From Comamonas sp. (GTDB taxonomy: Bacteria > Pseudomonadota > Gammaproteobacteria > Burkholderiales > Burkholderiaceae_C): a stretch of 64,000 nt of DNA. Positions 1 to 64,000 of the stretch are shown here, piece after piece. The translations under genes were made by a program, and so were the position numbers. Position 1 is the first letter of the stretch, and the number at the start of each line of letters is the position of its first letter. The stretch spans positions 1-64,000 of the forward strand of contig JAITLR010000025.1 in NCBI GenBank assembly GCA_031277805.1. The letters are read 5' to 3'. The notes beneath the pieces were generated by a model that worked only from the letters and a program-made list of their open reading frames with translations, was not told the origin of the DNA and did not search any database.

Positions 1-101
1 AGTGCCACTTCGCTGGCGACACGTCCGAGCACCTTATCGGTGGCGTCAATCACAAACCACTCGTGTTGCACCTCAGCGGGCTTTGCGCTGAATGTAGACA
101 T
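1..101 (-). CDS. rplM: 50S ribosomal protein L13, N-terminal part (cut by window edge)
   Basis: The first 33 codons are visible and begin [20 protein letters not shown], followed by [13 protein letters not shown]. The WFVIDA and LGRxAS motifs are the conserved start of ribosomal protein L13, a 50S subunit assembly protein that binds 23S rRNA. The ATG is at 99-101 and the rest of the gene lies outside the window to the left. In this lineage rplM is normally followed by rpsI (S9), which would also be off the edge. The gene has a leader of about 150 bases with a possible stem next to the start codon (separate entry). Identification rests on the N-terminus only but the motif is distinctive. Confidence 0.9.
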
Positions 102-110
102 GAGTTTTCT

Positions 111-165
111 CTTTCAAGAAGGTTTGGCGGTCCCTTTTCCGCGGTCGGTGCTTCTTCTTGAAAAG
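111..165 (-). promoter_or_regulatory. Candidate leader stem over the rplM ribosome-binding region
   Basis: The arms CTTTCAAGAAG (111-121) and CTTCTTGAAAAG (154-165) are complementary over about 11 bases. They would fold the rplM leader mRNA into a long stem ending 9 bases before the ATG, taking in part of the purine-rich ribosome-binding stretch. L13 is known to repress its own mRNA in Escherichia coli, so a translational operator is plausible. The fold and role here are inference. Confidence 0.4.
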
Positions 166-258
166 ACGGATCTTTAAAGGAAGCCTCTTAGGCGGGGTTA
201 CTCGAACCGAAGTTCAAGCCTTCGCCGCGGGAACCATAAAATCGCTGCGAAGCCCGCC

Positions 259-264
259 ATTATA
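259..264 (-). promoter_or_regulatory. Candidate -10 element of rplM
   Basis: A perfect TATAAT on the minus strand lies about 158 bases before the rplM start codon. No good TTGACA-like -35 box sits at 16-18 bases spacing, so the promoter is partial by eye. If used, it gives a leader of about 150 bases that includes the candidate stem at 111-165. Confidence 0.45.
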
Positions 265-422
265 CGAAAACGCCGGAATCTGCGCGTTTTTGTTCAGCAG
301 CCTGTTGTGAATCAGCCCTTCGGGGCCGTTCTCCGCTCTGCACACAGGCGCCAACAGCCTTTAAAGACCACAGGGTAAAAAGTGCTGTTCCCCTCTTGCC
401 CTGCTGGTTACCATCCGTCTCT

Positions 423-1292
423 ATGTTCAGTTACCGCCACGCCTTCCATGCAGGCAATCACGCCGACGTGCTCAAGCACACCGTGCTGATTGCCACCGTG
501 CAATACCTCATTCAGAAAGAGGCTGCGCTGACGGTGCTCGACACCCACGGCGGCGCGGGCCTGTACCGGCTCGACGGCGATTACGCCAGCAAGAGCGGCG
601 AAGCGGCAGACGGCGTGCTGCGCCTGGCCGAGGCCAAGGAGGCCGAGCTGGCACCGGTGCTGCAGCAATACATGCAGATGGTGCGCCACTTCAACCAGGG
701 CAATGCCGTGCGCAACTATCCTGGTTCGCCCTTCATCACCCAGGCGCTGCTGCGCGGTCATGACCGCCTCAAGGCCTTCGAGCTGCACCCCACGGACATG
801 CGCTCCCTGACCGGCAACATGGCCCAGCTGGAAGTGCCACGCCAGGTGGCCGTGCTGCTCGAAGACGGCTTCGAGGGTGTCAAGAAATTTCTGCCCCCAC
901 CTTCACGTCGCGCCCTGCTGCTCTGCGATCCCAGCTATGAGCTCAAGAGCGATTACGGCCGCGTGCTGGACATGATGACGGACAACCTCAAGCGTTTCCC
1001 CACCGGCACTTACGCCGTCTGGTACCCCATCATTCCGCGCCCCGAGGCCCATGACCTGCCCAAGCGCCTCAAGACCATGGCCACCAAGGCCGGCAAGAGC
1101 TGGCTGCATGCCACGCTCACGGTCAAGAGCAACAAGACCTCCGAGCGCGGCGGTCTGCCCGCCAGCGGCATGTTCCTGATCAATCCTCCGTTCAACCTGA
1201 AGGATCAGCTCAAGCCCGCCATGCCTCAGCTCGTCAAGCTGCTGGGCCAGGACGAGAACGCATCCTTCACCCTGGAGTCGGGCGGCAAATAA
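423..1292 (+). CDS. rlmJ: 23S rRNA (adenine2030-N6)-methyltransferase RlmJ
   Basis: RlmJ methylates N6 of A2030 in 23S rRNA using S-adenosylmethionine. The protein (289 residues) opens MFSYRHAFHAGNHADVLKH, the hallmark RlmJ N-terminus, and contains LDTHGGAGLYRL (SAM-binding region) and LLCDPSYE, where DPSY matches the (D/N)PPY-type catalytic motif of N6-adenine methylases. The frame stays open upstream to 396, but the ATG at 423 matches the family start, so it was chosen. The ribosome-binding site is weak. The gene stands alone between the divergent rplM leader and a bidirectional terminator at 1394-1423. Confidence 0.93.
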   Translation: MFSYRHAFHAGNHADVLKHTVLIATVQYLIQKEAALTVLDTHGGAGLYRLDGDYASKSGEAADGVLRLAEAKEAELAPVLQQYMQMVRHFNQGNAVRNYPGSPFITQALLRGHDRLKAFELHPTDMRSLTGNMAQLEVPRQVAVLLEDGFEGVKKFLPPPSRRALLLCDPSYELKSDYGRVLDMMTDNLKRFPTGTYAVWYPIIPRPEAHDLPKRLKTMATKAGKSWLHATLTVKSNKTSERGGLPASGMFLINPPFNLKDQLKPAMPQLVKLLGQDENASFTLESGGK

Positions 1293-1311
1293 GCCACCAA
1301 GCATCCATAAA

Positions 1312-1393
1312 AAGCCCCTCACGCTTGTCCACTGCGTGTGGCCGCTGCCCCCAAGGGGGCCGCTTATTGCCTTGGGGCGGCCCTACGGCAATA
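1312..1393 (-). repeat. Intergenic repeat family A, copy 1
   Basis: Read on the minus strand this segment begins ATTGCCG, continues through GGGCCGCCCCAAG and ends CAGCGGCCACACGCAGTG followed by GACAAGCG. The same blocks in the same order occur at 18960-19046, 22369-22456 and 42776-42867. Here it follows the T-tract of the terminator serving rlpA (minus strand). It also contains a GC-rich hairpin (GCCCCCAAGGGGGC in plus sense). Confidence 0.75.
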
Positions 1394-1423
1394 AAAAAAG
1401 GCGCTGCAAGCGCCTCTTTGTTT
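1394..1423. terminator. Bidirectional intrinsic terminator between rlmJ and rlpA
   Basis: GGCGCT (1400-1405) and AGCGCC (1409-1414) form a tight hairpin. It is flanked by seven A on the left and by TCTTTGTTT on the right, so it can end transcription of rlmJ (plus) and of rlpA (minus). Its position between two convergent genes fits. Confidence 0.85.
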
Positions 1424-1429
1424 CGAGCA

Positions 1430-2239
1430 TCAACGACGCTTCGGATGCACCTTGGTGCTGACCTTGCGCTTTTCGACCTTTTCGATTTTGGTGCGTGACA
1501 CCTTCTTGCCCTGGCGTGCTTCGGTTACCAACACATCGGGGCAGCTGTCTTCATTCTTGTTCAGGCGCCAGATCTCCACGGGCTTGATGCCCAGGCCCAT
1601 CATGCCCAGTTCCTTTGCAGCGGCCTTGCTGAGGTCGATGACGCGTCCTGGCGCAAATGGCCCGCGGTCATTGATGCGCACCACCACAGACTTGCCAGTG
1701 ACCGCGCTGCGTACACAGACCTTGGTGCCGAATGGCAGACTACGGTGGGCCGCCGTCATGTCATTGAGGTCAAAGCGCTCCCCGCTGGCCGTACGCCGTC
1801 CGTGGAACTGTTCGCCATACCAGGATGCCTGACCCTGCTGATCGCTGTCCCGCGCCGGGGCCTTGAGTTCATACTTGTCGGGATCGTCCGCGTCGACACT
1901 CGCCTCCACGGGCGGGCGCGTCGCCCTCACGCCCAGGCCTCTGTCCCTGTAGCGGCTGTTGATGTAGTTGTCGACCTGAGGCGGCATGGCCCCGAGCTCC
2001 ATCAGATCGGGGGGGCCCATCAGGCGCGAGGACAGGTCATAGCCATCCACTCCCAACTCGGTCGTGGCAACGCGTTTTGCAGATTTGGCAGGGCTGCCGG
2101 AAGTCTTGGCAGCGGAGCTGAGCTGTGCAGGATTGACCCCTTCCCGTTCGGTTGTGGGTGCACAGCCAGCCAGCGCGGCGGTAAAAACGCCTAGCGCCAG
2201 CCATTGGCACAGGCGCCAGCGGCGGTTCATGCGAAACAT
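1430..2239 (-). CDS. rlpA: RlpA-type septal lipoprotein / putative lytic transglycosylase
   Basis: A 269-residue lipoprotein. The N-terminus has Arg residues, a hydrophobic run and the lipobox LAGC (Cys26), so it should be anchored in the outer membrane. The double-psi beta-barrel domain (about residues 135-225) carries the RlpA signature: QASWYGEQFHGRRTASGE, then FD..DMTAAHR and RINDRGPF, keeping the Glu, Asp and His that are catalytic in Pseudomonas RlpA, a transglycosylase acting on stem-peptide-free glycan. There is no C-terminal SPOR domain; the tail is Lys/Arg-rich. A second in-frame ATG lies at 2230. It follows metF on the same strand after 75 bases. Activity here is inferred from motifs. 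Confidence 0.85.
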   Translation of the reverse strand: MFRMNRRWRLCQWLALGVFTAALAGCAPTTEREGVNPAQLSSAAKTSGSPAKSAKRVATTELGVDGYDLSSRLMGPPDLMELGAMPPQVDNYINSRYRDRGLGVRATRPPVEASVDADDPDKYELKAPARDSDQQGQASWYGEQFHGRRTASGERFDLNDMTAAHRSLPFGTKVCVRSAVTGKSVVVRINDRGPFAPGRVIDLSKAAAKELGMMGLGIKPVEIWRLNKNEDSCPDVLVTEARQGKKVSRTKIEKVEKRKVSTKVHPKRR

Positions 2240-2314
2240 GGGCGGATAGTCTCCTTGATCTCGTCAAGTGAGTGCCGCCCAAGACTGGCCCACCATGGGC
2301 CAGGCACGCAGTGC

Positions 2315-3142
2315 TCAAAGCCCGAGTCGGTCGCAGATCTCCAGAGTGGCGACGCTCTGGTTCATCGTATAGAAGTGCAACCCGGGAGCCCCCTGGCTGC
2401 GCAACTGATCGCATAGATGGGTCACGACATCCAGACCGAACGCACGAATGGATGCTGTGTCATCTCCGAACGCCTGCAGACGCAGACGAATCCAGCGCGG
2501 GATCTCGGCACCGCAGGCATCCGAGAAGCGCATCAGCTGTGTGGAGCTGGTGATAGGCATGATTCCGGGGACGACGGGAGTCTCAATCCCCAGGGCCTTC
2601 ACCTCATCCACAAAGCGCATGTATGCGTCGGCATTGTAGAAGTATTGCGTGATGGCGGAATCTGCACCAGCGCGCACTTTAGCAACAAATGCTTCAAGAT
2701 CGCTACGTGGGGACTTTGCCTGGGGGTGGGTTTCCGGGTAAGCCGCCACTTCGACATGGAACCAGTCGCCGAATTTCTGTCGCACGAATGCAACGAGATC
2801 GCTGGCGTACTGGAACTCGCCGCCCAGGCCATAACCGCTGGGCAAATCACCGCGCAAGGCCACGATGCGCTTGACGCCCATGGCCTTGAGCTCGCTCAGC
2901 TCGGCATGCACTTTTTCATGGGTGGCACCGATGCAGGAGAAGTGGGAAGCCGCAGCCACGCCCTCGTTCTGAATGTCGCGCACCATGGCAAAAGTGCCGG
3001 ACTGCGTGGAACCGCCCGCACCGTAGGTCACGGAGCAGAACTGAGGCTTGCGCGCATACAGGGCCTGACGCGTAGCCACATGCTTGGCTGCGCCTTCGGG
3101 CGTCTTGGTGGGGAAAAACTCAAAGCTGACGGGGAAACTCAT
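2315..3142 (-). CDS. metF: 5,10-methylenetetrahydrofolate reductase
   Basis: MetF reduces 5,10-methylene-THF to 5-methyl-THF with FAD and NAD(P)H, supplying the methyl group for methionine synthesis. The 275-residue protein starts MSFPVSFEFFPTKTPEG and has the catalytic Glu in FEFFPTK, FCSVTYGAGGST, ALRGD and the barrel segment GIMPITS, all typical. Length matches the family. The frame is open much further upstream into tlyA, but the ATG at 3142 gives the conserved N-terminus. It lies 49 bases downstream of tlyA and is probably co-transcribed with ahcY and tlyA behind the SAH riboswitch, which links methyl-group supply to SAH removal. Confidence 0.95.
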   Translation of the reverse strand: MSFPVSFEFFPTKTPEGAAKHVATRQALYARKPQFCSVTYGAGGSTQSGTFAMVRDIQNEGVAAASHFSCIGATHEKVHAELSELKAMGVKRIVALRGDLPSGYGLGGEFQYASDLVAFVRQKFGDWFHVEVAAYPETHPQAKSPRSDLEAFVAKVRAGADSAITQYFYNADAYMRFVDEVKALGIETPVVPGIMPITSSTQLMRFSDACGAEIPRWIRLRLQAFGDDTASIRAFGLDVVTHLCDQLRSQGAPGLHFYTMNQSVATLEICDRLGL

Positions 3143-3191
3143 GGCGGCTCTTGTCTCTGGATTCTGTGGGTCTGGCCAAGGCTTGCAGGCC

Positions 3192-4388
3192 TCAGCGCTC
3201 GTTGCGCTTTTTTTGCTTGGATCGGGCAGGCCCAGGTTGGCCAAAACTGGCCACTTCGGGGTCTTCGTACAGTTCCTGCTTGGCACGCTGGGCCTTGATG
3301 TCGGCACGCGACGGGCGCTTGGGCGCAGCCTTGATAGCGGGCTTGGCAGGCGCAGCTTCTGCAGCACCCACAGGTACTGCAGCTTTGATTTCTGCGCCCT
3401 GCTGGGCCCAGACAAAGAATTCGTGATTGCCGTCGCCACCTTCGATGGGCGAGTCCAGCCATTGCTTGACCGTCAGACCCAGGCCTTCAAGGCAGCCGCG
3501 AATGCGTTGCTCCACCTCGGCATACAAGGCCTTGTCGCGCACGATGCCGCCCTTGCCTATCTGGCCGGGTTGCAGTTCGAACTGGGGCTTGACCAGCATC
3601 AGCAACTGACCATGGGGCTTGAGCACCTGCACTACGGAGGGCAGCACCAGGGTCAGCGAGATAAATGACAGGTCGCCCGTCACCACGTCGAACGCCGGTG
3701 TGATATCGATTTTTTCGGTACCGGCCCTGCGGCGCAGCTCCACAGGCGCAGAGCCTTCGGCCTTGGCTCTGGCCTTGGCGGCACGCTCGGCCTTGAAGTT
3801 TTCCACGTCCTGTTCCTTGGCATCGTCGCTGTCGTCATAGTCTTCATCGACCTGACCGCCGTTGCGCATCCAGGCATAGGGAGCAACGGGCTGGGTGTCG
3901 TTGTCCTCTTCTTCCTCGATGACTTCACACAGCGCCTCGTCGCAGGCCTGCTCCAGCAGCTCGGGCGTCAGCGCGCGGGCGTTGAAGCCTTCGACACAGA
4001 CCACACGCTCGTCGCTTTTCAGGCGCTCATGCAACTGGCCGTGGCCCACGTCAATGCCGATCACCTGGGCCGCACCGGCCTGCAGCAGGCAGTCGGTAAA
4101 ACCGCCGGTGCTCTGGCCCACATCCATGCAGCGCAACCCCTTGACGGCAATGCCGGTGGTGGCCAGCGCACCTTCGAGCTTGAGGCCGCCGCGCGAGATG
4201 TATTTGGCTTCTGCGGCATCCAGCAGCTTCAGCTCGGCACCCGCAGGAATATCGTCGCCGTTCTTGGCGACCTTCTTCCACGGAGCTAGAGGCGTCAGGC
4301 GCCATTCCACGCCCGAAGCAATCAGGCGCTGGGCCTGTGAGCGTGTCGAAGCATGGCCTGCTTCCACCAAAAATACATCTGCGCGCAT
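3192..4388 (-). CDS. tlyA: TlyA-family rRNA 2'-O-methyltransferase with acidic insert and basic tail
   Basis: A 398-residue member of the TlyA (hemolysin A / FtsJ-like) family, which adds 2'-O-methyl groups to rRNA in other bacteria. An S4 RNA-binding domain (residues 1-60) is followed by the FtsJ-like domain with KYISRGGLKLEGAL, the SAM motif DVGQSTGGFTDCLL (89-102), GDLSFISL, LVKPQFE and GNHEFF, giving the K-D-K-E set. It is well above the usual 240-280 residues: an insert at about 150-228 is full of Asp/Glu then Lys/Arg/Ala, and a 68-residue C-terminal tail is Ala/Lys-rich. The ATG at 4388 gives the family start MRADVFLVEAG. It lies between ahcY and metF. Confidence 0.85.
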   Translation of the reverse strand: MRADVFLVEAGHASTRSQAQRLIASGVEWRLTPLAPWKKVAKNGDDIPAGAELKLLDAAEAKYISRGGLKLEGALATTGIAVKGLRCMDVGQSTGGFTDCLLQAGAAQVIGIDVGHGQLHERLKSDERVVCVEGFNARALTPELLEQACDEALCEVIEEEEDNDTQPVAPYAWMRNGGQVDEDYDDSDDAKEQDVENFKAERAAKARAKAEGSAPVELRRRAGTEKIDITPAFDVVTGDLSFISLTLVLPSVVQVLKPHGQLLMLVKPQFELQPGQIGKGGIVRDKALYAEVEQRIRGCLEGLGLTVKQWLDSPIEGGDGNHEFFVWAQQGAEIKAAVPVGAAEAAPAKPAIKAAPKRPSRADIKAQRAKQELYEDPEVASFGQPGPARSKQKKRNER

Positions 4389-4460
4389 AGCGTCGCTTCC
4401 TTTGAAATAAACCGGCGCCAGGCGCTGCACCCAGGTGCAGCAGGCAAAAGAAATCTTTTT

Positions 4461-4548
4461 TAGATAGCTGCTTGCGCTTGTCTTGCTTGTCATTCAGATA
4501 GATATCCATCTGAAACCAATACCTGACAAGCGCAAGAAGCTATCAAAT
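4461..4548. repeat. Family C palindromic repeat, copy 1
   Basis: GATAGCTGCTTGCGCTTGTC near 4465 and GACAAGCGCAAGAAGCTATC near 4529 are inverted copies with one mismatch, spaced by about 45 bases. The inner part ATCCATCTGAAACC resembles the inner part of the copy at 18841-18922. The element sits between tlyA and ahcY. Confidence 0.7.
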
Positions 4549-4596
4549 TAAAACTACGACAACTTCGATACTGGCGCAGGCCAGATATGAGGCAGC

Positions 4597-4706
4597 AAGC
4601 AAGGGCCTAGGCGGCCCCACCGCCCTGCAGCGAAGCTGTCGTCCCCCTCCCTTAGCGCGAAGCGCGTAGAGAGAGGGGGAAGGCGCGATAGCGCCTCAGG
4701 GGGTGC
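4597..4706 (-). repeat. Intergenic repeat family B, copy 1
   Basis: Directly after the ahcY stop codon the minus strand reads CACCCCCTGAGGCGC, GCGCCTTCCCCCT, then AGGGGGACGACAGC, TTCGCTGCAGGGCGG and GGCCCTTGCT. The same blocks in the same order follow the stop codons of the genes ending at 20863, 52406 and 61735. CCCCCT and AGGGGG can pair around a GC-rich hairpin. Confidence 0.75.
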
Positions 4707-6137
4707 TTAATAGCGGTAAGTTTCAGGCTTGTAAGGGCCTTCCTTCTTCACGCCGATATAGGCAGCCTGGGCTTCGGTCAGCTCGGTCAGCTGGGCGCCC
4801 ACCTTCTTCAGGTGCAAGCGTGCCACCTTCTCGTCCAGCACCTTGGGCAGCACATAGACCTTGCCCACTTCGTAGGCGTCAGGACGGGTGAACAGCTCGA
4901 TCTGCGCCAGCGTCTGGTTGGCGAACGAGTTGGACATCACAAAGCTGGGGTGGCCGGTGGCGCAGCCCAGGTTCACCAGACGGCCCTTGGCCAGCAGAAT
5001 GATCTTCTTGCCGTCGGGGAAGGTGATGTGATCGACCTGAGGCTTGATCTCTTCCCACTCGTACTTCTCGATCGAAGCCACGTCGATTTCGTTGTCGAAG
5101 TGACCGATGTTGCAGACGATGGCCTCATCCTTCATGGCGATCATGTGCTCGTGGCGGATGATGTCCTTGTTGCCGGTGGTGGTCACGAAGATGTCGCACT
5201 TGTCGGCGGCATATTCCATGGTCACGACCTTGTAGCCTTCCATCGAAGCTTGCAGGGCGTTGATGGGGTCGATCTCGGTCACCCACACTTGAGCGCGCAG
5301 AGCGGACAGCGCCTGAGCGCAACCCTTGCCCACATCACCGTAGCCAGCCACCACGGCCACCTTGCCAGCGATCATCACGTCGGTGGCACGCTTGATGCCG
5401 TCCACCAGCGATTCGCGGCAGCCGTACAGGTTGTCGAACTTGGACTTGGTCACCGAGTCGTTCACATTGATCGCGCGGAACAGCAGGCTGCCATTGGCAG
5501 ACATTTCGTTCAGGCGGTGCACGCCAGTGGTGGTTTCCTCGGTCACGCCCAGGATCTGGGCCGACTTGCGGCTGTACCAGGTGGGGTCCACGGCCAGCTT
5601 GGCCTTGATGGCGGCGAAGACGATCTTTTCTTCTTCGGAGCCGGGGTTGGCCAGCACGGAGATGTCCTTCTCGGCCTTCTTGCCCAGGTGCATCAGCATG
5701 GTGGCATCGCCGCCGTCATCCAGAATCATGTTGGGGCCTTCGTTTTCGGTGCCAGCGGCGCCGAATTCAAAGATGCTGTGGGTGTAGTTCCAGTAGTCTT
5801 CCAGCGACTCGCCCTTGATGGCGTAGACAGGCACGCCGGTTTCGGCGATGGCGGCAGCGGCGTGGTCCTGGGTCGAGAAGATGTTGCACGAAGCCCAGCG
5901 AACATCGGCGCCCAGAGCCGTCAGCGTCTCGATCAGCACGGCCGTCTGGATGGTCATGTGCAGCGAGCCAGTGATGCGCGCACCCTTCAGGGGCTGGGCA
6001 GCGGCGAACTCTTCACGCACGGCCATCAGGCCGGGCATTTCGGTTTCGGCGATCTTGATTTCCTTGCGGCCCCAGGCGGCAAGGCTGATGTCGGTAATGG
6101 CCGAGTCGGCGGGGTTGAAGCGAACAGCAGCGTTCAT
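4707..6137 (-). CDS. ahcY: Adenosylhomocysteinase (SAH hydrolase)
   Basis: AhcY splits S-adenosylhomocysteine into adenosine and homocysteine in the cytosol, clearing the inhibitory product of all SAM-dependent methylations. The 476-residue protein has [29 protein letters not shown], the NAD-binding stretch [14 protein letters not shown], and ends YKPETYRY, the conserved C-terminus that closes the neighbouring active site. The ATG at 6137 has a GGAG seven bases upstream; an ATG four codons earlier lacks a good site. The gene heads the ahcY-tlyA-metF unit and has an SAH riboswitch in its leader. Confidence 0.97.
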
Positions 6138-6216
6138 GGTTTTCTCCAAAATTTGAATGAGAAACCACGTTCTGCGGCAGAAAGGGGATGAGCCATCTCA
6201 CCGCACAGAAAGCGTG

Positions 6217-6307
6217 GGTGAGCGTCGTTGCGAGATGAAATCCGAGCCTCACGCCCCGCACAAACCAGCTCTTGGCTGACTGGGGAACGCTGCAACGCTC
6301 CTCGGAT
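6217..6307 (-). promoter_or_regulatory. S-adenosylhomocysteine (SAH) riboswitch upstream of ahcY
   Basis: The leader RNA reads ATCCGAGGAGCGTTGCAG, then GTGAGGCTCGGAT and CGCAACGACGCTCACCC. ATCCGAG pairs with CTCGGAT (outer stem), GAGCG with CGCTC, and the TTGC next to it with GCAA, which is the H-type pseudoknot arrangement and conserved core of the SAH riboswitch class known upstream of ahcY in betaproteobacteria. It ends about 80 bases before the ahcY ATG. SAH binding is known to turn expression on. Ligand and effect are taken from the class, not measured here. Confidence 0.9.
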
Positions 6308-6315
6308 GGTCGGCA

Positions 6316-6321
6316 ATTATA
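6316..6321 (-). promoter_or_regulatory. Candidate -10 element of ahcY
   Basis: A perfect TATAAT on the minus strand ends 8 bases before the first paired base of the SAH riboswitch, so transcription would start at about the 5' edge of the aptamer. The -35 region falls in the end of kdpE and is not a good match. Confidence 0.6.
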
Positions 6322-6327
6322 AGGGAA

Positions 6328-7035
6328 TCATGCTTCCAGCCCCGCCAGCCTATAACCGACTTGCAGCTCGGTCATCAGATGCAGAGGCTGGGCGGCATCG
6401 GCTTCGATCTTCTGGCGCAGATTGGCCATGTGCACGCGCAGATAGTGGGGACGGTCCAGATATTCGGGGCCCCAGACCTGCAACAGCAGCTGACGGTGCG
6501 TGAGTACGCGGCCCTGCCCCGCAATCAGCGCGGCCAGCAGACGGAACTCGATAGGCGTCAGGTGCACGGCCTGGCCGGCGCGCGTGACCTCGTGTGTGGC
6601 CAGGTCCACCACCACCTCGCCAAAATGCGCCTGGGTGCCGGGTTTGTCACCAGCAGGCGCCCTCTGCCGACGGCGCAGCATGACGCGCAAACGCGCCAGC
6701 AGCTCGGGCACGCCAAAAGGCTTGGTCAGATAGTCGTCGGCCCCGGCGTCGAGCGCGGCGACTTTTTCCTCCTCGCGCTCACGCGCCGACAGCACCAGGA
6801 TAGGCAGTTGGCTCCAGCTGCGCAGCTCGGCAATCACGGTCTTGCCATCGGCATCGGGCAGGCCCAGGTCCAGCACCACGGCATCGGGCTGACGGCTGGC
6901 CGCATCGATCAGGCCACGCCTGGCGGTTTCGGACTCGAACACCTGCCAGCCTTCATCCTCCAGCGCCAGGCGCACAAAGCGGCGAATGCTGGGGTCGTCT
7001 TCGATCAACAGAATGCGGGGGCTAGCAGCTTGCAT
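6328..7035 (-). CDS. kdpE: Response regulator KdpE
   Basis: A 235-residue OmpR/PhoB-type regulator that activates the kdp operon when potassium is scarce. The receiver domain (1-120) has the acidic pair in LLIEDD, the phosphorylated Asp56 in VVLDLGLPD, the switch Ser in VLSARE and the Lys in LTKPFG. The C-terminal winged helix (about 135-230) has LTPIEFRLLAAL and LRVHMANLRQKIE. It is the last gene of the kdp run, 8 bases after kdpD, and ends shortly before the ahcY promoter. Confidence 0.96.
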   Translation of the reverse strand: MQAASPRILLIEDDPSIRRFVRLALEDEGWQVFESETARRGLIDAASRQPDAVVLDLGLPDADGKTVIAELRSWSQLPILVLSAREREEEKVAALDAGADDYLTKPFGVPELLARLRVMLRRRQRAPAGDKPGTQAHFGEVVVDLATHEVTRAGQAVHLTPIEFRLLAALIAGQGRVLTHRQLLLQVWGPEYLDRPHYLRVHMANLRQKIEADAAQPLHLMTELQVGYRLAGLEA

Positions 7036-7043
7036 GGAAGAAA

Positions 7044-9749
7044 TTATTCACCGATATCGTCATCGAACTGAGGCTGCTTCGGCACGGGCAAACGAATGCT
7101 GAACACCGTGCCTGCGACGGTGGACTCGGCCTGCAGACTGCCGCCATGGGCTTCCACAATGCGCTGGGCCAGCGTCAATCCCAGGCCCATGCCCGAGACC
7201 GCAGATTCCGTCACCCCACGCATGAACGGCTCGAACAGCTGTTCTGCCGCCAGATGCGCAGGCAGTCCTGGCCCGTTGTCCTGCAGCACCAGCAGACAAT
7301 CTGCATCCTCGACCTGGGCGCTAATGGTGATGGTCGTTCCCGCCGGCGTGTATTTGGCCGCGTTGTCCAGCAGATTGACCAGCACGCGCTCCATCAGCAC
7401 GGGATCGACCTGCAGCAGTGGCAGATCGACGCCAAGCCGGGTCTGCACCAGATGCCCCTCCAGCCGGCCACGCAGCTGCTGCAGGGCACTGCCTACCAGC
7501 TCTGCCACGGGCAGCCATTCGCGCTTGAGGTGCACACCGCCCTGCTGCAGGCGCGCCATGGCCAGCAGGTTGTCCACCAGTTGCTGCATGGCCTGGGCCT
7601 GGTTGCGGATCTGCACCAGCATTTCGTGCGCCACACCCTGGCCCGCATGGGGTAGAGCCGTCTGTGCCGCACCCAGAATGCTGGTCAGTGGCGTGCGCAG
7701 ATCATGCGAGACGGCCGACAGCAAGGTGTTGCGCATGCGCTCGCCCTCCATGACCACCTGGGTCTGCTGGGCCACCTCGACAAAGTGCACGCGCTCCAGC
7801 GCCAGCGCGATCTGGCTGGCACAGGCCTGCAACAAGCGGTGTTCCTCAGGTACATCCAGCCTGCCGGGGTTGCGCAGTTGCAAAGCCAGCACGCCACGCG
7901 TGCGCACCGGAGCCGCCAGGGGCACATAGAGCGCTGACGCAGCGGCCAGCGTGTCCGTTCCACGACCGGCCATCTGCGCGTGCTCCAGACTCCAGCGTGC
8001 CACACTGACATCGATGCTGCCCGCGCTGCCGGGTGCGATATGCAGCTGCTCGTCCTCATCGGGCAACAGCAGTCCGGTCTGGGCATCGAACACCCCCGAG
8101 AGCGTGGACAGCGCGATCTCTGCAACCTGCACCTGCGTCAGCGCACCCGAAAGATCACGCGCCAGTCGCGCCAGCGCTCCCGCGCGGCGCTCGCGCTCGG
8201 CAGCCACACGCGCCTCATGGCGCAGCCGCGCCATGAGCTGGCCGCAGACCAGGGCCACGCCCAGCATCAGGCTGAAGGTGAACAGGTATTGCGTGTCGTT
8301 GACCGAAAACGAATCGCGCGGCGGCACGAAGTAGTAGTCGAAGCAGAGCACGGCCAGCAAGGCGGCCCAGGCCCCCGGCCCACGTCCCCAGCGCAGGGCC
8401 GACAGCACAACCACCAGCAGGAACAGCATGACCACGTTGGCCGGCTCGAACACTTGCAGCAGCAGCTCGGCCAGACCCGTGGCAGCAAAACAGGCCAGCG
8501 ATGCCCCCAGATAGCCTTTCCATGCAAAACCGCCGCTAACGGGCACGGACGCTCGCTCCGCACTCTCATTTCGGGAGTGATTGACGGATAGCACCAGCAC
8601 ATCAAGGCCGGGGTTGAGCAAGGCGATTTGCTCGGGCAGGCTGGGGGCACGCCATGGCAGCCAGCGGCTCAGGCGCTGCTGCACACGGGCCAGCACCAGA
8701 TGGCTGGCGTTGCGCTCACGCGCAAAGTCCACCAGTGCCTGGGCCACGTCTGCACCGGGAATGGTGGCCGTATCGGCGCCCAGGCGCGCAGCCAGCGCCA
8801 GCGTCTTGAGCACCATGGCCTGAGCCGAACGCGAGCGATGCTGCCGCTGCGGCGCATCCACATAGACCACCACCCAATCGGCCTCCAGCCGCCGCGCCAG
8901 CCGCGCCACCTGGCGCACCAGGGCATCATCACCTGCGCGACCACCCACGCCCACCAGCAGGCGTTCGCGCGTGGGCCAGACATCGCCAATCGCCCGCTCA
9001 CGGCGATAGTCGCGCATGTCTTCATCCACGCGATCAGCCGTGCGGCGCAGCGCCAGTTCGCGCAGTGCCAGCAGATTGCCCAGGCGAAAGAAATTGCGCG
9101 AAGCACGTTCGGCCTGCTCCAGCGCATAGACCTTGCCGGCCTTGAGGCGCTTGAGCAATTCCTCGGGTGGAATATCGACAACGATGACTTCATCGGCATC
9201 GTCAAAGATATGGTCGGGCACGGTCTCGTGCACCTGAATGCCGACGATGCCGCTGACCACGTCGTTGAGGCTTTCCAGATGCTGGACATTGAGCGTGGTC
9301 CACACCTCGATACCCGCATCCAGCAGCTCCTCCACATCCTGCCAGCGCTTGGGGTGACGCGCCCCCTGAACATTGCTGTGAGCCAGTTCGTCCAGCAGCA
9401 ACACATCGGGGTGCTGCTCCAGAGCGCCGTCCAGATCAAATTCGAGCAGTTGCCGCCCCTGATACGGCAAAGCCTTGCGAGGCAACTGGCGCAAACCATG
9501 CAACTGCTGTTCAGTCTCGGCCCGGCCATGAGTTTCGACCAGGCCCACCAGCACATGGCGCCCGGCCTGGCGTTCGCGCTGGGCTGCGGCCAACATGGCA
9601 TAGGTCTTGCCCACGCCGGCGTTGGAGCCAAAGTAAATGCGCAGCTTGCCGCGCCCGGCCTGCTGCTGCTCGGCCTTCAACTGGGCAACCAGCATGTCCG
9701 GATTGGGGCGTGCTGGAGGTGCAGAGCTGTTGCTGGGGTTTAGCGCCAT
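7044..9749 (-). CDS. kdpD: Sensor histidine kinase KdpD
   Basis: A 901-residue inner-membrane sensor of potassium limitation. The N-terminal KdpD domain has a Walker A loop at 41-49 (GSNAGVGKT) and LLLDELAHSN; a universal-stress-like domain follows (about 245-370); four membrane segments lie at about 410-510, in a stretch including LLQVFEPANVVMLFLLVVVL; a GAF-like region precedes the kinase core with H-box SHDLRTPLTSILGA (His near 680) and N/G boxes LLDNAAKYTP and LQDNGPGLPA. Length and order match the family. It lies 22 bases after kdpB. Confidence 0.96.
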   Translation of the reverse strand: MALNPSNSSAPPARPNPDMLVAQLKAEQQQAGRGKLRIYFGSNAGVGKTYAMLAAAQRERQAGRHVLVGLVETHGRAETEQQLHGLRQLPRKALPYQGRQLLEFDLDGALEQHPDVLLLDELAHSNVQGARHPKRWQDVEELLDAGIEVWTTLNVQHLESLNDVVSGIVGIQVHETVPDHIFDDADEVIVVDIPPEELLKRLKAGKVYALEQAERASRNFFRLGNLLALRELALRRTADRVDEDMRDYRRERAIGDVWPTRERLLVGVGGRAGDDALVRQVARLARRLEADWVVVYVDAPQRQHRSRSAQAMVLKTLALAARLGADTATIPGADVAQALVDFARERNASHLVLARVQQRLSRWLPWRAPSLPEQIALLNPGLDVLVLSVNHSRNESAERASVPVSGGFAWKGYLGASLACFAATGLAELLLQVFEPANVVMLFLLVVVLSALRWGRGPGAWAALLAVLCFDYYFVPPRDSFSVNDTQYLFTFSLMLGVALVCGQLMARLRHEARVAAERERRAGALARLARDLSGALTQVQVAEIALSTLSGVFDAQTGLLLPDEDEQLHIAPGSAGSIDVSVARWSLEHAQMAGRGTDTLAAASALYVPLAAPVRTRGVLALQLRNPGRLDVPEEHRLLQACASQIALALERVHFVEVAQQTQVVMEGERMRNTLLSAVSHDLRTPLTSILGAAQTALPHAGQGVAHEMLVQIRNQAQAMQQLVDNLLAMARLQQGGVHLKREWLPVAELVGSALQQLRGRLEGHLVQTRLGVDLPLLQVDPVLMERVLVNLLDNAAKYTPAGTTITISAQVEDADCLLVLQDNGPGLPAHLAAEQLFEPFMRGVTESAVSGMGLGLTLAQRIVEAHGGSLQAESTVAGTVFSIRLPVPKQPQFDDDIGE

Positions 9750-9771
9750 GGTTTTGCCATTGTCTGCGTTC

Positions 9772-11874
9772 TCAGACCAGGCCGAGTGCCGTCAGCAGCA
9801 GATCAATGAGCTTGATGCCCACAAACGGCACGATCAGCCCGCCCAGACCGTAGATCAGCATGTTCCGGCGCAGCAGAGAGGCCGCGCCCACGGCGCGGTA
9901 GCGCACGCCGCGCAGGGCCAGCGGCACCAGGGCGATGATGATCAGCGCATTGAAGATCACGGCGCTCAGGATCGCCGAGTTGGCGCTGTGCAGCTGCATC
10001 ACATTGAGCGAGGCCAGCTGCGGATAGGTGCCCACGAAGGCGGCAGGAATGATGGCGAAATACTTGGCAACGTCGTTGGCGATGCTGAAAGTGGTCAGCG
10101 CGCCGCGCGTCATCAGCATCTGCTTGCCGGTTTCCACCACCTCGATAAGCTTGGTGGGGTTGCTGTCCAGGTCCACCATGTTGCCGGCCTCCTTGGCGGC
10201 CTGGGTCCCGCTGTTCATGGCCACGGCCACATCAGCCTGAGCCAGGGCCGGGGCATCGTTGGTGCCGTCGCCGGTCATGGCCACCAGACGGCCCGCGGCT
10301 TGATGGCTGCGGATCAGGCGCAGCTTGTCCTCGGGCGTGGCCTCGGCCAGGTAGTCGTCCACACCGGCCTCGGCGGCAATGGCCGCCGCCGTCAGCGGGT
10401 TGTCACCCGTGATCATCACGGTCTTGATACCCATGCGGCGCAGCTCGGCAAAGCGTTCGCGTATGCCGGATTTGACGATGTCCTTGAGCTCGATCACACC
10501 CAGCACGCGGGCGCCGTCGGCCACCACCAGCGGCGTGCTGCCTTTGCGCGAGACGTTTTCCACCGCCTGCTGCACGCCGGCCGGCAGGTTGCCGCCCAGG
10601 GCTTCGACATGGCGGCGCACGGCGTCAAACGCGCCCTTGCGCAGCTGGCGCGGCCCCTGGGGCGTGGGCAGGTCCACACCGCTCATGCGGGTCTGCGCGG
10701 TAAAGGGCACGAACTCGGCCTGCAATTCGGTGGCGCTACGGTCGACCAGGCCGTGACGCTCCCGGGCCAGGGCCACCACGCTGCGGCCCTCGGGCGTTTC
10801 ATCGGCAATCGAGGCCAGTTGTGCAGCCTCGGCCAGCTGCTGCACCGAAACGCCGGGAGCCGGCACGAAGTCGCTGGCCTGGCGGTTGCCCAGCGTGATG
10901 GTGCCGGTCTTGTCCAGCAGCAGCACGTCCACGTCGCCCGCAGCCTCCACGGCGCGGCCCGAGGTGGCGATCACATTGGCCTGCATCATGCGGCTCATGC
11001 CGGCCACGCCGATGGCCGACAGCAGGCCACCGATGGTGGTGGGAATCAGGCAGACCAGCAGCGCCACCAGCACGGCGATGCCAACCACGGTGCCCGAGCC
11101 CGTCTGGCCCACGGCAAAGGCCGAGAACGGCCACAGCGTGACGATGACCATCAGGAAAACCAGCGTCAGTCCCACAAGCAGAATGGTCAACGCCAGCTCG
11201 TTGGGTGTCTTCTGGCGCTTGGCTGATTCGACCATGGAGATCATGCGGTCCAGGAAAGACTCGCCGGGGTTCACCGTGACTTCCACCACCAGCCAGTCCG
11301 ACAGCACGCGCGTACCGCCTGTGACCGAGGAAAAGTCTCCGCCCGCCTCGCGGATCACGGGGGCCGACTCGCCGGTAATGGCGCTTTCGTCCACCGAGGC
11401 CACGCCCTCGATCACCGTACCGTCCAGTGCAATCGTATCGCCGGCCTCCACGAAGATGACCACGCCCTTGCGCAAATCACTGGCGCGTTCCGGAATCCAC
11501 GAGCTGCCGAAGCGCGGCTTCAGCAGCACCTTGGCCACGGTGTCGCGCTTCATGCTGCGCAGGCTGGCCGCCTGGGCGCGGCTGCGGCCTTCGGCCAGGG
11601 CTTCGGCGAAGTTGGCGAACAACACCGTGAACCACAGCCACAGCGCAATCGCCAGCGCAAAGCCTGCGCCTTCGTTGTCTGCAGCAGAAGCAGGCTCGCG
11701 CAGGTCCTGCAGCCACAGCAGCGTGGTCAGGATGGCTCCCAGATAGACCACGAACATCACGGGATTGGCCCACTGCGTGCGCGGCGAAAGCTTGCGCATC
11801 GCGTCGAACAGGGCCTCGCGCACCAGGCGCGGCTCGAACAGGCTGGCGCCTGCCTTTACTTTATGGCTGTTCAT
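9772..11874 (-). CDS. kdpB: Potassium-transporting ATPase subunit KdpB
   Basis: The catalytic P-type ATPase subunit (700 residues) of the KdpFABC pump. Seen motifs: TGES in the actuator domain (AITGESAP), the phosphorylation motif [12 protein letters not shown] (Asp near residue 322), [14 protein letters not shown] and [20 protein letters not shown]. It pairs with KdpA, which carries the ions. Its start lies 3 bases after kdpC, so the order here is A-C-B rather than the standard A-B-C. Confidence 0.97.
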
Positions 11875-11877
11875 GGC

Positions 11878-12579
11878 TTACTCCTTGGTCGCAGCGGATG
11901 GATTCAGCGCATCCAGCGCCAGATTGAGGCGCAGCACATTCACGCGCGGCTCGCCCAGCAGGCCCAGGGTGCGGCCCTGCGTGCTCTGCTCCACCAGATG
12001 CCGCACCTGGTCCTGGGACAGCCGGCGTTCACTGGCCACGCGTGGCAGCTGCAGCATGGCATTGGCTACCGAGATATGTGGATCCAGCCCCGAGGCCGAA
12101 GCCGTCACCGCGTCCACGGGCACGGCCGCATCGGCGGCCAGGCCGTTGCCTTCGCGGTACTGCGCCACGCGGGCGGCTACCGTCTCGGCCAGATCCTTGT
12201 GCGTAGCCCCCTGGTTACTGCCGCCGGACTGGCCGGCGTTATAGGGGGCAGCCACGCTGGCGCCTTCCTTGTCGGGGTCGGGCGCCGTCGTGGCGCTGGG
12301 CCGGCCGTGGAAGTAAGTGGCACCCGCGAACTGCTGGCCGATCAGGGCCGAGCCCACGACCTGGCCATTGCGCTCTATCAGGCTGCCGTTGGCTGTATGC
12401 GGCAACAGGGCCTGGGCCACGCCGGTGGTCGCCAGCGGATAGGCAATGCCGGCCACCAGCATCACGGCCATGGCCGCGCGCACGCTGCTGGCCACCAGGC
12501 GGCCCCAGGAGGCCGGGGACGATTCGACATCCGCCACCGAAGCCACCGGTGCGGAGAGGGAAAGAGAAGAGGATTTCAT
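11878..12579 (-). CDS. kdpC: Potassium-transporting ATPase subunit KdpC
   Basis: A 233-residue single-span subunit that stabilises the Kdp pump and raises its ATP affinity. A membrane segment (about 32-55) is followed by KdpC motifs: GSALIGQQFAGATYFHGRPSAT, and PVDAVTASASGLDPHIS with ANAMLQLPRVA. It has an N-terminal extension of about 30 Ser/Ala-rich residues compared with the usual 190. The ATG at 12579 precedes MKSSSLSLS. It sits between kdpA (63 bases away) and kdpB, which is an unusual order. Confidence 0.94.
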   Translation of the reverse strand: MKSSSLSLSAPVASVADVESSPASWGRLVASSVRAAMAVMLVAGIAYPLATTGVAQALLPHTANGSLIERNGQVVGSALIGQQFAGATYFHGRPSATTAPDPDKEGASVAAPYNAGQSGGSNQGATHKDLAETVAARVAQYREGNGLAADAAVPVDAVTASASGLDPHISVANAMLQLPRVASERRLSQDQVRHLVEQSTQGRTLGLLGEPRVNVLRLNLALDALNPSAATKE

Positions 12580-12642
12580 GGTTTTGCTCCCAGGCTCCCG
12601 GCGCACTGCAGCACCGAGAGCCATCCGCAGGAATTCAATACA

Positions 12643-14349
12643 TCAGGAATAGAGCTGGTCCACCAGCATTTGCAGATGCTCCACAACAGGCCCCAGGGCC
12701 AGCGCCGGCAGGAAGGTAAGTCCGCCCACCACCAGCACCACGAACACCAGCAGGCCCATGAACAGCGGCGAGGCCGTGGGGAAAGTGCCGGGGCCCACAG
12801 GCACCGTGGTTTTGGCCGCCATGCTGCCGGCCACGGCCAGCATGGGCAGCAGCGTGAGAAAGCGCCCCACGATCATGGCCAGGCCTATCGTGACGTTGAA
12901 GAATGGGGTGTTGGCGTTCAGCCCCGCGAAGGCCGAGCCGTTGTTGGCCGTGGCCGAGGCATAGGCGTAGAGAATCTCGGAAAAGCCGTGCGGGCCGTGG
13001 TTGTTGAGGCTGGCGGAGGTATCGGGCCACAGCAAGGCCAGCGCCGTGAAGCCCAGGATGCTGGCGGGCTGCGCCAGCACCGAGAGCATGACCAGCTTGA
13101 TTTCACGTACTTCGATCTTCTTGCCCAGGAACTCGGGCGTGCGGCCTATCATCATGCCGGCCAGAAACACCGTGAGGATGGCGTACTGGATCAGGTTGAT
13201 CAGGCCCACGCCGTCGCCACCGAACACGCAGTTGAGCATCATCAGCGCCAGCGGCGTGATGCCGCCCAGCGGCGTGAGCGAATCATGCATGGCATTGACC
13301 GAACCCGTGGTGGCCGCCGTGGTGGCCGTCACGAACAGCGAGGTGTCGACAATGCCGAAGCGCAGCTCCTTGCCCTCCATATTGCCGCCGGACTGCGTGA
13401 GGCTCCACTGCTGATCGGCACCGGCATGCGCCAGCAGGCCACTACCCTGCTGCTCGGCCACGAACACCAGGCTCAGAAAGGCTATGAACATCACCATGCA
13501 GGCCCCGTACAGCACCCAACCCTGGCGGCGGCGCAGCAGCATGGAGCCGAACGCATAGGTCATGCTGGCCGGAATCAGCAGCATGGCCAGAATGTGCAGC
13601 ACATTGGTCAGTGGTGTCGGGTTCTCGAACGGATGGGCAGCATTCGCATTGAAGAAGCCGCCGCCATTGGTGCCCAGGTGCTTGATGCTTTCCAGGCTGG
13701 CCACGGGCCCCGTCAGCAACTGCTGGCGCGCGCCTTCCAGCGTGGCGGCCCAGGTCTCGGTATGCAGCGTCTGCGGAATGCCCTGCCAGACATAGACCAG
13801 GGCCAGCACGAACGACAGCGGCAGCAGCACACGCCAGAACACGCGCACATAGTCCACCCAGTAGTTGCCGATGTCCTTGCTGCTGGAACGTGCCAGCCCC
13901 CTTACAAATCCTGCACCGGCCGCCACGCCCGTGGTGGCACCGGCAAACATCAGAAAGGTGATGACCGCCATCTGCGTGGCATTGGAGAGGCTGCCCTCGC
14001 CCGCATAGGCCTGCCAGTTGGTATTGGTGACGAACGAGGCCGCGGTATTGAAGGCCAGATCGGGCGCCTGGGCCGCAATCCGCAGCGGATTCAGCGGCAG
14101 CCAGCCCTGCAGGCGCAGGATCAGATAGCCCAGCAGCATCATGGCCGCGTTGGACAGCAGCAGGGCCGCGCCATAGCGCTGCCAGCCCATATGCTCGCCA
14201 GGGTTCACACCCAGGGCACGATAGCTGAGCCGCTCCAGCCAGGTGTGGTGGTCGCTGGTAAAGCAACGCGCCAGCCATTGGCCCATGGGAATGGCCAGCA
14301 GCGTCAGAACCGCGAGCACCGCGGCAAATTCCATCCAGGGTAACCACAT
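12643..14349 (-). CDS. kdpA: Potassium-transporting ATPase subunit KdpA
   Basis: The 568-residue channel-like subunit that selects and carries K+ in the Kdp pump. It has about ten membrane segments and the selectivity-filter repeats, including [17 protein letters not shown] and [22 protein letters not shown]. The ATG at 14349 has GGGAG seven bases upstream. The length is slightly above E. coli KdpA. It follows the two micropeptide genes kdpF and 14363-14455. Confidence 0.97.
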
Positions 14350-14362
14350 GGTGTGCTCCCTT

Positions 14363-14455
14363 TCAGATGCGCGTCAGCGCGCGCAGAAAAGCCAGCAGGC
14401 CGACAAAGCAGGCGACCGTCAGGCTCACGAAAATCAGGTCTTGCAGCACTTGCAT
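14363..14455 (-). CDS. Kdp-associated 30-residue membrane micropeptide (unnamed)
   Basis: A short reading frame of 30 residues, starting [16 protein letters not shown] and ending [10 protein letters not shown]. It has one hydrophobic segment (about 6-24) and a basic C-terminus. The ATG is preceded by GGGGG about 7 bases upstream and lies 11 bases after the kdpF stop; its stop lies 13 bases before the kdpA start, so it reads like a real gene of the operon. It is not KdpF, which is the next gene upstream. I do not recognise a named family. A role as a second small partner of the Kdp complex is inference. Confidence 0.65.
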
Positions 14456-14466
14456 GGCAGCCCCCT

Positions 14467-14562
14467 TCAGAAACTTTCGGGGCGCAGCAGCGCGTAGCCC
14501 AGATAGGCAAACAGCCCCAGCGCCGTCAAGGCGGCCAGGGCTTCAATCCAGGTGATGGTCAT
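14467..14562 (-). CDS. kdpF: KdpF small subunit
   Basis: A 31-residue single-span peptide: MTITWIEALAALTALGLFAY followed by LGYALLRPESF. The GYxLxxPExF-like end and size match KdpF, the lipid-like stabiliser that binds KdpA in the Kdp complex. The ATG has a strong GGAGGA 5 bases upstream. It is the first gene of the operon, with the candidate control site at 14659-14682 about 100 bases upstream. Confidence 0.9.
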   Translation of the reverse strand: MTITWIEALAALTALGLFAYLGYALLRPESF

Positions 14563-14658
14563 TTCATTCCTCCCGCAAGCCGTTCACGCGGCTTGATTGC
14601 GATGGAGGAACTGTAGAAATCCACCCGTCAAGAGCGGGTAGAGATTGGCGCAGGAGAT

Positions 14659-14682
14659 ATCAAGACGGCATCAAGATGCCGT
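14659..14682 (-). promoter_or_regulatory. Candidate kdp control site: palindrome plus 11-bp direct repeat
   Basis: ATCAAGACGGC (14659-14669) is followed directly by ATCAAGATGCC (14670-14680), a tandem repeat with 11-base spacing, the pattern bound by OmpR/PhoB-type regulators such as KdpE. The same segment also contains the palindrome ACGGCATCAAGATGCCGT (14665-14682). It lies 100-120 bases before kdpF and touches the stop codon of the upstream MFS gene. Binding by KdpE is inference. Confidence 0.4.
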
Positions 14683-15960
14683 TCAGGCATGAGCCGTCTG
14701 CGCATTCGCCGCCTGATGGGCCAGCCACTGCACACGTAAGGACAGCGCAATCACCAGCGCCAATACCAGCAGGGAGACGGAGCCCACACCGTTCCAGCCC
14801 CAGCGCGACCAGAACCAGCCTGCGCCAGCGCCCAGCACACTGGAGCCCATGTAATAGCCCCAGAGGTAAAGCGATGAGGCATGGCCCTTGGTTTGCGTGG
14901 CCAGCCGCCCCACCCAGCCGCTGGCGACGGAATGCGCCACGAAAAAACCGGCCGTCAGCAGCACAATACCGACCACGATGGCCACCAGAGGCTGGAACAG
15001 GGTCAGCACCACACCCGCAGCCATCAACAAGGCCCCTGCCACCAGCACCGGGCCACGCCCCAAGCGGTCCGCCAGGCCACCGGCCACAGGCGATGCCACC
15101 ATGCCGAACAGATAAGCGTAGAAGATATGGCTGATCTGCAGCTGGCTCATGTTGTAGGGGGCGGCGCTCAGCAAAAAGCCTGCATAGTTGTAGATGCTGA
15201 CAAACACACCCATGAGGCCAAAGGCAATCAGAAACAGCAGCGGCAACCCTTTGTGGTGCAGATGGCGCCCCCAGGCCTGCAGGTGGTAGCGGGCGCCCAG
15301 CCCGCTTTTCTTGACGAAGTTGCGCGAATTGGGCAACAGCCAGACAAAGCCCAGTGCGGCCAGCAAGTCCAGCACCGACAGCGCGGCCATGGCATGGCGC
15401 CAGCCCCAGAACTCCGTCATGGCGCTCATGCCTATGCGGCCCAGCATGCCGCCCAGGGCTGTGCCGCCCACATACAGGCCCATGGCAAAGCCCAGCCCCT
15501 TGGGATCAATTTCCTCGGACAGATAGGCCATGGCCACGGCCGGCACGCCGCCGAGCAGGACTCCCTCCAGCGCCCGCGCTGCCAGCAGTGCATGCCACTG
15601 CGGCAGGAACGAAGCCACCAGATTGCACAGCGCCGCCAGCGCCATGGAGATGAACATCAGCTTGCGCCGCCCCAGCCCTTCGGACAGCGCACCCGCCAGC
15701 ACGATGGACGCTGCCAGACAGGCCGTGGACACGGACAGCGCCAGCGCACTCTGCGCCGGACTCACGGCAAATGTCTGTGCCAGTTCTGGCAGCAGCGGCT
15801 GCACGCAGTACAGCAGGGAGAAAGTCGCAAAGCCCGCCAGAAACAGCGCCATGCTGACCCGCCAGTACTGCGCTGTGCCACGCTTGATCCATACGGGTAC
15901 GGCAGGATCTTGCGGGCAAATGGGTGAGGATGTGTTCACATCGCGTGGAGCGCTGTTCAT
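14683..15960 (-). CDS. MFS transporter, YnfM-like
   Basis: A 425-residue major-facilitator protein with about 12 membrane segments and a charged N-terminal tail of about 30 residues. The cytoplasmic loop motif ALSEGLGRRKLMFIS between segments 2 and 3 and a second copy GLADRLGRGPVLVAG in the other half are typical. Overall pattern (AYLSEEIDPKGLGFAMGLYVGGTALGG in pieces) resembles the YnfM/YybF exporter group. Substrate unknown. It stands on the minus strand upstream of the kdp operon and divergent from prfC. The start codon has only a weak ribosome-binding site. Confidence 0.8.
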   Translation of the reverse strand: MNSAPRDVNTSSPICPQDPAVPVWIKRGTAQYWRVSMALFLAGFATFSLLYCVQPLLPELAQTFAVSPAQSALALSVSTACLAASIVLAGALSEGLGRRKLMFISMALAALCNLVASFLPQWHALLAARALEGVLLGGVPAVAMAYLSEEIDPKGLGFAMGLYVGGTALGGMLGRIGMSAMTEFWGWRHAMAALSVLDLLAALGFVWLLPNSRNFVKKSGLGARYHLQAWGRHLHHKGLPLLFLIAFGLMGVFVSIYNYAGFLLSAAPYNMSQLQISHIFYAYLFGMVASPVAGGLADRLGRGPVLVAGALLMAAGVVLTLFQPLVAIVVGIVLLTAGFFVAHSVASGWVGRLATQTKGHASSLYLWGYYMGSSVLGAGAGWFWSRWGWNGVGSVSLLVLALVIALSLRVQWLAHQAANAQTAHA

Positions 15961-16202
15961 GGCGGGAAACGGAAACCTGGAGCAATGCGGCTATTGTGCG
16001 CCCCCATCGGCACCAACATCTGTCACCTTGGGCAGGCAATGCCAGCTGCAGGCCCTCAGAGCATGTTCACGCTCTCAATTCCGCGCCATCTCCAAGAATT
16101 GGCCCTGCCGCTAAAATAAGCGCCCTCAAGCCTTATTCACAGGACTGCTCCGCAGGAGCGCAGCCCTGGTGCAGCAAACGGACCGCTGCACTTTTTGTTG
16201 TC

Positions 16203-16222
16203 ACAGCCGGCGTTCTCCGGCT
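16203..16222 (+). other. Hairpin before the prfC start
   Basis: CAGCCGG and CCGGCTG (7 bp) are separated by CGTTCT. The stem ends 21 bases before the proposed GTG start of prfC and has no T-tract, so it is not an intrinsic terminator. It could influence translation; this is inference. Confidence 0.35.
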
Positions 16223-16243
16223 GCATTTACAGCTCTCAATACC

Positions 16244-17872
16244 GTGTCATACGCCCCAGAAACCCGGCGCCGTCGTACGTTCGCCATCATCTCCCACCCG
16301 GATGCGGGTAAGACCACGCTGACCGAAAAGCTGCTGCTGTTCTCGGGCGCGATCCAGATCGCCGGCGCCGTCAAGGGCCGCAAGGCTTCGCGTCACGCCA
16401 CCTCCGACTGGATGGAGATCGAAAAGCAGCGCGGCATCTCGGTGGCGTCCTCGGTGATGCAGATGAGCTACCGCGATCACGTCATCAACCTGCTCGACAC
16501 CCCCGGCCACAAGGACTTCTCGGAAGACACCTACCGCGTGCTGACGGCCGTGGACTCGGCGCTGATGGTGATCGACGCAGCCAACGGTGTGGAATCCCAG
16601 ACCCGCCGCCTGATCGAAGTCTGCCGCCAGCGCAACACGCCCATCATTTCCTTCGTCAACAAGTTCGACCGTGAAGTGCGCGATCCGCTGGACATCATGG
16701 ACGAAGTGGAGCGCGAACTGGGCATGCCCTGCTGCCCCATCACCTGGCCCGTGGGCCAGGGCAAGAGCTTCGGCGGCATCATCAATCTGCAGACGCAGAG
16801 CATGACCGTGTTTGCCGCCGGCAGCGAAAAGCGCCCCGAAGACTTTGAAGTCATCCCGCTGACCGAAGTCGACAGGCTGCGCGCTCGTTTCGGCAAGGCC
16901 TACGACGATGCCATCGAGAGCATGGAACTGGCCCAGGGCGCCTCGGCCGAATGGGACCATCAGGCGTTTCTGGAAGGCAAGCTGACCCCTGTGTTCTTCG
17001 GCTCCGGTGTGAACAACTTCGGTGTGATGGAAGTGCTCAACGCCGTGGTCGACATGTCGCCACCGCCCGGCCCGCGCATTGCCTTCACCGAGGTGAACCG
17101 CCAGCGCGAAGAAGTCACCATCAACCCCGAAGACAAGACCTTCGCGGGCGTGGTGTTCAAGGTGCAGGCGAATATGGACGCCAATCACCGTGACCGCATC
17201 GCCTTTGTGCGCGTGGCCAGCGGCAAGTACACGCCAGGCATGAAGATGAAGGTGCAGCGCACCGGCAAGGAGTTGCGCCCCACCTCCGTGGTGACCTTCA
17301 TGTCTCAGCGCCGCGAGGCCGTCGACGAGGCCTATGCGGGCGACATCATCGGCTTCACGATTCACGGCGGCGTGCAGCTGGGCGACTCCATCACCGACGG
17401 CCCTAGCCTGCAGTTCACCGGCCTGCCCTTCTTCGCGCCCGAAATGTTCATGACCGTGGTGCTCAAGAACCCGCTGCGCACCAAGCAGCTGCAGCAAGGT
17501 CTGATGCAGCTGGGCGAGGAAGGCGCGATCCAGGTCTTCAAGCCCGATGTCGGCGGCAATATGCTGCTGGGCGCCGTGGGCCAGCTGCAGTTCGAAGTGG
17601 TGCAGCATCGCCTCAAGACCGAGTACGACTGCGACGTGCGCCTGGAAGGCTGCCAGTACACCGGGGCACGTTGGATCACGGCCGATTCGCCGGCCGAGCT
17701 GCGCGAGTTCGAGAACGCCTATCCCATGCGCCTGGCGCACGATGCGGCCGACACCCTGGCCTATCTGTGCACCAGCCCCTACGACGTACGCTTGGCGCAG
17801 GAACGTTTCCCCAAGATCCACTTCCACCCGCTGCGCGAACACGCGGGGCTGAGCCTGGGCAGTGCCAATTAA
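16244..17872 (+). CDS. prfC: Peptide chain release factor 3 (RF3)
   Basis: RF3 is a translational GTPase that recycles RF1/RF2 after peptide release. The 542-residue protein has G1 ISHPDAGKTTLTEKLL, G2 region with RGISVASSVMQ, G3 LLDTPGHKDFSEDTYR and G4 FVNKFDRE, then the RF3-specific C-terminal part. The open frame extends upstream to 16169, but the family start (a few residues then RRRTFAIISHP) matches a GTG at 16244 giving VSYAPETRRRRTFA; no strong ribosome-binding site is visible, so the exact start is uncertain. A terminator follows at 18001-18028. Confidence 0.95.
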   Translation: MSYAPETRRRRTFAIISHPDAGKTTLTEKLLLFSGAIQIAGAVKGRKASRHATSDWMEIEKQRGISVASSVMQMSYRDHVINLLDTPGHKDFSEDTYRVLTAVDSALMVIDAANGVESQTRRLIEVCRQRNTPIISFVNKFDREVRDPLDIMDEVERELGMPCCPITWPVGQGKSFGGIINLQTQSMTVFAAGSEKRPEDFEVIPLTEVDRLRARFGKAYDDAIESMELAQGASAEWDHQAFLEGKLTPVFFGSGVNNFGVMEVLNAVVDMSPPPGPRIAFTEVNRQREEVTINPEDKTFAGVVFKVQANMDANHRDRIAFVRVASGKYTPGMKMKVQRTGKELRPTSVVTFMSQRREAVDEAYAGDIIGFTIHGGVQLGDSITDGPSLQFTGLPFFAPEMFMTVVLKNPLRTKQLQQGLMQLGEEGAIQVFKPDVGGNMLLGAVGQLQFEVVQHRLKTEYDCDVRLEGCQYTGARWITADSPAELREFENAYPMRLAHDAADTLAYLCTSPYDVRLAQERFPKIHFHPLREHAGLSLGSAN

Positions 17873-17873
17873 C

Positions 17874-17983
17874 TGAAATCATTAGCGTCCTGCATGCGTC
17901 GTTGCCGAATCTCGCCGTAGCGCTGCTACTGTCTTCGATCCGGCGCCTAGCCTGCACCGCTGCGCTGGCCGCTACTGATTTCT
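17874..17983. repeat. Palindromic element after prfC with 13-bp terminal inverted repeats
   Basis: GAAATCATTAGCG (17876-17888) and CGCTACTGATTTC (17970-17982) are inverted copies with one mismatch at the two ends of a 107-base segment. The inside is rich in GC and CGCTGC-like words. No other copy was found in this window. It starts 3 bases after the prfC stop codon. It may be a small palindromic mobile or mRNA 3'-end element. Confidence 0.45.
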
Positions 17984-18000
17984 AAGCTGTGCTGGACCTC

Positions 18001-18028
18001 ACCCGTGCTTGCACGGGTTTGCTTTTTT
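18001..18028 (+). terminator. Intrinsic terminator between prfC and the HAD gene
   Basis: ACCCGTG and CACGGGT pair around CTTG, followed by TTGCTTTTTT. The T-tract ends 11 bases before the GTG start of the next gene, so that gene must rely on read-through or attenuation, unless its transcript starts within the terminator. Confidence 0.85.
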
Positions 18029-18039
18029 GAGAGTTTGTT

Positions 18040-18840
18040 GTGAGCCAAGAATTTCTGCGCCCCTTGTCTGAACTGCCGGTTCCTCGGAATCTGCTGGGCG
18101 TGCTGACCGATATCGACGACACGCTGACCACCGACGGAGTGGTGCCCGAACATGTGGTGGCCGCCATTGGTCGCTTGAAGGACGCGGGCCTGAAGGTCGT
18201 GCCCATCACCGGCCGCCCGGTGGGCTGGAGCGTGCCTTTTGCCTCGGCCTGGCCCGTGGATTCCATCGTGGCCGAAAACGGCGCCGTGGCACTGCGCCGC
18301 AATGCGCAGGGCAGTCTGGACAAGCTCTATCAACAAGGCGCTGAGGAGCGCGCCAGCAACTTTGCCAGGATGCAGCAGGTGCTGGAACAGATCGAGGCCA
18401 GCGTGCCCGGCGCCAGCCGCGCCACGGATTCGGCTGGCCGCGAATGCGATATCGCCGTGGATCACAGCGAGTTCACGAACCTGCCCCAGGCACAGATTGA
18501 CGAATGCGTGGCCATCATGAAGGCGGCGGGCATGAATGCCACCGTCAGCTCCATCCACATCAACGGCTGGTTTGGCGAACACAACAAGCTCGAAGGCGCG
18601 CGCTGGATTGTGCGCGAGCTGTTCGACATCAACCTGGACGCCACGCTGGGGCAGTGGATCTATATCGGCGACTCGACCAACGACCAGCTGATGTTCCAGA
18701 ACGTGCCGCTGTCCGTGGGCGTGGCCAATATCGAGCGCTTTGCGCCACAGCTCAAGCACCTGCCCCGCTATGTGACGCAAGCCGAGCGCGGCGACGGCTT
18801 TGTGCAGTTGGCCGAGCATATCCTGGCATCTCAAAAATAA
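18040..18840 (+). CDS. HAD-superfamily (type IIB) phosphatase
   Basis: A 266-residue HAD hydrolase. Motif I is LTDIDDTLTTDG, motif II ITGRPVG, and motif IV GDSTNDQLMF; the large cap between them places it in the IIB group with sucrose-, trehalose- and mannosyl-3-phosphoglycerate phosphatases. Such enzymes remove phosphate from sugar or sugar-acid phosphates with Mg2+. The substrate cannot be told from sequence. The start is GTG at 18040, with GAGAG upstream and an intrinsic terminator directly before it. A terminator and a family A repeat follow. Confidence 0.8.
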   Translation: MSQEFLRPLSELPVPRNLLGVLTDIDDTLTTDGVVPEHVVAAIGRLKDAGLKVVPITGRPVGWSVPFASAWPVDSIVAENGAVALRRNAQGSLDKLYQQGAEERASNFARMQQVLEQIEASVPGASRATDSAGRECDIAVDHSEFTNLPQAQIDECVAIMKAAGMNATVSSIHINGWFGEHNKLEGARWIVRELFDINLDATLGQWIYIGDSTNDQLMFQNVPLSVGVANIERFAPQLKHLPRYVTQAERGDGFVQLAEHILASQK

Positions 18841-18922
18841 GAGCGGCTTGCGCTTGATGGCAAACAGATTCAGCATTTGATTCATCTGAAATCAAGTCAC
18901 ATCAAGCGCTAACAGCTCTCAA
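18841..18922. repeat. Family C palindromic repeat, copy 2
   Basis: GAGCGGCTTGCGCTTGATG (18841) and CATCAAGCGCTAACAGCTC (18903) are imperfect inverted copies. The inner TTCATCTGAAATCAAG corresponds to the inner part of copy 1 at 4461-4548. The element starts at the stop codon of the HAD gene. Confidence 0.65.
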
Positions 18923-18926
18923 AACA

Positions 18927-18959
18927 AAAGCCCGCCAGTCCTTGCTGTGCGGGCTTTGT
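18927..18959 (+). terminator. Intrinsic terminator after the HAD gene
   Basis: AAAGCCCGC (18927-18935) pairs with GCGGGCTTT (18949-18957) around a 13-base loop and is followed by GTCATTG, a poor T-tract beyond the TTT of the stem. A family A repeat begins at once. Confidence 0.7.
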
Positions 18960-19046
18960 CATTGCCGCCGGATCGCCCCAAGGCAATCAGCAATCTCCGC
19001 TGGGCGACAGCCACACGAAGCGAGCAAGCGTTGGGCGTTTGCCCAA
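18960..19046 (+). repeat. Intergenic repeat family A, copy 2
   Basis: It begins CATTGCCGCCGGATCGCCCC, followed by AAGG, continues GGGCGACAGCCACACGAAG and ends CGAGCAAGCGTTGGGC with a closing hairpin TTGGGC-GTTT-GCCCAA (19031-19046). It matches the copies at 1312, 22369 and 42776 and again follows a terminator in the sense of the upstream gene. The rest of the 326-base gap to the next gene holds the inverted repeats and promoter given below. Confidence 0.7.
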
Positions 19047-19049
19047 GCC

Positions 19050-19106
19050 ATCGTGAACCACGATGAGGTTGCGCGTACAAGACGACCCCCATCTCGTGGT
19101 TAACCC
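19050..19106 (+). promoter_or_regulatory. Inverted repeats upstream of the TRAP operon
   Basis: ATCGTGAACCACGAT (19050-19064) is a palindrome; AACCACGA (19056-19063) is also the inverse of TCGTGGTT (19094-19101), and GGTTAACC (19099-19106) is a perfect palindrome over the proposed -35 box. Repeated AACC/GGTT half-sites suggest an operator for a regulator of the TRAP genes. No regulator gene is adjacent. Confidence 0.35.
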
Positions 19107-19127
19107 ATGGTTGGCACTCACTACAAT
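19100..19127 (+). promoter_or_regulatory. Candidate promoter of the TRAP operon
   Basis: TTAACC (19100-19105), a 16-base spacer and TACAAT (19122-19127) lie 40 bases before the first TRAP gene. The -10 box is good and the -35 box moderate. Confidence 0.4.
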
Positions 19128-19166
19128 TTTTGATTCATTTCAGAACACTTCAGAGAGACCAACACC

Positions 19167-20153
19167 ATGCGCATGATTCGCCGCACTTTTGTCGCCACTG
19201 CCGTTGCCGCTACTGCCACGCTGGCTGCAGGCACTGCTTTTGCCCAGGGCAAGGAAGTCAAGATTGGCTATGCGCTGGCGGTCAATTCGCACTACGGCGC
19301 CGCAGCCAACGCCTGGGCTGAAGGCGTGGAAAAAGGCACCAACGGCGCCTACAAGTTCAAGCAGTTTCCCGCCTCGGCCCTCGGCGGCGAACGCGAGCTG
19401 ATCGAAGGCCTGCAACTGGGTACCGTGGAAGCGGCCATCGTCTCCACCGGTGCCTTGAGCAACTTCGTGCCCGACGTGGGCGTGGTGGACATTCCCTTCC
19501 TGTTCCGTGACACCCAGCACGCACGCGCCGTGATGGATGGCGCTTTTGGTCAGGAGCTGCTGGCCAAGTTCCAGAAACGCGGCCTCGTGGCCCTGGCCTG
19601 GGGCGAGCAGGGCTTTCGCCACCTGACCAACAACAAGCATGCCGTCAACGGCGTGGCCGACCTCAAGGGTCTGAAGATCCGCGTGACCGAGAACCCCGTG
19701 CACATCACGGCCTTCCGCACGCTGGGCGCTTCGCCCACGCCCATGTCCTGGCCCGAAGTGATCGGCGCGCTGCAGCAAGGCACGATCGACGGCCAGGAGA
19801 ACCCCATCTCCGTGCTGAGCTCGGCCAAGCTGTGGCAGGTGCAAAAGCACCTGACGCTGACCGCCCATGTCTACGCCCCCATGGCACTGATCGTCTCGCC
19901 TTCGTTCTGGGGTTCGCTGAACGCCGCCCAGAAGACAGCCTTCACCGAAGCCGCCAAGAAGGGGGCTCTGGCATCGCGCGCCTTTGTGGACAACGTGGAG
20001 AAAAAGGGTGTGGAAGAAGCCAAGGCCAATGGCATGAAGGTCGTGGAGAAGGTGGATCAGACCGCCTTCCGCACCGCGCTGGAGCCCGCCTACAAGGAGT
20101 ACGCCAAGAAGTTCGGCCAGAAGACCCTGGACTCCATCACCGCCGTCAAGTAA
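19167..20153 (+). CDS. TRAP transporter substrate-binding protein, DctP type
   Basis: A 328-residue periplasmic receptor that hands an organic acid to a Na+-driven TRAP permease. The first 27 residues (MRMIRRTFVATAVAATATLA, then AGTAFAQ) are a signal peptide. The mature part has the DctP pattern: EGLQLGTVEAAI, PDVGVVDIPFLFRD, KGLKIRVTENPVHITAFRTLGASPTPM split across one strand, and GTIDGQENP; the Arg in LKIRVTEN is the residue that binds substrate carboxylate in this family. Substrate cannot be told. GAGAGA precedes the ATG. A strong hairpin follows the stop codon. Confidence 0.93.
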   Translation: MRMIRRTFVATAVAATATLAAGTAFAQGKEVKIGYALAVNSHYGAAANAWAEGVEKGTNGAYKFKQFPASALGGERELIEGLQLGTVEAAIVSTGALSNFVPDVGVVDIPFLFRDTQHARAVMDGAFGQELLAKFQKRGLVALAWGEQGFRHLTNNKHAVNGVADLKGLKIRVTENPVHITAFRTLGASPTPMSWPEVIGALQQGTIDGQENPISVLSSAKLWQVQKHLTLTAHVYAPMALIVSPSFWGSLNAAQKTAFTEAAKKGALASRAFVDNVEKKGVEEAKANGMKVVEKVDQTAFRTALEPAYKEYAKKFGQKTLDSITAVK

Positions 20154-20158
20154 GCCCG

Positions 20159-20181
20159 CAGCAGGCCAATATGGCCTGCTG
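20159..20181 (+). other. Hairpin in the DctP-DctQ intercistronic region
   Basis: CAGCAGGCC and GGCCTGCTG form a 9-bp stem with an AATAT loop, 6 bases after the receptor gene. It has no T-tract. Such hairpins often protect the 3' end of an abundant binding-protein mRNA from decay; that role is inference here. Confidence 0.55.
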
Positions 20182-20347
20182 GCCTGCTCGTTTCCCGTCT
20201 CTTTGGGCAAAGCCTGACTTTGCCCGGCTGTGGTCAGCACGAATGGACTTGCGCCAATTCCTGCCGATGATGAAGCAGCCCTCAACTTCGTGATGCAGCC
20301 AGCGCTTGCAGCTTTCCTTGCTGCATTGGCTGCTCACCCCCACTCCT

Positions 20348-20863
20348 ATGCTTGATCGTATCGAACGCATTCTCGTGGCCGGCAATCGCTGGCTGCTGAT
20401 CTTGCTGCTGCTGGCCATGGCTTGCATCGTCTTTGCCAATGTGGTGCTGCGCTACACCACGGGCGACTCCATCGTCTGGGCCGAGGAAGTGGCCCGCCAC
20501 ATGATGATCTGGGTCACCTTCCTGGGTGCCGGCCTGGTGCTGCGTTTTGGCGGCCATGTGGCCATCGACAATCTGCACCGCGCCGTCAGCACACGCAGCG
20601 CGCAGATCATTCGCGGCATCGTCGTGGTCAGCCTGGCCCTGTTCTTTGTCGTGATGACCGTGACCTCGTCGCAGTACGTGTACGCCACGCGCTTTCAGAC
20701 CACGGCCGCCACGGACATTCCGATCTCCTATATCTACGGCGCCATGCCCGTAGGCTTTGTGCTGATGCTGATCCACCTGCTGTTCATTGCCAGAGGCTAT
20801 ATCCAGGCTGGCCATTTTGCAGAGTCCGATGAAATGGATGCCGATGCAGCCGCATCGATATGA
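20348..20863 (+). CDS. TRAP transporter small permease, DctQ type
   Basis: A 171-residue protein with four membrane segments (first LLILLLLAMACIVFANVVLR) and the DctQ signature WAEEVARHMMIWVTFLGAGL. The frame is open to a TTG at 20306, but the ATG at 20348 (MLDRIERILVAGNRW) gives a normal length; neither start has a clear ribosome-binding site. It lies 194 bases after the receptor gene and 171 before the large permease, with repeat family B inserted after it. Confidence 0.88.
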   Translation: MLDRIERILVAGNRWLLILLLLAMACIVFANVVLRYTTGDSIVWAEEVARHMMIWVTFLGAGLVLRFGGHVAIDNLHRAVSTRSAQIIRGIVVVSLALFFVVMTVTSSQYVYATRFQTTAATDIPISYIYGAMPVGFVLMLIHLLFIARGYIQAGHFAESDEMDADAAASI

Positions 20864-20972
20864 GCTACCCCCTGAGTCCCTGCGCGCCTTCCCCCTGGAA
20901 GGGGCGACGTGCAACGGGACGACAGCCTCGCTGCGGGGCGGCGCGGCCGGCATAGGCCCTTGCTCGCTGTCC
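20864..20972 (+). repeat. Intergenic repeat family B, copy 2
   Basis: Directly after the dctQ stop codon: CTACCCCCTGAGTCCC, GCGCCTTCCCCCTGG, GGGACGACAGCCTCGCTGCG, GGGCGG and GGCCCTTGCTCGCTG. It matches copies at 4597, 52321 and 61621 in order and orientation relative to the gene. It separates two genes that are usually adjacent in TRAP operons. Confidence 0.75.
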
Positions 20973-21034
20973 CTGACTTGGTTCATGCCTGTTTTATGCA
21001 CTGCGCCATGAATAACTGATTCGATTTCAACACC

Positions 21035-22321
21035 ATGGGTATCACTTTATTTGTTGCCATCGTCGTCCTGCTCACGCTGGGCTTTCCGGTTGCGTTTGCG
21101 CTGGCCATCTCGGCGGCGCTGGCCGTGTTCGTCGGCGGCCGTTATCCGCAGCTGATCGTCTTCAAGGAAATGTTCACGGGCATCGACAGCTTTCCGCTGA
21201 TGGCCGTGCCCTTCTTCATCCTGGCAGCCGAGCTGATGTCAGGCGGCGCGCTCACGCATGTGCTGCTGCGCTTCGCGGCCCAGTTCGTGGGCCATCTGCG
21301 CGGGGGCCTCGGTTATGCCAATGTGCTGTCGCTGACGCTGTTTTCGGGCATCTCGGGCTCGGCCCTGGCCGATGCGGCCGGCCCCGGCTCCATGATGGTC
21401 AAGATGATGGACAAAGCCGGCTACAGCCGCCCCTACGCGGCCGCGCTGACGGCCAGCACGGCCATCGTCGGCCCCATCATTCCGCCCTCGGTCAGCATGA
21501 TCATCTATGCGCTGCAGGATGAAAACGTGTCGGTCGGCGGCCTGTTCATGGCGGGCTTCATTCCCGGCATCCTGATCGCGCTGGCCATGGCAGCCGTCAA
21601 CTGGTGGGTCTGCAAGAAACGCGACTACCGCAGCACCGACCCTCGCCCCAGTGCACGCGAAATGTGGGTCAACAGCTTCAAGGCCATTCCCGCGCTGATG
21701 CTCATCGTGCTCATCGTGGTCGGCATCCGCTTTGGCATCTTCACACCCACCGAGGCTTCGGTGGTCGCCGTGTTCTATGCGCTGATCTGCGGCAAGTGGA
21801 TTTACCGCACACTGCAGTGGTCGGCCGTGCCCGGCATCCTCGCCCGCTCGGCCATGCTCACCGCCTCGGTGCTGCTGGTCATGGCCACATCTGCTGCCTT
21901 TGCCTGGGTACTGACGGTGGAAGGCATCCCGCAGTATCTGTCCGAGCTGATCGTGAGCTGGGAGCTTTCGCCCACCATGTTTCTGATCGCGGTGAACATT
22001 CTGCTGCTGGTCTTCGGCATCTTCATGGAGCCGCTGCCCGGCGTGATGATCCTGGTGCCCATCCTCGCACCCATTGCCTTCACCCTGGGCATAGACCCCA
22101 CGCACTTTGCCATGGTGGTGATCGTCAACCTCACACTGGGCATGATCACTCCGCCTGTCGGCGGCCTGCTGTTCGTGACCTCGGTGGCCACACGCGTCTC
22201 CATCACCGATCTGACGCGCGAGATGCCACTGTTCCTGCTGGCCCACTTCGTCGTGCTGTGCATGCTGACCTTCATCCCTGCACTATCGACCTGGTTGCCA
22301 CATACGCTGGGCTTCCAGTAA
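21035..22321 (+). CDS. TRAP transporter large permease, DctM type
   Basis: A 428-residue inner-membrane protein with about 12 membrane segments that moves the substrate with Na+. Typical stretches are GLGYANVLSLTLFSGISGSA, ADAAGPGSMM, STAIVGPIIPPSVSMIIYA and LTLGMITPPVGGLLFVTS. With the preceding receptor and small permease it forms a complete TRAP system. ATG at 21035. It is followed by a terminator and a family A repeat. Confidence 0.95.
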   Translation: MGITLFVAIVVLLTLGFPVAFALAISAALAVFVGGRYPQLIVFKEMFTGIDSFPLMAVPFFILAAELMSGGALTHVLLRFAAQFVGHLRGGLGYANVLSLTLFSGISGSALADAAGPGSMMVKMMDKAGYSRPYAAALTASTAIVGPIIPPSVSMIIYALQDENVSVGGLFMAGFIPGILIALAMAAVNWWVCKKRDYRSTDPRPSAREMWVNSFKAIPALMLIVLIVVGIRFGIFTPTEASVVAVFYALICGKWIYRTLQWSAVPGILARSAMLTASVLLVMATSAAFAWVLTVEGIPQYLSELIVSWELSPTMFLIAVNILLLVFGIFMEPLPGVMILVPILAPIAFTLGIDPTHFAMVVIVNLTLGMITPPVGGLLFVTSVATRVSITDLTREMPLFLLAHFVVLCMLTFIPALSTWLPHTLGFQ

Positions 22322-22340
22322 ACATCGCCACATCCAGGCA

Positions 22341-22368
22341 AAAGGGCTGCCCTACGGCGGCCTTTTTT
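22341..22368 (+). terminator. Intrinsic terminator of the TRAP operon
   Basis: GGCTGCC and GGCGGCC pair (one U-G pair) around CTAC, preceded by AAAG and followed by TTTTTT, 20 bases after the dctM stop codon. Confidence 0.75.
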
Positions 22369-22456
22369 CATCGCCGGGCCGCCCCAAGATGAAAACGCCG
22401 GGGCCGCCTAGGTCCTCTTGGAGAGGCAGCGACCACACGAAGTGGGGAGCGTGGGG
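22369..22456 (+). repeat. Intergenic repeat family A, copy 3
   Basis: It starts CATCGCCGGGCCGCCCCAAG, continues AACGCCGGGGCCGCCTAGG, GGCAGCGACCACACGAAGTG and ends GGGAGCGTGGGG. It follows the TRAP terminator with no gap. Confidence 0.8.
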
Positions 22457-22546
22457 AATCATTTTTCATTCCGCCGAGCGATCTGCAATCGTTCCGGCAG
22501 CCATCTTCCGGACAATGGCCAGATTCACGCTGCCACGGACACCCTC

Positions 22547-23059
22547 ATGAAAAAATTGCTGCTGCCCTTTGCACTGCTCGCCTGCCTGAGTCCTCTGGCC
22601 TCGGCCATTCAACGCTGTGAAAGCGGCGGCCGCATCTGGTATCAGGACACCGCCTGCCCCGCAGGCAGCAGCAGCGCAACCATTGCGCCTGCGCCCCCTT
22701 TGCAGAGCGCACCGCTGTCGGGCAGCGGTCACGTCATCTCCATTCCCCAGGAGCCCAGCCAGCCCCTGCCACCGCCATCGAACCACCTGCCCACGTCGGT
22801 CTATGAACGCGAAGCCCGTCTCTGCCTGGACTGGTACAAAAAGCAGATGCAGCTGCCGCCCGACACCCGGTATCTGGACTACACCAAGGACAAACGGGTG
22901 CTGACCATCACCATTCCCGTGCGCTTTTCCTCCATGAATCAATGGGGGGTTCTTTCCGAGGGCACAGCCAACAAGCAGGCCTCCTGCGAAATCCATAACG
23001 ACCGGCTGGACGATTCCTGGACCCGCATCCATGCCCAGCGCGGTGGCTGGCTGCAGTGA
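22547..23059 (+). CDS. Secreted DUF4124-like protein
   Basis: A 170-residue protein with a signal peptide (MKKLLLPFALLACLSPLASA). The mature start IQRCESGGRIWYQDTACPAGS resembles DUF4124, in which a short Cys-containing motif (C..GRxxYQDxPC) is common in betaproteobacterial exported proteins. A Pro/Ser-rich linker (about 50-85) is followed by a second region with LCLDWYKKQMQLPPDT and a CEIHNDR segment. Function unknown. The frame is open upstream, but the ATG at 22547 gives the signal peptide. It is convergent with the PPTase gene, 4 bases apart. Confidence 0.7.
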   Translation: MKKLLLPFALLACLSPLASAIQRCESGGRIWYQDTACPAGSSSATIAPAPPLQSAPLSGSGHVISIPQEPSQPLPPPSNHLPTSVYEREARLCLDWYKKQMQLPPDTRYLDYTKDKRVLTITIPVRFSSMNQWGVLSEGTANKQASCEIHNDRLDDSWTRIHAQRGGWLQ

Positions 23060-23063
23060 TCGC

Positions 23064-23681
23064 TCAGCCTCTGCGAACCGGCTCCTTGTCGGTTGCGGGC
23101 CACCAGGCCACGGCTGCTGCATGACCTTGCGCCAGCAACAGCGAGGCACAGCTCATGCCTGTCAGCCGCGCCTGCAGCCCTGCGCTCCACTCCATCAGGC
23201 CCAGTCCCGCGCATTTGAGCTGGGCCTCCTGCCGCGCCCAGGCTTGCGCAAATGCTTCAAGAAAAAGAGCATTCTCCGCAAACCCTGAAAGCGCTTGAGC
23301 CACTTTTGGCTGCAAGAATAGCCAAGCCACCGCTTCCAGCTCTGCGCGGGGCATGTGCCCATCCACAGCCTGAATATCCACGCCAACCGCTGCCCCCCTG
23401 TGCCAAGCCAGCAGCGCCAGCCCCGGCGCATGGCTGATGGAGCAATGCAGGGTCTCCAGCAGTTGTCCATGCATCCGCAACTGCGGCGGCTGGTTGCGAA
23501 GATTGCTGATCTCCAGCTCGGCCTCGGCACAGCCCAGCTCCGCCGTCAGACAGCTGCGCAGCACTGCCCTCGCCTGCAGACGTGCTCTGTCACGGTCCAC
23601 CACATCCAGTCCCTCCACCAGCCTTAGCCGAGGCGCTCCGGTGGGCGCCTCACCCACAAAGTGGCAGGGCTGGATCTGCAT
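23064..23681 (-). CDS. 4'-phosphopantetheinyl transferase (Sfp-type)
   Basis: A 205-residue enzyme expected to add the phosphopantetheine arm of CoA to a carrier-protein serine. Motifs: HCSISHAPG (80-88), GVDIQAVDG (100-108) and WARQEAQLKCAGLGL (148 on), matching the Sfp P-motifs with Asp102, Glu152 and Lys156. The middle metal ligand of Sfp (GIDIE) is Gln104 here; some family members tolerate this. The ATG at 23681 overlaps the stop codon of the NRPS-like gene (TGATG), so the two are translationally coupled and Ser574 of that enzyme is the natural substrate. The open frame extends upstream but the coupled ATG fits best. Confidence 0.85.
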   Translation of the reverse strand: MQIQPCHFVGEAPTGAPRLRLVEGLDVVDRDRARLQARAVLRSCLTAELGCAEAELEISNLRNQPPQLRMHGQLLETLHCSISHAPGLALLAWHRGAAVGVDIQAVDGHMPRAELEAVAWLFLQPKVAQALSGFAENALFLEAFAQAWARQEAQLKCAGLGLMEWSAGLQARLTGMSCASLLLAQGHAAAVAWWPATDKEPVRRG

Positions 23682-26600
23682 CAGGCGGGCCGCCGCATGG
23701 GGGCGGCGGGAGCTCCCTCCCAGCAGGTGCGGGAGGGCAGGGTTTCGCCCTTCATCACCAATGTCAGCGGGCCCAGTTGCACATCGTCGCCCACGCTTGC
23801 GCTGTAAAGCACGGTGCAGCGCGCGCCCATGGTCACGCGCTTGCCAATGACCACATGGTCGATTTTCATCACCCGATCTTCGAACAGATGGGTCTGCGGG
23901 CAGCACAGCGCATTGAGCTCGCTGTGCTCACCTATGGTCACGCAGTCATGCTCGGTAATGTCCGTGGTGTCCAGATAGGCGCTGGCGGCAATCTTGCTGC
24001 CCATCAGATTCATGGCCAGCGGCAGCCAGGGTGTGCCGCGCAGATAGCGCAGGAAGTTGGGAATGGCCATGCCTTCATACATATTGGTCGCAGCCTCTGA
24101 CAGCCAGACAAAAGGCGTCCACATGGGTACGGCCGTCTTGGTATAGCGCCTGACGGCAAGCCATTTGAACAGGGCCGCGATGAAGAAGACCACCATGCCG
24201 AAGATGATGCCGGCCACGGCCAGATCCAGCACCACGGCGCCCCAGCGCCCCTCCGATGCCAGCGGCATGGCATCCAGCACAATCGCATAGCCGGCAGCAA
24301 TGACGACAGCATGGGGAATGGCAATACGTGCGGCCTCCACCAGACCACGCCCCAGTCGCCGCCAGGGTGATGGCGCAAAGGTCAGATGCTCGGGGTAGCC
24401 CTGAGCCACTTCACGCGCCGCCAGATTGATGGCGGGCGAACCCAGCCAGGTGTCGCCATTCTGCATGTCGGCATTGCGGGGCACGGCGGTCATGACGCCG
24501 ATCAGCACATTCTCGGGAATGGTCGAGCCATCGGGCACATAGGCACCGTTGCCGATGAAGCTGCGGCGCGACACCACCGTGGGCTTGACCGTCATCCAGC
24601 CGCCATCGATCTGTTCGTCGCCCAGCATCACCGCATCGGCCACAAAGCATTCATCCCCCAGCGTCAGCATATCGGGCACCACGCCCAATGCGGTGGACAG
24701 CTCGGTCTGCTTGCCCACCCTGGCACCCAGCAATCTGTACCAGGTCGATGAGTACACGGTGGCATAGATGCCATGCAGCGTGCCCAGGCTCGCCTCCTGA
24801 ATCTGGTTGACCATCCACTTGCCCAGATAACGGCCGCTGTGTACCGACCAGGTACCGGCCTTGGTTCTGGGCAGGAACAGATAGCGCACCAGCGCCGCCA
24901 CCAGCACCGTGCAAGCCACCAGCACCAGACTGGACGGCAGAGCCAGCGTGAAAAATTTAAGCAGGCGCAGGACAAAGGCTCCGCCCGCATCGACCACTCC
25001 CTGCTCCAGCAAGGGGCGAACGGAAATGGCGTCGATATCCAGTATGTCGATCAACATGAAGGTGGGGAACACCGGCATGAAGAACAAGGTCGCCACCAGC
25101 AGTCCGCCAAAGACATAGGCCACCATCTCCAGCCCCTGACGCAGCAAGCCGACCGTGTGCCGAGGCTGCAGGCTGGCAGGATCAAAAACGCCTTTGGCAC
25201 GCGCAGGCGAGCCCGCCCACACGCTGCGCGCAGGCTGCACCGAACCGTCTGCCAGAGCCGACTGCCCATCCAGATGCGCCCAGTCTTCAAGCCGGGTATT
25301 GCCCTCGATCACCACATACGAGCCTATGCAGACCTCGTTGCCTATGGCTATGCGGCCCAGCACCAGCTCGCCCCCTTCAACGCGCGCATTTTCCAGATTC
25401 ACGGCATTGCCTACGCTTGCGCCATCGCCGATGCTCAGCAGATCGGGCGCGCGCACCGTCATCGATCCCAGATTGGTCTCACGCCCCACCCTGGCACCCA
25501 AGGCACGCAGCCATAAGGGGTGCAGCGAGGAGCCCGTGATCATGGCAATCGGCACCGCTTCGACCAGACGGTCGGCAAACCACCAGCGGAAATAGGTCAG
25601 ACCCCATAGCGGATAGCGCCCCGGCTTGAGCCGCCCGGCCACCAGCCACTTGCCGGCCCAGGCAATGCCAAATTCAGCCAGCGTGGCAACAGCAAACGCC
25701 AGCACCGACATGGCCACGGCAAAGAGCACGGAATCACTCTCGTCGCCGGTAAAGAAGTGGTAGGTAAAAAAGGGGGCCAGCCACTGTGCCATCTTGATCA
25801 ACACCAGCAGCGGAATCGCCACCGACTGCGCCGCACCGCAGCGCCAGCGCCGCCAAGCGGAGTGAAGGCGGAAGGGGCGCTGCTGCCCGGCAGCTCCACC
25901 CGCCGTCATGGCGGCCTGCAAGGCCTCGGCAATCAGGCCCACTTTACGCTGCTGATAGACCGTGCTGACGGTGGCTTGTGCAAATCGCGGATCGGCACGC
26001 AGCAGCGATGTCAGGCGCGCAGCGAACAGAGAATGCCCGCCAAGATCGCTGAAAAAATCCTGGCCACGCCGAATCGCCTGGCCTGGGAAGATCTGGGCCA
26101 GCGCTGCAAACAGCACTTGCTCTGCTTCTGTCTCAGGCGCATCAGAGTCCGTGGGGCTGGCAGCCTGGGACAGCTCCATGGCCTTGAGCGCCTTGCGGTC
26201 GATCTTGCCCGAGGTCAGGCGCGGCATCTCGGCCAGCACCTCGAAGCGAGCGGGCACCATATAGGGCGGAAGGCGCTCGGCCAGCGCGGCGCGCAGCTGG
26301 TTCACGGTACAGGGTTCGTCGGCAGGCACATAGAAGGCCACCAACTGGTCCATGCCGTCGTCACGGCGCAGCAGCACTGCCGTGGTACCCACGCCGGGCT
26401 GCTGAGCCAGCACGGCCTCGATCTCGCCCAGCTCCACGCGGAAGCCGCGAATCTTGATCTGGTCGTCGGCCCGGCCCAGGCAGTGAATCTGCCCCTGCTC
26501 GTCGATGCGGGCCAGATCACCGGTGCGATACAGGCGGGTGTCATGCGAGCCATTGGCCCAAGGGTTGGGCAGGAATTTCTCTACCGTCAGTTCAGGCCGC

Positions 26601-27751
26601 CCCAGATAGCCTGCGGCCACGCCAGGGCCGGTAATGCACAGCTCGCCCACTTCGCCTTGGGGCAGGCCCACCAGCTTTGGCGCCGTACCAGCCGGAAAGC
26701 TGTCAGGCTCTATCACCTGCACCACCACCAGGCTGTAATTGGGCAGCGGCGTGCCAATCGTCACCGGCTCGCCTGCCTTGAGTTCGGCCAGACTGGCAGA
26801 CACCGTGGCCTCGGTAGGCCCGTAGGTATTGAACATCTGACGCGAGGCGTTTGCCCAGCGCGCCACCAGCGACTCGGGGCACATCTCGCCCCCCAGATTG
26901 ATCAGCCGCAGATTGGGCACATCCTGTGCAAACAACGCCAGCAGCGTGGGAACGGCATGCAGCACCGTGACCTGCTGCTCCATCAGCGCGCGCGGCAAGG
27001 CCTCGGGGTCACCGGCGATCTCGCGCGGCGCCAGCCATAGCGTGGCACCGACAAGGTAGCTGATCCAGACTTCCTCGAACGACATGTCAAAGGCCACAGA
27101 GAAGCCTTGATAGACCTTGTCCCCCCGGTGCACGCCCAAGCGCGCGTTTTCGCTGCGCAGAAAGTGGCAGATGCTGCCCTGGGTGATGGCAATGCCCTTG
27201 GGCTTGCCCGTCGAGCCGCTGGTATAGATCACATAGGCCGGATGCTCGGGCAAGGCGCCTTCGCGGCGGCTCAGCGGCACTTCTGCCGGTAGCGCCGCAA
27301 GCAACTCTGCCTCGGTCAATATCTGCGCAGAAATATCGGCTTGCGTCTGCACCTCCTGCATCCGGAGTTCTGCAATCAATAGCGCCTTGGCACTGGCGTC
27401 TTCCAGACAGGTGGCAATGCGCTCCAGCGGAGTTTCCGCATCGAACGGCAACCAGGCGGCGCCGGTCTTGGCAATGGCCAGCTGCAAGGTCAGCAGCTCA
27501 ATGCCGCGCGGCAGCCACAGCCCCACCATATCTCCGGGTCGAATCCCGGCTTCGATCAGCCTGTGCGCGGCGCGGCTAGCATCGGCGTCCAGCTCGGCGT
27601 AGCTGCGCTGACGCAATTGCTCGCCCTGTCCTTCGATCAGCGCGATCTGTTCTGGATGGGCCGTGGCGGTCGCTTCGAAGATATCGGCCAGCACCTCGTG
27701 GCGCAGCAGGTCTGGCCGCTCGGGCCCACGCAAAACAACAGTGTCAGACAT
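23681..27751 (-). CDS. Pls/PosA-type NRPS-like synthetase (A-PCP-membrane-triple hexapeptide-fold)
   Basis: A 1356-residue enzyme. The adenylation domain (1-525) has YVIYTSGSTGKPKG, YGPTEATV, YRTGDLAR, RGFRVELGEIE and the Lys516 loop TSGKIDRK. A carrier domain (about 540-615) has DLGGHSL with Ser574. There is no condensation or thioesterase domain; instead six membrane segments (about 643-663, 673-698, 878-900, 930-958, 1142-1165, 1174-1200) separate three left-handed beta-helix-like domains with hexapeptide repeats (about 750-850, 1005-1105, 1250-1345). This is the architecture of epsilon-poly-L-lysine synthetase Pls and relatives. Pocket residues D222 M223 E226 H265 N285 G287 T309 V317 S318 suggest a basic substrate by Glu226. 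Product unknown. Confidence 0.88.
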   Translation of the reverse strand: MSDTVVLRGPERPDLLRHEVLADIFEATATAHPEQIALIEGQGEQLRQRSYAELDADASRAAHRLIEAGIRPGDMVGLWLPRGIELLTLQLAIAKTGAAWLPFDAETPLERIATCLEDASAKALLIAELRMQEVQTQADISAQILTEAELLAALPAEVPLSRREGALPEHPAYVIYTSGSTGKPKGIAITQGSICHFLRSENARLGVHRGDKVYQGFSVAFDMSFEEVWISYLVGATLWLAPREIAGDPEALPRALMEQQVTVLHAVPTLLALFAQDVPNLRLINLGGEMCPESLVARWANASRQMFNTYGPTEATVSASLAELKAGEPVTIGTPLPNYSLVVVQVIEPDSFPAGTAPKLVGLPQGEVGELCITGPGVAAGYLGRPELTVEKFLPNPWANGSHDTRLYRTGDLARIDEQGQIHCLGRADDQIKIRGFRVELGEIEAVLAQQPGVGTTAVLLRRDDGMDQLVAFYVPADEPCTVNQLRAALAERLPPYMVPARFEVLAEMPRLTSGKIDRKALKAMELSQAASPTDSDAPETEAEQVLFAALAQIFPGQAIRRGQDFFSDLGGHSLFAARLTSLLRADPRFAQATVSTVYQQRKVGLIAEALQAAMTAGGAAGQQRPFRLHSAWRRWRCGAAQSVAIPLLVLIKMAQWLAPFFTYHFFTGDESDSVLFAVAMSVLAFAVATLAEFGIAWAGKWLVAGRLKPGRYPLWGLTYFRWWFADRLVEAVPIAMITGSSLHPLWLRALGARVGRETNLGSMTVRAPDLLSIGDGASVGNAVNLENARVEGGELVLGRIAIGNEVCIGSYVVIEGNTRLEDWAHLDGQSALADGSVQPARSVWAGSPARAKGVFDPASLQPRHTVGLLRQGLEMVAYVFGGLLVATLFFMPVFPTFMLIDILDIDAISVRPLLEQGVVDAGGAFVLRLLKFFTLALPSSLVLVACTVLVAALVRYLFLPRTKAGTWSVHSGRYLGKWMVNQIQEASLGTLHGIYATVYSSTWYRLLGARVGKQTELSTALGVVPDMLTLGDECFVADAVMLGDEQIDGGWMTVKPTVVSRRSFIGNGAYVPDGSTIPENVLIGVMTAVPRNADMQNGDTWLGSPAINLAAREVAQGYPEHLTFAPSPWRRLGRGLVEAARIAIPHAVVIAAGYAIVLDAMPLASEGRWGAVVLDLAVAGIIFGMVVFFIAALFKWLAVRRYTKTAVPMWTPFVWLSEAATNMYEGMAIPNFLRYLRGTPWLPLAMNLMGSKIAASAYLDTTDITEHDCVTIGEHSELNALCCPQTHLFEDRVMKIDHVVIGKRVTMGARCTVLYSASVGDDVQLGPLTLVMKGETLPSRTCWEGAPAAPMRRPA

Positions 27752-27926
27752 AGATCAGCGGCTTACCCGGTGCAACCGTGCATCCGAACGTGGTGGCGCC
27801 GCTCTTTTCAGTCCGCCATTATTGAGCGGGCCGCTCGTTTTCGGTGTTGCGCGGCCTGATTCCCGTCTCTGCGTTGCACAATATTTACATTAATGGAGAG
27901 CAGGCCCTGGGCCGCTCACCACCGGT

Positions 27927-29357
27927 TCAACCCGATTTGCCGTCAGCAGCTTCCAGCTGCAGTGCCCGCTCCGACACCAGCTCATAGCAACCGCGGCGCA
28001 GCTTGCGGATCTGCAACGGCCCGCCCCAGTCGGCCAGGCGGCGCTGCAACAGCAGCAGGCGCACGCCCAGGTTGTCCTGCACATCGGGCAGGCCCAGAGC
28101 ACTTCCGGCCAGGCGCAGTTCCCGCGTGGAAAAATCCCGGCGTCCATGCCGCTGGGCATCGCCGGCGATCTTCCAGAGAATGGCTCCGGCCACGCCCTTG
28201 ATCAGGTACTGGCCGTCAATGAACACCGTGCCATCGCGCGCAAAATAACGTAGACACAGAGGAGCTCCCAGCTTCGGCGGAGCTGCGATACGCGCATCCT
28301 TCGGCAGCAACGGCGCCTCAGCCTCCAGCTCGGCGCTCTGCAACGCCACCAGCGCCTGCGCCAGCTGGGCGCAGAGCACGGCCAGGGCATCCTCATCGTC
28401 ATAGCCGAAGAACTGGTCGCTATCGCTTTCAACCAGCAGCGCACCCACGGTCTTGCCCCGCGCGCGCAGCGGCATGGCCAGCTGGCTGCAGGGGGTGGCC
28501 AGGCCCGGCAGCGCAATGGGCTGACCGCCAGCCAGGCCCTGGTCGCAGGCCATTTGGTGCAGCGTGCGGCCATAGCGGTACATGCGCGCCATATGACCTA
28601 TGCGCAGCGCCACGCCCTCGCGCACGGCCACACCAACCAAACCGGCTTCGGCCAGCGCCAGCTCGGCGCCTATGCCCTGCTGCGCATAGCCCATGCTGGC
28701 CAGCGCGTACAGGCTCTGGTGCTGCTCGTCCAGCAGCCACAGAATGGCGTGGTTAACGGCCAGATCACAGCGCAGCCCGTCCATGGCGACCTGTGGCAGT
28801 TGAGCCAGCTCTGCGCACTCGGCCAGCCGAGCCGACACGGCACGCGCACCGGCAGCCAGATCGCAGCGCGGCTGCAGCGTGGCCAGCAGTGCACCGCTTT
28901 GCAGGGGCGCAATGCCCAGCACCTCGTAGATATCGGCACCGCGCAGGAGAAACACATGTTCCATGCCGGTGTGAGCGGCAATGCCGGCCAGCTTGGCGCG
29001 CAGGCGCTCGAATACAGGCCCCTCGGTCTCGGTGCGCAGATAGCGCAGTCGCAGCGCTAGGCTGCCACCGGTGCACGGGTCTTCCACCATCAGGCTGGCT
29101 CGCCGCGTGGCCAGGATGTTCTCGCGGCTATGGTTGAAGAACTGGAAGGTCAGTGCCACATGGCTGGCATCCACATACTCGACATGTGACAGCAGGTTGA
29201 CATGGGGTATGCCATCGGCCGAGACGCTGCACAGCGTCGGTGGAATGCCGCCGTCGAGCACGCGGCGGATCGCATGCAAGCTCAGCTCGCTCACCGGAGT
29301 ACCTTCGCCCTGACGGGCGGCGGTGCCATGGGCCTTCGGCACGACCGGGCGGCTCAT
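27927..29357 (-). CDS. FMN-split-barrel (PNPOx-like) / GAF / winged-helix-like protein
   Basis: A 476-residue cytosolic protein. Residues 20-150 look like a pyridoxamine-phosphate-oxidase-like split barrel (PTLCSVSADGIPHVNLLSHV, HSRENILATRRASLMVED). A GAF domain follows (about 190-350: ILWLLDEQHQSLYALASMG, AMPLRARGKTVGALLVESDS). The C-terminus (about 385-470: GAILWKI, RRDFSTRELRL, LGLPDVQDNLGVRLLLLQRR) looks like a helical or winged-helix output region. Function unknown; redox or flavin sensing is a guess. The ATG at 29357 overlaps the stop of the upstream gene (ATGA). It ends 175 bases before the NRPS-like gene, with no terminator seen, so the genes may be co-transcribed. Confidence 0.7.
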   Translation of the reverse strand: MSRPVVPKAHGTAARQGEGTPVSELSLHAIRRVLDGGIPPTLCSVSADGIPHVNLLSHVEYVDASHVALTFQFFNHSRENILATRRASLMVEDPCTGGSLALRLRYLRTETEGPVFERLRAKLAGIAAHTGMEHVFLLRGADIYEVLGIAPLQSGALLATLQPRCDLAAGARAVSARLAECAELAQLPQVAMDGLRCDLAVNHAILWLLDEQHQSLYALASMGYAQQGIGAELALAEAGLVGVAVREGVALRIGHMARMYRYGRTLHQMACDQGLAGGQPIALPGLATPCSQLAMPLRARGKTVGALLVESDSDQFFGYDDEDALAVLCAQLAQALVALQSAELEAEAPLLPKDARIAAPPKLGAPLCLRYFARDGTVFIDGQYLIKGVAGAILWKIAGDAQRHGRRDFSTRELRLAGSALGLPDVQDNLGVRLLLLQRRLADWGGPLQIRKLRRGCYELVSERALQLEAADGKSG

Positions 29358-29845
29358 GGCCCGGGCTCCAGTTGCACGACCTGACCCGCACTGGGGCCCG
29401 GCGTCTGGTTCCAGGCACCAGCCACGCTGAAGCGGACAGCAACCAACTCCTGCACAGCGACGCCGTACCAATGCTCGAGGAAAGGGGCTCCGGAAAAGCC
29501 GTCGACCTCGGCCAGCTCCCGGGTCAGTGTGTCGCGCCGCAACGCCAGCAACTCGGCATGGCCGGGCTGTGCCGACTCTACAAGCGCATCATGCCCCTTG
29601 AGGTGCAGGGTGCGGTTGGTTCTTGGCGAAGTAGCCAGCAACGCGACCTGGGCCGTCTCGCGCAAGGCAGCCACCACCTGAGGCGCGGCGCGCTCGGCCA
29701 GCAGCACCAGCATGCGGCCATCGGGCTGCACATCGGCCGCCAGAGCGCGGCAGACACAAGGGGCTCCGCCACGGTCACAGCTACCCAAGCGCAGCGAAGG
29801 TAGCGCGGGCAGGCAAAGCTTCCATTCGGCGGGCAACAGAGGCAC
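29354..29845 (-). CDS. Small PNPOx-like split-barrel protein
   Basis: A 163-residue protein, MPLLPAEWKLCLPALPSLRL at the start and TPGPSAGQVVQLEPGP at the end. RMLVLLAERAAPQVVAALRE and VALLATSPRTNRTLHLKG resemble the barrel strands of pyridoxamine-phosphate-oxidase-like proteins, which bind FMN, haem or F420. It contains several cysteines early (LCLP, SCDRGGAPCVC). It overlaps the next gene by 4 bases. Substrate and cofactor unknown. A divergent hemerythrin gene starts 211 bases away. Confidence 0.6.
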   Translation of the reverse strand: MPLLPAEWKLCLPALPSLRLGSCDRGGAPCVCRALAADVQPDGRMLVLLAERAAPQVVAALRETAQVALLATSPRTNRTLHLKGHDALVESAQPGHAELLALRRDTLTRELAEVDGFSGAPFLEHWYGVAVQELVAVRFSVAGAWNQTPGPSAGQVVQLEPGP

Positions 29846-29900
29846 GGCAGGAAACCTCCAGGCGGTTGATGCTGGGTGTTGGGGGAAATGATAGCTCGCC

Positions 29901-29942
29901 GCTTAGCAATTTTTTAGCGGCTGCTTAACAAACTCTTAGCAA
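29901..29942. promoter_or_regulatory. Four 11-bp phased direct repeats in the divergent control region
   Basis: GCTTAGCAA (29901), TTTTAGCGG (29912), GCTTAACAA (29923) and TCTTAGCAA (29934) start exactly 11 bases apart. They lie 55 bases before the split-barrel gene (minus) and 115 bases before the hemerythrin gene (plus). Helically phased direct repeats are typical binding sites of response regulators. No regulator gene is adjacent. Confidence 0.5.
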
Positions 29943-30056
29943 CGCGTTCGCAGCGCCGTTCATAGACTTTCTCCAGCCTAGCTTCCATGCGCGGCCGAAT
30001 GCCCGCTAAAGCCCGGCAAACATATCGCAACACCATTGTTTGAGAAGGCCTGCACC

Positions 30057-30794
30057 ATGAACCACGAGACCCGAGCCCAGTTTCCCTCATCGTCCAGCAC
30101 CGCAGCACGCGTGGACATCTATGTCGGCATCCACAAGGCGCTGCGCGCCATGATGCTGGACACACTGCAGGCCGTGGGCCGCATCGACGCCAACGACAGC
30201 TCCGAAATGCATGCGGTGTGCGAGCACGTACTGGAGCTGACCGACGCCTGCGCCAGCCACCTGGGACACGAGAACGACTTCGTCCACGCCGCGATGGAGG
30301 CGCGCCGCCCCGGCTCCAGCGGACGTATTGCTGGCGAGCATGTCGAGCACCTGGCCGCCATCGCCCAGCTGCGCGACACGGTGTCCAGCCTGTGCGCCGC
30401 CGGCCACGGCCTGGCGCAGGACCAGGCAGCGCTGCAGCTCTACCGCCAGCTGGCGCTCTTTGTGGGCGAGAACTTTGCCCATATGCATATCGAGGAGACG
30501 CAGCACAACGAGGTGCTGTGGTCCTGCTACAGCGACGACGAGCTGCGCGCGCTGGAAAGCACCATCGTGGCCTCGCTGCCACCGGCCGAAAACCTCATGT
30601 ATATGCGCTGGATGATTCCGGCCATGACGCCCGTCGAGCGAGCCGGACTGCTGGGCGGCATACAGGCTGCTGCACCGGCGCCTGTCTTCGCGGCCATACT
30701 CGACACGGTGCAGCCGCACCTGGGCCAGCAGGACTGGGCCAAGCTGACCAAGATGCTGACGCCCGCCCAGACCCCGGCCTGGGTCGTGGCTTAA
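30057..30794 (+). CDS. Hemerythrin-domain protein
   Basis: A 245-residue cytosolic protein with a hemerythrin HHE-type four-helix bundle in the first 165 residues. Likely iron ligands are His26 (VGIHKAL), the His and Glu in HLGHENDFVHAAME, HVEHLAAI and HMHIEETQHNEVLW. Such diiron proteins bind O2, sense O2 or NO, or help repair iron-sulphur clusters. The C-terminal 75 residues (MRWMIPAMTPVERAGLLGGI, then VQPHLGQQDW) look like an added helical region seen in some bacterial hemerythrins. The ATG at 30057 was chosen over an in-frame upstream ATG (30036). It is divergent from the two split-barrel genes. Confidence 0.8.
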   Translation: MNHETRAQFPSSSSTAARVDIYVGIHKALRAMMLDTLQAVGRIDANDSSEMHAVCEHVLELTDACASHLGHENDFVHAAMEARRPGSSGRIAGEHVEHLAAIAQLRDTVSSLCAAGHGLAQDQAALQLYRQLALFVGENFAHMHIEETQHNEVLWSCYSDDELRALESTIVASLPPAENLMYMRWMIPAMTPVERAGLLGGIQAAAPAPVFAAILDTVQPHLGQQDWAKLTKMLTPAQTPAWVVA

Positions 30795-30808
30795 GCCGCC
30801 CGGGCAAC

Positions 30809-31144
30809 TCACCCCACCGGCTCGGCCCACAGATTGGCATCACAGCCCGCTCCTGCCGCAATCCAGCGCCTGGCCAGGGCCAGCCTGAGCCGGCCCAGCC
30901 CGCGGCGCCAGGCCGAGGAATGGGATGCTGCCCGGCGCGCATCCTCCAGCACGCCGCAGCGGTAATGGAGCGCCTCTTCATCCCAGCGCAGCGCCGCACA
31001 CGCCCCTTTGCGCCGGCGCGAGATCAGCATGCCCATGGGGCAAGGTTCGGCCAGGCAACACAGGCCGCAGCCGTTGCAGGGCGCGCCAAACGCTGGCTTG
31101 GCGGGCGCCTGCGCCTGCCAGAACACCACTTGCTCGCGGGCCAT
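30809..31144 (-). CDS. Cysteine-cluster protein, YkgJ-like
   Basis: A 111-residue protein with GAPCNGCGLCCLAEPCPMGML near the N-terminus, the CxxCxxCC...C arrangement of the YkgJ/UPF0153 family, thought to bind zinc or an iron-sulphur cluster. A further Cys pair lies at GACAALRW and YRCGVLED. The C-terminus is Arg-rich. Function unknown. It lies 14 bases before the giant uvrA stop, on the same strand, so it may be the last gene of that transcript, and it is convergent with the hemerythrin gene. Confidence 0.7.
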   Translation of the reverse strand: MAREQVVFWQAQAPAKPAFGAPCNGCGLCCLAEPCPMGMLISRRRKGACAALRWDEEALHYRCGVLEDARRAASHSSAWRRGLGRLRLALARRWIAAGAGCDANLWAEPVG

Positions 31145-31158
31145 GCCGGTACAACGCC

Positions 31159-37113
<5,955 letters not shown>

Positions 37114-37116
37114 AGT

Positions 37117-37141
37117 GTTTGGTCTTCAGTGGAGGCCAAAC
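37117..37141 (-). other. Inverted repeat before the giant uvrA start
   Basis: GTTTGG (37117-37122) and CCAAAC (37136-37141) can pair around 13 bases and end 3 bases before the ATG. A possible -10 box TAGAAT lies just upstream at 37142-37147 (minus strand). No T-tract. Confidence 0.3.
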
Positions 37142-37208
37142 ATTCTAGGCAGTCTGTCTATGCACCCGAGGCTGGCATGTGCATTGCCCCATCATTTCTG
37201 CGCACATG

Positions 37209-37237
37209 AAAAAACCCCATGCCTTGCGACATGGGGT
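37209..37237 (-). terminator. Intrinsic terminator of the porin gene
   Basis: On the minus strand CCCCATG and CATGGGG pair around an 8-base loop and are followed by TTTTTTC. It lies 70 bases after the porin stop codon and before the uvrA promoter region. Confidence 0.85.
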
Positions 37238-37306
37238 ATGAACTTGGAGTAATGGTCTGCATTATCAGCTGCAGCTGCTGGAGACACCGCTTACGCGGTG
37301 CACAAA

Positions 37307-38335
37307 TTAGAAGGCGTGACGCACACCCACGGCGAAGGAGGAGAAGTCCTTGCCCATGGAATCGGCAGCGCCATAAACGGTGCCATAAGCGGCATTCTTG
37401 CCGTTGTTGATACGGGTGTAGTAGGTGTACACCTTGGTGCGCTTGCTCAGGTTGTAGTTGTAGCCCAGGGTCCACTGCGTGGCAGCGGAATCGTCACGAT
37501 TGCTCCACGAGTTGGCACGGCCCACGTTGGCGTGGAATTCCGAAGCGCCCAGCGTATACATGCCCGACAGACGGAAGTTGTTGCGTGTGCCCAGCGTGAA
37601 TTCGTCGTTGCGCTGATAGTAGCCGCCCACCACAAATTGGCCGAATGTGTAGCTTGCGCGCAAGCCCAGTTGCTTGGCTCCACCCACTTGGCTATAGCCA
37701 CCGCCCAGAGCCAGAGGGCCTGTAGCGTAGTTGACAGCCAGGTCGTAACCATTCTTTTCTTGAACGGTCGCCTTTTCGTGGAAGCTCATGGCACCTTCGG
37801 CCCAGAAGCCACCGAACACAGGGGTGCGGTAGGCGATCTTGTTGCCGGAACCCAGAGCATCGACACGGCCACCTTGGCTGACAGCAGCGGCGCCACCAGC
37901 ACTACCCATCCACACTGGATCGATATACAAGGCATCGGCAGAAGGGCCGGTGTCGTGGTTGTGCATGCTCACGTAGTCAGCCGTGGCGAAGTAGGACTCG
38001 GGGAAGAAGTTGCCCAGACGCACCATACCGAAGTTGCCCGACAGGTTCACTTCGCTTTGACGGCCAAAGAATGTCGAAGCCGCTGCACCAGTATCGGAGC
38101 TAAAGCCAGACTCCAGCACAAAGCCGGCCTTCAGACCACCGCCCAGGTCTTCGACGCCGCGGATGCCCCAACGCGAAGCGTTGTTCTGCATCACGGTGTT
38201 GCTCACATCACCCAGCTTCTGGCGCTCTACCGTGGTGTTGATACGGCCATACAGCGTCACGCTGCTCTGTGCCATTGCGGTGGTTGCGCCCATCACTGCC
38301 AATGCGGCCAGTGCAATGCGAGTCATCTTGGTCAT
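37307..38335 (-). CDS. Gram-negative porin (Omp32-like)
   Basis: A 342-residue outer-membrane channel precursor. The signal peptide ends at AMA before QSSVTLYGRINT, the typical mature start of betaproteobacterial general porins. Beta-strand patterns run throughout and the C-terminal residue is Phe (VRHAF), required for outer-membrane insertion by the BAM complex. Motifs RWGIRGVEDLGGGLKAGF and FGRQSEVNLSGNFG are standard. A second in-frame ATG is three codons in. Size matches Omp32 of Delftia. It has its own terminator. Confidence 0.93.
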   Translation of the reverse strand: MTKMTRIALAALAVMGATTAMAQSSVTLYGRINTTVERQKLGDVSNTVMQNNASRWGIRGVEDLGGGLKAGFVLESGFSSDTGAAASTFFGRQSEVNLSGNFGMVRLGNFFPESYFATADYVSMHNHDTGPSADALYIDPVWMGSAGGAAAVSQGGRVDALGSGNKIAYRTPVFGGFWAEGAMSFHEKATVQEKNGYDLAVNYATGPLALGGGYSQVGGAKQLGLRASYTFGQFVVGGYYQRNDEFTLGTRNNFRLSGMYTLGASEFHANVGRANSWSNRDDSAATQWTLGYNYNLSKRTKVYTYYTRINNGKNAAYGTVYGAADSMGKDFSSFAVGVRHAF

Positions 38336-38510
38336 TCAATGCTCCTAGTTAAGTTTTGTCTTTAGCACCGCATTGGCTTGTAGGCTTATGGCCCCCTCGC
38401 GGCTAGGAGCGATTCTAGGTGCGCACCTTGAAAAAGCTTGATTTGCGTCTCAAAAAAATGAGTGTTTGATGCTTTGTTGCCACACTGCTGAAACACCGCC
38501 GCAATATAGA

Positions 38511-38541
38511 AAGACCCGCGAGCTTGCGCTGCACGGGTCTT
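38511..38541 (-). terminator. Likely intrinsic terminator of the MHS transporter gene
   Basis: On the minus strand AAGACCCG and CGGGTCTT pair around a loop that can itself fold (GCAGCGCAAGC), followed by TTCTATATT. It lies 38 bases after the transporter stop codon. The remaining 170 bases to the porin hold the porin leader; a TAGAAT -10-like box is seen near 38409 but no good -35. Confidence 0.65.
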
Positions 38542-38579
38542 GGAGACTGTGCTGGAGGAACTGCAGCACCCGTTGAAGA

Positions 38580-40262
38580 TCAGTCTTCCGCGTAGATGTT
38601 GCGGTCCTTGGTTTCCGGCACGAACAGCGTACCGATCACGGCGGTCACGCCCGCAATGATGATGGGGTACCAGAGGCCGTTATACATATTGCCGGTCTGC
38701 GCCACGATGGCGAAAGACATGGTGGGCAGCAAGCCGCCAAACCAGCCATTGCCGATGTGATAGGGCAGGCTCATCGAGGTATAGCGGATGCGTGTGGGGA
38801 ACAGTTCCACCAGCATGGCCGCAATGGGGCCGTAGACCATGGTCACCAGCAGCACCAGATAGAACAGGATGGCGATCATCAGAGGCTTGTTCATCTTGCC
38901 GGGATCAGCCTTGTCGGGATAACCGTCCTTCTTCAGCGTTTCGGTCACGGTCTTGTTGAACTCGGCGCCCTTGGCCTTGAGTTCATCGGCACTCAGGCCT
39001 GCCATGGAATAGCTGGCAATGACGTCGTTGCCAATCTTGATAACTGCGGGTGTCCCGGCAGGTGCTTCCTCACTTTCGTAGCTCACCGAACGGTTGGCCA
39101 GGGCTTGCTTGGCCACGTCGCAGGAACTGGTGAACTTGGCTGTGCCCGTGGGATTGAACTGGAACGAGCATTCCGCAGGGTTGGCCACGATGACCACCTT
39201 GTTCTTGGCCTGCGCGGCAGCCAGATCGGGGTTGGCTGCTGCGGTCAAAGCCTTGAAGGCGGGGAAGTAGGTCAGCACCGCCAGAATGCAGCCCAGCATG
39301 ATGATGGGCTTGCGGCCGATCTTGTCGGACAGCGTACCGAAGATCACAAAGAAGGGCGTTGCCAGCAACAGTGCTGCCGCGATCATCAGATTGGCCGTGA
39401 CCGCATCCACCTTGAGCTGCTGCGTCAGGAAGAACAGCGAGTAGAACTGACCCGTGTACCAGACCACGGCCTGACCAGCGGTCAAGCCCAGCAGGGCCAG
39501 AATCACCACCTTGAGATTCTTCCACTGACCAAAGGACTCTTTCAGCGGCGCCTTCGACACCTTGCCCTCGGCCTTCATTTTCTGGAAGGCAGGCGACTCG
39601 GACAGTGTCATGCGGATCCAGACCGAGACGCCCAGCAGCAGGATGGACACCAGGAAAGGAATGCGCCAGCCCCAGTCCGCAAAGGACTCTTCACCGACGG
39701 AAGTTCGCACGCCCAGAATCACCAGCAGCGACAGGAACAGACCCAGCGTGGCCGTTGTCTGAATCCAGGAGGTATAGGCTCCGCGCTTGCCGTCCGGAGC
39801 ATGCTCCGCCACATAGGTAGCGGCACCACCATATTCACCACCCAGTGCCAGACCTTGCAGCATACGCAGCGCAATCAGGATGACGGGAGCCGCCACGCCA
39901 ATGCTGGCGTAGGTTGGCAGGATACCCACGATGAAGGTGGACAAGCCCATGATCAGAATCGTCACCAGAAAGGTGTACTTGCGCCCGATCATGTCCCCCA
40001 GGCGGCCGAACACCAGCGCACCGAACGGCCGCACGATGAAGCCTGCGGCAAAGGCCAGCAGCGCGAAGATGAAGGCCGATCCGGCATCCAGGCCGCTGAA
40101 GAACTGTTTGGCGATGATGGCCGCCAGCGAGCCATACAGATAGAAGTCATACCACTCGAAAACCGTTCCAAGAGAAGACGCAAAGATGACTTTGCGCTCC
40201 TCCGAGCTCATCGGTCGTGGAGCCGACTTCCCCCCCATGTTTGCTGTCGCGTTGATGGCCAT
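38580..40262 (-). CDS. MHS-family MFS transporter with large periplasmic-type loop
   Basis: A 560-residue metabolite:H+ symporter. The N-terminus has SSLGTVFEWYDFYLYGSLA, then RPFGALVFGRLGDMIGRK and RMLQGLALGGEYGGAATYVAEHAP, the signature of the MHS group (ProP, KgtP and relatives). It is longer than the usual 430-450 because of a polar loop of about 120 residues in the second half (after GCILAVLTYFPAFKALT) with two Cys (CSFQ, SSCD) that could form a disulphide. Substrate unknown. It is divergent from yjcH-actP, with an inverted repeat between them. Confidence 0.88.
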   Translation of the reverse strand: MAINATANMGGKSAPRPMSSEERKVIFASSLGTVFEWYDFYLYGSLAAIIAKQFFSGLDAGSAFIFALLAFAAGFIVRPFGALVFGRLGDMIGRKYTFLVTILIMGLSTFIVGILPTYASIGVAAPVILIALRMLQGLALGGEYGGAATYVAEHAPDGKRGAYTSWIQTTATLGLFLSLLVILGVRTSVGEESFADWGWRIPFLVSILLLGVSVWIRMTLSESPAFQKMKAEGKVSKAPLKESFGQWKNLKVVILALLGLTAGQAVVWYTGQFYSLFFLTQQLKVDAVTANLMIAAALLLATPFFVIFGTLSDKIGRKPIIMLGCILAVLTYFPAFKALTAAANPDLAAAQAKNKVVIVANPAECSFQFNPTGTAKFTSSCDVAKQALANRSVSYESEEAPAGTPAVIKIGNDVIASYSMAGLSADELKAKGAEFNKTVTETLKKDGYPDKADPGKMNKPLMIAILFYLVLLVTMVYGPIAAMLVELFPTRIRYTSMSLPYHIGNGWFGGLLPTMSFAIVAQTGNMYNGLWYPIIIAGVTAVIGTLFVPETKDRNIYAED

Positions 40263-40341
40263 GTTTGTCTCCTAGATTTTAAAAATCAGGCGCTGCCAAT
40301 CCACCTGTCCAGCCAATATCAAAGTGGCAACTGACCGCTAA

Positions 40342-40364
40342 CTTACAAAAAATCGATTTGTAAG
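40342..40364. promoter_or_regulatory. Inverted repeat in the MHS transporter / yjcH divergent region
   Basis: CTTACAAA (40342-40349) and TTTGTAAG (40357-40364) are perfect inverted copies with a 7-base spacer. The site is 80 bases from the transporter start and 190 from yjcH. It looks like a dimeric operator. The rest of the 290-base gap holds no gene; yjcH has AAGGAG before its GTG. Confidence 0.45.
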
Positions 40365-40552
40365 AATTCGAGACAAGGCTTTTCCCGACCCTCTCAGCAC
40401 TAACCCGAATTCGCGTTTTTCCGATATGAAAAACCGGGTGGAAACACCCATATCGCAAGTAAGGAGGCGGTCAGACGCGCTTCACAAAATGAGTAGACCT
40501 GCATAGCAACTCATATCGAAAAGAGCGTGCAGCTCGCACCCAAGGAGACAAA

Positions 40553-40864
40553 GTGACTGACTCTGCAACTGAAAAAATTCAACGCAATCCTGTCTACCAG
40601 GAATTGCGCCGCAAACGCAATCGGCTAGGTACCACGCTGACCATTCTGATGCTCGTCGTCTACTACGGCTATGTGGCCTTGATTGCCTTCGACAAGGAAT
40701 TTCTGGCCCAACCTCTGAGCAGCGCAGGTGTCACCACACTGGGCATTCCCATTGCGCTCTTCGTGATCATCTTCACGATTGCCATCACGCTGTTCTATAT
40801 CCGTCGCGCCAACAACGAGTTCGACCAGATGACCCAGCAGATCCTGAAGGACGCCCAGAAATGA
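40553..40864 (+). CDS. DUF485 membrane protein (YjcH-like)
   Basis: A 103-residue inner-membrane protein with two membrane segments ([18 protein letters not shown] and [19 protein letters not shown]), preceded by [15 protein letters not shown], the DUF485 signature. It is nearly always encoded before actP and is thought to assist the acetate symporter. The start is GTG at 40553 with AAGGAG at the right distance. It overlaps actP by 4 bases (ATGA). Confidence 0.93.
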
Positions 40865-42603
40865 AGAGCTCCATGCAACGCGCGCTGGCCCCTGCGCTAG
40901 TCACATCACTCCTGCTTTCAGTGGCCAGCTCTGCCCTGGCTGCTGGCGGCGACATCGGCAACACGGCCAAGCAGTCCACCAACTGGACGGCCATCATCAT
41001 GTTCACGGTCTTCGTGCTGGCCACCTTGTGGATCACCAAGTGGGCTGCCGGACGCACCAAATCCGCAGCAGACTTCTACACGGCTGGTGGTGGCATCACC
41101 GGCTTCCAGAACGGTCTGGCCATTGCCGGCGACTACATGTCTGCAGCCTCTTTCCTGGGCATTTCGGCCCAGGTGATGACGAGCGGCTACGACGGCCTGA
41201 TCTACTCCATCGGCTTTCTGGTTGGCTGGCCCATCCTGACCTTTCTGCTGGCCGAGCGCCTGCGCAACCTGGGCAAGTTCACTTTTGCCGATGTGGCTGG
41301 CTATCGCTTTGCCCAAGGGCCATTTCGCATGTTCGCCGCCAGCGGCACGCTGGTGGTCGTGGCCTTCTATCTGATTGCACAGATGGTGGGTGCAGGCCAG
41401 CTGATCAAGCTGCTGTTCGGCCTGGACTACTGGATCGCCGTGGTGCTGGTCGGCGTGCTGATGATGGTCTATGTGCTGTTCGGCGGCATGACCGCCACCA
41501 CCTGGGTGCAGATCATCAAGGCTTGCATGCTGCTGGCTGGCGTGACTTTCATGGGCTTCATGATCATGTCGCACTACGGCTTCAGCTTTGAAAAGCTGTT
41601 TGCCGATGGCGTACGCGTCAAGACAGAGATCGCTGCTGCTGGCGGCAAGGAGCCTGACGTGGCCGCCAAACTGGGGCTGTCCATCATGGGGCCCGGTGGC
41701 TTCATCAAGGACCCCATCTCCGCCATCAGCTTCGGCATGGCGCTGATGTTCGGTACGCTGGGTCTGCCCCACATCCTGATGCGCTTCTTCACCGTGCCTG
41801 ACGCCAAGGAAGCCCGCAAATCCGTGGGCTGGGCCACTGTGTGGATCGGCTACTTCTACATCCTGATCTTCATCATCGGCTTTGGCGCCATCACCATGGT
41901 GCTCACCAACCCCGAAATGGCCGACACGGCCAAGGGCGTGATCCTCGGCGGTGCGGGCACAGCCAATATGGCTGCCGTGCTGGTGGCCAAGAGCGTGGGC
42001 GGCAATGTGTTCTACGGCTTCATCTCGGCCGTGGCTTTCGCCACCATCCTGGCTGTGGTTGCAGGTCTGACGTTGTCGGGCGCCTCTGCCGTGTCGCATG
42101 ACCTCTACGCCACCGTTTTCAAGAACGGCCAGGCAGACAGCGCATCCGAGCTCAAGGTCTCGCGTCTGACCACCCTGACCCTGGGTGCCATCGCCGTGCT
42201 GCTGGGCATTGTGTTCGAGAAGCAGAACGTGGCCTTCATGGTGGCCCTGGCCTTTGCGATTGCAGCCTCGGCCAACTTCCCCGTGCTGCTGCTGTCCGTG
42301 CTGTGGAAGGGCTGTACCACCAAGGGTGCCGTGATTGGCGGCTTCATGGGCCTGATTTCTTCCGTCGGCCTGACCATTGTTTCCCCATCGGTCTGGGAAG
42401 CCACTTTCGGCAACCCTGCCGGCTCGGCCTGGTTCCCCTACACCTCGCCCGCACTGTTCTCCATGACCATCGGTTTTGTGGGCGTGTGGCTGTTCTCGGT
42501 GCTGGACAAGAGCGGCCAGGCGGACAAGGAGAAAGCAGCTTTTGCGGCGCAGCAAGTGCGCTCGGAAACCGGTCTGGGCGCCTCTCGCGCATCGGGCCAC
42601 TAA
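40861..42603 (+). CDS. actP: Cation/acetate symporter ActP
   Basis: A 580-residue sodium:solute symporter for acetate and other short-chain acids. The N-terminus is a signal peptide ending SSALAAGG, as in E. coli ActP. Further motifs: [21 protein letters not shown] split over one strand, [33 protein letters not shown] and [17 protein letters not shown]. About 13 membrane segments. It is coupled to yjcH and followed by a palindromic element, a hairpin and a UUCG-loop terminator. Confidence 0.96.
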
Positions 42604-42705
42604 TTCCATTTATCAATCATTCGAGTACGCGAAGGCGAAGCGAAGACAGTGCTGTAGCACGGCGAGCGAAGCCGACAAAGTAACCGGATGATTTAGAAAT
42701 GGAAT
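42603..42705. repeat. Large palindromic element after actP
   Basis: ATTCCATTTATCAATCATTC (from 42603) and the matching arm ending GATTTAGAAATGGAAT (42705) are imperfect inverted copies of about 26 bases. The centre contains GTGCT-GT-AGCAC. The element starts inside the actP stop codon. No second copy in this window. Confidence 0.6.
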
Positions 42706-42716
42706 AAGCCACTGTG

Positions 42717-42738
42717 CAGCGCGGTAACAACCGCGCTG
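42717..42738 (+). other. Hairpin between palindromic element and terminator
   Basis: CAGCGCGGT and ACCGCGCTG pair perfectly (9 bp) around AACA. It has no T-tract and stands between the palindrome at 42603-42705 and the terminator at 42747. Confidence 0.55.
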
Positions 42739-42746
42739 CCATGCAA

Positions 42747-42775
42747 AAGCCGGGTTTTCGAACCCGGCTTTTTTT
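42747..42775 (+). terminator. Intrinsic terminator of yjcH-actP with UUCG loop
   Basis: AAGCCGGGTT and AACCCGGCTT pair perfectly around TTCG, followed by a run of T (seven in total, 42769-42775). A very strong terminator, 140 bases after the actP stop codon. Confidence 0.95.
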
Positions 42776-42867
42776 ATTGCCGGTCCGCCCCAAGATAAAG
42801 GTGCCGGGGCCGCCCAGGCGCTCTCGGTAGGACAGCGGCCACACGAAGTGAGCAAGCGCGAGAGCGC
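42776..42867 (+). repeat. Intergenic repeat family A, copy 4
   Basis: It begins ATTGCCGGTCCGCCCCAAG, continues GTGCCGGGGCCGCCCAGG, ACAGCGGCCACACGAAGTG and ends AGCAAGCGCGAGAGCGC. Its ends GCGCTCTCG (42820) and CGAGAGCGC (42859) also pair and are followed by TTTTT, which could act as a terminator. It directly follows the actP terminator. Confidence 0.8.
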
Positions 42868-42881
42868 TTTTTAAATATTAC

Positions 42882-43526
42882 TCAGCTCAGGTCCAGAACC
42901 TGCCTGAGCTTGATGAAGGCCAGCGCCGCCATCACCGCATCGTTGAGTGCGTCGTGAGCACGGCTTTGAGGCAGTTCCAGATCCCGCATCAGACTGTCAA
43001 AGCGCAGGTCAATCTCGGGGTTCTGCTGACGATGCGGCGGAAGCTGCCTGAACTTGTAGTCGTAGTACAGAGCAGACACTTCATTGCGTGGCTGTGGCAA
43101 TGCAATGCCCAGCACAGGCTTGAGCACCCGATTGATCATGGCCAGATCAAACTCCAGGTAGTAACCCACCAGGGGGCGGCTGCCAATGAAGTTCAGCAAC
43201 TCCAGTACAGCCTCCTCAGCCGTCATGCCGCGCGCCAGATCACGCTCGCGCAACTGGTGAATACGCACGCTGTTCGCGCTGACACCATGGGGCGGCCGCA
43301 CCAGCAACTCCAGTCGCTGGCTGGTCAGGATGCGCTGCCCCTGAATGCGTACCGCACCGATGGAGACGATGTGGTCACGACGCGTGTCCAGCCCCGTGGT
43401 TTCACAGTCCAGCGACACCCATTCATTGAGCGGCGGAGGCTCCAGGACAAAGGCATATGACGGACTACGCAACTGACGCAGCAGCCGCTGGCGATGCCAG
43501 GACGGAAACCATGAATGGATCTTCAC
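42882..43526 (-). CDS. DnaQ-like 3'-5' exonuclease
   Basis: A 214-residue DEDDh-type exonuclease. Motif ExoI is WVSLDCETTGLDTRRDHIVSI split by one residue (Asp40, Glu42), ExoII is PLVGYYLEFDLAMINRVL, and ExoIII RAHDALNDAVMAAL (His and Asp). The family includes the proofreading epsilon subunit of DNA polymerase III and RNA-trimming enzymes. It overlaps the cNMP/CBS/DUF294 gene by 4 bases; this pair is often found next to acetate-uptake genes, which suggests a shared regulatory role rather than proofreading. Confidence 0.88.
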   Translation of the reverse strand: MKIHSWFPSWHRQRLLRQLRSPSYAFVLEPPPLNEWVSLDCETTGLDTRRDHIVSIGAVRIQGQRILTSQRLELLVRPPHGVSANSVRIHQLRERDLARGMTAEEAVLELLNFIGSRPLVGYYLEFDLAMINRVLKPVLGIALPQPRNEVSALYYDYKFRQLPPHRQQNPEIDLRFDSLMRDLELPQSRAHDALNDAVMAALAFIKLRQVLDLS

Positions 43527-45340
43527 AGCACATCCAGTCGCAAACGCTGCTGTAGCAAAGCCCGGAAACGCCGCACCACGGCCAGCGCATCCTTGAGCAG
43601 ATCCCGCTCCAGACTGCTGAGCGTGGAAGGGTCCACCTCAGCTGTCACAGGCCGGTTGCGTTCAAGCTCTTGCAGCCCTGCCTGCAGCCGCAAGCCCATG
43701 AGCAGATGCAAGGCCTCGCGCATCTCCCGGCCCAGTGCCGCATCCAGTGTTCCGTCCGCGACCAGCGCCTCTATGCGCTCCACCGTGCTGGTTGCCTCCA
43801 CATGCCGCGCCAAAGCCAGGCTGCGCACGCCATGCACCAACGGGAAGATGCCGGCTTTCTTCAAGTGGACGCTGCTGAGTTCGTCATCGCGACCCAGCAG
43901 CCGACTCCACCAACGGCCCGTCTCGCCAAAGCTGTCGATCGCCGCAGCAAAACGAGCCATCAAGGCATCGTTATCCGTGGCCAATGTCTGCAGTTTCTGG
44001 CGCACACCTGCCAGCAGCTGTGCATCGCCCGCCACGGCGTGGGCGTCCAGAAAGATGGCCAATCGCATCAGACTGTCGGCACTGGGCATCAGCAACCACC
44101 CTTGGCAACGCTGCGCAAACTCGCTGGTCGTGCCACGCCACTCGGGGTTGTTCAACATGATCCGGCCCGGACATTCCGGATAACCGAACCGAAGCAGCAC
44201 GGCGGAAAAAGCATCGCAGATGGCAGCCAGATCGGCGGGTGGCGCATAGCCATCGCGCAGCAGCAGGCCGTTGTCCTGATCGGTCTTGAGCAGCTGTTCA
44301 CCCCGCCCTTCACTGCCCATCACGAACAGACAGCTGTTGGCCACAAGATCCGCCGGCGCCAGCATCTGCCAGGCGCGCTCGAACAGGCGGGTGTTGAGCT
44401 GCTGCACCAATTGAGCCATCAGCGCCACGCGCGTACCGCCCCGGTACAAGGCTGACAGCAGCTCGGTGATCTGCGCCGCCGGCTGCTCCAGCGCCTGCAG
44501 ATCACCGGCCTGCTCGATCTGCACCAGGATCAGATGGGAATGGTTGGCCAGAAAGCTGAACAGATCCAGCGCATCCAGAATGCCGCACACCTGGCCTGCC
44601 TCGTCCAGCACCGCCAGCCGGTGAACGCGGGCACGCAGCAGCAGTGCCATCGCATCCCCCAGTTGCTCACTGGCGCGCACGCTGATGACAGGGCTGCTGG
44701 CGAACTCTCCCACAGCCAACTCGGCCAATGGACGCCCGTCGAGAATGGCACGCTGCAGCGTGGTGTTGGAGAAGATACCCAAGCCCTGCGGCAAGCCCGA
44801 GACCAGCACGCTGGTGATGCGCTGCTCGTGCAGCAAGCGCGTCACGCTGACGATGTCGGTGGACGCATCCACCACATGAGCCGGACGCACAAAGGCCTGA
44901 TCCACGCGCACCAAGGTCAGCGACTGCCTCTCGTGCTGATCGGCCAACTGGGCCAGCGTGCCCAGCTTGTGTCCCAGATCCGCAAACAGCAAGGCGCCAA
45001 AGGCCCGATTGCGCGCAATCAGCTCGTTGATGGTGTCACGCGTCAGCTGATAGGCCACCAGCTCCTCGACCACCACGAAGCGGCTACTGGCACGCCCGGC
45101 AACCAGGGCCCTGCCATCAAAACAATCCTCGGGGCCGTAAGAGGCCAGCAGTTGCTCCCCTTCGGTCTGCTCTACATGGCCCTTGATGACGACAAAAAGA
45201 TGGGTGGGCTCCATACCCCGATCCAGCAGCACAGAACCTTCCGGAAAATAGGCAATATCGACGCTGCTGCGCACCAGCGCCTGCTCATCAGGCGCCAGGC
45301 AGTCAAAGGGCGAGGCCGAGAAATTGAAGGCATTGGGCAT
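43523..45340 (-). CDS. cNMP-binding / CBS-pair / DUF294 nucleotidyltransferase-like protein
   Basis: A 605-residue cytosolic protein. Residues 1-130 form a cyclic-nucleotide-binding-like fold (PEGSVLLDRGMEPTHLFVVIKG); 145-275 a pair of CBS domains (EQRITSVLVSGLPQGLGIFS, DEAGQVCGILDALDL); about 300-450 the DUF294 nucleotidyltransferase-like domain with MGSEGRGEQLLKTDQDNGLLL, and a DUF294 C-terminal helical domain to the end. Family members probably act as regulatory or nucleotidyl-transfer switches, like GlnD. It is coupled to the exonuclease gene and convergent with yjcH-actP across the terminator region. Confidence 0.88.
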   Translation of the reverse strand: MPNAFNFSASPFDCLAPDEQALVRSSVDIAYFPEGSVLLDRGMEPTHLFVVIKGHVEQTEGEQLLASYGPEDCFDGRALVAGRASSRFVVVEELVAYQLTRDTINELIARNRAFGALLFADLGHKLGTLAQLADQHERQSLTLVRVDQAFVRPAHVVDASTDIVSVTRLLHEQRITSVLVSGLPQGLGIFSNTTLQRAILDGRPLAELAVGEFASSPVISVRASEQLGDAMALLLRARVHRLAVLDEAGQVCGILDALDLFSFLANHSHLILVQIEQAGDLQALEQPAAQITELLSALYRGGTRVALMAQLVQQLNTRLFERAWQMLAPADLVANSCLFVMGSEGRGEQLLKTDQDNGLLLRDGYAPPADLAAICDAFSAVLLRFGYPECPGRIMLNNPEWRGTTSEFAQRCQGWLLMPSADSLMRLAIFLDAHAVAGDAQLLAGVRQKLQTLATDNDALMARFAAAIDSFGETGRWWSRLLGRDDELSSVHLKKAGIFPLVHGVRSLALARHVEATSTVERIEALVADGTLDAALGREMREALHLLMGLRLQAGLQELERNRPVTAEVDPSTLSSLERDLLKDALAVVRRFRALLQQRLRLDVL

Positions 45341-45426
45341 GGCATTGCAGGGCTTGGCATCCGCGATGGAGCCCAGTGTGCCCGCAATGCCTTACGGCGC
45401 GATTGCGGGAGCTCAATTGCGGGAAG

Positions 45427-45483
45427 TTGACGGCAGCTCAGCCGAAAAATCTAGACAAATACCATTCCCAAAACAAGGAATGG
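45427..45483 (+). promoter_or_regulatory. Candidate promoter and operator of the old-yellow-enzyme gene
   Basis: TTGACG (45427-45432), 17 bases, and TCTAGA (poor -10). Just downstream CCATTCC (45462-45468) and GGAATGG (45477-45483) are perfect inverted copies with an 8-base spacer, where a repressor could act. No regulator gene is adjacent. The rest of this 244-base gap shows nothing clear. Confidence 0.3.
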
Positions 45484-45584
45484 CAAACGCGGCAAGCTAT
45501 CGCACCTGTTTTCCAGGATGCAGCGTATGCCGCATCCCTCCCGGAGTCGCGGCGCGGCCCGGGGCATCATTCGCACGTTTCGCC

Positions 45585-46697
45585 ATGTCCGCACTGTTCA
45601 CACCCTTTACCCTCAAAAGCCTCACCCTGCGCAACCGCATCGCCATTCCGCCGATGTGCCAATACAGCGCCCTTGACGGCTTCACCAACGACTGGCATCA
45701 GGCCCACTACGCCTCCATGGCGCGCGGCGGCGCGGGGCTGGTCATCGTTGAGGCCACGGGCGTCTCGCCCGAAGGCCGCATCACGCCGGATTGCACCGGG
45801 CTGTGGAACGATGCCCAGGTCGAAGGCATGTCCCGCATCGCCGCCGGCATCAAGGCCGCAGGCGCCGTGCCCGGCATCCAGATCGGTCACGCCGGGCGCA
45901 AGGCCAGCGCCAACAACCCCTGGAAAGGCGACGACCACATTCCCGAGAGCGATGCTCGCAGCTGGCAGCCCATTGCGCCCTCAGCCATCGCCTTTGGCGG
46001 CGGACTGCCGCGCACGCCGCGCGCCATGACGCTGGAGGACATCGCCCGCGTGCAGGCCGACTTCGTCGCCGCCGCCCGCCGCGCGCACGAAGCCGGCTTC
46101 GAATGGCTGGAGCTGCACTTCGCCCACGGCTATCTGGCGCAGAGCTTCTTCTCGGCCCACAGCAACCAGCGCACCGACGCCTATGGCGGCAGTGTGGAAA
46201 ATCGCGGCCGCTTCCTGCTGGAAACCGTGGCCGCCGTGCGCGAGGTCTGGCCCGAGCACCTGCCGCTGACGGCGCGTTTCGGCGTCATCGAATACGACGG
46301 CCGCGACGAGGAAACCCTGGCCGAGTCCATCGCGCTGGTGGGCCAGATGCGCGAGCGCGGGCTGGACCTGCTCAACGTCAGCGTCAACTTCGTGATTCCA
46401 GGCGTCAGCGTTCCCTGGGGCACGCCCGCTTTCCTCGCGCCCATCGCCCAGCGCGTGAGCCGCGAGGCTGGCCTGCCCGTAGCCTCGGGCTGGGGCATGG
46501 ATGATCCGCAGATTGCCGAGCGCATCGTGGCCGAGCGCCAGGTCGATCTGGTGATGATCGGCCGCGCCCACCTGGCCAACCCCCACTACCCCTATGCCCT
46601 GGCCCAGGCCCTGGGCAAGGAGCGCCCCGACTGGACGCTGCCTGCGCCTTACGCCCACTGGCTGGAGCGCTACCGCGGCGCCGCCAAGGCCGCCTAA
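45585..46697 (+). CDS. NADH:flavin oxidoreductase, old yellow enzyme (YqjM-like)
   Basis: A 370-residue FMN enzyme that reduces activated C=C bonds. It has LFTPFTLKSLTLRNRIAIPPMCQYSA in pieces (Cys in PPMCQYSA is a YqjM-class feature), GIQIGHAGRKAS (His/Gly), HFAHGYLAQSFFS, HSNQRTDAYGGSVENRGRF and VASGWGM with MIGRAHLANPHY phosphate-binding end. The length and the thermophilic-like subclass motifs fit YqjM/xenobiotic reductase. The frame is open upstream but the ATG at 45585 gives the family start. Physiological substrate unknown. Confidence 0.92.
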   Translation: MSALFTPFTLKSLTLRNRIAIPPMCQYSALDGFTNDWHQAHYASMARGGAGLVIVEATGVSPEGRITPDCTGLWNDAQVEGMSRIAAGIKAAGAVPGIQIGHAGRKASANNPWKGDDHIPESDARSWQPIAPSAIAFGGGLPRTPRAMTLEDIARVQADFVAAARRAHEAGFEWLELHFAHGYLAQSFFSAHSNQRTDAYGGSVENRGRFLLETVAAVREVWPEHLPLTARFGVIEYDGRDEETLAESIALVGQMRERGLDLLNVSVNFVIPGVSVPWGTPAFLAPIAQRVSREAGLPVASGWGMDDPQIAERIVAERQVDLVMIGRAHLANPHYPYALAQALGKERPDWTLPAPYAHWLERYRGAAKAA

Positions 46698-46731
46698 AGC
46701 AGCTGCCTAAGGCCGCACCGCCCTGGCCAGG

Positions 46732-47505
46732 CTAGCGCACCCAGGCGCAGCCGCCATCCACGACCAAGGTGGAGCCCACCACATAGTCGCCAGCGCGCGA
46801 GGCCAGGAAGATGGCGGCGCCAGCCATGTCCTCGGGCTGGCCTATGCGGCCCAGCGGCACGCGCGCGGCGGTTTCCTCGGCATGGTCGCGTGCGCTCTTG
46901 TTCATTTCGGAGGCAAAGGGGCCGGGCGCGATGGCGCTGACCACGATGCGCTCAGGCGCCAGGCGCATGGCCATACGCTTGGTCAGATGGATCAGGCCGG
47001 CCTTGCTGGCCGCGTAGGAATAGGTCTCCCAGGGATTGACCGACACGCCATCGATCGACGCGATATGGATCACCTTGGCCAAATGATCGCCCGCCGCGGC
47101 CTTGCGCAGCATGGGCGTGAGCGCCTGGGTCAGGAAGAAGGGCGACTTCATGTTCAGGTCCACCACCTTGTCCCAGCCGCTTTCGGGGAACTCGTCATAG
47201 GGCGCGCCCCAGGCCGCGCCTGCATTGTTGACGAGGATGTCGAGCTGGCTCTCATGCTGGCCATAGGCCTCGACCAGCGCCTTCACGCCGTCCAGCGTGG
47301 ACACATCGCCCGGTAGCGAGACGCAATGGCCCAGGGCCGACAGCTCGCGCGCTGTCTCGTCGCAGGCCTCGGCCTTGCGCGCCGAGATATAGACGCGTGC
47401 GCCCTGGCGCACAAAGCCTTCGGCAATCATGCGGCCAATGCCGCGCGAACCGCCGGTGACAAGGGCAGCTCGGCCCTTGAGCGAAAACATTTGCTGGGTA
47501 TCCAT
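46732..47505 (-). CDS. Short-chain dehydrogenase/reductase (SDR)
   Basis: A 257-residue classical SDR. NAD(P)-binding GGSRGIGR (18-25), NNAG, the catalytic Ser-Tyr-Lys set IASIDG and YSYAASKAG, and the C-terminal DGGCAWVR. The Arg in ARKAE after the second strand suggests NADP(H). It resembles the RhlG/3-oxoacyl reductase-like group; substrate unknown. It is convergent with the old-yellow-enzyme gene, 34 bases apart. Confidence 0.88.
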   Translation of the reverse strand: MDTQQMFSLKGRAALVTGGSRGIGRMIAEGFVRQGARVYISARKAEACDETARELSALGHCVSLPGDVSTLDGVKALVEAYGQHESQLDILVNNAGAAWGAPYDEFPESGWDKVVDLNMKSPFFLTQALTPMLRKAAAGDHLAKVIHIASIDGVSVNPWETYSYAASKAGLIHLTKRMAMRLAPERIVVSAIAPGPFASEMNKSARDHAEETAARVPLGRIGQPEDMAGAAIFLASRAGDYVVGSTLVVDGGCAWVR

Positions 47506-47585
47506 GGTGCTGAAGTCTCCTCAGATTCAGCACAGCAGCTTATGCAATCGCCCTCAAAGCCGCGGTCGCCAATGCGCCAGAGCAT

Positions 47586-48224
47586 TCAGCCCAGCCCGGA
47601 CTCCACGCCCGCCGCCGCATCCCATCCCTGCTCGAACCAGGCATCGCCCTGTAGGCAGGCGCGCAGCATGGGCAGACCGTCCAGGCCAAAAAAGACATGC
47701 TCGTCCACCACAAAGCTGGGCACGCCAAACAGGCCCGCCGCTACAGCGGCTTCGGTATTGGAGCGCAGCAAGGCCTTGGCCCGCTCCTGGGCCTGGTCAT
47801 CCGTGCGCAGTTGCGCGGTCAGCTGCGCCCGCAAGGCGTCAAGACGCCCGGGTGCCAATGCATCCGCTCCGCCCTCCCACACATGGCGGAAAATGGCTTC
47901 GGCCGTGAAGCGGTTGATGCAACCGTCATCGCTGCATTCCAGCGCCAGTCGCAGCAGGGGCAAGGGGTTGAAGGGATGACGCTGCGGCATCTGCAACGGC
48001 GTTCCCTGCGCATGGCCCAGCCATTGGGCATGGCGGTAGGTCCAATCGCGCTTGGGCGCAATGCCTGCAGGGCCGGGGTTCGCGTATTGCTTGAGCAAAG
48101 CGCCCAGCAGAACCGGGCGATACCGCACATAGCAACTGATGCCTCTGAGCTGCTCGGGCAACTGGGCAAACGCCAACCAGGCATAGGGCGAGACAAAGTC
48201 CAGATAACAAGTGATGTGCTTCAT
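47586..48224 (-). CDS. 2-hydroxychromene-2-carboxylate isomerase-like (DsbA fold)
   Basis: A 212-residue GST-kappa/DsbA-fold protein. HITCYLDFVSPYAWLAFAQL holds the Ser of the SPY motif used to bind glutathione in NahD-type isomerases; LFGVPSFVVDEHVFFGLDGLPML carries the cis-Pro. NahD acts in naphthalene degradation, but many such genes sit outside aromatic pathways, as here, so the role is open. The ATG at 48224 is followed closely upstream by the DUF1289 gene (15 bases), suggesting an operon with it and the YbaK gene. Confidence 0.85.
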   Translation of the reverse strand: MKHITCYLDFVSPYAWLAFAQLPEQLRGISCYVRYRPVLLGALLKQYANPGPAGIAPKRDWTYRHAQWLGHAQGTPLQMPQRHPFNPLPLLRLALECSDDGCINRFTAEAIFRHVWEGGADALAPGRLDALRAQLTAQLRTDDQAQERAKALLRSNTEAAVAAGLFGVPSFVVDEHVFFGLDGLPMLRACLQGDAWFEQGWDAAAGVESGLG

Positions 48225-48239
48225 CTTCTGCCTTTCCGC

Positions 48240-48533
48240 TCACGAATCCGTGCTTCTTGGATCCTTCAATCCCGCACGCTTGAGCAGCTGCTCCCAGATC
48301 TGCAGGCGCTGCCCGTCATCGGCCTTGGACCAGGCCCGGATTTCGTCAATGGTACGAAAGCAGCCCTTGCAATGGCTGCGATCCTCGGTCATGCGGCAGA
48401 CATTGATGCAAGGGGATGCCACGGGCTGCTCGGCCTCGGCCCAGAGCAGGGCTACCTCGGCCCTGGTTGCCAATTGCACCAGTTGCTGCGCCTGTTGATC
48501 CTGCTGCTCTTGCAGACTCAAAATTTCGCTCAT
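48240..48533 (-). CDS. DUF1289 protein
   Basis: A 97-residue protein with SPCINVCRMTEDRSHCKGCFRTIDEI, written here as the pattern SPCxxVCxM...CxGCxRT, the DUF1289 four-cysteine motif likely to bind a metal or cluster. Sometimes fused to or next to redox proteins; function unknown. The N-terminal part is Gln-rich. The ATG at 48533 overlaps the stop of the YbaK gene (ATGA). Confidence 0.88.
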   Translation of the reverse strand: MSEILSLQEQQDQQAQQLVQLATRAEVALLWAEAEQPVASPCINVCRMTEDRSHCKGCFRTIDEIRAWSKADDGQRLQIWEQLLKRAGLKDPRSTDS

Positions 48534-49027
48534 GACGACTCCACCACATCCGACCACGGGGCACTGGTCAAGGCCTGCAGTTGCGCAGGCGTTGAGGGAA
48601 ACACGCCATAAGGGTGACCTGCTGCGGCCCAGACCACATCAAAGCGCTGCAGCTCCTGGTCGATCAAGGTCACGACCTTGGTAGCGTGAGCCACGGGGCT
48701 GACGCCGCCAATCGAAAAGCCCGTGCTGGCCTTGACAAAATCCGCGTCTGCGCGCCCCACGGTGCCGACCAGGGCCTTGACCTTCTTCTCATCCACACGC
48801 CTGTCGCCCGAGGTCACGACCAGCACGGCCGCGCCGTCCAGCTTGCGTTTGAAGATGATGCTCTTGGCAACCTGCCCCACCAGAATGCTGAGCTGATCGG
48901 CAGCTTCCTGCGCGGTGCGTGCTGCGCCGTCCAGCATCTGCGGCGCATGGGGATGACCGGCATCCTGCAAAAAGCGGCTGACGCGCTGCACCCCTTCAGG
49001 CAGCGCGTGAAGTTCTGATCCACACAT
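48530..49027 (-). CDS. YbaK/EbsC-type aminoacyl-tRNA deacylase
   Basis: A 165-residue member of the YbaK/ProX fold that hydrolyses mischarged tRNAs such as Cys-tRNA(Pro) or Ala-tRNA(Pro). Motifs: AKSIIFKRKLDGAAVLVVTSGDRRV in pieces, STGFSIGGVSPVAH (the GxxxGG(V/I)xP loop) and KVVTLIDQELQRFDVVWAAAG. The ATG at 49027 (MCGSELHALPEG) was chosen by length. It is coupled to DUF1289. The specific tRNA is not known. Confidence 0.88.
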   Translation of the reverse strand: MCGSELHALPEGVQRVSRFLQDAGHPHAPQMLDGAARTAQEAADQLSILVGQVAKSIIFKRKLDGAAVLVVTSGDRRVDEKKVKALVGTVGRADADFVKASTGFSIGGVSPVAHATKVVTLIDQELQRFDVVWAAAGHPYGVFPSTPAQLQALTSAPWSDVVESS

Positions 49028-49067
49028 ACAAACTCTCGAAGAAAGAGCGCCCACCGCGCCCTGTGCA

Positions 49068-50132
49068 TCAAGTGTACTGAGTGATGTATGCGCTGTGCGC
49101 GCAGGGTGTACAGGCAAAGCCGTAAAGCATGCCGCCACTGCCCCAGCAATGGGCGTCTCCGCCCTCGGCCTGCGGAATCTGCGAATCCAGCTGCAGCACA
49201 AAATGCATGGTCTGACCGCAGCAGGTGCACAGCGGCTCCCAGGGCGACTGGATCCACGCAGGCTCACCGCCGACGCGATACAGATTCTCGCGGCCGTTGG
49301 ACTGGCCCCAGTCCTGGCGTTGCCAGCGTGCGGGAGTCTCTGCCAGCGCGACTTCGGTGGCTCGCAAAGGTCCGTATTCCCGCTCCGGTTCTTGCTGCAA
49401 CCCGTCCTGCGCGGCGTTCAGGCAATGGGCCTGACCCGCTTCATCATGACGGTAATGCAGCTCGCCGATGCCGCTTTCCATACAGGACAGGCACAGCTGC
49501 AAATGCACGGTTTTGTCAGCGGGCCGATCTCCGCCGAACACCTTGCTGGCCGGCAGACTGATCAGGTGCTGCAGCGGCCCGCCACAACGCTGGCAGTGGC
49601 CCACACCCGCGCCGCCAAAGCGATAGCGTTCGGAGCCGGGCTGCAGATTCCAGCTTGGGTGCCAGTGCCGGGGAATCCATGCAATGGTGCGATCCAGATA
49701 GCGGGGTGGAAATATCAAATGCATAGCTGCTTGCGCAATTTGCACCTGCGTTTCAGCTTCAAATTGCTCTACATCGAAGTCCAGCTCAGCGAGAGACGCT
49801 ATCAAAGGTTTGATGAGTTCGGGCTGTTGATAGCTGGCGGCCTCCAGCACAGCACGCTCGGCATTGCTCATGCTGCCGCGCGCCTGGGCCGATTGCAGGG
49901 CCACGGCCACCAGCTCGGGCCAGTCCTCGTCGGCCAGCCAGGACAGCGTGTCGTGCAGCGTCACATGCCAGCGCGTATTGCCCGCCAGCAGCGCCTGCGC
50001 CAGCTGCCTGACTTCGGCTGCAGGCGCATGCTGCAGCCAGGGCATGAGTGCGCGAGAGACCGCCTCCAGTTGAACGGCCTTGACGGACTCGTCCACATCC
50101 AGCGCCGCGATGAAATCTGCTGCTGTCTGCAT
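49068..50132 (-). CDS. Conserved hypothetical protein, DUF1963/YwqG-like C-terminus
   Basis: A 354-residue protein. The C-terminal half has RVGGEPAWIQSPWEPLCTCC and MHFVLQLDSQI, similar to the (K/R)xGGxPxWIQ...LLQLDS pattern of DUF1963/YwqG. Two Cys pairs (GHCQRCGG and CTCCGQ, plus LCLSCMESG) could bind zinc. The N-terminal half (LMPWLQHAPAAEVRQLAQAL) is helical. A short part around residues 120-140 (EAETQVQIAQAAMHLIF) is encoded by a family C repeat. Function unknown. Confidence 0.6.
   Translation of the reverse strand: MQTAADFIAALDVDESVKAVQLEAVSRALMPWLQHAPAAEVRQLAQALLAGNTRWHVTLHDTLSWLADEDWPELVAVALQSAQARGSMSNAERAVLEAASYQQPELIKPLIASLAELDFDVEQFEAETQVQIAQAAMHLIFPPRYLDRTIAWIPRHWHPSWNLQPGSERYRFGGAGVGHCQRCGGPLQHLISLPASKVFGGDRPADKTVHLQLCLSCMESGIGELHYRHDEAGQAHCLNAAQDGLQQEPEREYGPLRATEVALAETPARWQRQDWGQSNGRENLYRVGGEPAWIQSPWEPLCTCCGQTMHFVLQLDSQIPQAEGGDAHCWGSGGMLYGFACTPCAHSAYITQYT
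49711..49765. repeat. Family C repeat, copy 3 (inside a gene)
   Basis: Plus strand ATCAAAT-GCAT-AGCTGCT-T-GCGCA, then CCTGCGTTT-C-AG-CTT. It matches the copy at 58931-58982 (same blocks, same spacing of 13 bases between AGCTGCT and CCTGCGTTT) and shares AGCTGCTTGCGC with copies 1 and 5. It is translated on the minus strand as part of residues 120-140 of the host gene. Confidence 0.6.
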
Positions 50133-50144
50133 ATGCGGCTGCGC

Positions 50145-50705
50145 TTACTTGGGCTGCATTTGCGCGAATTTGAAGCGCAGCTGCAGCATCTCGACATTCA
50201 GATCACGCAAGTCTTTTTCCACATAGGCAATATGACTGGCGCTGTTCTTGGCGCTGCGTGCTTCGCGCAGCTCCTTTTTCTTCGTGTCGATGCGACGCTC
50301 CAGCTGAGCCATTTCTTCCTGCATGTCCAGCCGCTCGCGCACCGGGCCATAGCCTTGCAAAAAGGCGGGCTCCACCTGAGCCGGGCAATAGCCATACTGG
50401 TATTTGCGGCCCGCCTCGGCAAACGCCTTGCCGCTCTCGGCCGTGCAAAAGCCCCGTAGGCCCTGCATCCAGCCCTGCTGATAGGCGCGCACATCCATCT
50501 GCACGCCGTTGTCCTTGCAAGCTCTGAAATGGCGCTTGGCCCGGGTGGTGATGTCCTGCTTGCCGTCCATGGCGTCCAGCTGCCCCAGATAGGCCCAGTC
50601 GGTGTCCTTGCATTCCTGAGCGTCCATGCCGGCACAGGCGGAAAGCAAGGCGGCGGCAGATAGCGTCAAAACCAGATAAATACGTGATGCATACATGGGG
50701 CTCAT
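50145..50705 (-). CDS. DUF2799 lipoprotein, paralog 1
   Basis: A 186-residue protein with a lipoprotein signal (ALLSACAG) and the DUF2799 pattern ECKDTDWAYLGQLDAMDGK, ACKDNGV, YQQGWMQGLRGFCTAE and YGYCPAQ, followed by a coiled-coil C-terminus (EEMAQLERRIDTKKKELREA). Function unknown; probably an outer-membrane lipoprotein. Start is ATG at 50705; ATG at 50696 is also possible. Next to a paralog at 50736-51290, 30 bases apart. Confidence 0.8.
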   Translation of the reverse strand: MSPMYASRIYLVLTLSAAALLSACAGMDAQECKDTDWAYLGQLDAMDGKQDITTRAKRHFRACKDNGVQMDVRAYQQGWMQGLRGFCTAESGKAFAEAGRKYQYGYCPAQVEPAFLQGYGPVRERLDMQEEMAQLERRIDTKKKELREARSAKNSASHIAYVEKDLRDLNVEMLQLRFKFAQMQPK

Positions 50706-50735
50706 GGTAACAACCGGCCCCACACAGTCTGATAA

Positions 50736-51290
50736 CTAGCGGTCCATGGATTGCCGCATGCGCTCACTTTGGAGCTGGCTGTTCAGCGCACTGACTTCGC
50801 CCTTAAGGCGGGAGATTTTTCCGTCGTCGCTGCTATCCTTCTTGGACTGCAGACGGATGATTTCGCTATTTTTGCGATTGATATCCCGCTGCAGGCCGTC
50901 AATGCGCTGCTGATACTGATACCTCTTGTAAGCGGGAAGATAGCTCGCAAGAAACTGGCTTTCCGCCCCTGGCGGACAGTAGCCAGGCTTGTAATTGCCA
51001 CCTCGATCGCCAAAGGCCTGCCCGCCCGGGAAAGTGCAGAACTCCCTGAGTCCCTCATTCCAGCCATGCTGATAGGCAGCCATATCCATGCGATAGCCAT
51101 GCTCGCTGCAGGCCTGAGCCCGGTCGCCCGCCATCGAGACATCCTTTCCCTTGCTGGCATCTGCATAGCCCAGCCCCGACCAGTTGGCCGCGCGGCACTC
51201 ATCGGCATTCATCGTCGAACAGCCCGCTGACAGACTCACCACCGCGACCAGCCATGCAAAGCGAAAGGCCGTCTGTTTTTCCACATGCAT
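50736..51290 (-). CDS. DUF2799 lipoprotein, paralog 2
   Basis: A 184-residue lipoprotein (SLSAGCSTM lipobox) with the same pattern as its neighbour: DECRAANWSGLGYADASKGK, ACSEHGY, YQHGWNEGLREFCTFPGG and YKPGYCPPGAE, then a coiled coil (QQRIDGLQRDINRKNSEIIR). The ATG at 51290 has AAGGAGG 8 bases upstream; a GTG at 51296 is too close to it. Probably an old tandem duplication, as identity outside the motifs is low. Confidence 0.82.
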   Translation of the reverse strand: MHVEKQTAFRFAWLVAVVSLSAGCSTMNADECRAANWSGLGYADASKGKDVSMAGDRAQACSEHGYRMDMAAYQHGWNEGLREFCTFPGGQAFGDRGGNYKPGYCPPGAESQFLASYLPAYKRYQYQQRIDGLQRDINRKNSEIIRLQSKKDSSDDGKISRLKGEVSALNSQLQSERMRQSMDR

Positions 51291-51355
51291 ATCCACACCT
51301 CCTTATATTTGCAAGAAAGCATAGAAGCGCGCATCACGCGTTTGATGTCAAACCC

Positions 51356-52264
51356 TCAACCGGCACGCTTGGTCAGCAGCGCCTTGGCCACACGTGACTG
51401 CGTGGGACGCCCCAGGTGATCGCTGATGAACTGGCCCGCGTCGATGAGTTTGTCCAGGTCGATACCCGTCTCGATACCCATGCCTTGCAGCAGATAGATC
51501 ACGTCTTCGGTGGCCACATTGCCCGTGGCGCCCTTCGCATAGGGGCAGCCGCCCAGGCCCGCGACCGAAGACTGAAAATTCCAGACGCCCAGCTCCAGCG
51601 CCGCCAGCGTGTTGCTTAAGGCCTGGCCATAGGTATCGTGAAAATGGCCGGAGACCTGATCGATGCCGAAATGTGCCAGAGCCGCTTCCAGCGCCTTCTG
51701 CACCTTGATGGGCGTGCCCACGCCAATGGTGTCGGCCACATCGACGCGCTGCACGCCGATGTCCTTCATCAGCCTGGCGACATAGCCCACTTTCTCGGGT
51801 GCAATCTCGCCCTCGTAAGGGCAGCCCACGGTGCAGCTGATGGCACCGCGCACGGCAATGCCTGCATCGAGTGCGGCCTGCACCACGGGGGCGAAACGCT
51901 CGATGCTTTCGGCAATCGAGCAGTTGATGTTCTTCTGACTGAAGGCCTCGCTGGCCGCACCAAACACCACGATTTCGTCAGGGCGGGAAGCCACTGCAGC
52001 CTCGAAGCCTTTGAGATTGGGCGTCAGCACCGAATAAAGCACCCCGCTGTCACGCACTATCCCGGCCATGACGGAGGCAGCATCGGCCATCTGCGGCACC
52101 CATTTGGGCGACACAAAGCTGGTGACCTCGATTTCCTTGAGGCCCGCGTCCTGCAGGCGCTGCACCAGCTCGATCTTGACTGCGGCTGGCACAGGCTGCT
52201 TCTCGTTTTGCAGGCCGTCGCGCGGACCTACGTCGATGATCTTGACGCGTGCGGGGTACTTCAT
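51356..52264 (-). CDS. mvaB: Hydroxymethylglutaryl-CoA lyase
   Basis: The last step of leucine degradation: HMG-CoA to acetyl-CoA and acetoacetate. The 302-residue TIM-barrel protein has VGPRDGLQNEKQP, TSFVSPKWVPQMADA, HFHDTYGQALSN (metal ligands) and GLGGCPYAKGATGNVATEDV with the catalytic Cys. Length matches the family. It lies on the minus strand downstream of ghrA, mccA and the other leucine genes. Confidence 0.96.
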   Translation of the reverse strand: MKYPARVKIIDVGPRDGLQNEKQPVPAAVKIELVQRLQDAGLKEIEVTSFVSPKWVPQMADAASVMAGIVRDSGVLYSVLTPNLKGFEAAVASRPDEIVVFGAASEAFSQKNINCSIAESIERFAPVVQAALDAGIAVRGAISCTVGCPYEGEIAPEKVGYVARLMKDIGVQRVDVADTIGVGTPIKVQKALEAALAHFGIDQVSGHFHDTYGQALSNTLAALELGVWNFQSSVAGLGGCPYAKGATGNVATEDVIYLLQGMGIETGIDLDKLIDAGQFISDHLGRPTQSRVAKALLTKRAG

Positions 52265-52320
52265 TTCGTTCTCCTATCGTTTCTTGACCTTAATCGCTAA
52301 ACAAGCCCCCGTCGCAAGAG

Positions 52321-52405
52321 ACGCCTAGCAAGGGCCGCCCCGCAGCGTTGGCGTCGTCCCCCCCTTCCGCAGAGAAAGGGGGAAGCCACATAGCGGCTCA
52401 GGGGG
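52321..52405 (-). repeat. Intergenic repeat family B, copy 3
   Basis: Starts at the ghrA stop codon on the minus strand: ACCCCCTGAGCCGCT, GGCTTCCCCCTTTCTC, GGGGGGGACGACGCC, AACGCTGCGGGGCGG, CCCTTGCTAGGCGTCTC. It fits the block order of the copies at 4597, 20864 and 61621. Confidence 0.7.
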
Positions 52406-53329
52406 TTAATACCCTTTTCTCAGGTCCACACGACCTGTCACGGACTCACCCCGGCTCATGGCAGCGACCTTGCCCACAATCTGGGCAATGCTGTCCGCCG
52501 CCAGCGTGCGGGCCGAGGTATGGGGGGTGAGGATGATTTTGGGCTGGTTCCAGAACAGGTGATTTTCGGGCAACGGTTCCTCGCGGAACACGTCCAGCAT
52601 GGCGCCGCTGACATGGCCGGTCTCGATCTGCGCCACCAGGTCGGCATCGACCACATGGCCGCCGCGCCCCACGTTGATCACATAGGCTCCGGGTTGCAGC
52701 AAGGACAGCGTGCGCGCATTGATGATGTCGCGGGTTTCGTCGTGCAAAGGCAGCAGGTTGACCAGAATGCGGGTCCTGGACAGAAAGTCGTCAAAGCTTT
52801 CCATGCCGTTGAAGCATTGGATGCCTTCCATCTCGCGCGGCGAACGGCTCCAGCCGTTGACCTTGAAGTCAAACACCGTGAGTGCCTTGGCCACGCGCTC
52901 GCCCATCTTGCCCAGGCCCATCACGCCCACGGGATAGTCGGCGCGCCTGGGGTTGCGCTGGTGCTGCCACACACCCTGCTCCATATCGGACTCGTACTGG
53001 TCGAGGCCGCGGAAAAAGCGGATCACGGCCTGCGCCACGTACTCGGCCATCTGCACGGCCATGCCCGCATCTTCCAGACGGTAAACGGGCAGCTCGGCAG
53101 GAATCTGAAGGCGCAGCAGCTCATCCACGCCCGCGCCGATGTTGAACATGGCCTTGAGGCCGGCGGCCTGCTCGTCGATGAACTGCTGGGGCGGTGCCCA
53201 GACCAACGCATAGTCGGCCTGTGCCGCGCCCGGCTCCCAGATGGCAATCTCCGCGCCAGGCAGCGCTTCATGCAAACCTTTGAGCCAGGGTTCTGGCCGC
53301 GTATCTTCACAGCAAAATAGGACTTTCAT
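52406..53329 (-). CDS. ghrA: Glyoxylate/hydroxypyruvate reductase A-like
   Basis: A 307-residue D-2-hydroxyacid dehydrogenase that reduces glyoxylate or hydroxypyruvate with NADPH. NAD-binding VGVMGLGKMGERVAKAL, substrate Arg in LVNLLPLHDETRD, NVGRGGHVVDADL, DVFREEPLPENHLFW and the catalytic His in LTPHTSARTLAADSI. The short form with N-terminal FCCEDTRPEPWLKGLHEAL matches GhrA. It is probably an independent gene between mvaB and mccA. Confidence 0.9.
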   Translation of the reverse strand: MKVLFCCEDTRPEPWLKGLHEALPGAEIAIWEPGAAQADYALVWAPPQQFIDEQAAGLKAMFNIGAGVDELLRLQIPAELPVYRLEDAGMAVQMAEYVAQAVIRFFRGLDQYESDMEQGVWQHQRNPRRADYPVGVMGLGKMGERVAKALTVFDFKVNGWSRSPREMEGIQCFNGMESFDDFLSRTRILVNLLPLHDETRDIINARTLSLLQPGAYVINVGRGGHVVDADLVAQIETGHVSGAMLDVFREEPLPENHLFWNQPKIILTPHTSARTLAADSIAQIVGKVAAMSRGESVTGRVDLRKGY

Positions 53330-53384
53330 AGGTGTGAAGCCTAACGGTTTGGCGCGTCTGCTGCAGACGTCATCGGCAAATAGA

Positions 53385-53476
53385 CCGCTATTGAAAAAGA
53401 AGCTGTTTGCGGTTGATACATATCGATCTCGGCATCAAATCCGTCTAGAACTATTGCTCATCCAGCGCCAGCTGCT
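53385..53476. repeat. Degenerate family C palindrome, copy 4
   Basis: GAAGCTGTTTGCGGTTGAT and TCATCCAGCGCCAGCTGCT are imperfect inverted copies of the AGCTGCTTGCGCTTGATGG theme, spaced by about 50 bases, between ghrA and mccA. Confidence 0.45.
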
Positions 53477-53508
53477 ATTTTTGTAAAACAGTTCAACTCT
53501 GCCGTGGC

Positions 53509-55536
53509 TCAGGCCGCTACCTCGATACGCAACAGCTCCGCACCCTCGCTGACCTGGTCGCCAGGCACATAGAGCAGCTCCAGCACCACGCCATCGCCGG
53601 GCGCGGCAATCGTGTGCTCCATCTTCATGGCCTCCATCACGGCCAGCGGCTGGCCCTTGCTGACCTTGTCGCCGGCCTTGACGGTAAACGACACCACCTT
53701 GCCCGGCATGGGGGCCGTCAGGCGGCCGCCTTCATGACCGGTATCGCCCGCATGGGCAAGCTGGTCGACCACGGTGATCTGGGTGCTGCCCGCATCGGTA
53801 AAGACCGACAGCTGATCGCCCTGAGCGTGAACCACGGCCACGCAACGCCTGCCGCCCAAATTCAGCTCCAGACGGCCATCGGCCAGGGCGCGCCATTGCA
53901 GCACGGCCTCACTGCGGGCCTCGCCCTCACCGACGCGCAACTGATGGGTCTGGCCATCGCGGCCATAGGCCAGGGCCGCATTCAGGGCTTCGCCACGGTA
54001 TTCAAAGCCGAATTGGCGCTCATCGCGGCCCAGCATGCGCCAGCCGTCGCGGCGGCTGAACGGGTCCGCGTCCTGCAGCGCCTGCTCCTGCTGCAGCTGA
54101 TGGGCCACAGCCGCAGCCACGGCCAGATCACGGCCCACAAAGTCCTTGCCGAACAGGGCTTCGCGCTCGCGCTCGATCAGTGCGGTATCGAGCAGCGCGT
54201 TGCTGAAGGCCTGGCTCTTCACCACCTGGCGCAGAAACTGCACATTGGTGGTCAGGCCCACGATGTGGGTCTGGGCCAGCGCCGCGTCCAGACGTGCCAG
54301 CGCCTGGGCACGGTCGTCGCCACGCACAATGAGCTTGGCGATCATGGAGTCATAGAAGGGGCTGATGGCATCGCCTTCGCGCACTCCATCGTCCACGCGC
54401 ACATTGCCGATCTCGAAGCTGGTGCAATCGGGCTTGCGATAGACGGCCAGATGGCCGGTGGCAGGCAGGAAGTTGTTCTCGGGGTTCTCGGCGCAGATGC
54501 GCGCTTCAATCGCGTGGCCCTGGATACGAAGTTCCGATTGCGCCTTGGGCAAAGGCTTTCCCGAAGCCACCAGCAGCTGCCACTGCACCAGGTCCTCGCC
54601 CGTGATGGCCTCGGTGACGGGGTGCTCCACCTGCAGGCGGGTGTTCATTTCCATGAAGTAGAACTTCATGGCTTCGGGCTGGTCATAGCCGCCGGGCTGC
54701 TCGACGATGAACTCCACCGTGCCCGCGCCCACATAGTTCACGGCCTTGGCAGCTGCCACGGCGGCCTCGCCCATCAGCTTGCGCAGGGCTTCGGTCATGC
54801 CGGGCGCGGGGGCTTCCTCCAGCACCTTCTGGTGGCGGCGCTGCACCGAGCAGTCGCGCTCGAACAGATAGACGCAGTTGCCATGCTGGTCACCAAACAC
54901 CTGGATCTCGATATGGCGCGGGCGCAGCACGTATTTTTCGATCAGCACGGCATCGTTGCCGAAGCTGTTGATGGCTTCGCGCTTGCAGGACTCCAGCGAG
55001 GCCGCAAAGTCTTCGCTCTTTTCCACCAGACGCATGCCCTTGCCGCCGCCGCCCGCGCTGGCCTTGATGAGCACGGGATAGCCAATGCGATCAGCCTCCT
55101 TGTGCAGCATCTCGGAATTCTGATCATGGCCGTGATAGCCGGGCACCAGCGGCACCTTGGCCTTTTCCATCAGTTGCTTGGACTCGGCCTTCAGGCCCAT
55201 GGCGCGAATCGCGCTGGCGGGCGGACCGATAAAGACCAGACCGGCTTGCGCACAGGCATTGGCAAAGTCTTCGTTCTCGGACAGAAAGCCGTAGCCGGGG
55301 TGGATGGCTTCGGCGCCCGTAGCCTTGGCCGCTTCCAGAATGCGCTCCCAGCGCAGATAGCTGTCCTTGGGTGCGCTGCCGCCGATATGCACGGCCTCGT
55401 CGCAGGCAGCCACATGCTTGGCCTGGGCATCGGCGTCCGAATACACGGCCACGGTCTTCACGCCCATGCGTCGGGCGGTGGCAGCCACACGGCAAGCGAT
55501 TTCACCACGATTGGCAATCAGAATTTTCTTGAACAT
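53509..55536 (-). CDS. mccA: Methylcrotonyl-CoA carboxylase, biotin-containing alpha subunit
   Basis: A 675-residue subunit with biotin carboxylase (1-450: LIANRGEIACRV, PGYGFLSEN, KASAGGGGKGMRLV, ERDCSVQRRHQKV, MNTRLQVEHPVTE), a middle linker and a C-terminal biotinyl domain with VMEAMKMEH (Lys near residue 640). It carboxylates biotin and passes it to the beta subunit at 58180-59787. Genes between are unusual; alpha and beta are normally close. Other acyl-CoA carboxylase types cannot be ruled out, but the liuC and mvaB neighbours point to leucine degradation. Confidence 0.92.
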   Translation of the reverse strand: MFKKILIANRGEIACRVAATARRMGVKTVAVYSDADAQAKHVAACDEAVHIGGSAPKDSYLRWERILEAAKATGAEAIHPGYGFLSENEDFANACAQAGLVFIGPPASAIRAMGLKAESKQLMEKAKVPLVPGYHGHDQNSEMLHKEADRIGYPVLIKASAGGGGKGMRLVEKSEDFAASLESCKREAINSFGNDAVLIEKYVLRPRHIEIQVFGDQHGNCVYLFERDCSVQRRHQKVLEEAPAPGMTEALRKLMGEAAVAAAKAVNYVGAGTVEFIVEQPGGYDQPEAMKFYFMEMNTRLQVEHPVTEAITGEDLVQWQLLVASGKPLPKAQSELRIQGHAIEARICAENPENNFLPATGHLAVYRKPDCTSFEIGNVRVDDGVREGDAISPFYDSMIAKLIVRGDDRAQALARLDAALAQTHIVGLTTNVQFLRQVVKSQAFSNALLDTALIEREREALFGKDFVGRDLAVAAAVAHQLQQEQALQDADPFSRRDGWRMLGRDERQFGFEYRGEALNAALAYGRDGQTHQLRVGEGEARSEAVLQWRALADGRLELNLGGRRCVAVVHAQGDQLSVFTDAGSTQITVVDQLAHAGDTGHEGGRLTAPMPGKVVSFTVKAGDKVSKGQPLAVMEAMKMEHTIAAPGDGVVLELLYVPGDQVSEGAELLRIEVAA

Positions 55537-55548
55537 GCTGTCTCCAAA

Positions 55549-55604
55549 TATTTAAGTCATATCGCCATCCAGCGCATATCCATCAAGCGCAGGCAGCTAT
55601 GTTT
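55549..55604. repeat. Family C repeat, copy 5
   Basis: On the minus strand AACATAGCTGCCTGCGCTTG, ATGGATATGCGCTGGATGG, CGATATGAC. It is the clearest half-element (AGCTGC.TGCGCTTGATGG) and lies between mccA and the DUF4126 gene. Confidence 0.55.
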
Positions 55605-56349
55605 TTTGCAAAGAATCCTGCGCGCCACCAGCGCCGCGCAGACGTCGAAAAATCGCCTTCAAAAAGCGCCACAGCGCCCAGATCACCAGCCACATCGCAA
55701 TCACCACCACCAGCAGCACCGCGCCAAAGACCAGCGGGTTGGCCAGCGCCAGCCAGATGGCGCCCACGGAGACCGTGTCTTCGGCCAGGCTGGCGCCCAC
55801 ATTCGAGAACGGCTCGGGCGAGGTATTGATCAGCGCCCGGGTCGTGGTCTTGGCAGCCTGGCTGGTGGCAGCCAGCGTGCCGCCCATCAAGGCTGCGGCC
55901 GTGGCCATGGTGGCGTTGTCGGCACCAAAGACCATGGCCGCCAGCGCGGCCCCGGCGGGAATGCGCAACACGCTCTGAAACATGTCCCAGGCCGAATCGA
56001 CCAGCGGAATCTTGTCCGCGAAGAACTCCACGAACAGCAGACCGCCGCTGATGAGCAGCACCATGGGGTGCTGCAGCACATGCAGGCCGCCGGGCAGGGG
56101 CATCAGCCCCGTGGCGCCCAGCAAACCAACCAGAAACACCACGGCATAGAGGCGAAAACCGCTGGCCCAGCCCAGAGCTGCGGCCAGCGCCAGCATGGAG
56201 CCCATGTCCATCTGGCCCACGGCGTTGCCGGCCTTGGTCGCCGCGTCGCCAATCTGGTCTGCAGCCTGTCCCACGGCCTGGGCCGTGTTCGGGTCCACAT
56301 GCAGGCCGGCGCGGTGCAGCCAGTCGATGATGGTTTGCCAGATGTCCAT
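55597..56349 (-). CDS. DUF4126 membrane protein
   Basis: A 250-residue protein with a soluble helical N-terminus (residues 1-55, GQAADQIGDAATKAGNAVGQ) and five or six membrane segments. ALGWASGFRLYAVVFLVG, FFADKIPLVDSAWD and SLAEDTVSVGAIWLALANP are DUF4126 hallmarks. The family has no known function. The ATG at 56349 begins MDIWQTIIDWL. It lies inside the leucine-degradation block but shows no functional link. Confidence 0.8.
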   Translation of the reverse strand: MDIWQTIIDWLHRAGLHVDPNTAQAVGQAADQIGDAATKAGNAVGQMDMGSMLALAAALGWASGFRLYAVVFLVGLLGATGLMPLPGGLHVLQHPMVLLISGGLLFVEFFADKIPLVDSAWDMFQSVLRIPAGAALAAMVFGADNATMATAAALMGGTLAATSQAAKTTTRALINTSPEPFSNVGASLAEDTVSVGAIWLALANPLVFGAVLLVVVIAMWLVIWALWRFLKAIFRRLRGAGGAQDSLQKT

Positions 56350-56446
56350 GATGTGTTCCCTTGTCCTGTGTGCCATGCGGCGCCTGCGCCCACTCTAGGC
56401 CGTCACAGGTGCAAGGTCTGTCGGTTCAGCCCTGTTTCATCCAGTC

Positions 56447-57229
56447 TCAGCCGGGCAGCCAGTTGGGCTTGCGCTTGTTGAGAAAGGCCTGCACGCCTTC
56501 CTTGCCTTCGCTGCTGGCGCGGATGGTGGCAATCTGCTCCACGGTGGCGGCAATCAGCTGCTCGCTGATTTCACGCTCGGCCACATCCAGCACCAGGCGC
56601 TTGCAGGCGCGCACGGCGGCAGGGCCTGCACTCAGCAGATGCTTGAGCCAGCCGTCGACCACGGTGTCCAGCTGCTCGGCATCGACCACCTCGTGTACAT
56701 AGCCTATGCGGTGCGCCTCCTGCGCCGAAAAGCGCTCGCCCGTGAGGAAGTAGCGGTGCGAGGCGCGTGCACCCATGGCCCGGATCACATAGGGGCTGAT
56801 GGTGGCGGGAATCAGGCCGATCTTGACCTCGCTGAGGCAAAAGCCCGCGGTATCCGCGCACACCACCATGTCGCAGCAGGCCACCAGGCCCATGCCACCC
56901 GCATAGACATCGCCCTGCACGCGCGCAATCGTGGGCTTGGGGCATTCGTAGATGACGCGCAGCATCTCGGCCAGCAGACCCGCATCGACGCGGTTCTCGT
57001 CACGCGAGTAATCGGCCATGCGGCGCATCCAGTTCAGATTGGCGCCAGCACAGAACGCCGGGCCTTCGGCCGCCAGCACGATGGCGCGTACATCGGGGCG
57101 ATCGCCCGCCGTGCGAAATGCGGTGGTGATCTCGGCAATGCCCTCGTCGCTGAAGGCGTTGCGGATCTCGGGCTGAGTCAGCGTGATGCGGGCAATGCCG
57201 CCGTCCACGGTCAAAGTCAAAGCGGTCAT
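56447..57229 (-). CDS. liuC: Methylglutaconyl-CoA hydratase (enoyl-CoA hydratase family)
   Basis: A 260-residue crotonase-fold enzyme that hydrates 3-methylglutaconyl-CoA to HMG-CoA. GPAFCAGANLNWMRRMADY is the LiuC/AtuC-type oxyanion-hole segment and VQGDVYAGGMGLVACCDM with SEVKIGLIPATISPYVIRAMG the second motif. Its ATG overlaps the stop of the alpha/beta-hydrolase gene by 4 bases. The specificity is inferred from the neighbours and the LNWM motif. Confidence 0.9.
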   Translation of the reverse strand: MTALTLTVDGGIARITLTQPEIRNAFSDEGIAEITTAFRTAGDRPDVRAIVLAAEGPAFCAGANLNWMRRMADYSRDENRVDAGLLAEMLRVIYECPKPTIARVQGDVYAGGMGLVACCDMVVCADTAGFCLSEVKIGLIPATISPYVIRAMGARASHRYFLTGERFSAQEAHRIGYVHEVVDAEQLDTVVDGWLKHLLSAGPAAVRACKRLVLDVAEREISEQLIAATVEQIATIRASSEGKEGVQAFLNKRKPNWLPG

Positions 57230-58161
57230 GGCTTGTCTCCCTGTAAGTTATGGCTTTGCAGTTGCGCAGTCGCCGTACCTGGCAACTTCTGCACCAGGAA
57301 TTCACGGACCTGCGGCAGCCATTGCCCGATATTGGCTGCGCGGTCGAAAAACCGGTGTCCTTCCTCGCCACTGGGCGGAACAAACACCAGCGTCAAATTC
57401 CGGCCTGCGGCCTGGTAGCTTTCGGCCATCTTGCGCACCAGCGGCGGGCGAAAGTAGCTATCGTTTTCGGCATAGATCCACAGTTGGGGCGCCTGGCTGG
57501 TGGCGGCAAAGCCGGCCACGGTCTTGAGCAACTGGGCCTCGCCGCAGACATCGGCTTTTTCACGCATCCGAGGCTGCGATCCCCGGCCACCGGCAAAGTT
57601 GATGACGCCGCGCAAACCGGCAGGCTGCTGGGCCGCCAGTGCCAGCGAGGCAAAACCGCCAGCCGACTTGCCCATAAGCACCACCCGGGCGCCATCCACA
57701 AACGGCAGCTTCTGCCCGTAGTTCATGATGGCAGCCACATCGCGCGCAGCTTCCTGCGCGGCATGCGGGTAGTCGGGTGCATCGCAGCTGCCATAGCGGT
57801 CGGCCAGAGGACCGTCCGATGCGCCATAGCCACGACGCAGCCCGGTCACCACCACATAGCCCAGGGCCGCAATCGCCACCGCCTGCGGGCCGTAGCGCTC
57901 GGTCAGCGCAGCACGGGCCTCGGCACCACTGGGCGTGCCGTGGCTCAGCACCACCAGCGGCCAGGGGCCTGTACCCTGCGGACGATAGACATGACCTGCC
58001 AGATTGGCCGTATGCGCCGCAGCCTGCCCGGTAGCCGGTACCCAGACGGGAATGCGCGCGTCGAACTGCTGCACATCGGCCTGTGCCTGGGCCGCCATGG
58101 GCAAGGCCAGCGCTGCACAAAACAGAGCTTGCATCAGAGTGGGAGCGGTGCTGCGCATCAT
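57226..58161 (-). CDS. Secreted alpha/beta-hydrolase, dienelactone-hydrolase-like
   Basis: A 311-residue exported protein with a signal peptide (ALFCAALALPMAAQAQA). The alpha/beta-hydrolase core shows PLVVLSHGTPSG (oxyanion), nucleophile elbow LMGKSAGGFASL (Gly-Lys-Ser-Ala-Gly) and a late His in EEGHRFF. It is coupled to liuC by a 4-base overlap, but a periplasmic hydrolase is not part of known leucine degradation. Substrate unknown. Confidence 0.75.
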   Translation of the reverse strand: MMRSTAPTLMQALFCAALALPMAAQAQADVQQFDARIPVWVPATGQAAAHTANLAGHVYRPQGTGPWPLVVLSHGTPSGAEARAALTERYGPQAVAIAALGYVVVTGLRRGYGASDGPLADRYGSCDAPDYPHAAQEAARDVAAIMNYGQKLPFVDGARVVLMGKSAGGFASLALAAQQPAGLRGVINFAGGRGSQPRMREKADVCGEAQLLKTVAGFAATSQAPQLWIYAENDSYFRPPLVRKMAESYQAAGRNLTLVFVPPSGEEGHRFFDRAANIGQWLPQVREFLVQKLPGTATAQLQSHNLQGDKP

Positions 58162-58179
58162 GGTCTGGCCTTGTATCGT

Positions 58180-59787
58180 TTACATGCGGAACACACCGAA
58201 CCTGGTGTCTTCTATCGGCGCATTGCGCGTGGCCGACAGGCCCAGCGCCAGCACGCGGCGCGTGTCAGCGGGGTCGATCACGCCGTCATCCCAGAGGCGG
58301 GCCGTGGCGTAGTAAGGATGACCCTGGTCTTCGTACTGCTGACGAATCGGAGCCTTGAAGCCCTCCTCTTCCTCGGCGCTCCAGCTGCCGCCCTTGGCCT
58401 CGATACCGTCACGCTTGACGGTGGCCAGCACGCTGGCGGCCTGCTCGCCCCCCATGACGGAGATGCGCGCGTTGGGCCACATCCACAGGAAGCGCGGCGA
58501 GTACGCACGTCCGCACATGCCGTAGTTACCGGCACCAAAGCTACCACCGATGATGATGGTGAACTTGGGCACGCTGGCCGTGGCCACCGCCGTGACCAGC
58601 TTGGCGCCATGACGGGCGATGCCTTCGTTCTCGTACTTGCGGCCCACCATGAAGCCCGTGATGTTCTGCAGGAAGACCAGAGGAATCTTGCGCTGGCAGC
58701 ACAGCTCGATGAAGTGCGCGCCCTTGACGGCCGACTCGCTGAACAGAATGCCGTTGTTGGCAATGATGCCGACCTGCATGCCCTCGATGCGTGCAAAGCC
58801 GCAGACCAGGGTATTGCCAAAGCGGGCCTTGAATTCGTCGAACTGGCTGCCGTCCACGATGCGAGCAATGATCTCGCGCACATCGAAAGGCTTGCGCGTG
58901 TCCACGGGAATCACGCCATACAGCTCTTGCGCATCAAATACAGGAGCTGCTGGCGCATGATCCGCCTGCGTTTGAGGCTTGTTTCTATTGAGGTTGCTGA
59001 CGGCTTGGCGCGCCAGGGCAATCGCATGCAGATCGTTCTCTGCCAGATGGTCGGCCACACCCGACAGGCGCGTGTGCACATCGCCGCCGCCCAGATCTTC
59101 GGCGCTGACGACTTCGCCCGTGGCCGCCTTCACCAGCGGCGGGCCGCCCAGGAAAATCGTGCCCTGGTTCTTGACGATGATGGACTCGTCGCTCATGGCC
59201 GGCACATAGGCGCCGCCCGCCGTGCAACTGCCCATGACCACGGCGATCTGGGCGATGCCCTGCGCGCTCATATTGGCCTGGTTGAAGAAGATGCGGCCAA
59301 AGTGTTCGCGGTCGGGGAAGACTTCGTCCTGGTTGGGCAGGTTGGCACCGCCCGAGTCCACCAGATAGATGCAGGGCAGATGGTTTTGCGCAGCGATTTC
59401 CTGGGCACGCAAATGCTTTTTCACCGTCATCGGGTAGTAGGTGCCGCCTTTCACAGTGGCATCGTTGCAGACGATCATGCAATCCACGCCGCTGACGCGG
59501 CCCACCCCGGCAATCACGCCCGCGCCCGGCGCATCGTTGTTGTACATATTGAGCGCCGCCAGCGGCGACAGCTCCAGAAACGGCGTGCCAGGATCGAGCA
59601 GGCGCTGCACACGCTCGCGCGGCAGCAGCTTGCCGCGTGCCACATGCTTGGCCCGTGCGGCTTCGTTGCCGCCCAGCGCGGTCTGCTCGCAGCGCGCACG
59701 CAGATCGTCCACCAGTGCCTGCATGGCCGCCGCATTGGCCAGAAAGTCCGCAGAGCGCGGATTCAGTTGTGTCCCCAGGATGCTCAT
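58180..59787 (-). CDS. mccB: Methylcrotonyl-CoA carboxylase beta subunit
   Basis: A 535-residue carboxyltransferase of the leucine pathway. N-terminal motifs [21 protein letters not shown] in pieces, [32 protein letters not shown] and C-terminal [23 protein letters not shown] in pieces plus [20 protein letters not shown] are typical MccB. Between NLNRNK and FDAQELYG (near residue 275) about 15 residues ([13 protein letters not shown]) are encoded by a family C repeat. It is 18 bases after the alpha/beta-hydrolase gene. Confidence 0.93.
58931..58982. repeat. Family C repeat, copy 6 (inside mccB)
   Basis: Plus strand ATCAAAT-ACAGG-AGCTGCT-G-GCGCA, then CCTGCGTTT-G-AG-G-CTT. It matches the copy inside the gene at 49068-50132 and is read in the same frame there, giving TQ......AA in both proteins. 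Confidence 0.6.
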
Positions 59788-59884
59788 TGCTTACCTCTTG
59801 TCTTGATTACTTTGCCCGATACGGGAACTTGGTTTTTTTCTTGCTCGGACACAGCGCTGCAACCGTAGTTGAAGAAAATGCCTT

Positions 59885-61615
59885 ATGCATGCTGTTGAAA
59901 CCGTACTTCTTGTCCTGCTCCTGGGAGCACTGACAGGCATCGTGGCCCGCTATATCCGGGCCATTCCCTTGCCGCTGATCCAGATTGCGCTGGGCGCGCT
60001 GATTGCCTGGCCCCAGGCGGGATTGCACATCGCCTTCGACCCCGAACTGTTCCTGCTGCTGTTCATTCCGCCACTGCTGTTTGCCGACGGCTGGCGCATT
60101 CCCAAGCGTGAGTTCTTTGCATTGGCCAAGCCCATCTTGCTGCTGGCCCTGGGCCTGGTGCTGCTGACCGTTCTGGGTCTGGGCTATCTGATCCACTGGA
60201 TGATTCCCGAAATTCCGCTCACGGTAGCCTTTGCCCTGGCCGCCGTGGTCTCCCCCACCGACGCCGTGGCCGTATCGGCCATCACGCGCAATCTGGGCAT
60301 GCCCGAGAAAACCATGCATGTGCTGGAAGGCGAGTCGCTGCTCAACGATGCTTCGGGTCTGGTGGCACTGAAGTTTGCGATTGCCGCCACGCTGACTGGC
60401 GTCTTTTCCTGGGGTGAAGTCGCCAAGGAATTCACCTGGATGGCCGTGGGAGGCCTTGGTGTGGGCGCGCTGATAGGCTGGGGTTTCAGCCATGCGCGCG
60501 GCACCATCACGCGCCGCCTGGGCGATGTGGCGGCCACGCAGATGGTGCTGTTGCTGGTGCTGCTGCCGTTTGCCGCCTATATCGTGGGCGAGAAGATCGG
60601 CGTCTCCGGCATTCTTGCTGCGGTGGCAGCCGGTATTGCCACCAATTTTGCCGATCTGGAACGCAGCAGCTACATCAGCGAGCGCATGCAGACGGCCGGC
60701 ACCTGGAGCATGGTGGAAGCAGCCTTCAACGGCGCCATCTTCCTGCTGCTGGGCCTGCAACTGCCGTCCATCATCGGTGTGCCCCTGCATCAGGCCGGGC
60801 ATGACTGGTGGATTCTGGTGGGCTACGTGGCCGCCATCTCGTTTGCCTTGCTGCTGATGCGCTGGATCTGGCTGACACTGGGCGTGCACGGCTCGCTGCT
60901 GCGCGCCCACCGGCAGGGCAAGATGAGCGAGCGCCCCTCGCCGCTGCTGAACCTGGCCACCACGCTGGCCGGCATCCGCGGCGCGGTGACGCTGGCTGGC
61001 GCCCTGTCCGTGCCCATGCTGCTCAATAACGGCCAGCCATTCCCGGCTCGCGACATGCTGATCTTCCTGGCCACTGGCACGATCCTGTTCACCCTGGTCA
61101 TCGGTGCCGTTGGCCTGCCCATCGTGCTGCGCTACCTTCCGGCCCACGAGGAATCGCCCACCGTGCGCGAAGAACGTCTGGCGCGCGAACAGGCCTGCAT
61201 GGCGGCCATGACCCGGCTCACGCTGAGCGAAGAGGAAATCCAGAAGCGCGACCCCGAATGGGTGGCCATGCGTCAGGAGGTCAACGGCCACCTGATTCAG
61301 GAGTACCGCAACCGTATCCAGCTGCTGGACGACGGCAGCGGTGCGGTCCAGAGCATCGAATCCCTGCGCGAAGCGCCCGAGGTCGTGCGCCAGCGCAAGC
61401 TGCGCTATGTGCTGGAGATCGAAACCCGCATCGAATGCATTCACGCCGAGCGCGACTTCTACTACGCCGAACGGCAGGCTCACCGCATCAATGACGAATC
61501 GCTGCGCAGCCTGGTCAGCGAGCTGGACATGCAGGAAATCGCCATGCGCAAACGCCTGGCCGTGGCCCGCCGCGCGGCCGGGCTGCCTGCCAGCGATACT
61601 GGCAGCCACCACTAA
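59885..61615 (+). CDS. Na+/H+ antiporter, CPA1 family
   Basis: A 576-residue inner-membrane antiporter with about 12 membrane segments and a cytosolic tail of about 130 charged residues. The hallmark VVSPTDAVAVSAITRNLGMPEK with Thr-Asp and the ESLLNDASGLVALKFAI motif (LNDA.GLV) carry the ion-binding Asp residues of CPA1 exchangers. The ion may be Na+ or K+. It lies on the opposite strand to the leucine genes. GC-rich terminal part. Confidence 0.92.
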   Translation: MHAVETVLLVLLLGALTGIVARYIRAIPLPLIQIALGALIAWPQAGLHIAFDPELFLLLFIPPLLFADGWRIPKREFFALAKPILLLALGLVLLTVLGLGYLIHWMIPEIPLTVAFALAAVVSPTDAVAVSAITRNLGMPEKTMHVLEGESLLNDASGLVALKFAIAATLTGVFSWGEVAKEFTWMAVGGLGVGALIGWGFSHARGTITRRLGDVAATQMVLLLVLLPFAAYIVGEKIGVSGILAAVAAGIATNFADLERSSYISERMQTAGTWSMVEAAFNGAIFLLLGLQLPSIIGVPLHQAGHDWWILVGYVAAISFALLLMRWIWLTLGVHGSLLRAHRQGKMSERPSPLLNLATTLAGIRGAVTLAGALSVPMLLNNGQPFPARDMLIFLATGTILFTLVIGAVGLPIVLRYLPAHEESPTVREERLAREQACMAAMTRLTLSEEEIQKRDPEWVAMRQEVNGHLIQEYRNRIQLLDDGSGAVQSIESLREAPEVVRQRKLRYVLEIETRIECIHAERDFYYAERQAHRINDESLRSLVSELDMQEIAMRKRLAVARRAAGLPASDTGSHH

Positions 61616-61620
61616 ACGGG

Positions 61621-61734
61621 AGACACCGAGGAAGGGCCGAAGCCGGCCGCGCCACCCCGCACCAAGGGTGTCGTCCCCCTTGGGGGACACCCGGCGCAGG
61701 GAAGGCACGAAGCGACTCAGGGAGGCTCTCATGC
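61621..61734 (-). repeat. Intergenic repeat family B, copy 4
   Basis: From the AMP-ligase stop codon on the minus strand: GCCTCCCTGAGTCGCTTC, CCTTCCCTGCGCC, CCCCCAAGGGGGACGACACC, TTGGTGCGGGGTGG, GGCCGGCTTCGGCCCTTCCTC. It fits the block order of the other B copies. Confidence 0.7.
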
Positions 61735-63441
61735 TCAAGCGGTCTTGATGACGCGCAGATCCAGCAACTCGATCATCTCGTCACGGATCTTGAACTTCTG
61801 GATCTTGCCCGTCACCGTCATGGGGAAGGCCTGGACAAAGCGGATATAGCGCGGCACCTTGTAGTGCGCAATCTGGCCCTTGCAAAAGGCACGCACATCA
61901 TCCTCGCCGAGCGTCTGGCCGGGCTTGACGATGATCCAGGCGCACAGTTCCTCGCCGTAGCGCACGTCGGGCACGCCGACCACCTGCACGTCCTGCACCT
62001 GAGGGTGGCGGTAGAGAAATTCCTCGATCTCGCGCGGATAGATGTTCTCGCCGCCGCGAATCACCATGTCCTTGATACGGCCCACGATGTTGACATAGCC
62101 TTCTTCGTCCATGGTGGCCAGGTCGCCCGTGTGCATCCAGTGCTCGGGATCGATGGCTTCGCGCGTCTTGACCTCGTCGTCCCAGTAGCCGTGCATGACC
62201 GAATAGCCGCGTGTGCACAGCTCGCCCGAGACGCCGGGTACCACGATCTCGCCCGTGGCCGGGTCGACGATCTTCACTTCCAGGTGCGGCTGTACCTTGC
62301 CCACGGTGGCCACACGCTTTTCCAGCGGCGTGTCGTTGTCGCTCTGGCAGCTCACGGGGCTGGTTTCCGTCATGCCGTAGGCGATGGTGATCTCGGACAG
62401 ATGCATATCGCTGACCACGCGTTTCATGACCTCGATCGGGCACGGCGAGCCGGCCATGATGCCGGTGCGCAGCGTGGACAGATCGAACTCGGCAAAGCGT
62501 GGGTGATCGAGCTCGGCAATGAACATGGTGGGTACACCATGCAGGCCCGTGCATTTCTCTGCCTGCACAGCCTCCAGCACAGTGATCGGGTCGAAGCCGT
62601 CGTTGGGATAGACGATGGTCGAGCCATGGGTAAAGCAGGCCAGATTGCCCAGCACCATGCCGAAGCAGTGATAGAGCGGCACGGGGATGCACAAGCGGTC
62701 TTCGGGCGTGAGCCGCATGCATTCGCCGATGAAGAAGCCGTTGTTCAGGATGTTGCGGTGGGTCAGCGTCGCTCCCTTGGGAAAGCCCGTGGTGCCGCTG
62801 GTGAACTGGATGTTGATGGGATCGGTATTCCTGAGCGTGGCTGCAATCGCATCAATGCGCTGATCGCCAGACTGACCTTGCTCCATCAGCTGCGAAAAAC
62901 GCAGCATTCCGGGCTGCTCTTCGCCCTGGCCTGCGACATCTATCCAGACCACGCTGCGCAGCGTGGGCAGGCGTGCCGACTGCAGCTTTCCGGGCTCGCA
63001 CACCATCAGCTCAGGGGCCAGTTCGCACAGCATGCCCAGGTAGTCGCTGGTCTTGAACTGCGGCATGGTCACCAGCGCCTTGCAGCCCACCTTGTTGAGC
63101 GCGTACTCGACTTCCGAAGTGCGATAGGCGGGGTTAATATTGACCAGCACCAGACCGACCTGGGCCGTGGCCAGCTGCATCAGCACCCACTCGGCATTGT
63201 TGTGGCTCCAGATACCGACGCGATCGCCTTTTTCCAGCCCCTGGTTCAGCAGGGCACTGGCCAGCTGGCGTGCAGCTGCATGCAGCTCGGCATAGCTGTA
63301 GCGCAAGCCCTGGTGACGGCTGACCAGCGCATCGCGACTGCCCTGGCGCTGGGCCATTGCCGCAAAAAAATCACCGATCGTCTGCTCGATCAGCGGGATA
63401 TCCGTGCGCCCCTTGGCATAACTGGCGGTCAGCGTGTTCAT
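61735..63441 (-). CDS. AMP-binding acyl-CoA ligase
   Basis: A 568-residue ANL-superfamily ligase that activates a carboxylic acid to its CoA ester with ATP. It has [22 protein letters not shown] in pieces (A3), [25 protein letters not shown]-like [13 protein letters not shown], and [12 protein letters not shown]-type [15 protein letters not shown], and the C-terminal Lys in VTGKIQKFK. There is no carrier domain. It lies in the leucine-degradation block and may feed isovalerate or another branched acid. Start is ATG at 63441; the open frame continues upstream. Divergent from an AraC-type regulator. Confidence 0.88.
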
Positions 63442-63574
63442 GGTTTCCTGTCTCCTTGACCCCGCAACCTCTTGCAAACAGGCTGCGCGGCTTCCATTCA
63501 GCACCTTGTTCTGCCGCTCAGAATAAGGGCTAGCCCTGTCCAGAAGAAGTCAGTAAGGTTGCAATAATTGCCAA

Positions 63575-64000
63575 ATGCTTACCCCTTCTCTGGTCAAGAC
63601 GCCACTGCCACACAATGCCAGTTCCGTCCTCAAATCACACCCGGCAATTACCCCGATGGCCTTTGTTCGGGCCATCGTTCGGGCCTATGAAGAGCGTCAG
63701 ATGTCTCCGCTGGCCGCGCTTGAAAAGGCACAAATCCCGCCAGAGTTGTTAAACCATGCTGACGAGTGCATCACTGCCCTGCAGATGGAGGCACTGTCGG
63801 ACGCCGCCATGCGCGAGCTTGACGATGAGGCTCTGGGCTGGTTCCAGCGCCGCCTGCCCTGGGGTAGCTACGGCATGCTGGCCCGCGCCAGCATCAGCGC
63901 ACCACAACTGGGTCTGGCGCTGGCACGCTGGTGCCGTCACCATGGTCTGATCGCCAGCGACATCCAGCTGAGCCTGAGCGAGCAGGCTGGCATCGCCACA
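63575..64000 (+). CDS. AraC-family regulator, N-terminal part (cut by window end)
   Basis: The first 142 codons are seen, beginning MLTPSLVKTPLPHNASSVLK. The visible part matches the arabinose-binding-like N-terminal domain of AraC regulators: DAAMRELDDEALGWFQRRLP, WGSYGMLARASISAPQLG, LALARWCRHHGLI. The DNA-binding end is outside. It is divergent from the AMP-ligase gene with 133 bases between, so it probably controls that gene or the leucine block. Start is the ATG at 63575. Confidence 0.85.
   Translation, partial: MLTPSLVKTPLPHNASSVLKSHPAITPMAFVRAIVRAYEERQMSPLAALEKAQIPPELLNHADECITALQMEALSDAAMRELDDEALGWFQRRLPWGSYGMLARASISAPQLGLALARWCRHHGLIASDIQLSLSEQAGIAT

Follow-up and report, generated by a model that had tools for sequence, protein, structure and literature searches.

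The stretch of DNA analysed here (64,000 nucleotides from a Comamonas sp. contig, called the window below) carries a minus-strand frame of 1356 codons that, judged from its sequence, most probably encodes a PosA-type, membrane-bound delta-poly-L-ornithine synthetase, with a 4'-phosphopantetheinyl transferase (PPTase) as its partner. The enzyme is a relative of the PosA already described and nothing new in kind. What is added here is its exact type, a strict partnership with the PPTase within the genus, the removal of two neighbouring FMN genes from the pathway and a candidate catalytic residue that can be tested.

Locus and domain architecture

The features of the locus are collected in Table 1. 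Residues 641-1349 of the synthetase match the NCBIfam model TIGR02353, 'Pls/PosA family', with a score of 755.7 bits (cut-off 423.1). The NCBIfam amino-acid adenylation domain is matched at residues 50-459. Pfam at E<=1e-3 recognizes AMP-binding, AMP-binding_C and hexapeptide/LbH domains and adds nothing further; there is neither a condensation nor a thioesterase domain in the chain. The carrier domain has no Pfam PP-binding match and was recognized by its motif and by alignment: the region aligns with linear gramicidin synthetase LgrA up to residue 584, and the position of Ser574 is occupied by serine in all 110 aligned sequences. A hydropathy scan predicts six membrane helices in the terminal domain, arranged as three pairs, and each pair goes with one of three beta-helix units indicated by prediction and profile comparison. 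The chain anatomy given in the initial annotation (adenylation domain, carrier serine, six membrane segments and three beta-helix domains) is thus confirmed, and its assignment to the Pls/PosA-type architecture can be sharpened to the ornithine pocket of PosA. A search of Rfam over 22300-31300 gave nothing at the gathering threshold. The uvrA frame next to the locus (31159-37113) is very long, 1984 aa, and apparently encodes a doubled UvrA.

Table 1. Features of the synthetase locus, in window coordinates
Feature	Position	Strand	Remarks
Pls/PosA-family synthetase, predicted delta-poly-L-ornithine synthetase	23681..27751	-	1356 aa
Adenylation domain	26204..27679	-	residues 25-516
Carrier domain	25916..26134	-	about residues 540-612, limits approximate
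Phosphopantetheine site Ser574	26030-26032	-	
Terminal polymerisation domain (TIGR02353)	23705..25831	-	three homologous repeats, each a membrane-helix pair and a left-handed beta-helix
Repeat 1	25172..25822	-	residues 644-860
Repeat 2	24404..25150	-	residues 868-1116
Repeat 3	23684..24346	-	residues 1136-1356, nearly invariant QTHxxEDR..K motif
His1288 of repeat 3	23888-23890	-	
4'-Phosphopantetheinyl transferase	23064..23681	-	205 aa, ATG at 23681
Conserved leader immediately 5' of the synthetase start	27752..27826	-	possible hairpin 27757-27803; suggestive only
FMN cassette	27930-30791		between uvrA and the synthetase

Substrate pocket and kinship with PosA

The pocket of the adenylation domain reads D222, M223, E226, H265, N285, G287, T309, V317, S318 and K516, or DMEHNGTVSK. 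At 10 of 10 positions this is the code given in the literature for the delta-poly-L-ornithine synthetase PosA of Acinetobacter baumannii (PMC10522769), and the acidic residues at positions 1 and 3 (D222 and E226) are those expected of a pocket for a diamino acid. A PDB search with the adenylation core gives PosA's own adenylation domain as the top match (8g95, 514.5 bits); LgrA reaches 345 bits, the adenylation domain of Pls (7wew) 215.2 bits. The whole chain places LgrA first, at 522 bits summed over two adenylation domains, and 8g95 scores 511. The A. baumannii orthologue in our set (L171) also carries DMEHNGTVSK and is 52% identical to the window's enzyme overall, 61% in the adenylation domain and 48% in the terminal domain. 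A tree of 70 representatives, which included no characterized Pls, places the window's enzyme and PosA together in a clade of 46 members (support 1.0) in which all codes begin DMEHNG; several inner nodes on the path are weak (0.273, 0.607 and 0.004), and DMEHNG codes occur outside this clade too.

Codes could be read at 110 of 117 loci, the seven whose frames do not exceed 1200 aa being left out; as two loci were entered twice (L070 = L083, L068 = L146), the distinct totals are 115 loci and 108 codes. DMEHNGTVSK is carried by 84 of the 110 full-length sequences, and in a further 14 the only changes are Ser in place of Thr at position 7, Thr in place of Ser at position 9, or both; DLED-type codes account for 11 and DFECISAVTK for one. 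Within the genus, every one of the 25 synthetases above the cut-off (53 genomes) has the PosA code. The same code, or nearly the same, is found in other Burkholderiales, in Acinetobacter and in Verrucomicrobia, and relatives in Comamonadaceae are present among the matches listed; the loci that were named are the best 80 of at least 589 confirmed. The PosA class has already been reported as widespread (PMC10522769). Our literature search found no paper combining poly-L-ornithine, synthetase and Comamonas, and a search on the family names gave none about the synthetase among the matches listed.

Some other copies deserve mention. One in the same bacterial family (L072, genome G110) belongs to a different type of homopolymer synthetase, with pocket DFECISAVTK and 33% identity to the window's enzyme. 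A Streptomyces plasmid copy with the code DFECLSAVTK adjoins a gene for diaminobutyrate transaminase. Another genome of the family, G067 (L066), carries a pair of synthetase genes separated by about 12 kb, of which the second has a frame shortened to 872 aa.

Full-length PosA primed with Sfp is reported to make 7- to 12-mers of delta-poly-L-ornithine in vitro (PMC10522769). Taken together, a pocket identical to that of PosA, a shared clade and the published product of PosA make the step to ornithine a strong one, and it is from these that we infer the monomer.

The phosphopantetheinyl transferase

The stop codon of the synthetase (TGA, 23683-23681) overlaps the start codon of the PPTase gene (ATG, 23681-23679) in the sequence TGATG. 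The PPTase matches PF01648 at 28.6 bits (cut-off 25) and contains GVDIQ and WARQEAQLK, which we take to be PPTase motifs. The synthetase lies above the cut-off in 25 of 53 genomes of the genus, and a fragment at a contig end in G006, with the PPTase beside it, raises the number to 26. The same 26 genomes have a PPTase orthologue (E<1e-10), which lies at most about 150 bp from where the synthetase domain ends, and at that threshold none is found in the 27 genomes that lack the synthetase; three of the latter (G001, G032 and G051) give weak matches, with E from 2.6e-4 to 5.4e-4. A weak second PPTase site is seen in G027 and G015, and in two of the 26 (G029 and G017) there is a stop codon inside the match. 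The overlapping PPTase, already noticed in the initial annotation, is therefore the partner of the synthetase. In the window's own genome PF01648 is matched by two genes, the PPTase of the locus and one on contig C27 which, judged by the size of its 150-aa frame alone, is AcpS-like. No condensation domain was found there; as the assembly is 86% complete, the absence of further NRPS or PPTase genes is provisional.

The link between synthetase and PPTase is looser outside the genus. A PPTase stands beside the synthetase at 8 of 12 family loci, seven from the profile search and one, G193, from tblastn (this locus is L051 in the tblastn set and L067 in the profile set). Among the best 80 named loci at least 24 have a PPTase nearby: 22 directly downstream and two further on, at L125 and L128, where the synthetase frame is split. 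None was detected at the other 56, some of which end at contig ends. Because the profile search skipped any frame that shares more than 35% of its length with the synthetase, it misses PPTases that overlap it (L023, L032 and G193 were found by tblastn only), and the profile counts are lower bounds. In annotated records a PPTase is given beside the synthetase in two of seven (Rhizobium and Sphingomonas), and the A. baumannii posA record has none annotated alongside.

The terminal domain and a proposed mechanism

In the VIA listing the beta-helix units of the terminal domain resemble acyltransferases acting on serine, amino sugars and antibiotics. No terminal domain of Pls or PosA appears among the 37 PDB sequence matches (E<=1) or among the 50 VIA matches listed, for which mainly model residues 104-256 were compared. 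Hexapeptide acyltransferases are separate homotrimers that use acyl-CoA.

The enzyme probably works as follows. The adjoining PPTase would place phosphopantetheine on Ser574, and the adenylation domain would use ATP to activate L-ornithine and then load it onto the carrier. The terminal domain, seen as three left-handed beta-helix acyltransferase units fused into a pseudo-trimer and anchored by six membrane helices, would join ornithines one after another, carboxyl to side-chain amine. The product would be a short cationic isopeptide polymer, and its release across the inner membrane is possible. It is conceivable, though somewhat short of probable, that the pseudo-trimer is asymmetric, with a single surviving site in repeat 3, and that in this genus the dedicated PPTase primes the enzyme. 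As an idea, the surviving site may lie around His1288 in the motif QTHxxEDR..K, with Glu1267, Asp1269 and Glu1336. If this is true, the peptide bonds of the family are made by chemistry like that of CoA-acyltransferases, on an amino acid bound to a carrier, and not by that of condensation domains.

Alternative explanations

The same machine might polymerize another monomer, L-lysine or 2,4-diaminobutyrate (DAB). Pocket codes are only approximate predictors of substrate, and the isolated adenylation domain of PosA is described as having modest activity with L-lysine and weak activity with DAB (PMC10522769), so the pocket is compatible with other diamino acids as well. However, full-length PosA is reported to yield no lysine polymer, and the ten residues shared with it include the Met that sets chain length, which is replaced by Ala in lysine enzymes and by Phe in DAP/DAB enzymes (PMC10522769); we regard another monomer as improbable. 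Still less probable is a terminal domain that makes no homopolymer and hands activated ornithine to a lipid head group or to an amine of the cell wall or of a sugar. The predicted location of this domain in the membrane and the likeness of its units to acyltransferases with such varied substrates would suit it, but PosA, a member of the same clade, is described as yielding a homopolymer in vitro (PMC10522769). A delta-poly-L-ornithine synthetase is accordingly the reading that we prefer.

The initial annotation also tied two FMN-split-barrel genes to the synthetase and proposed control by a redox-related sensor. Their position is as it described, directly upstream and on the same strand, and this adjacency is what speaks for their belonging to the pathway. 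They form a cassette with a divergent hemerythrin-like gene, and the second of them also bears a GAF domain and a C-terminal region. The cassette lies beside the synthetase at one locus of 117, the window itself: in the other 116 neither the FMN genes nor the hemerythrin-like gene is matched at E<=1e-3, although nine of the 117 have less than 2.5 kb upstream, so FMN genes could be hidden in a few. The nearest relative (L042, 95% identity) has the synthetase directly after uvrA, at a distance of about 200 bp. The FMN-GAF protein occurs in two of 53 genomes of the genus, the second match being partial, and has homologues in 36 of 200 family genomes, the window's included. In the three other genomes that have both it and the synthetase (G123, G177 and G193, all draft assemblies) the two are on different contigs. 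Nine cassette loci from nine of the 35 other genomes, viewed with flanks of about 1.5 kb, all have both FMN genes, three have the hemerythrin-like gene and none has the synthetase. In G042 a remnant of the cassette lies between dctM and uvrA and the synthetase is on another contig, so the cassette can fill this interval without the synthetase. Membership of the FMN genes in the pathway, with redox control of the synthetase, is thus very unlikely, and we have discarded them as part of it: the cassette is separate and recurs without the synthetase. The FMN genes are bystanders, and their cassette, which recurs across the family, may itself serve as a sensor module.

Upstream leader and genomic setting

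About 75 nt 5' of the synthetase start are conserved in 16 aligned loci of the genus and are able to form a hairpin whose end lies a few bases short of the ATG. In the alignment 100% of the cells are paired, 25 of 500 shuffles equal this, and two cells change on both sides. The leaders of a second genus group (L021-L028) and of L043 look different. With covariation so weak and leaders that differ, the hairpin is only a side remark, suggestive at most. A TTGYGCAA site upstream of the synthetase was dropped, as it is found in some loci only. In two members of the second group (L022 and L026) the synthetase is at another site, below genes that by eye appear to encode a TetR regulator, an efflux pump and an outer-membrane factor.

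Significance

Preservatives and drug carriers are among the uses of cationic amino-acid polymers; what these do in nature for Gram-negative bacteria is left largely open in the account of PosA (PMC10522769). The PosA pocket is common in the genus of the window, with nearly half of the genomes carrying such a synthetase above the cut-off. A synthetase paired with its own PPTase gene is a convenient system in which to make and study the polymer, and the nearly invariant histidine of repeat 3 offers a direct mutational handle on the formation of isopeptide bonds by the terminal domain.

Comparison with known systems

The closest known system is PosA of A. baumannii (PMC10522769; PDB 8G95-8G98), with which the window's enzyme shares the domain order, the ten pocket residues, the terminal membrane domain and a clade of support 1.0. 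The two differ in sequence (52% identity overall, measured on the A. baumannii orthologue) and in setting: in the window a PPTase gene overlaps the stop codon of the synthetase, while posA is reported to form an operon by itself (PMC10522769). Pls, the epsilon-poly-L-lysine synthetase of Streptomyces (PDB 7WEW), has the same adenylation, carrier and six-helix architecture (PMC10522769) and, by the model's name, falls with the window's enzyme under TIGR02353. It differs at pocket position 2, which is Met in the window and Ala in lysine enzymes (PMC10522769), and the adenylation core of the window's enzyme matches 7WEW at 215 bits and PosA at 514. Hexapeptide (left-handed beta-helix) acyltransferases, among them serine O-acetyltransferase, VatD and galactoside acetyltransferase, differ from the window's enzyme, in which three diverged beta-helix units are fused and anchored in the membrane; these units presumably take the acyl group from the carrier domain, whereas hexapeptide acyltransferases take it from acyl-CoA.
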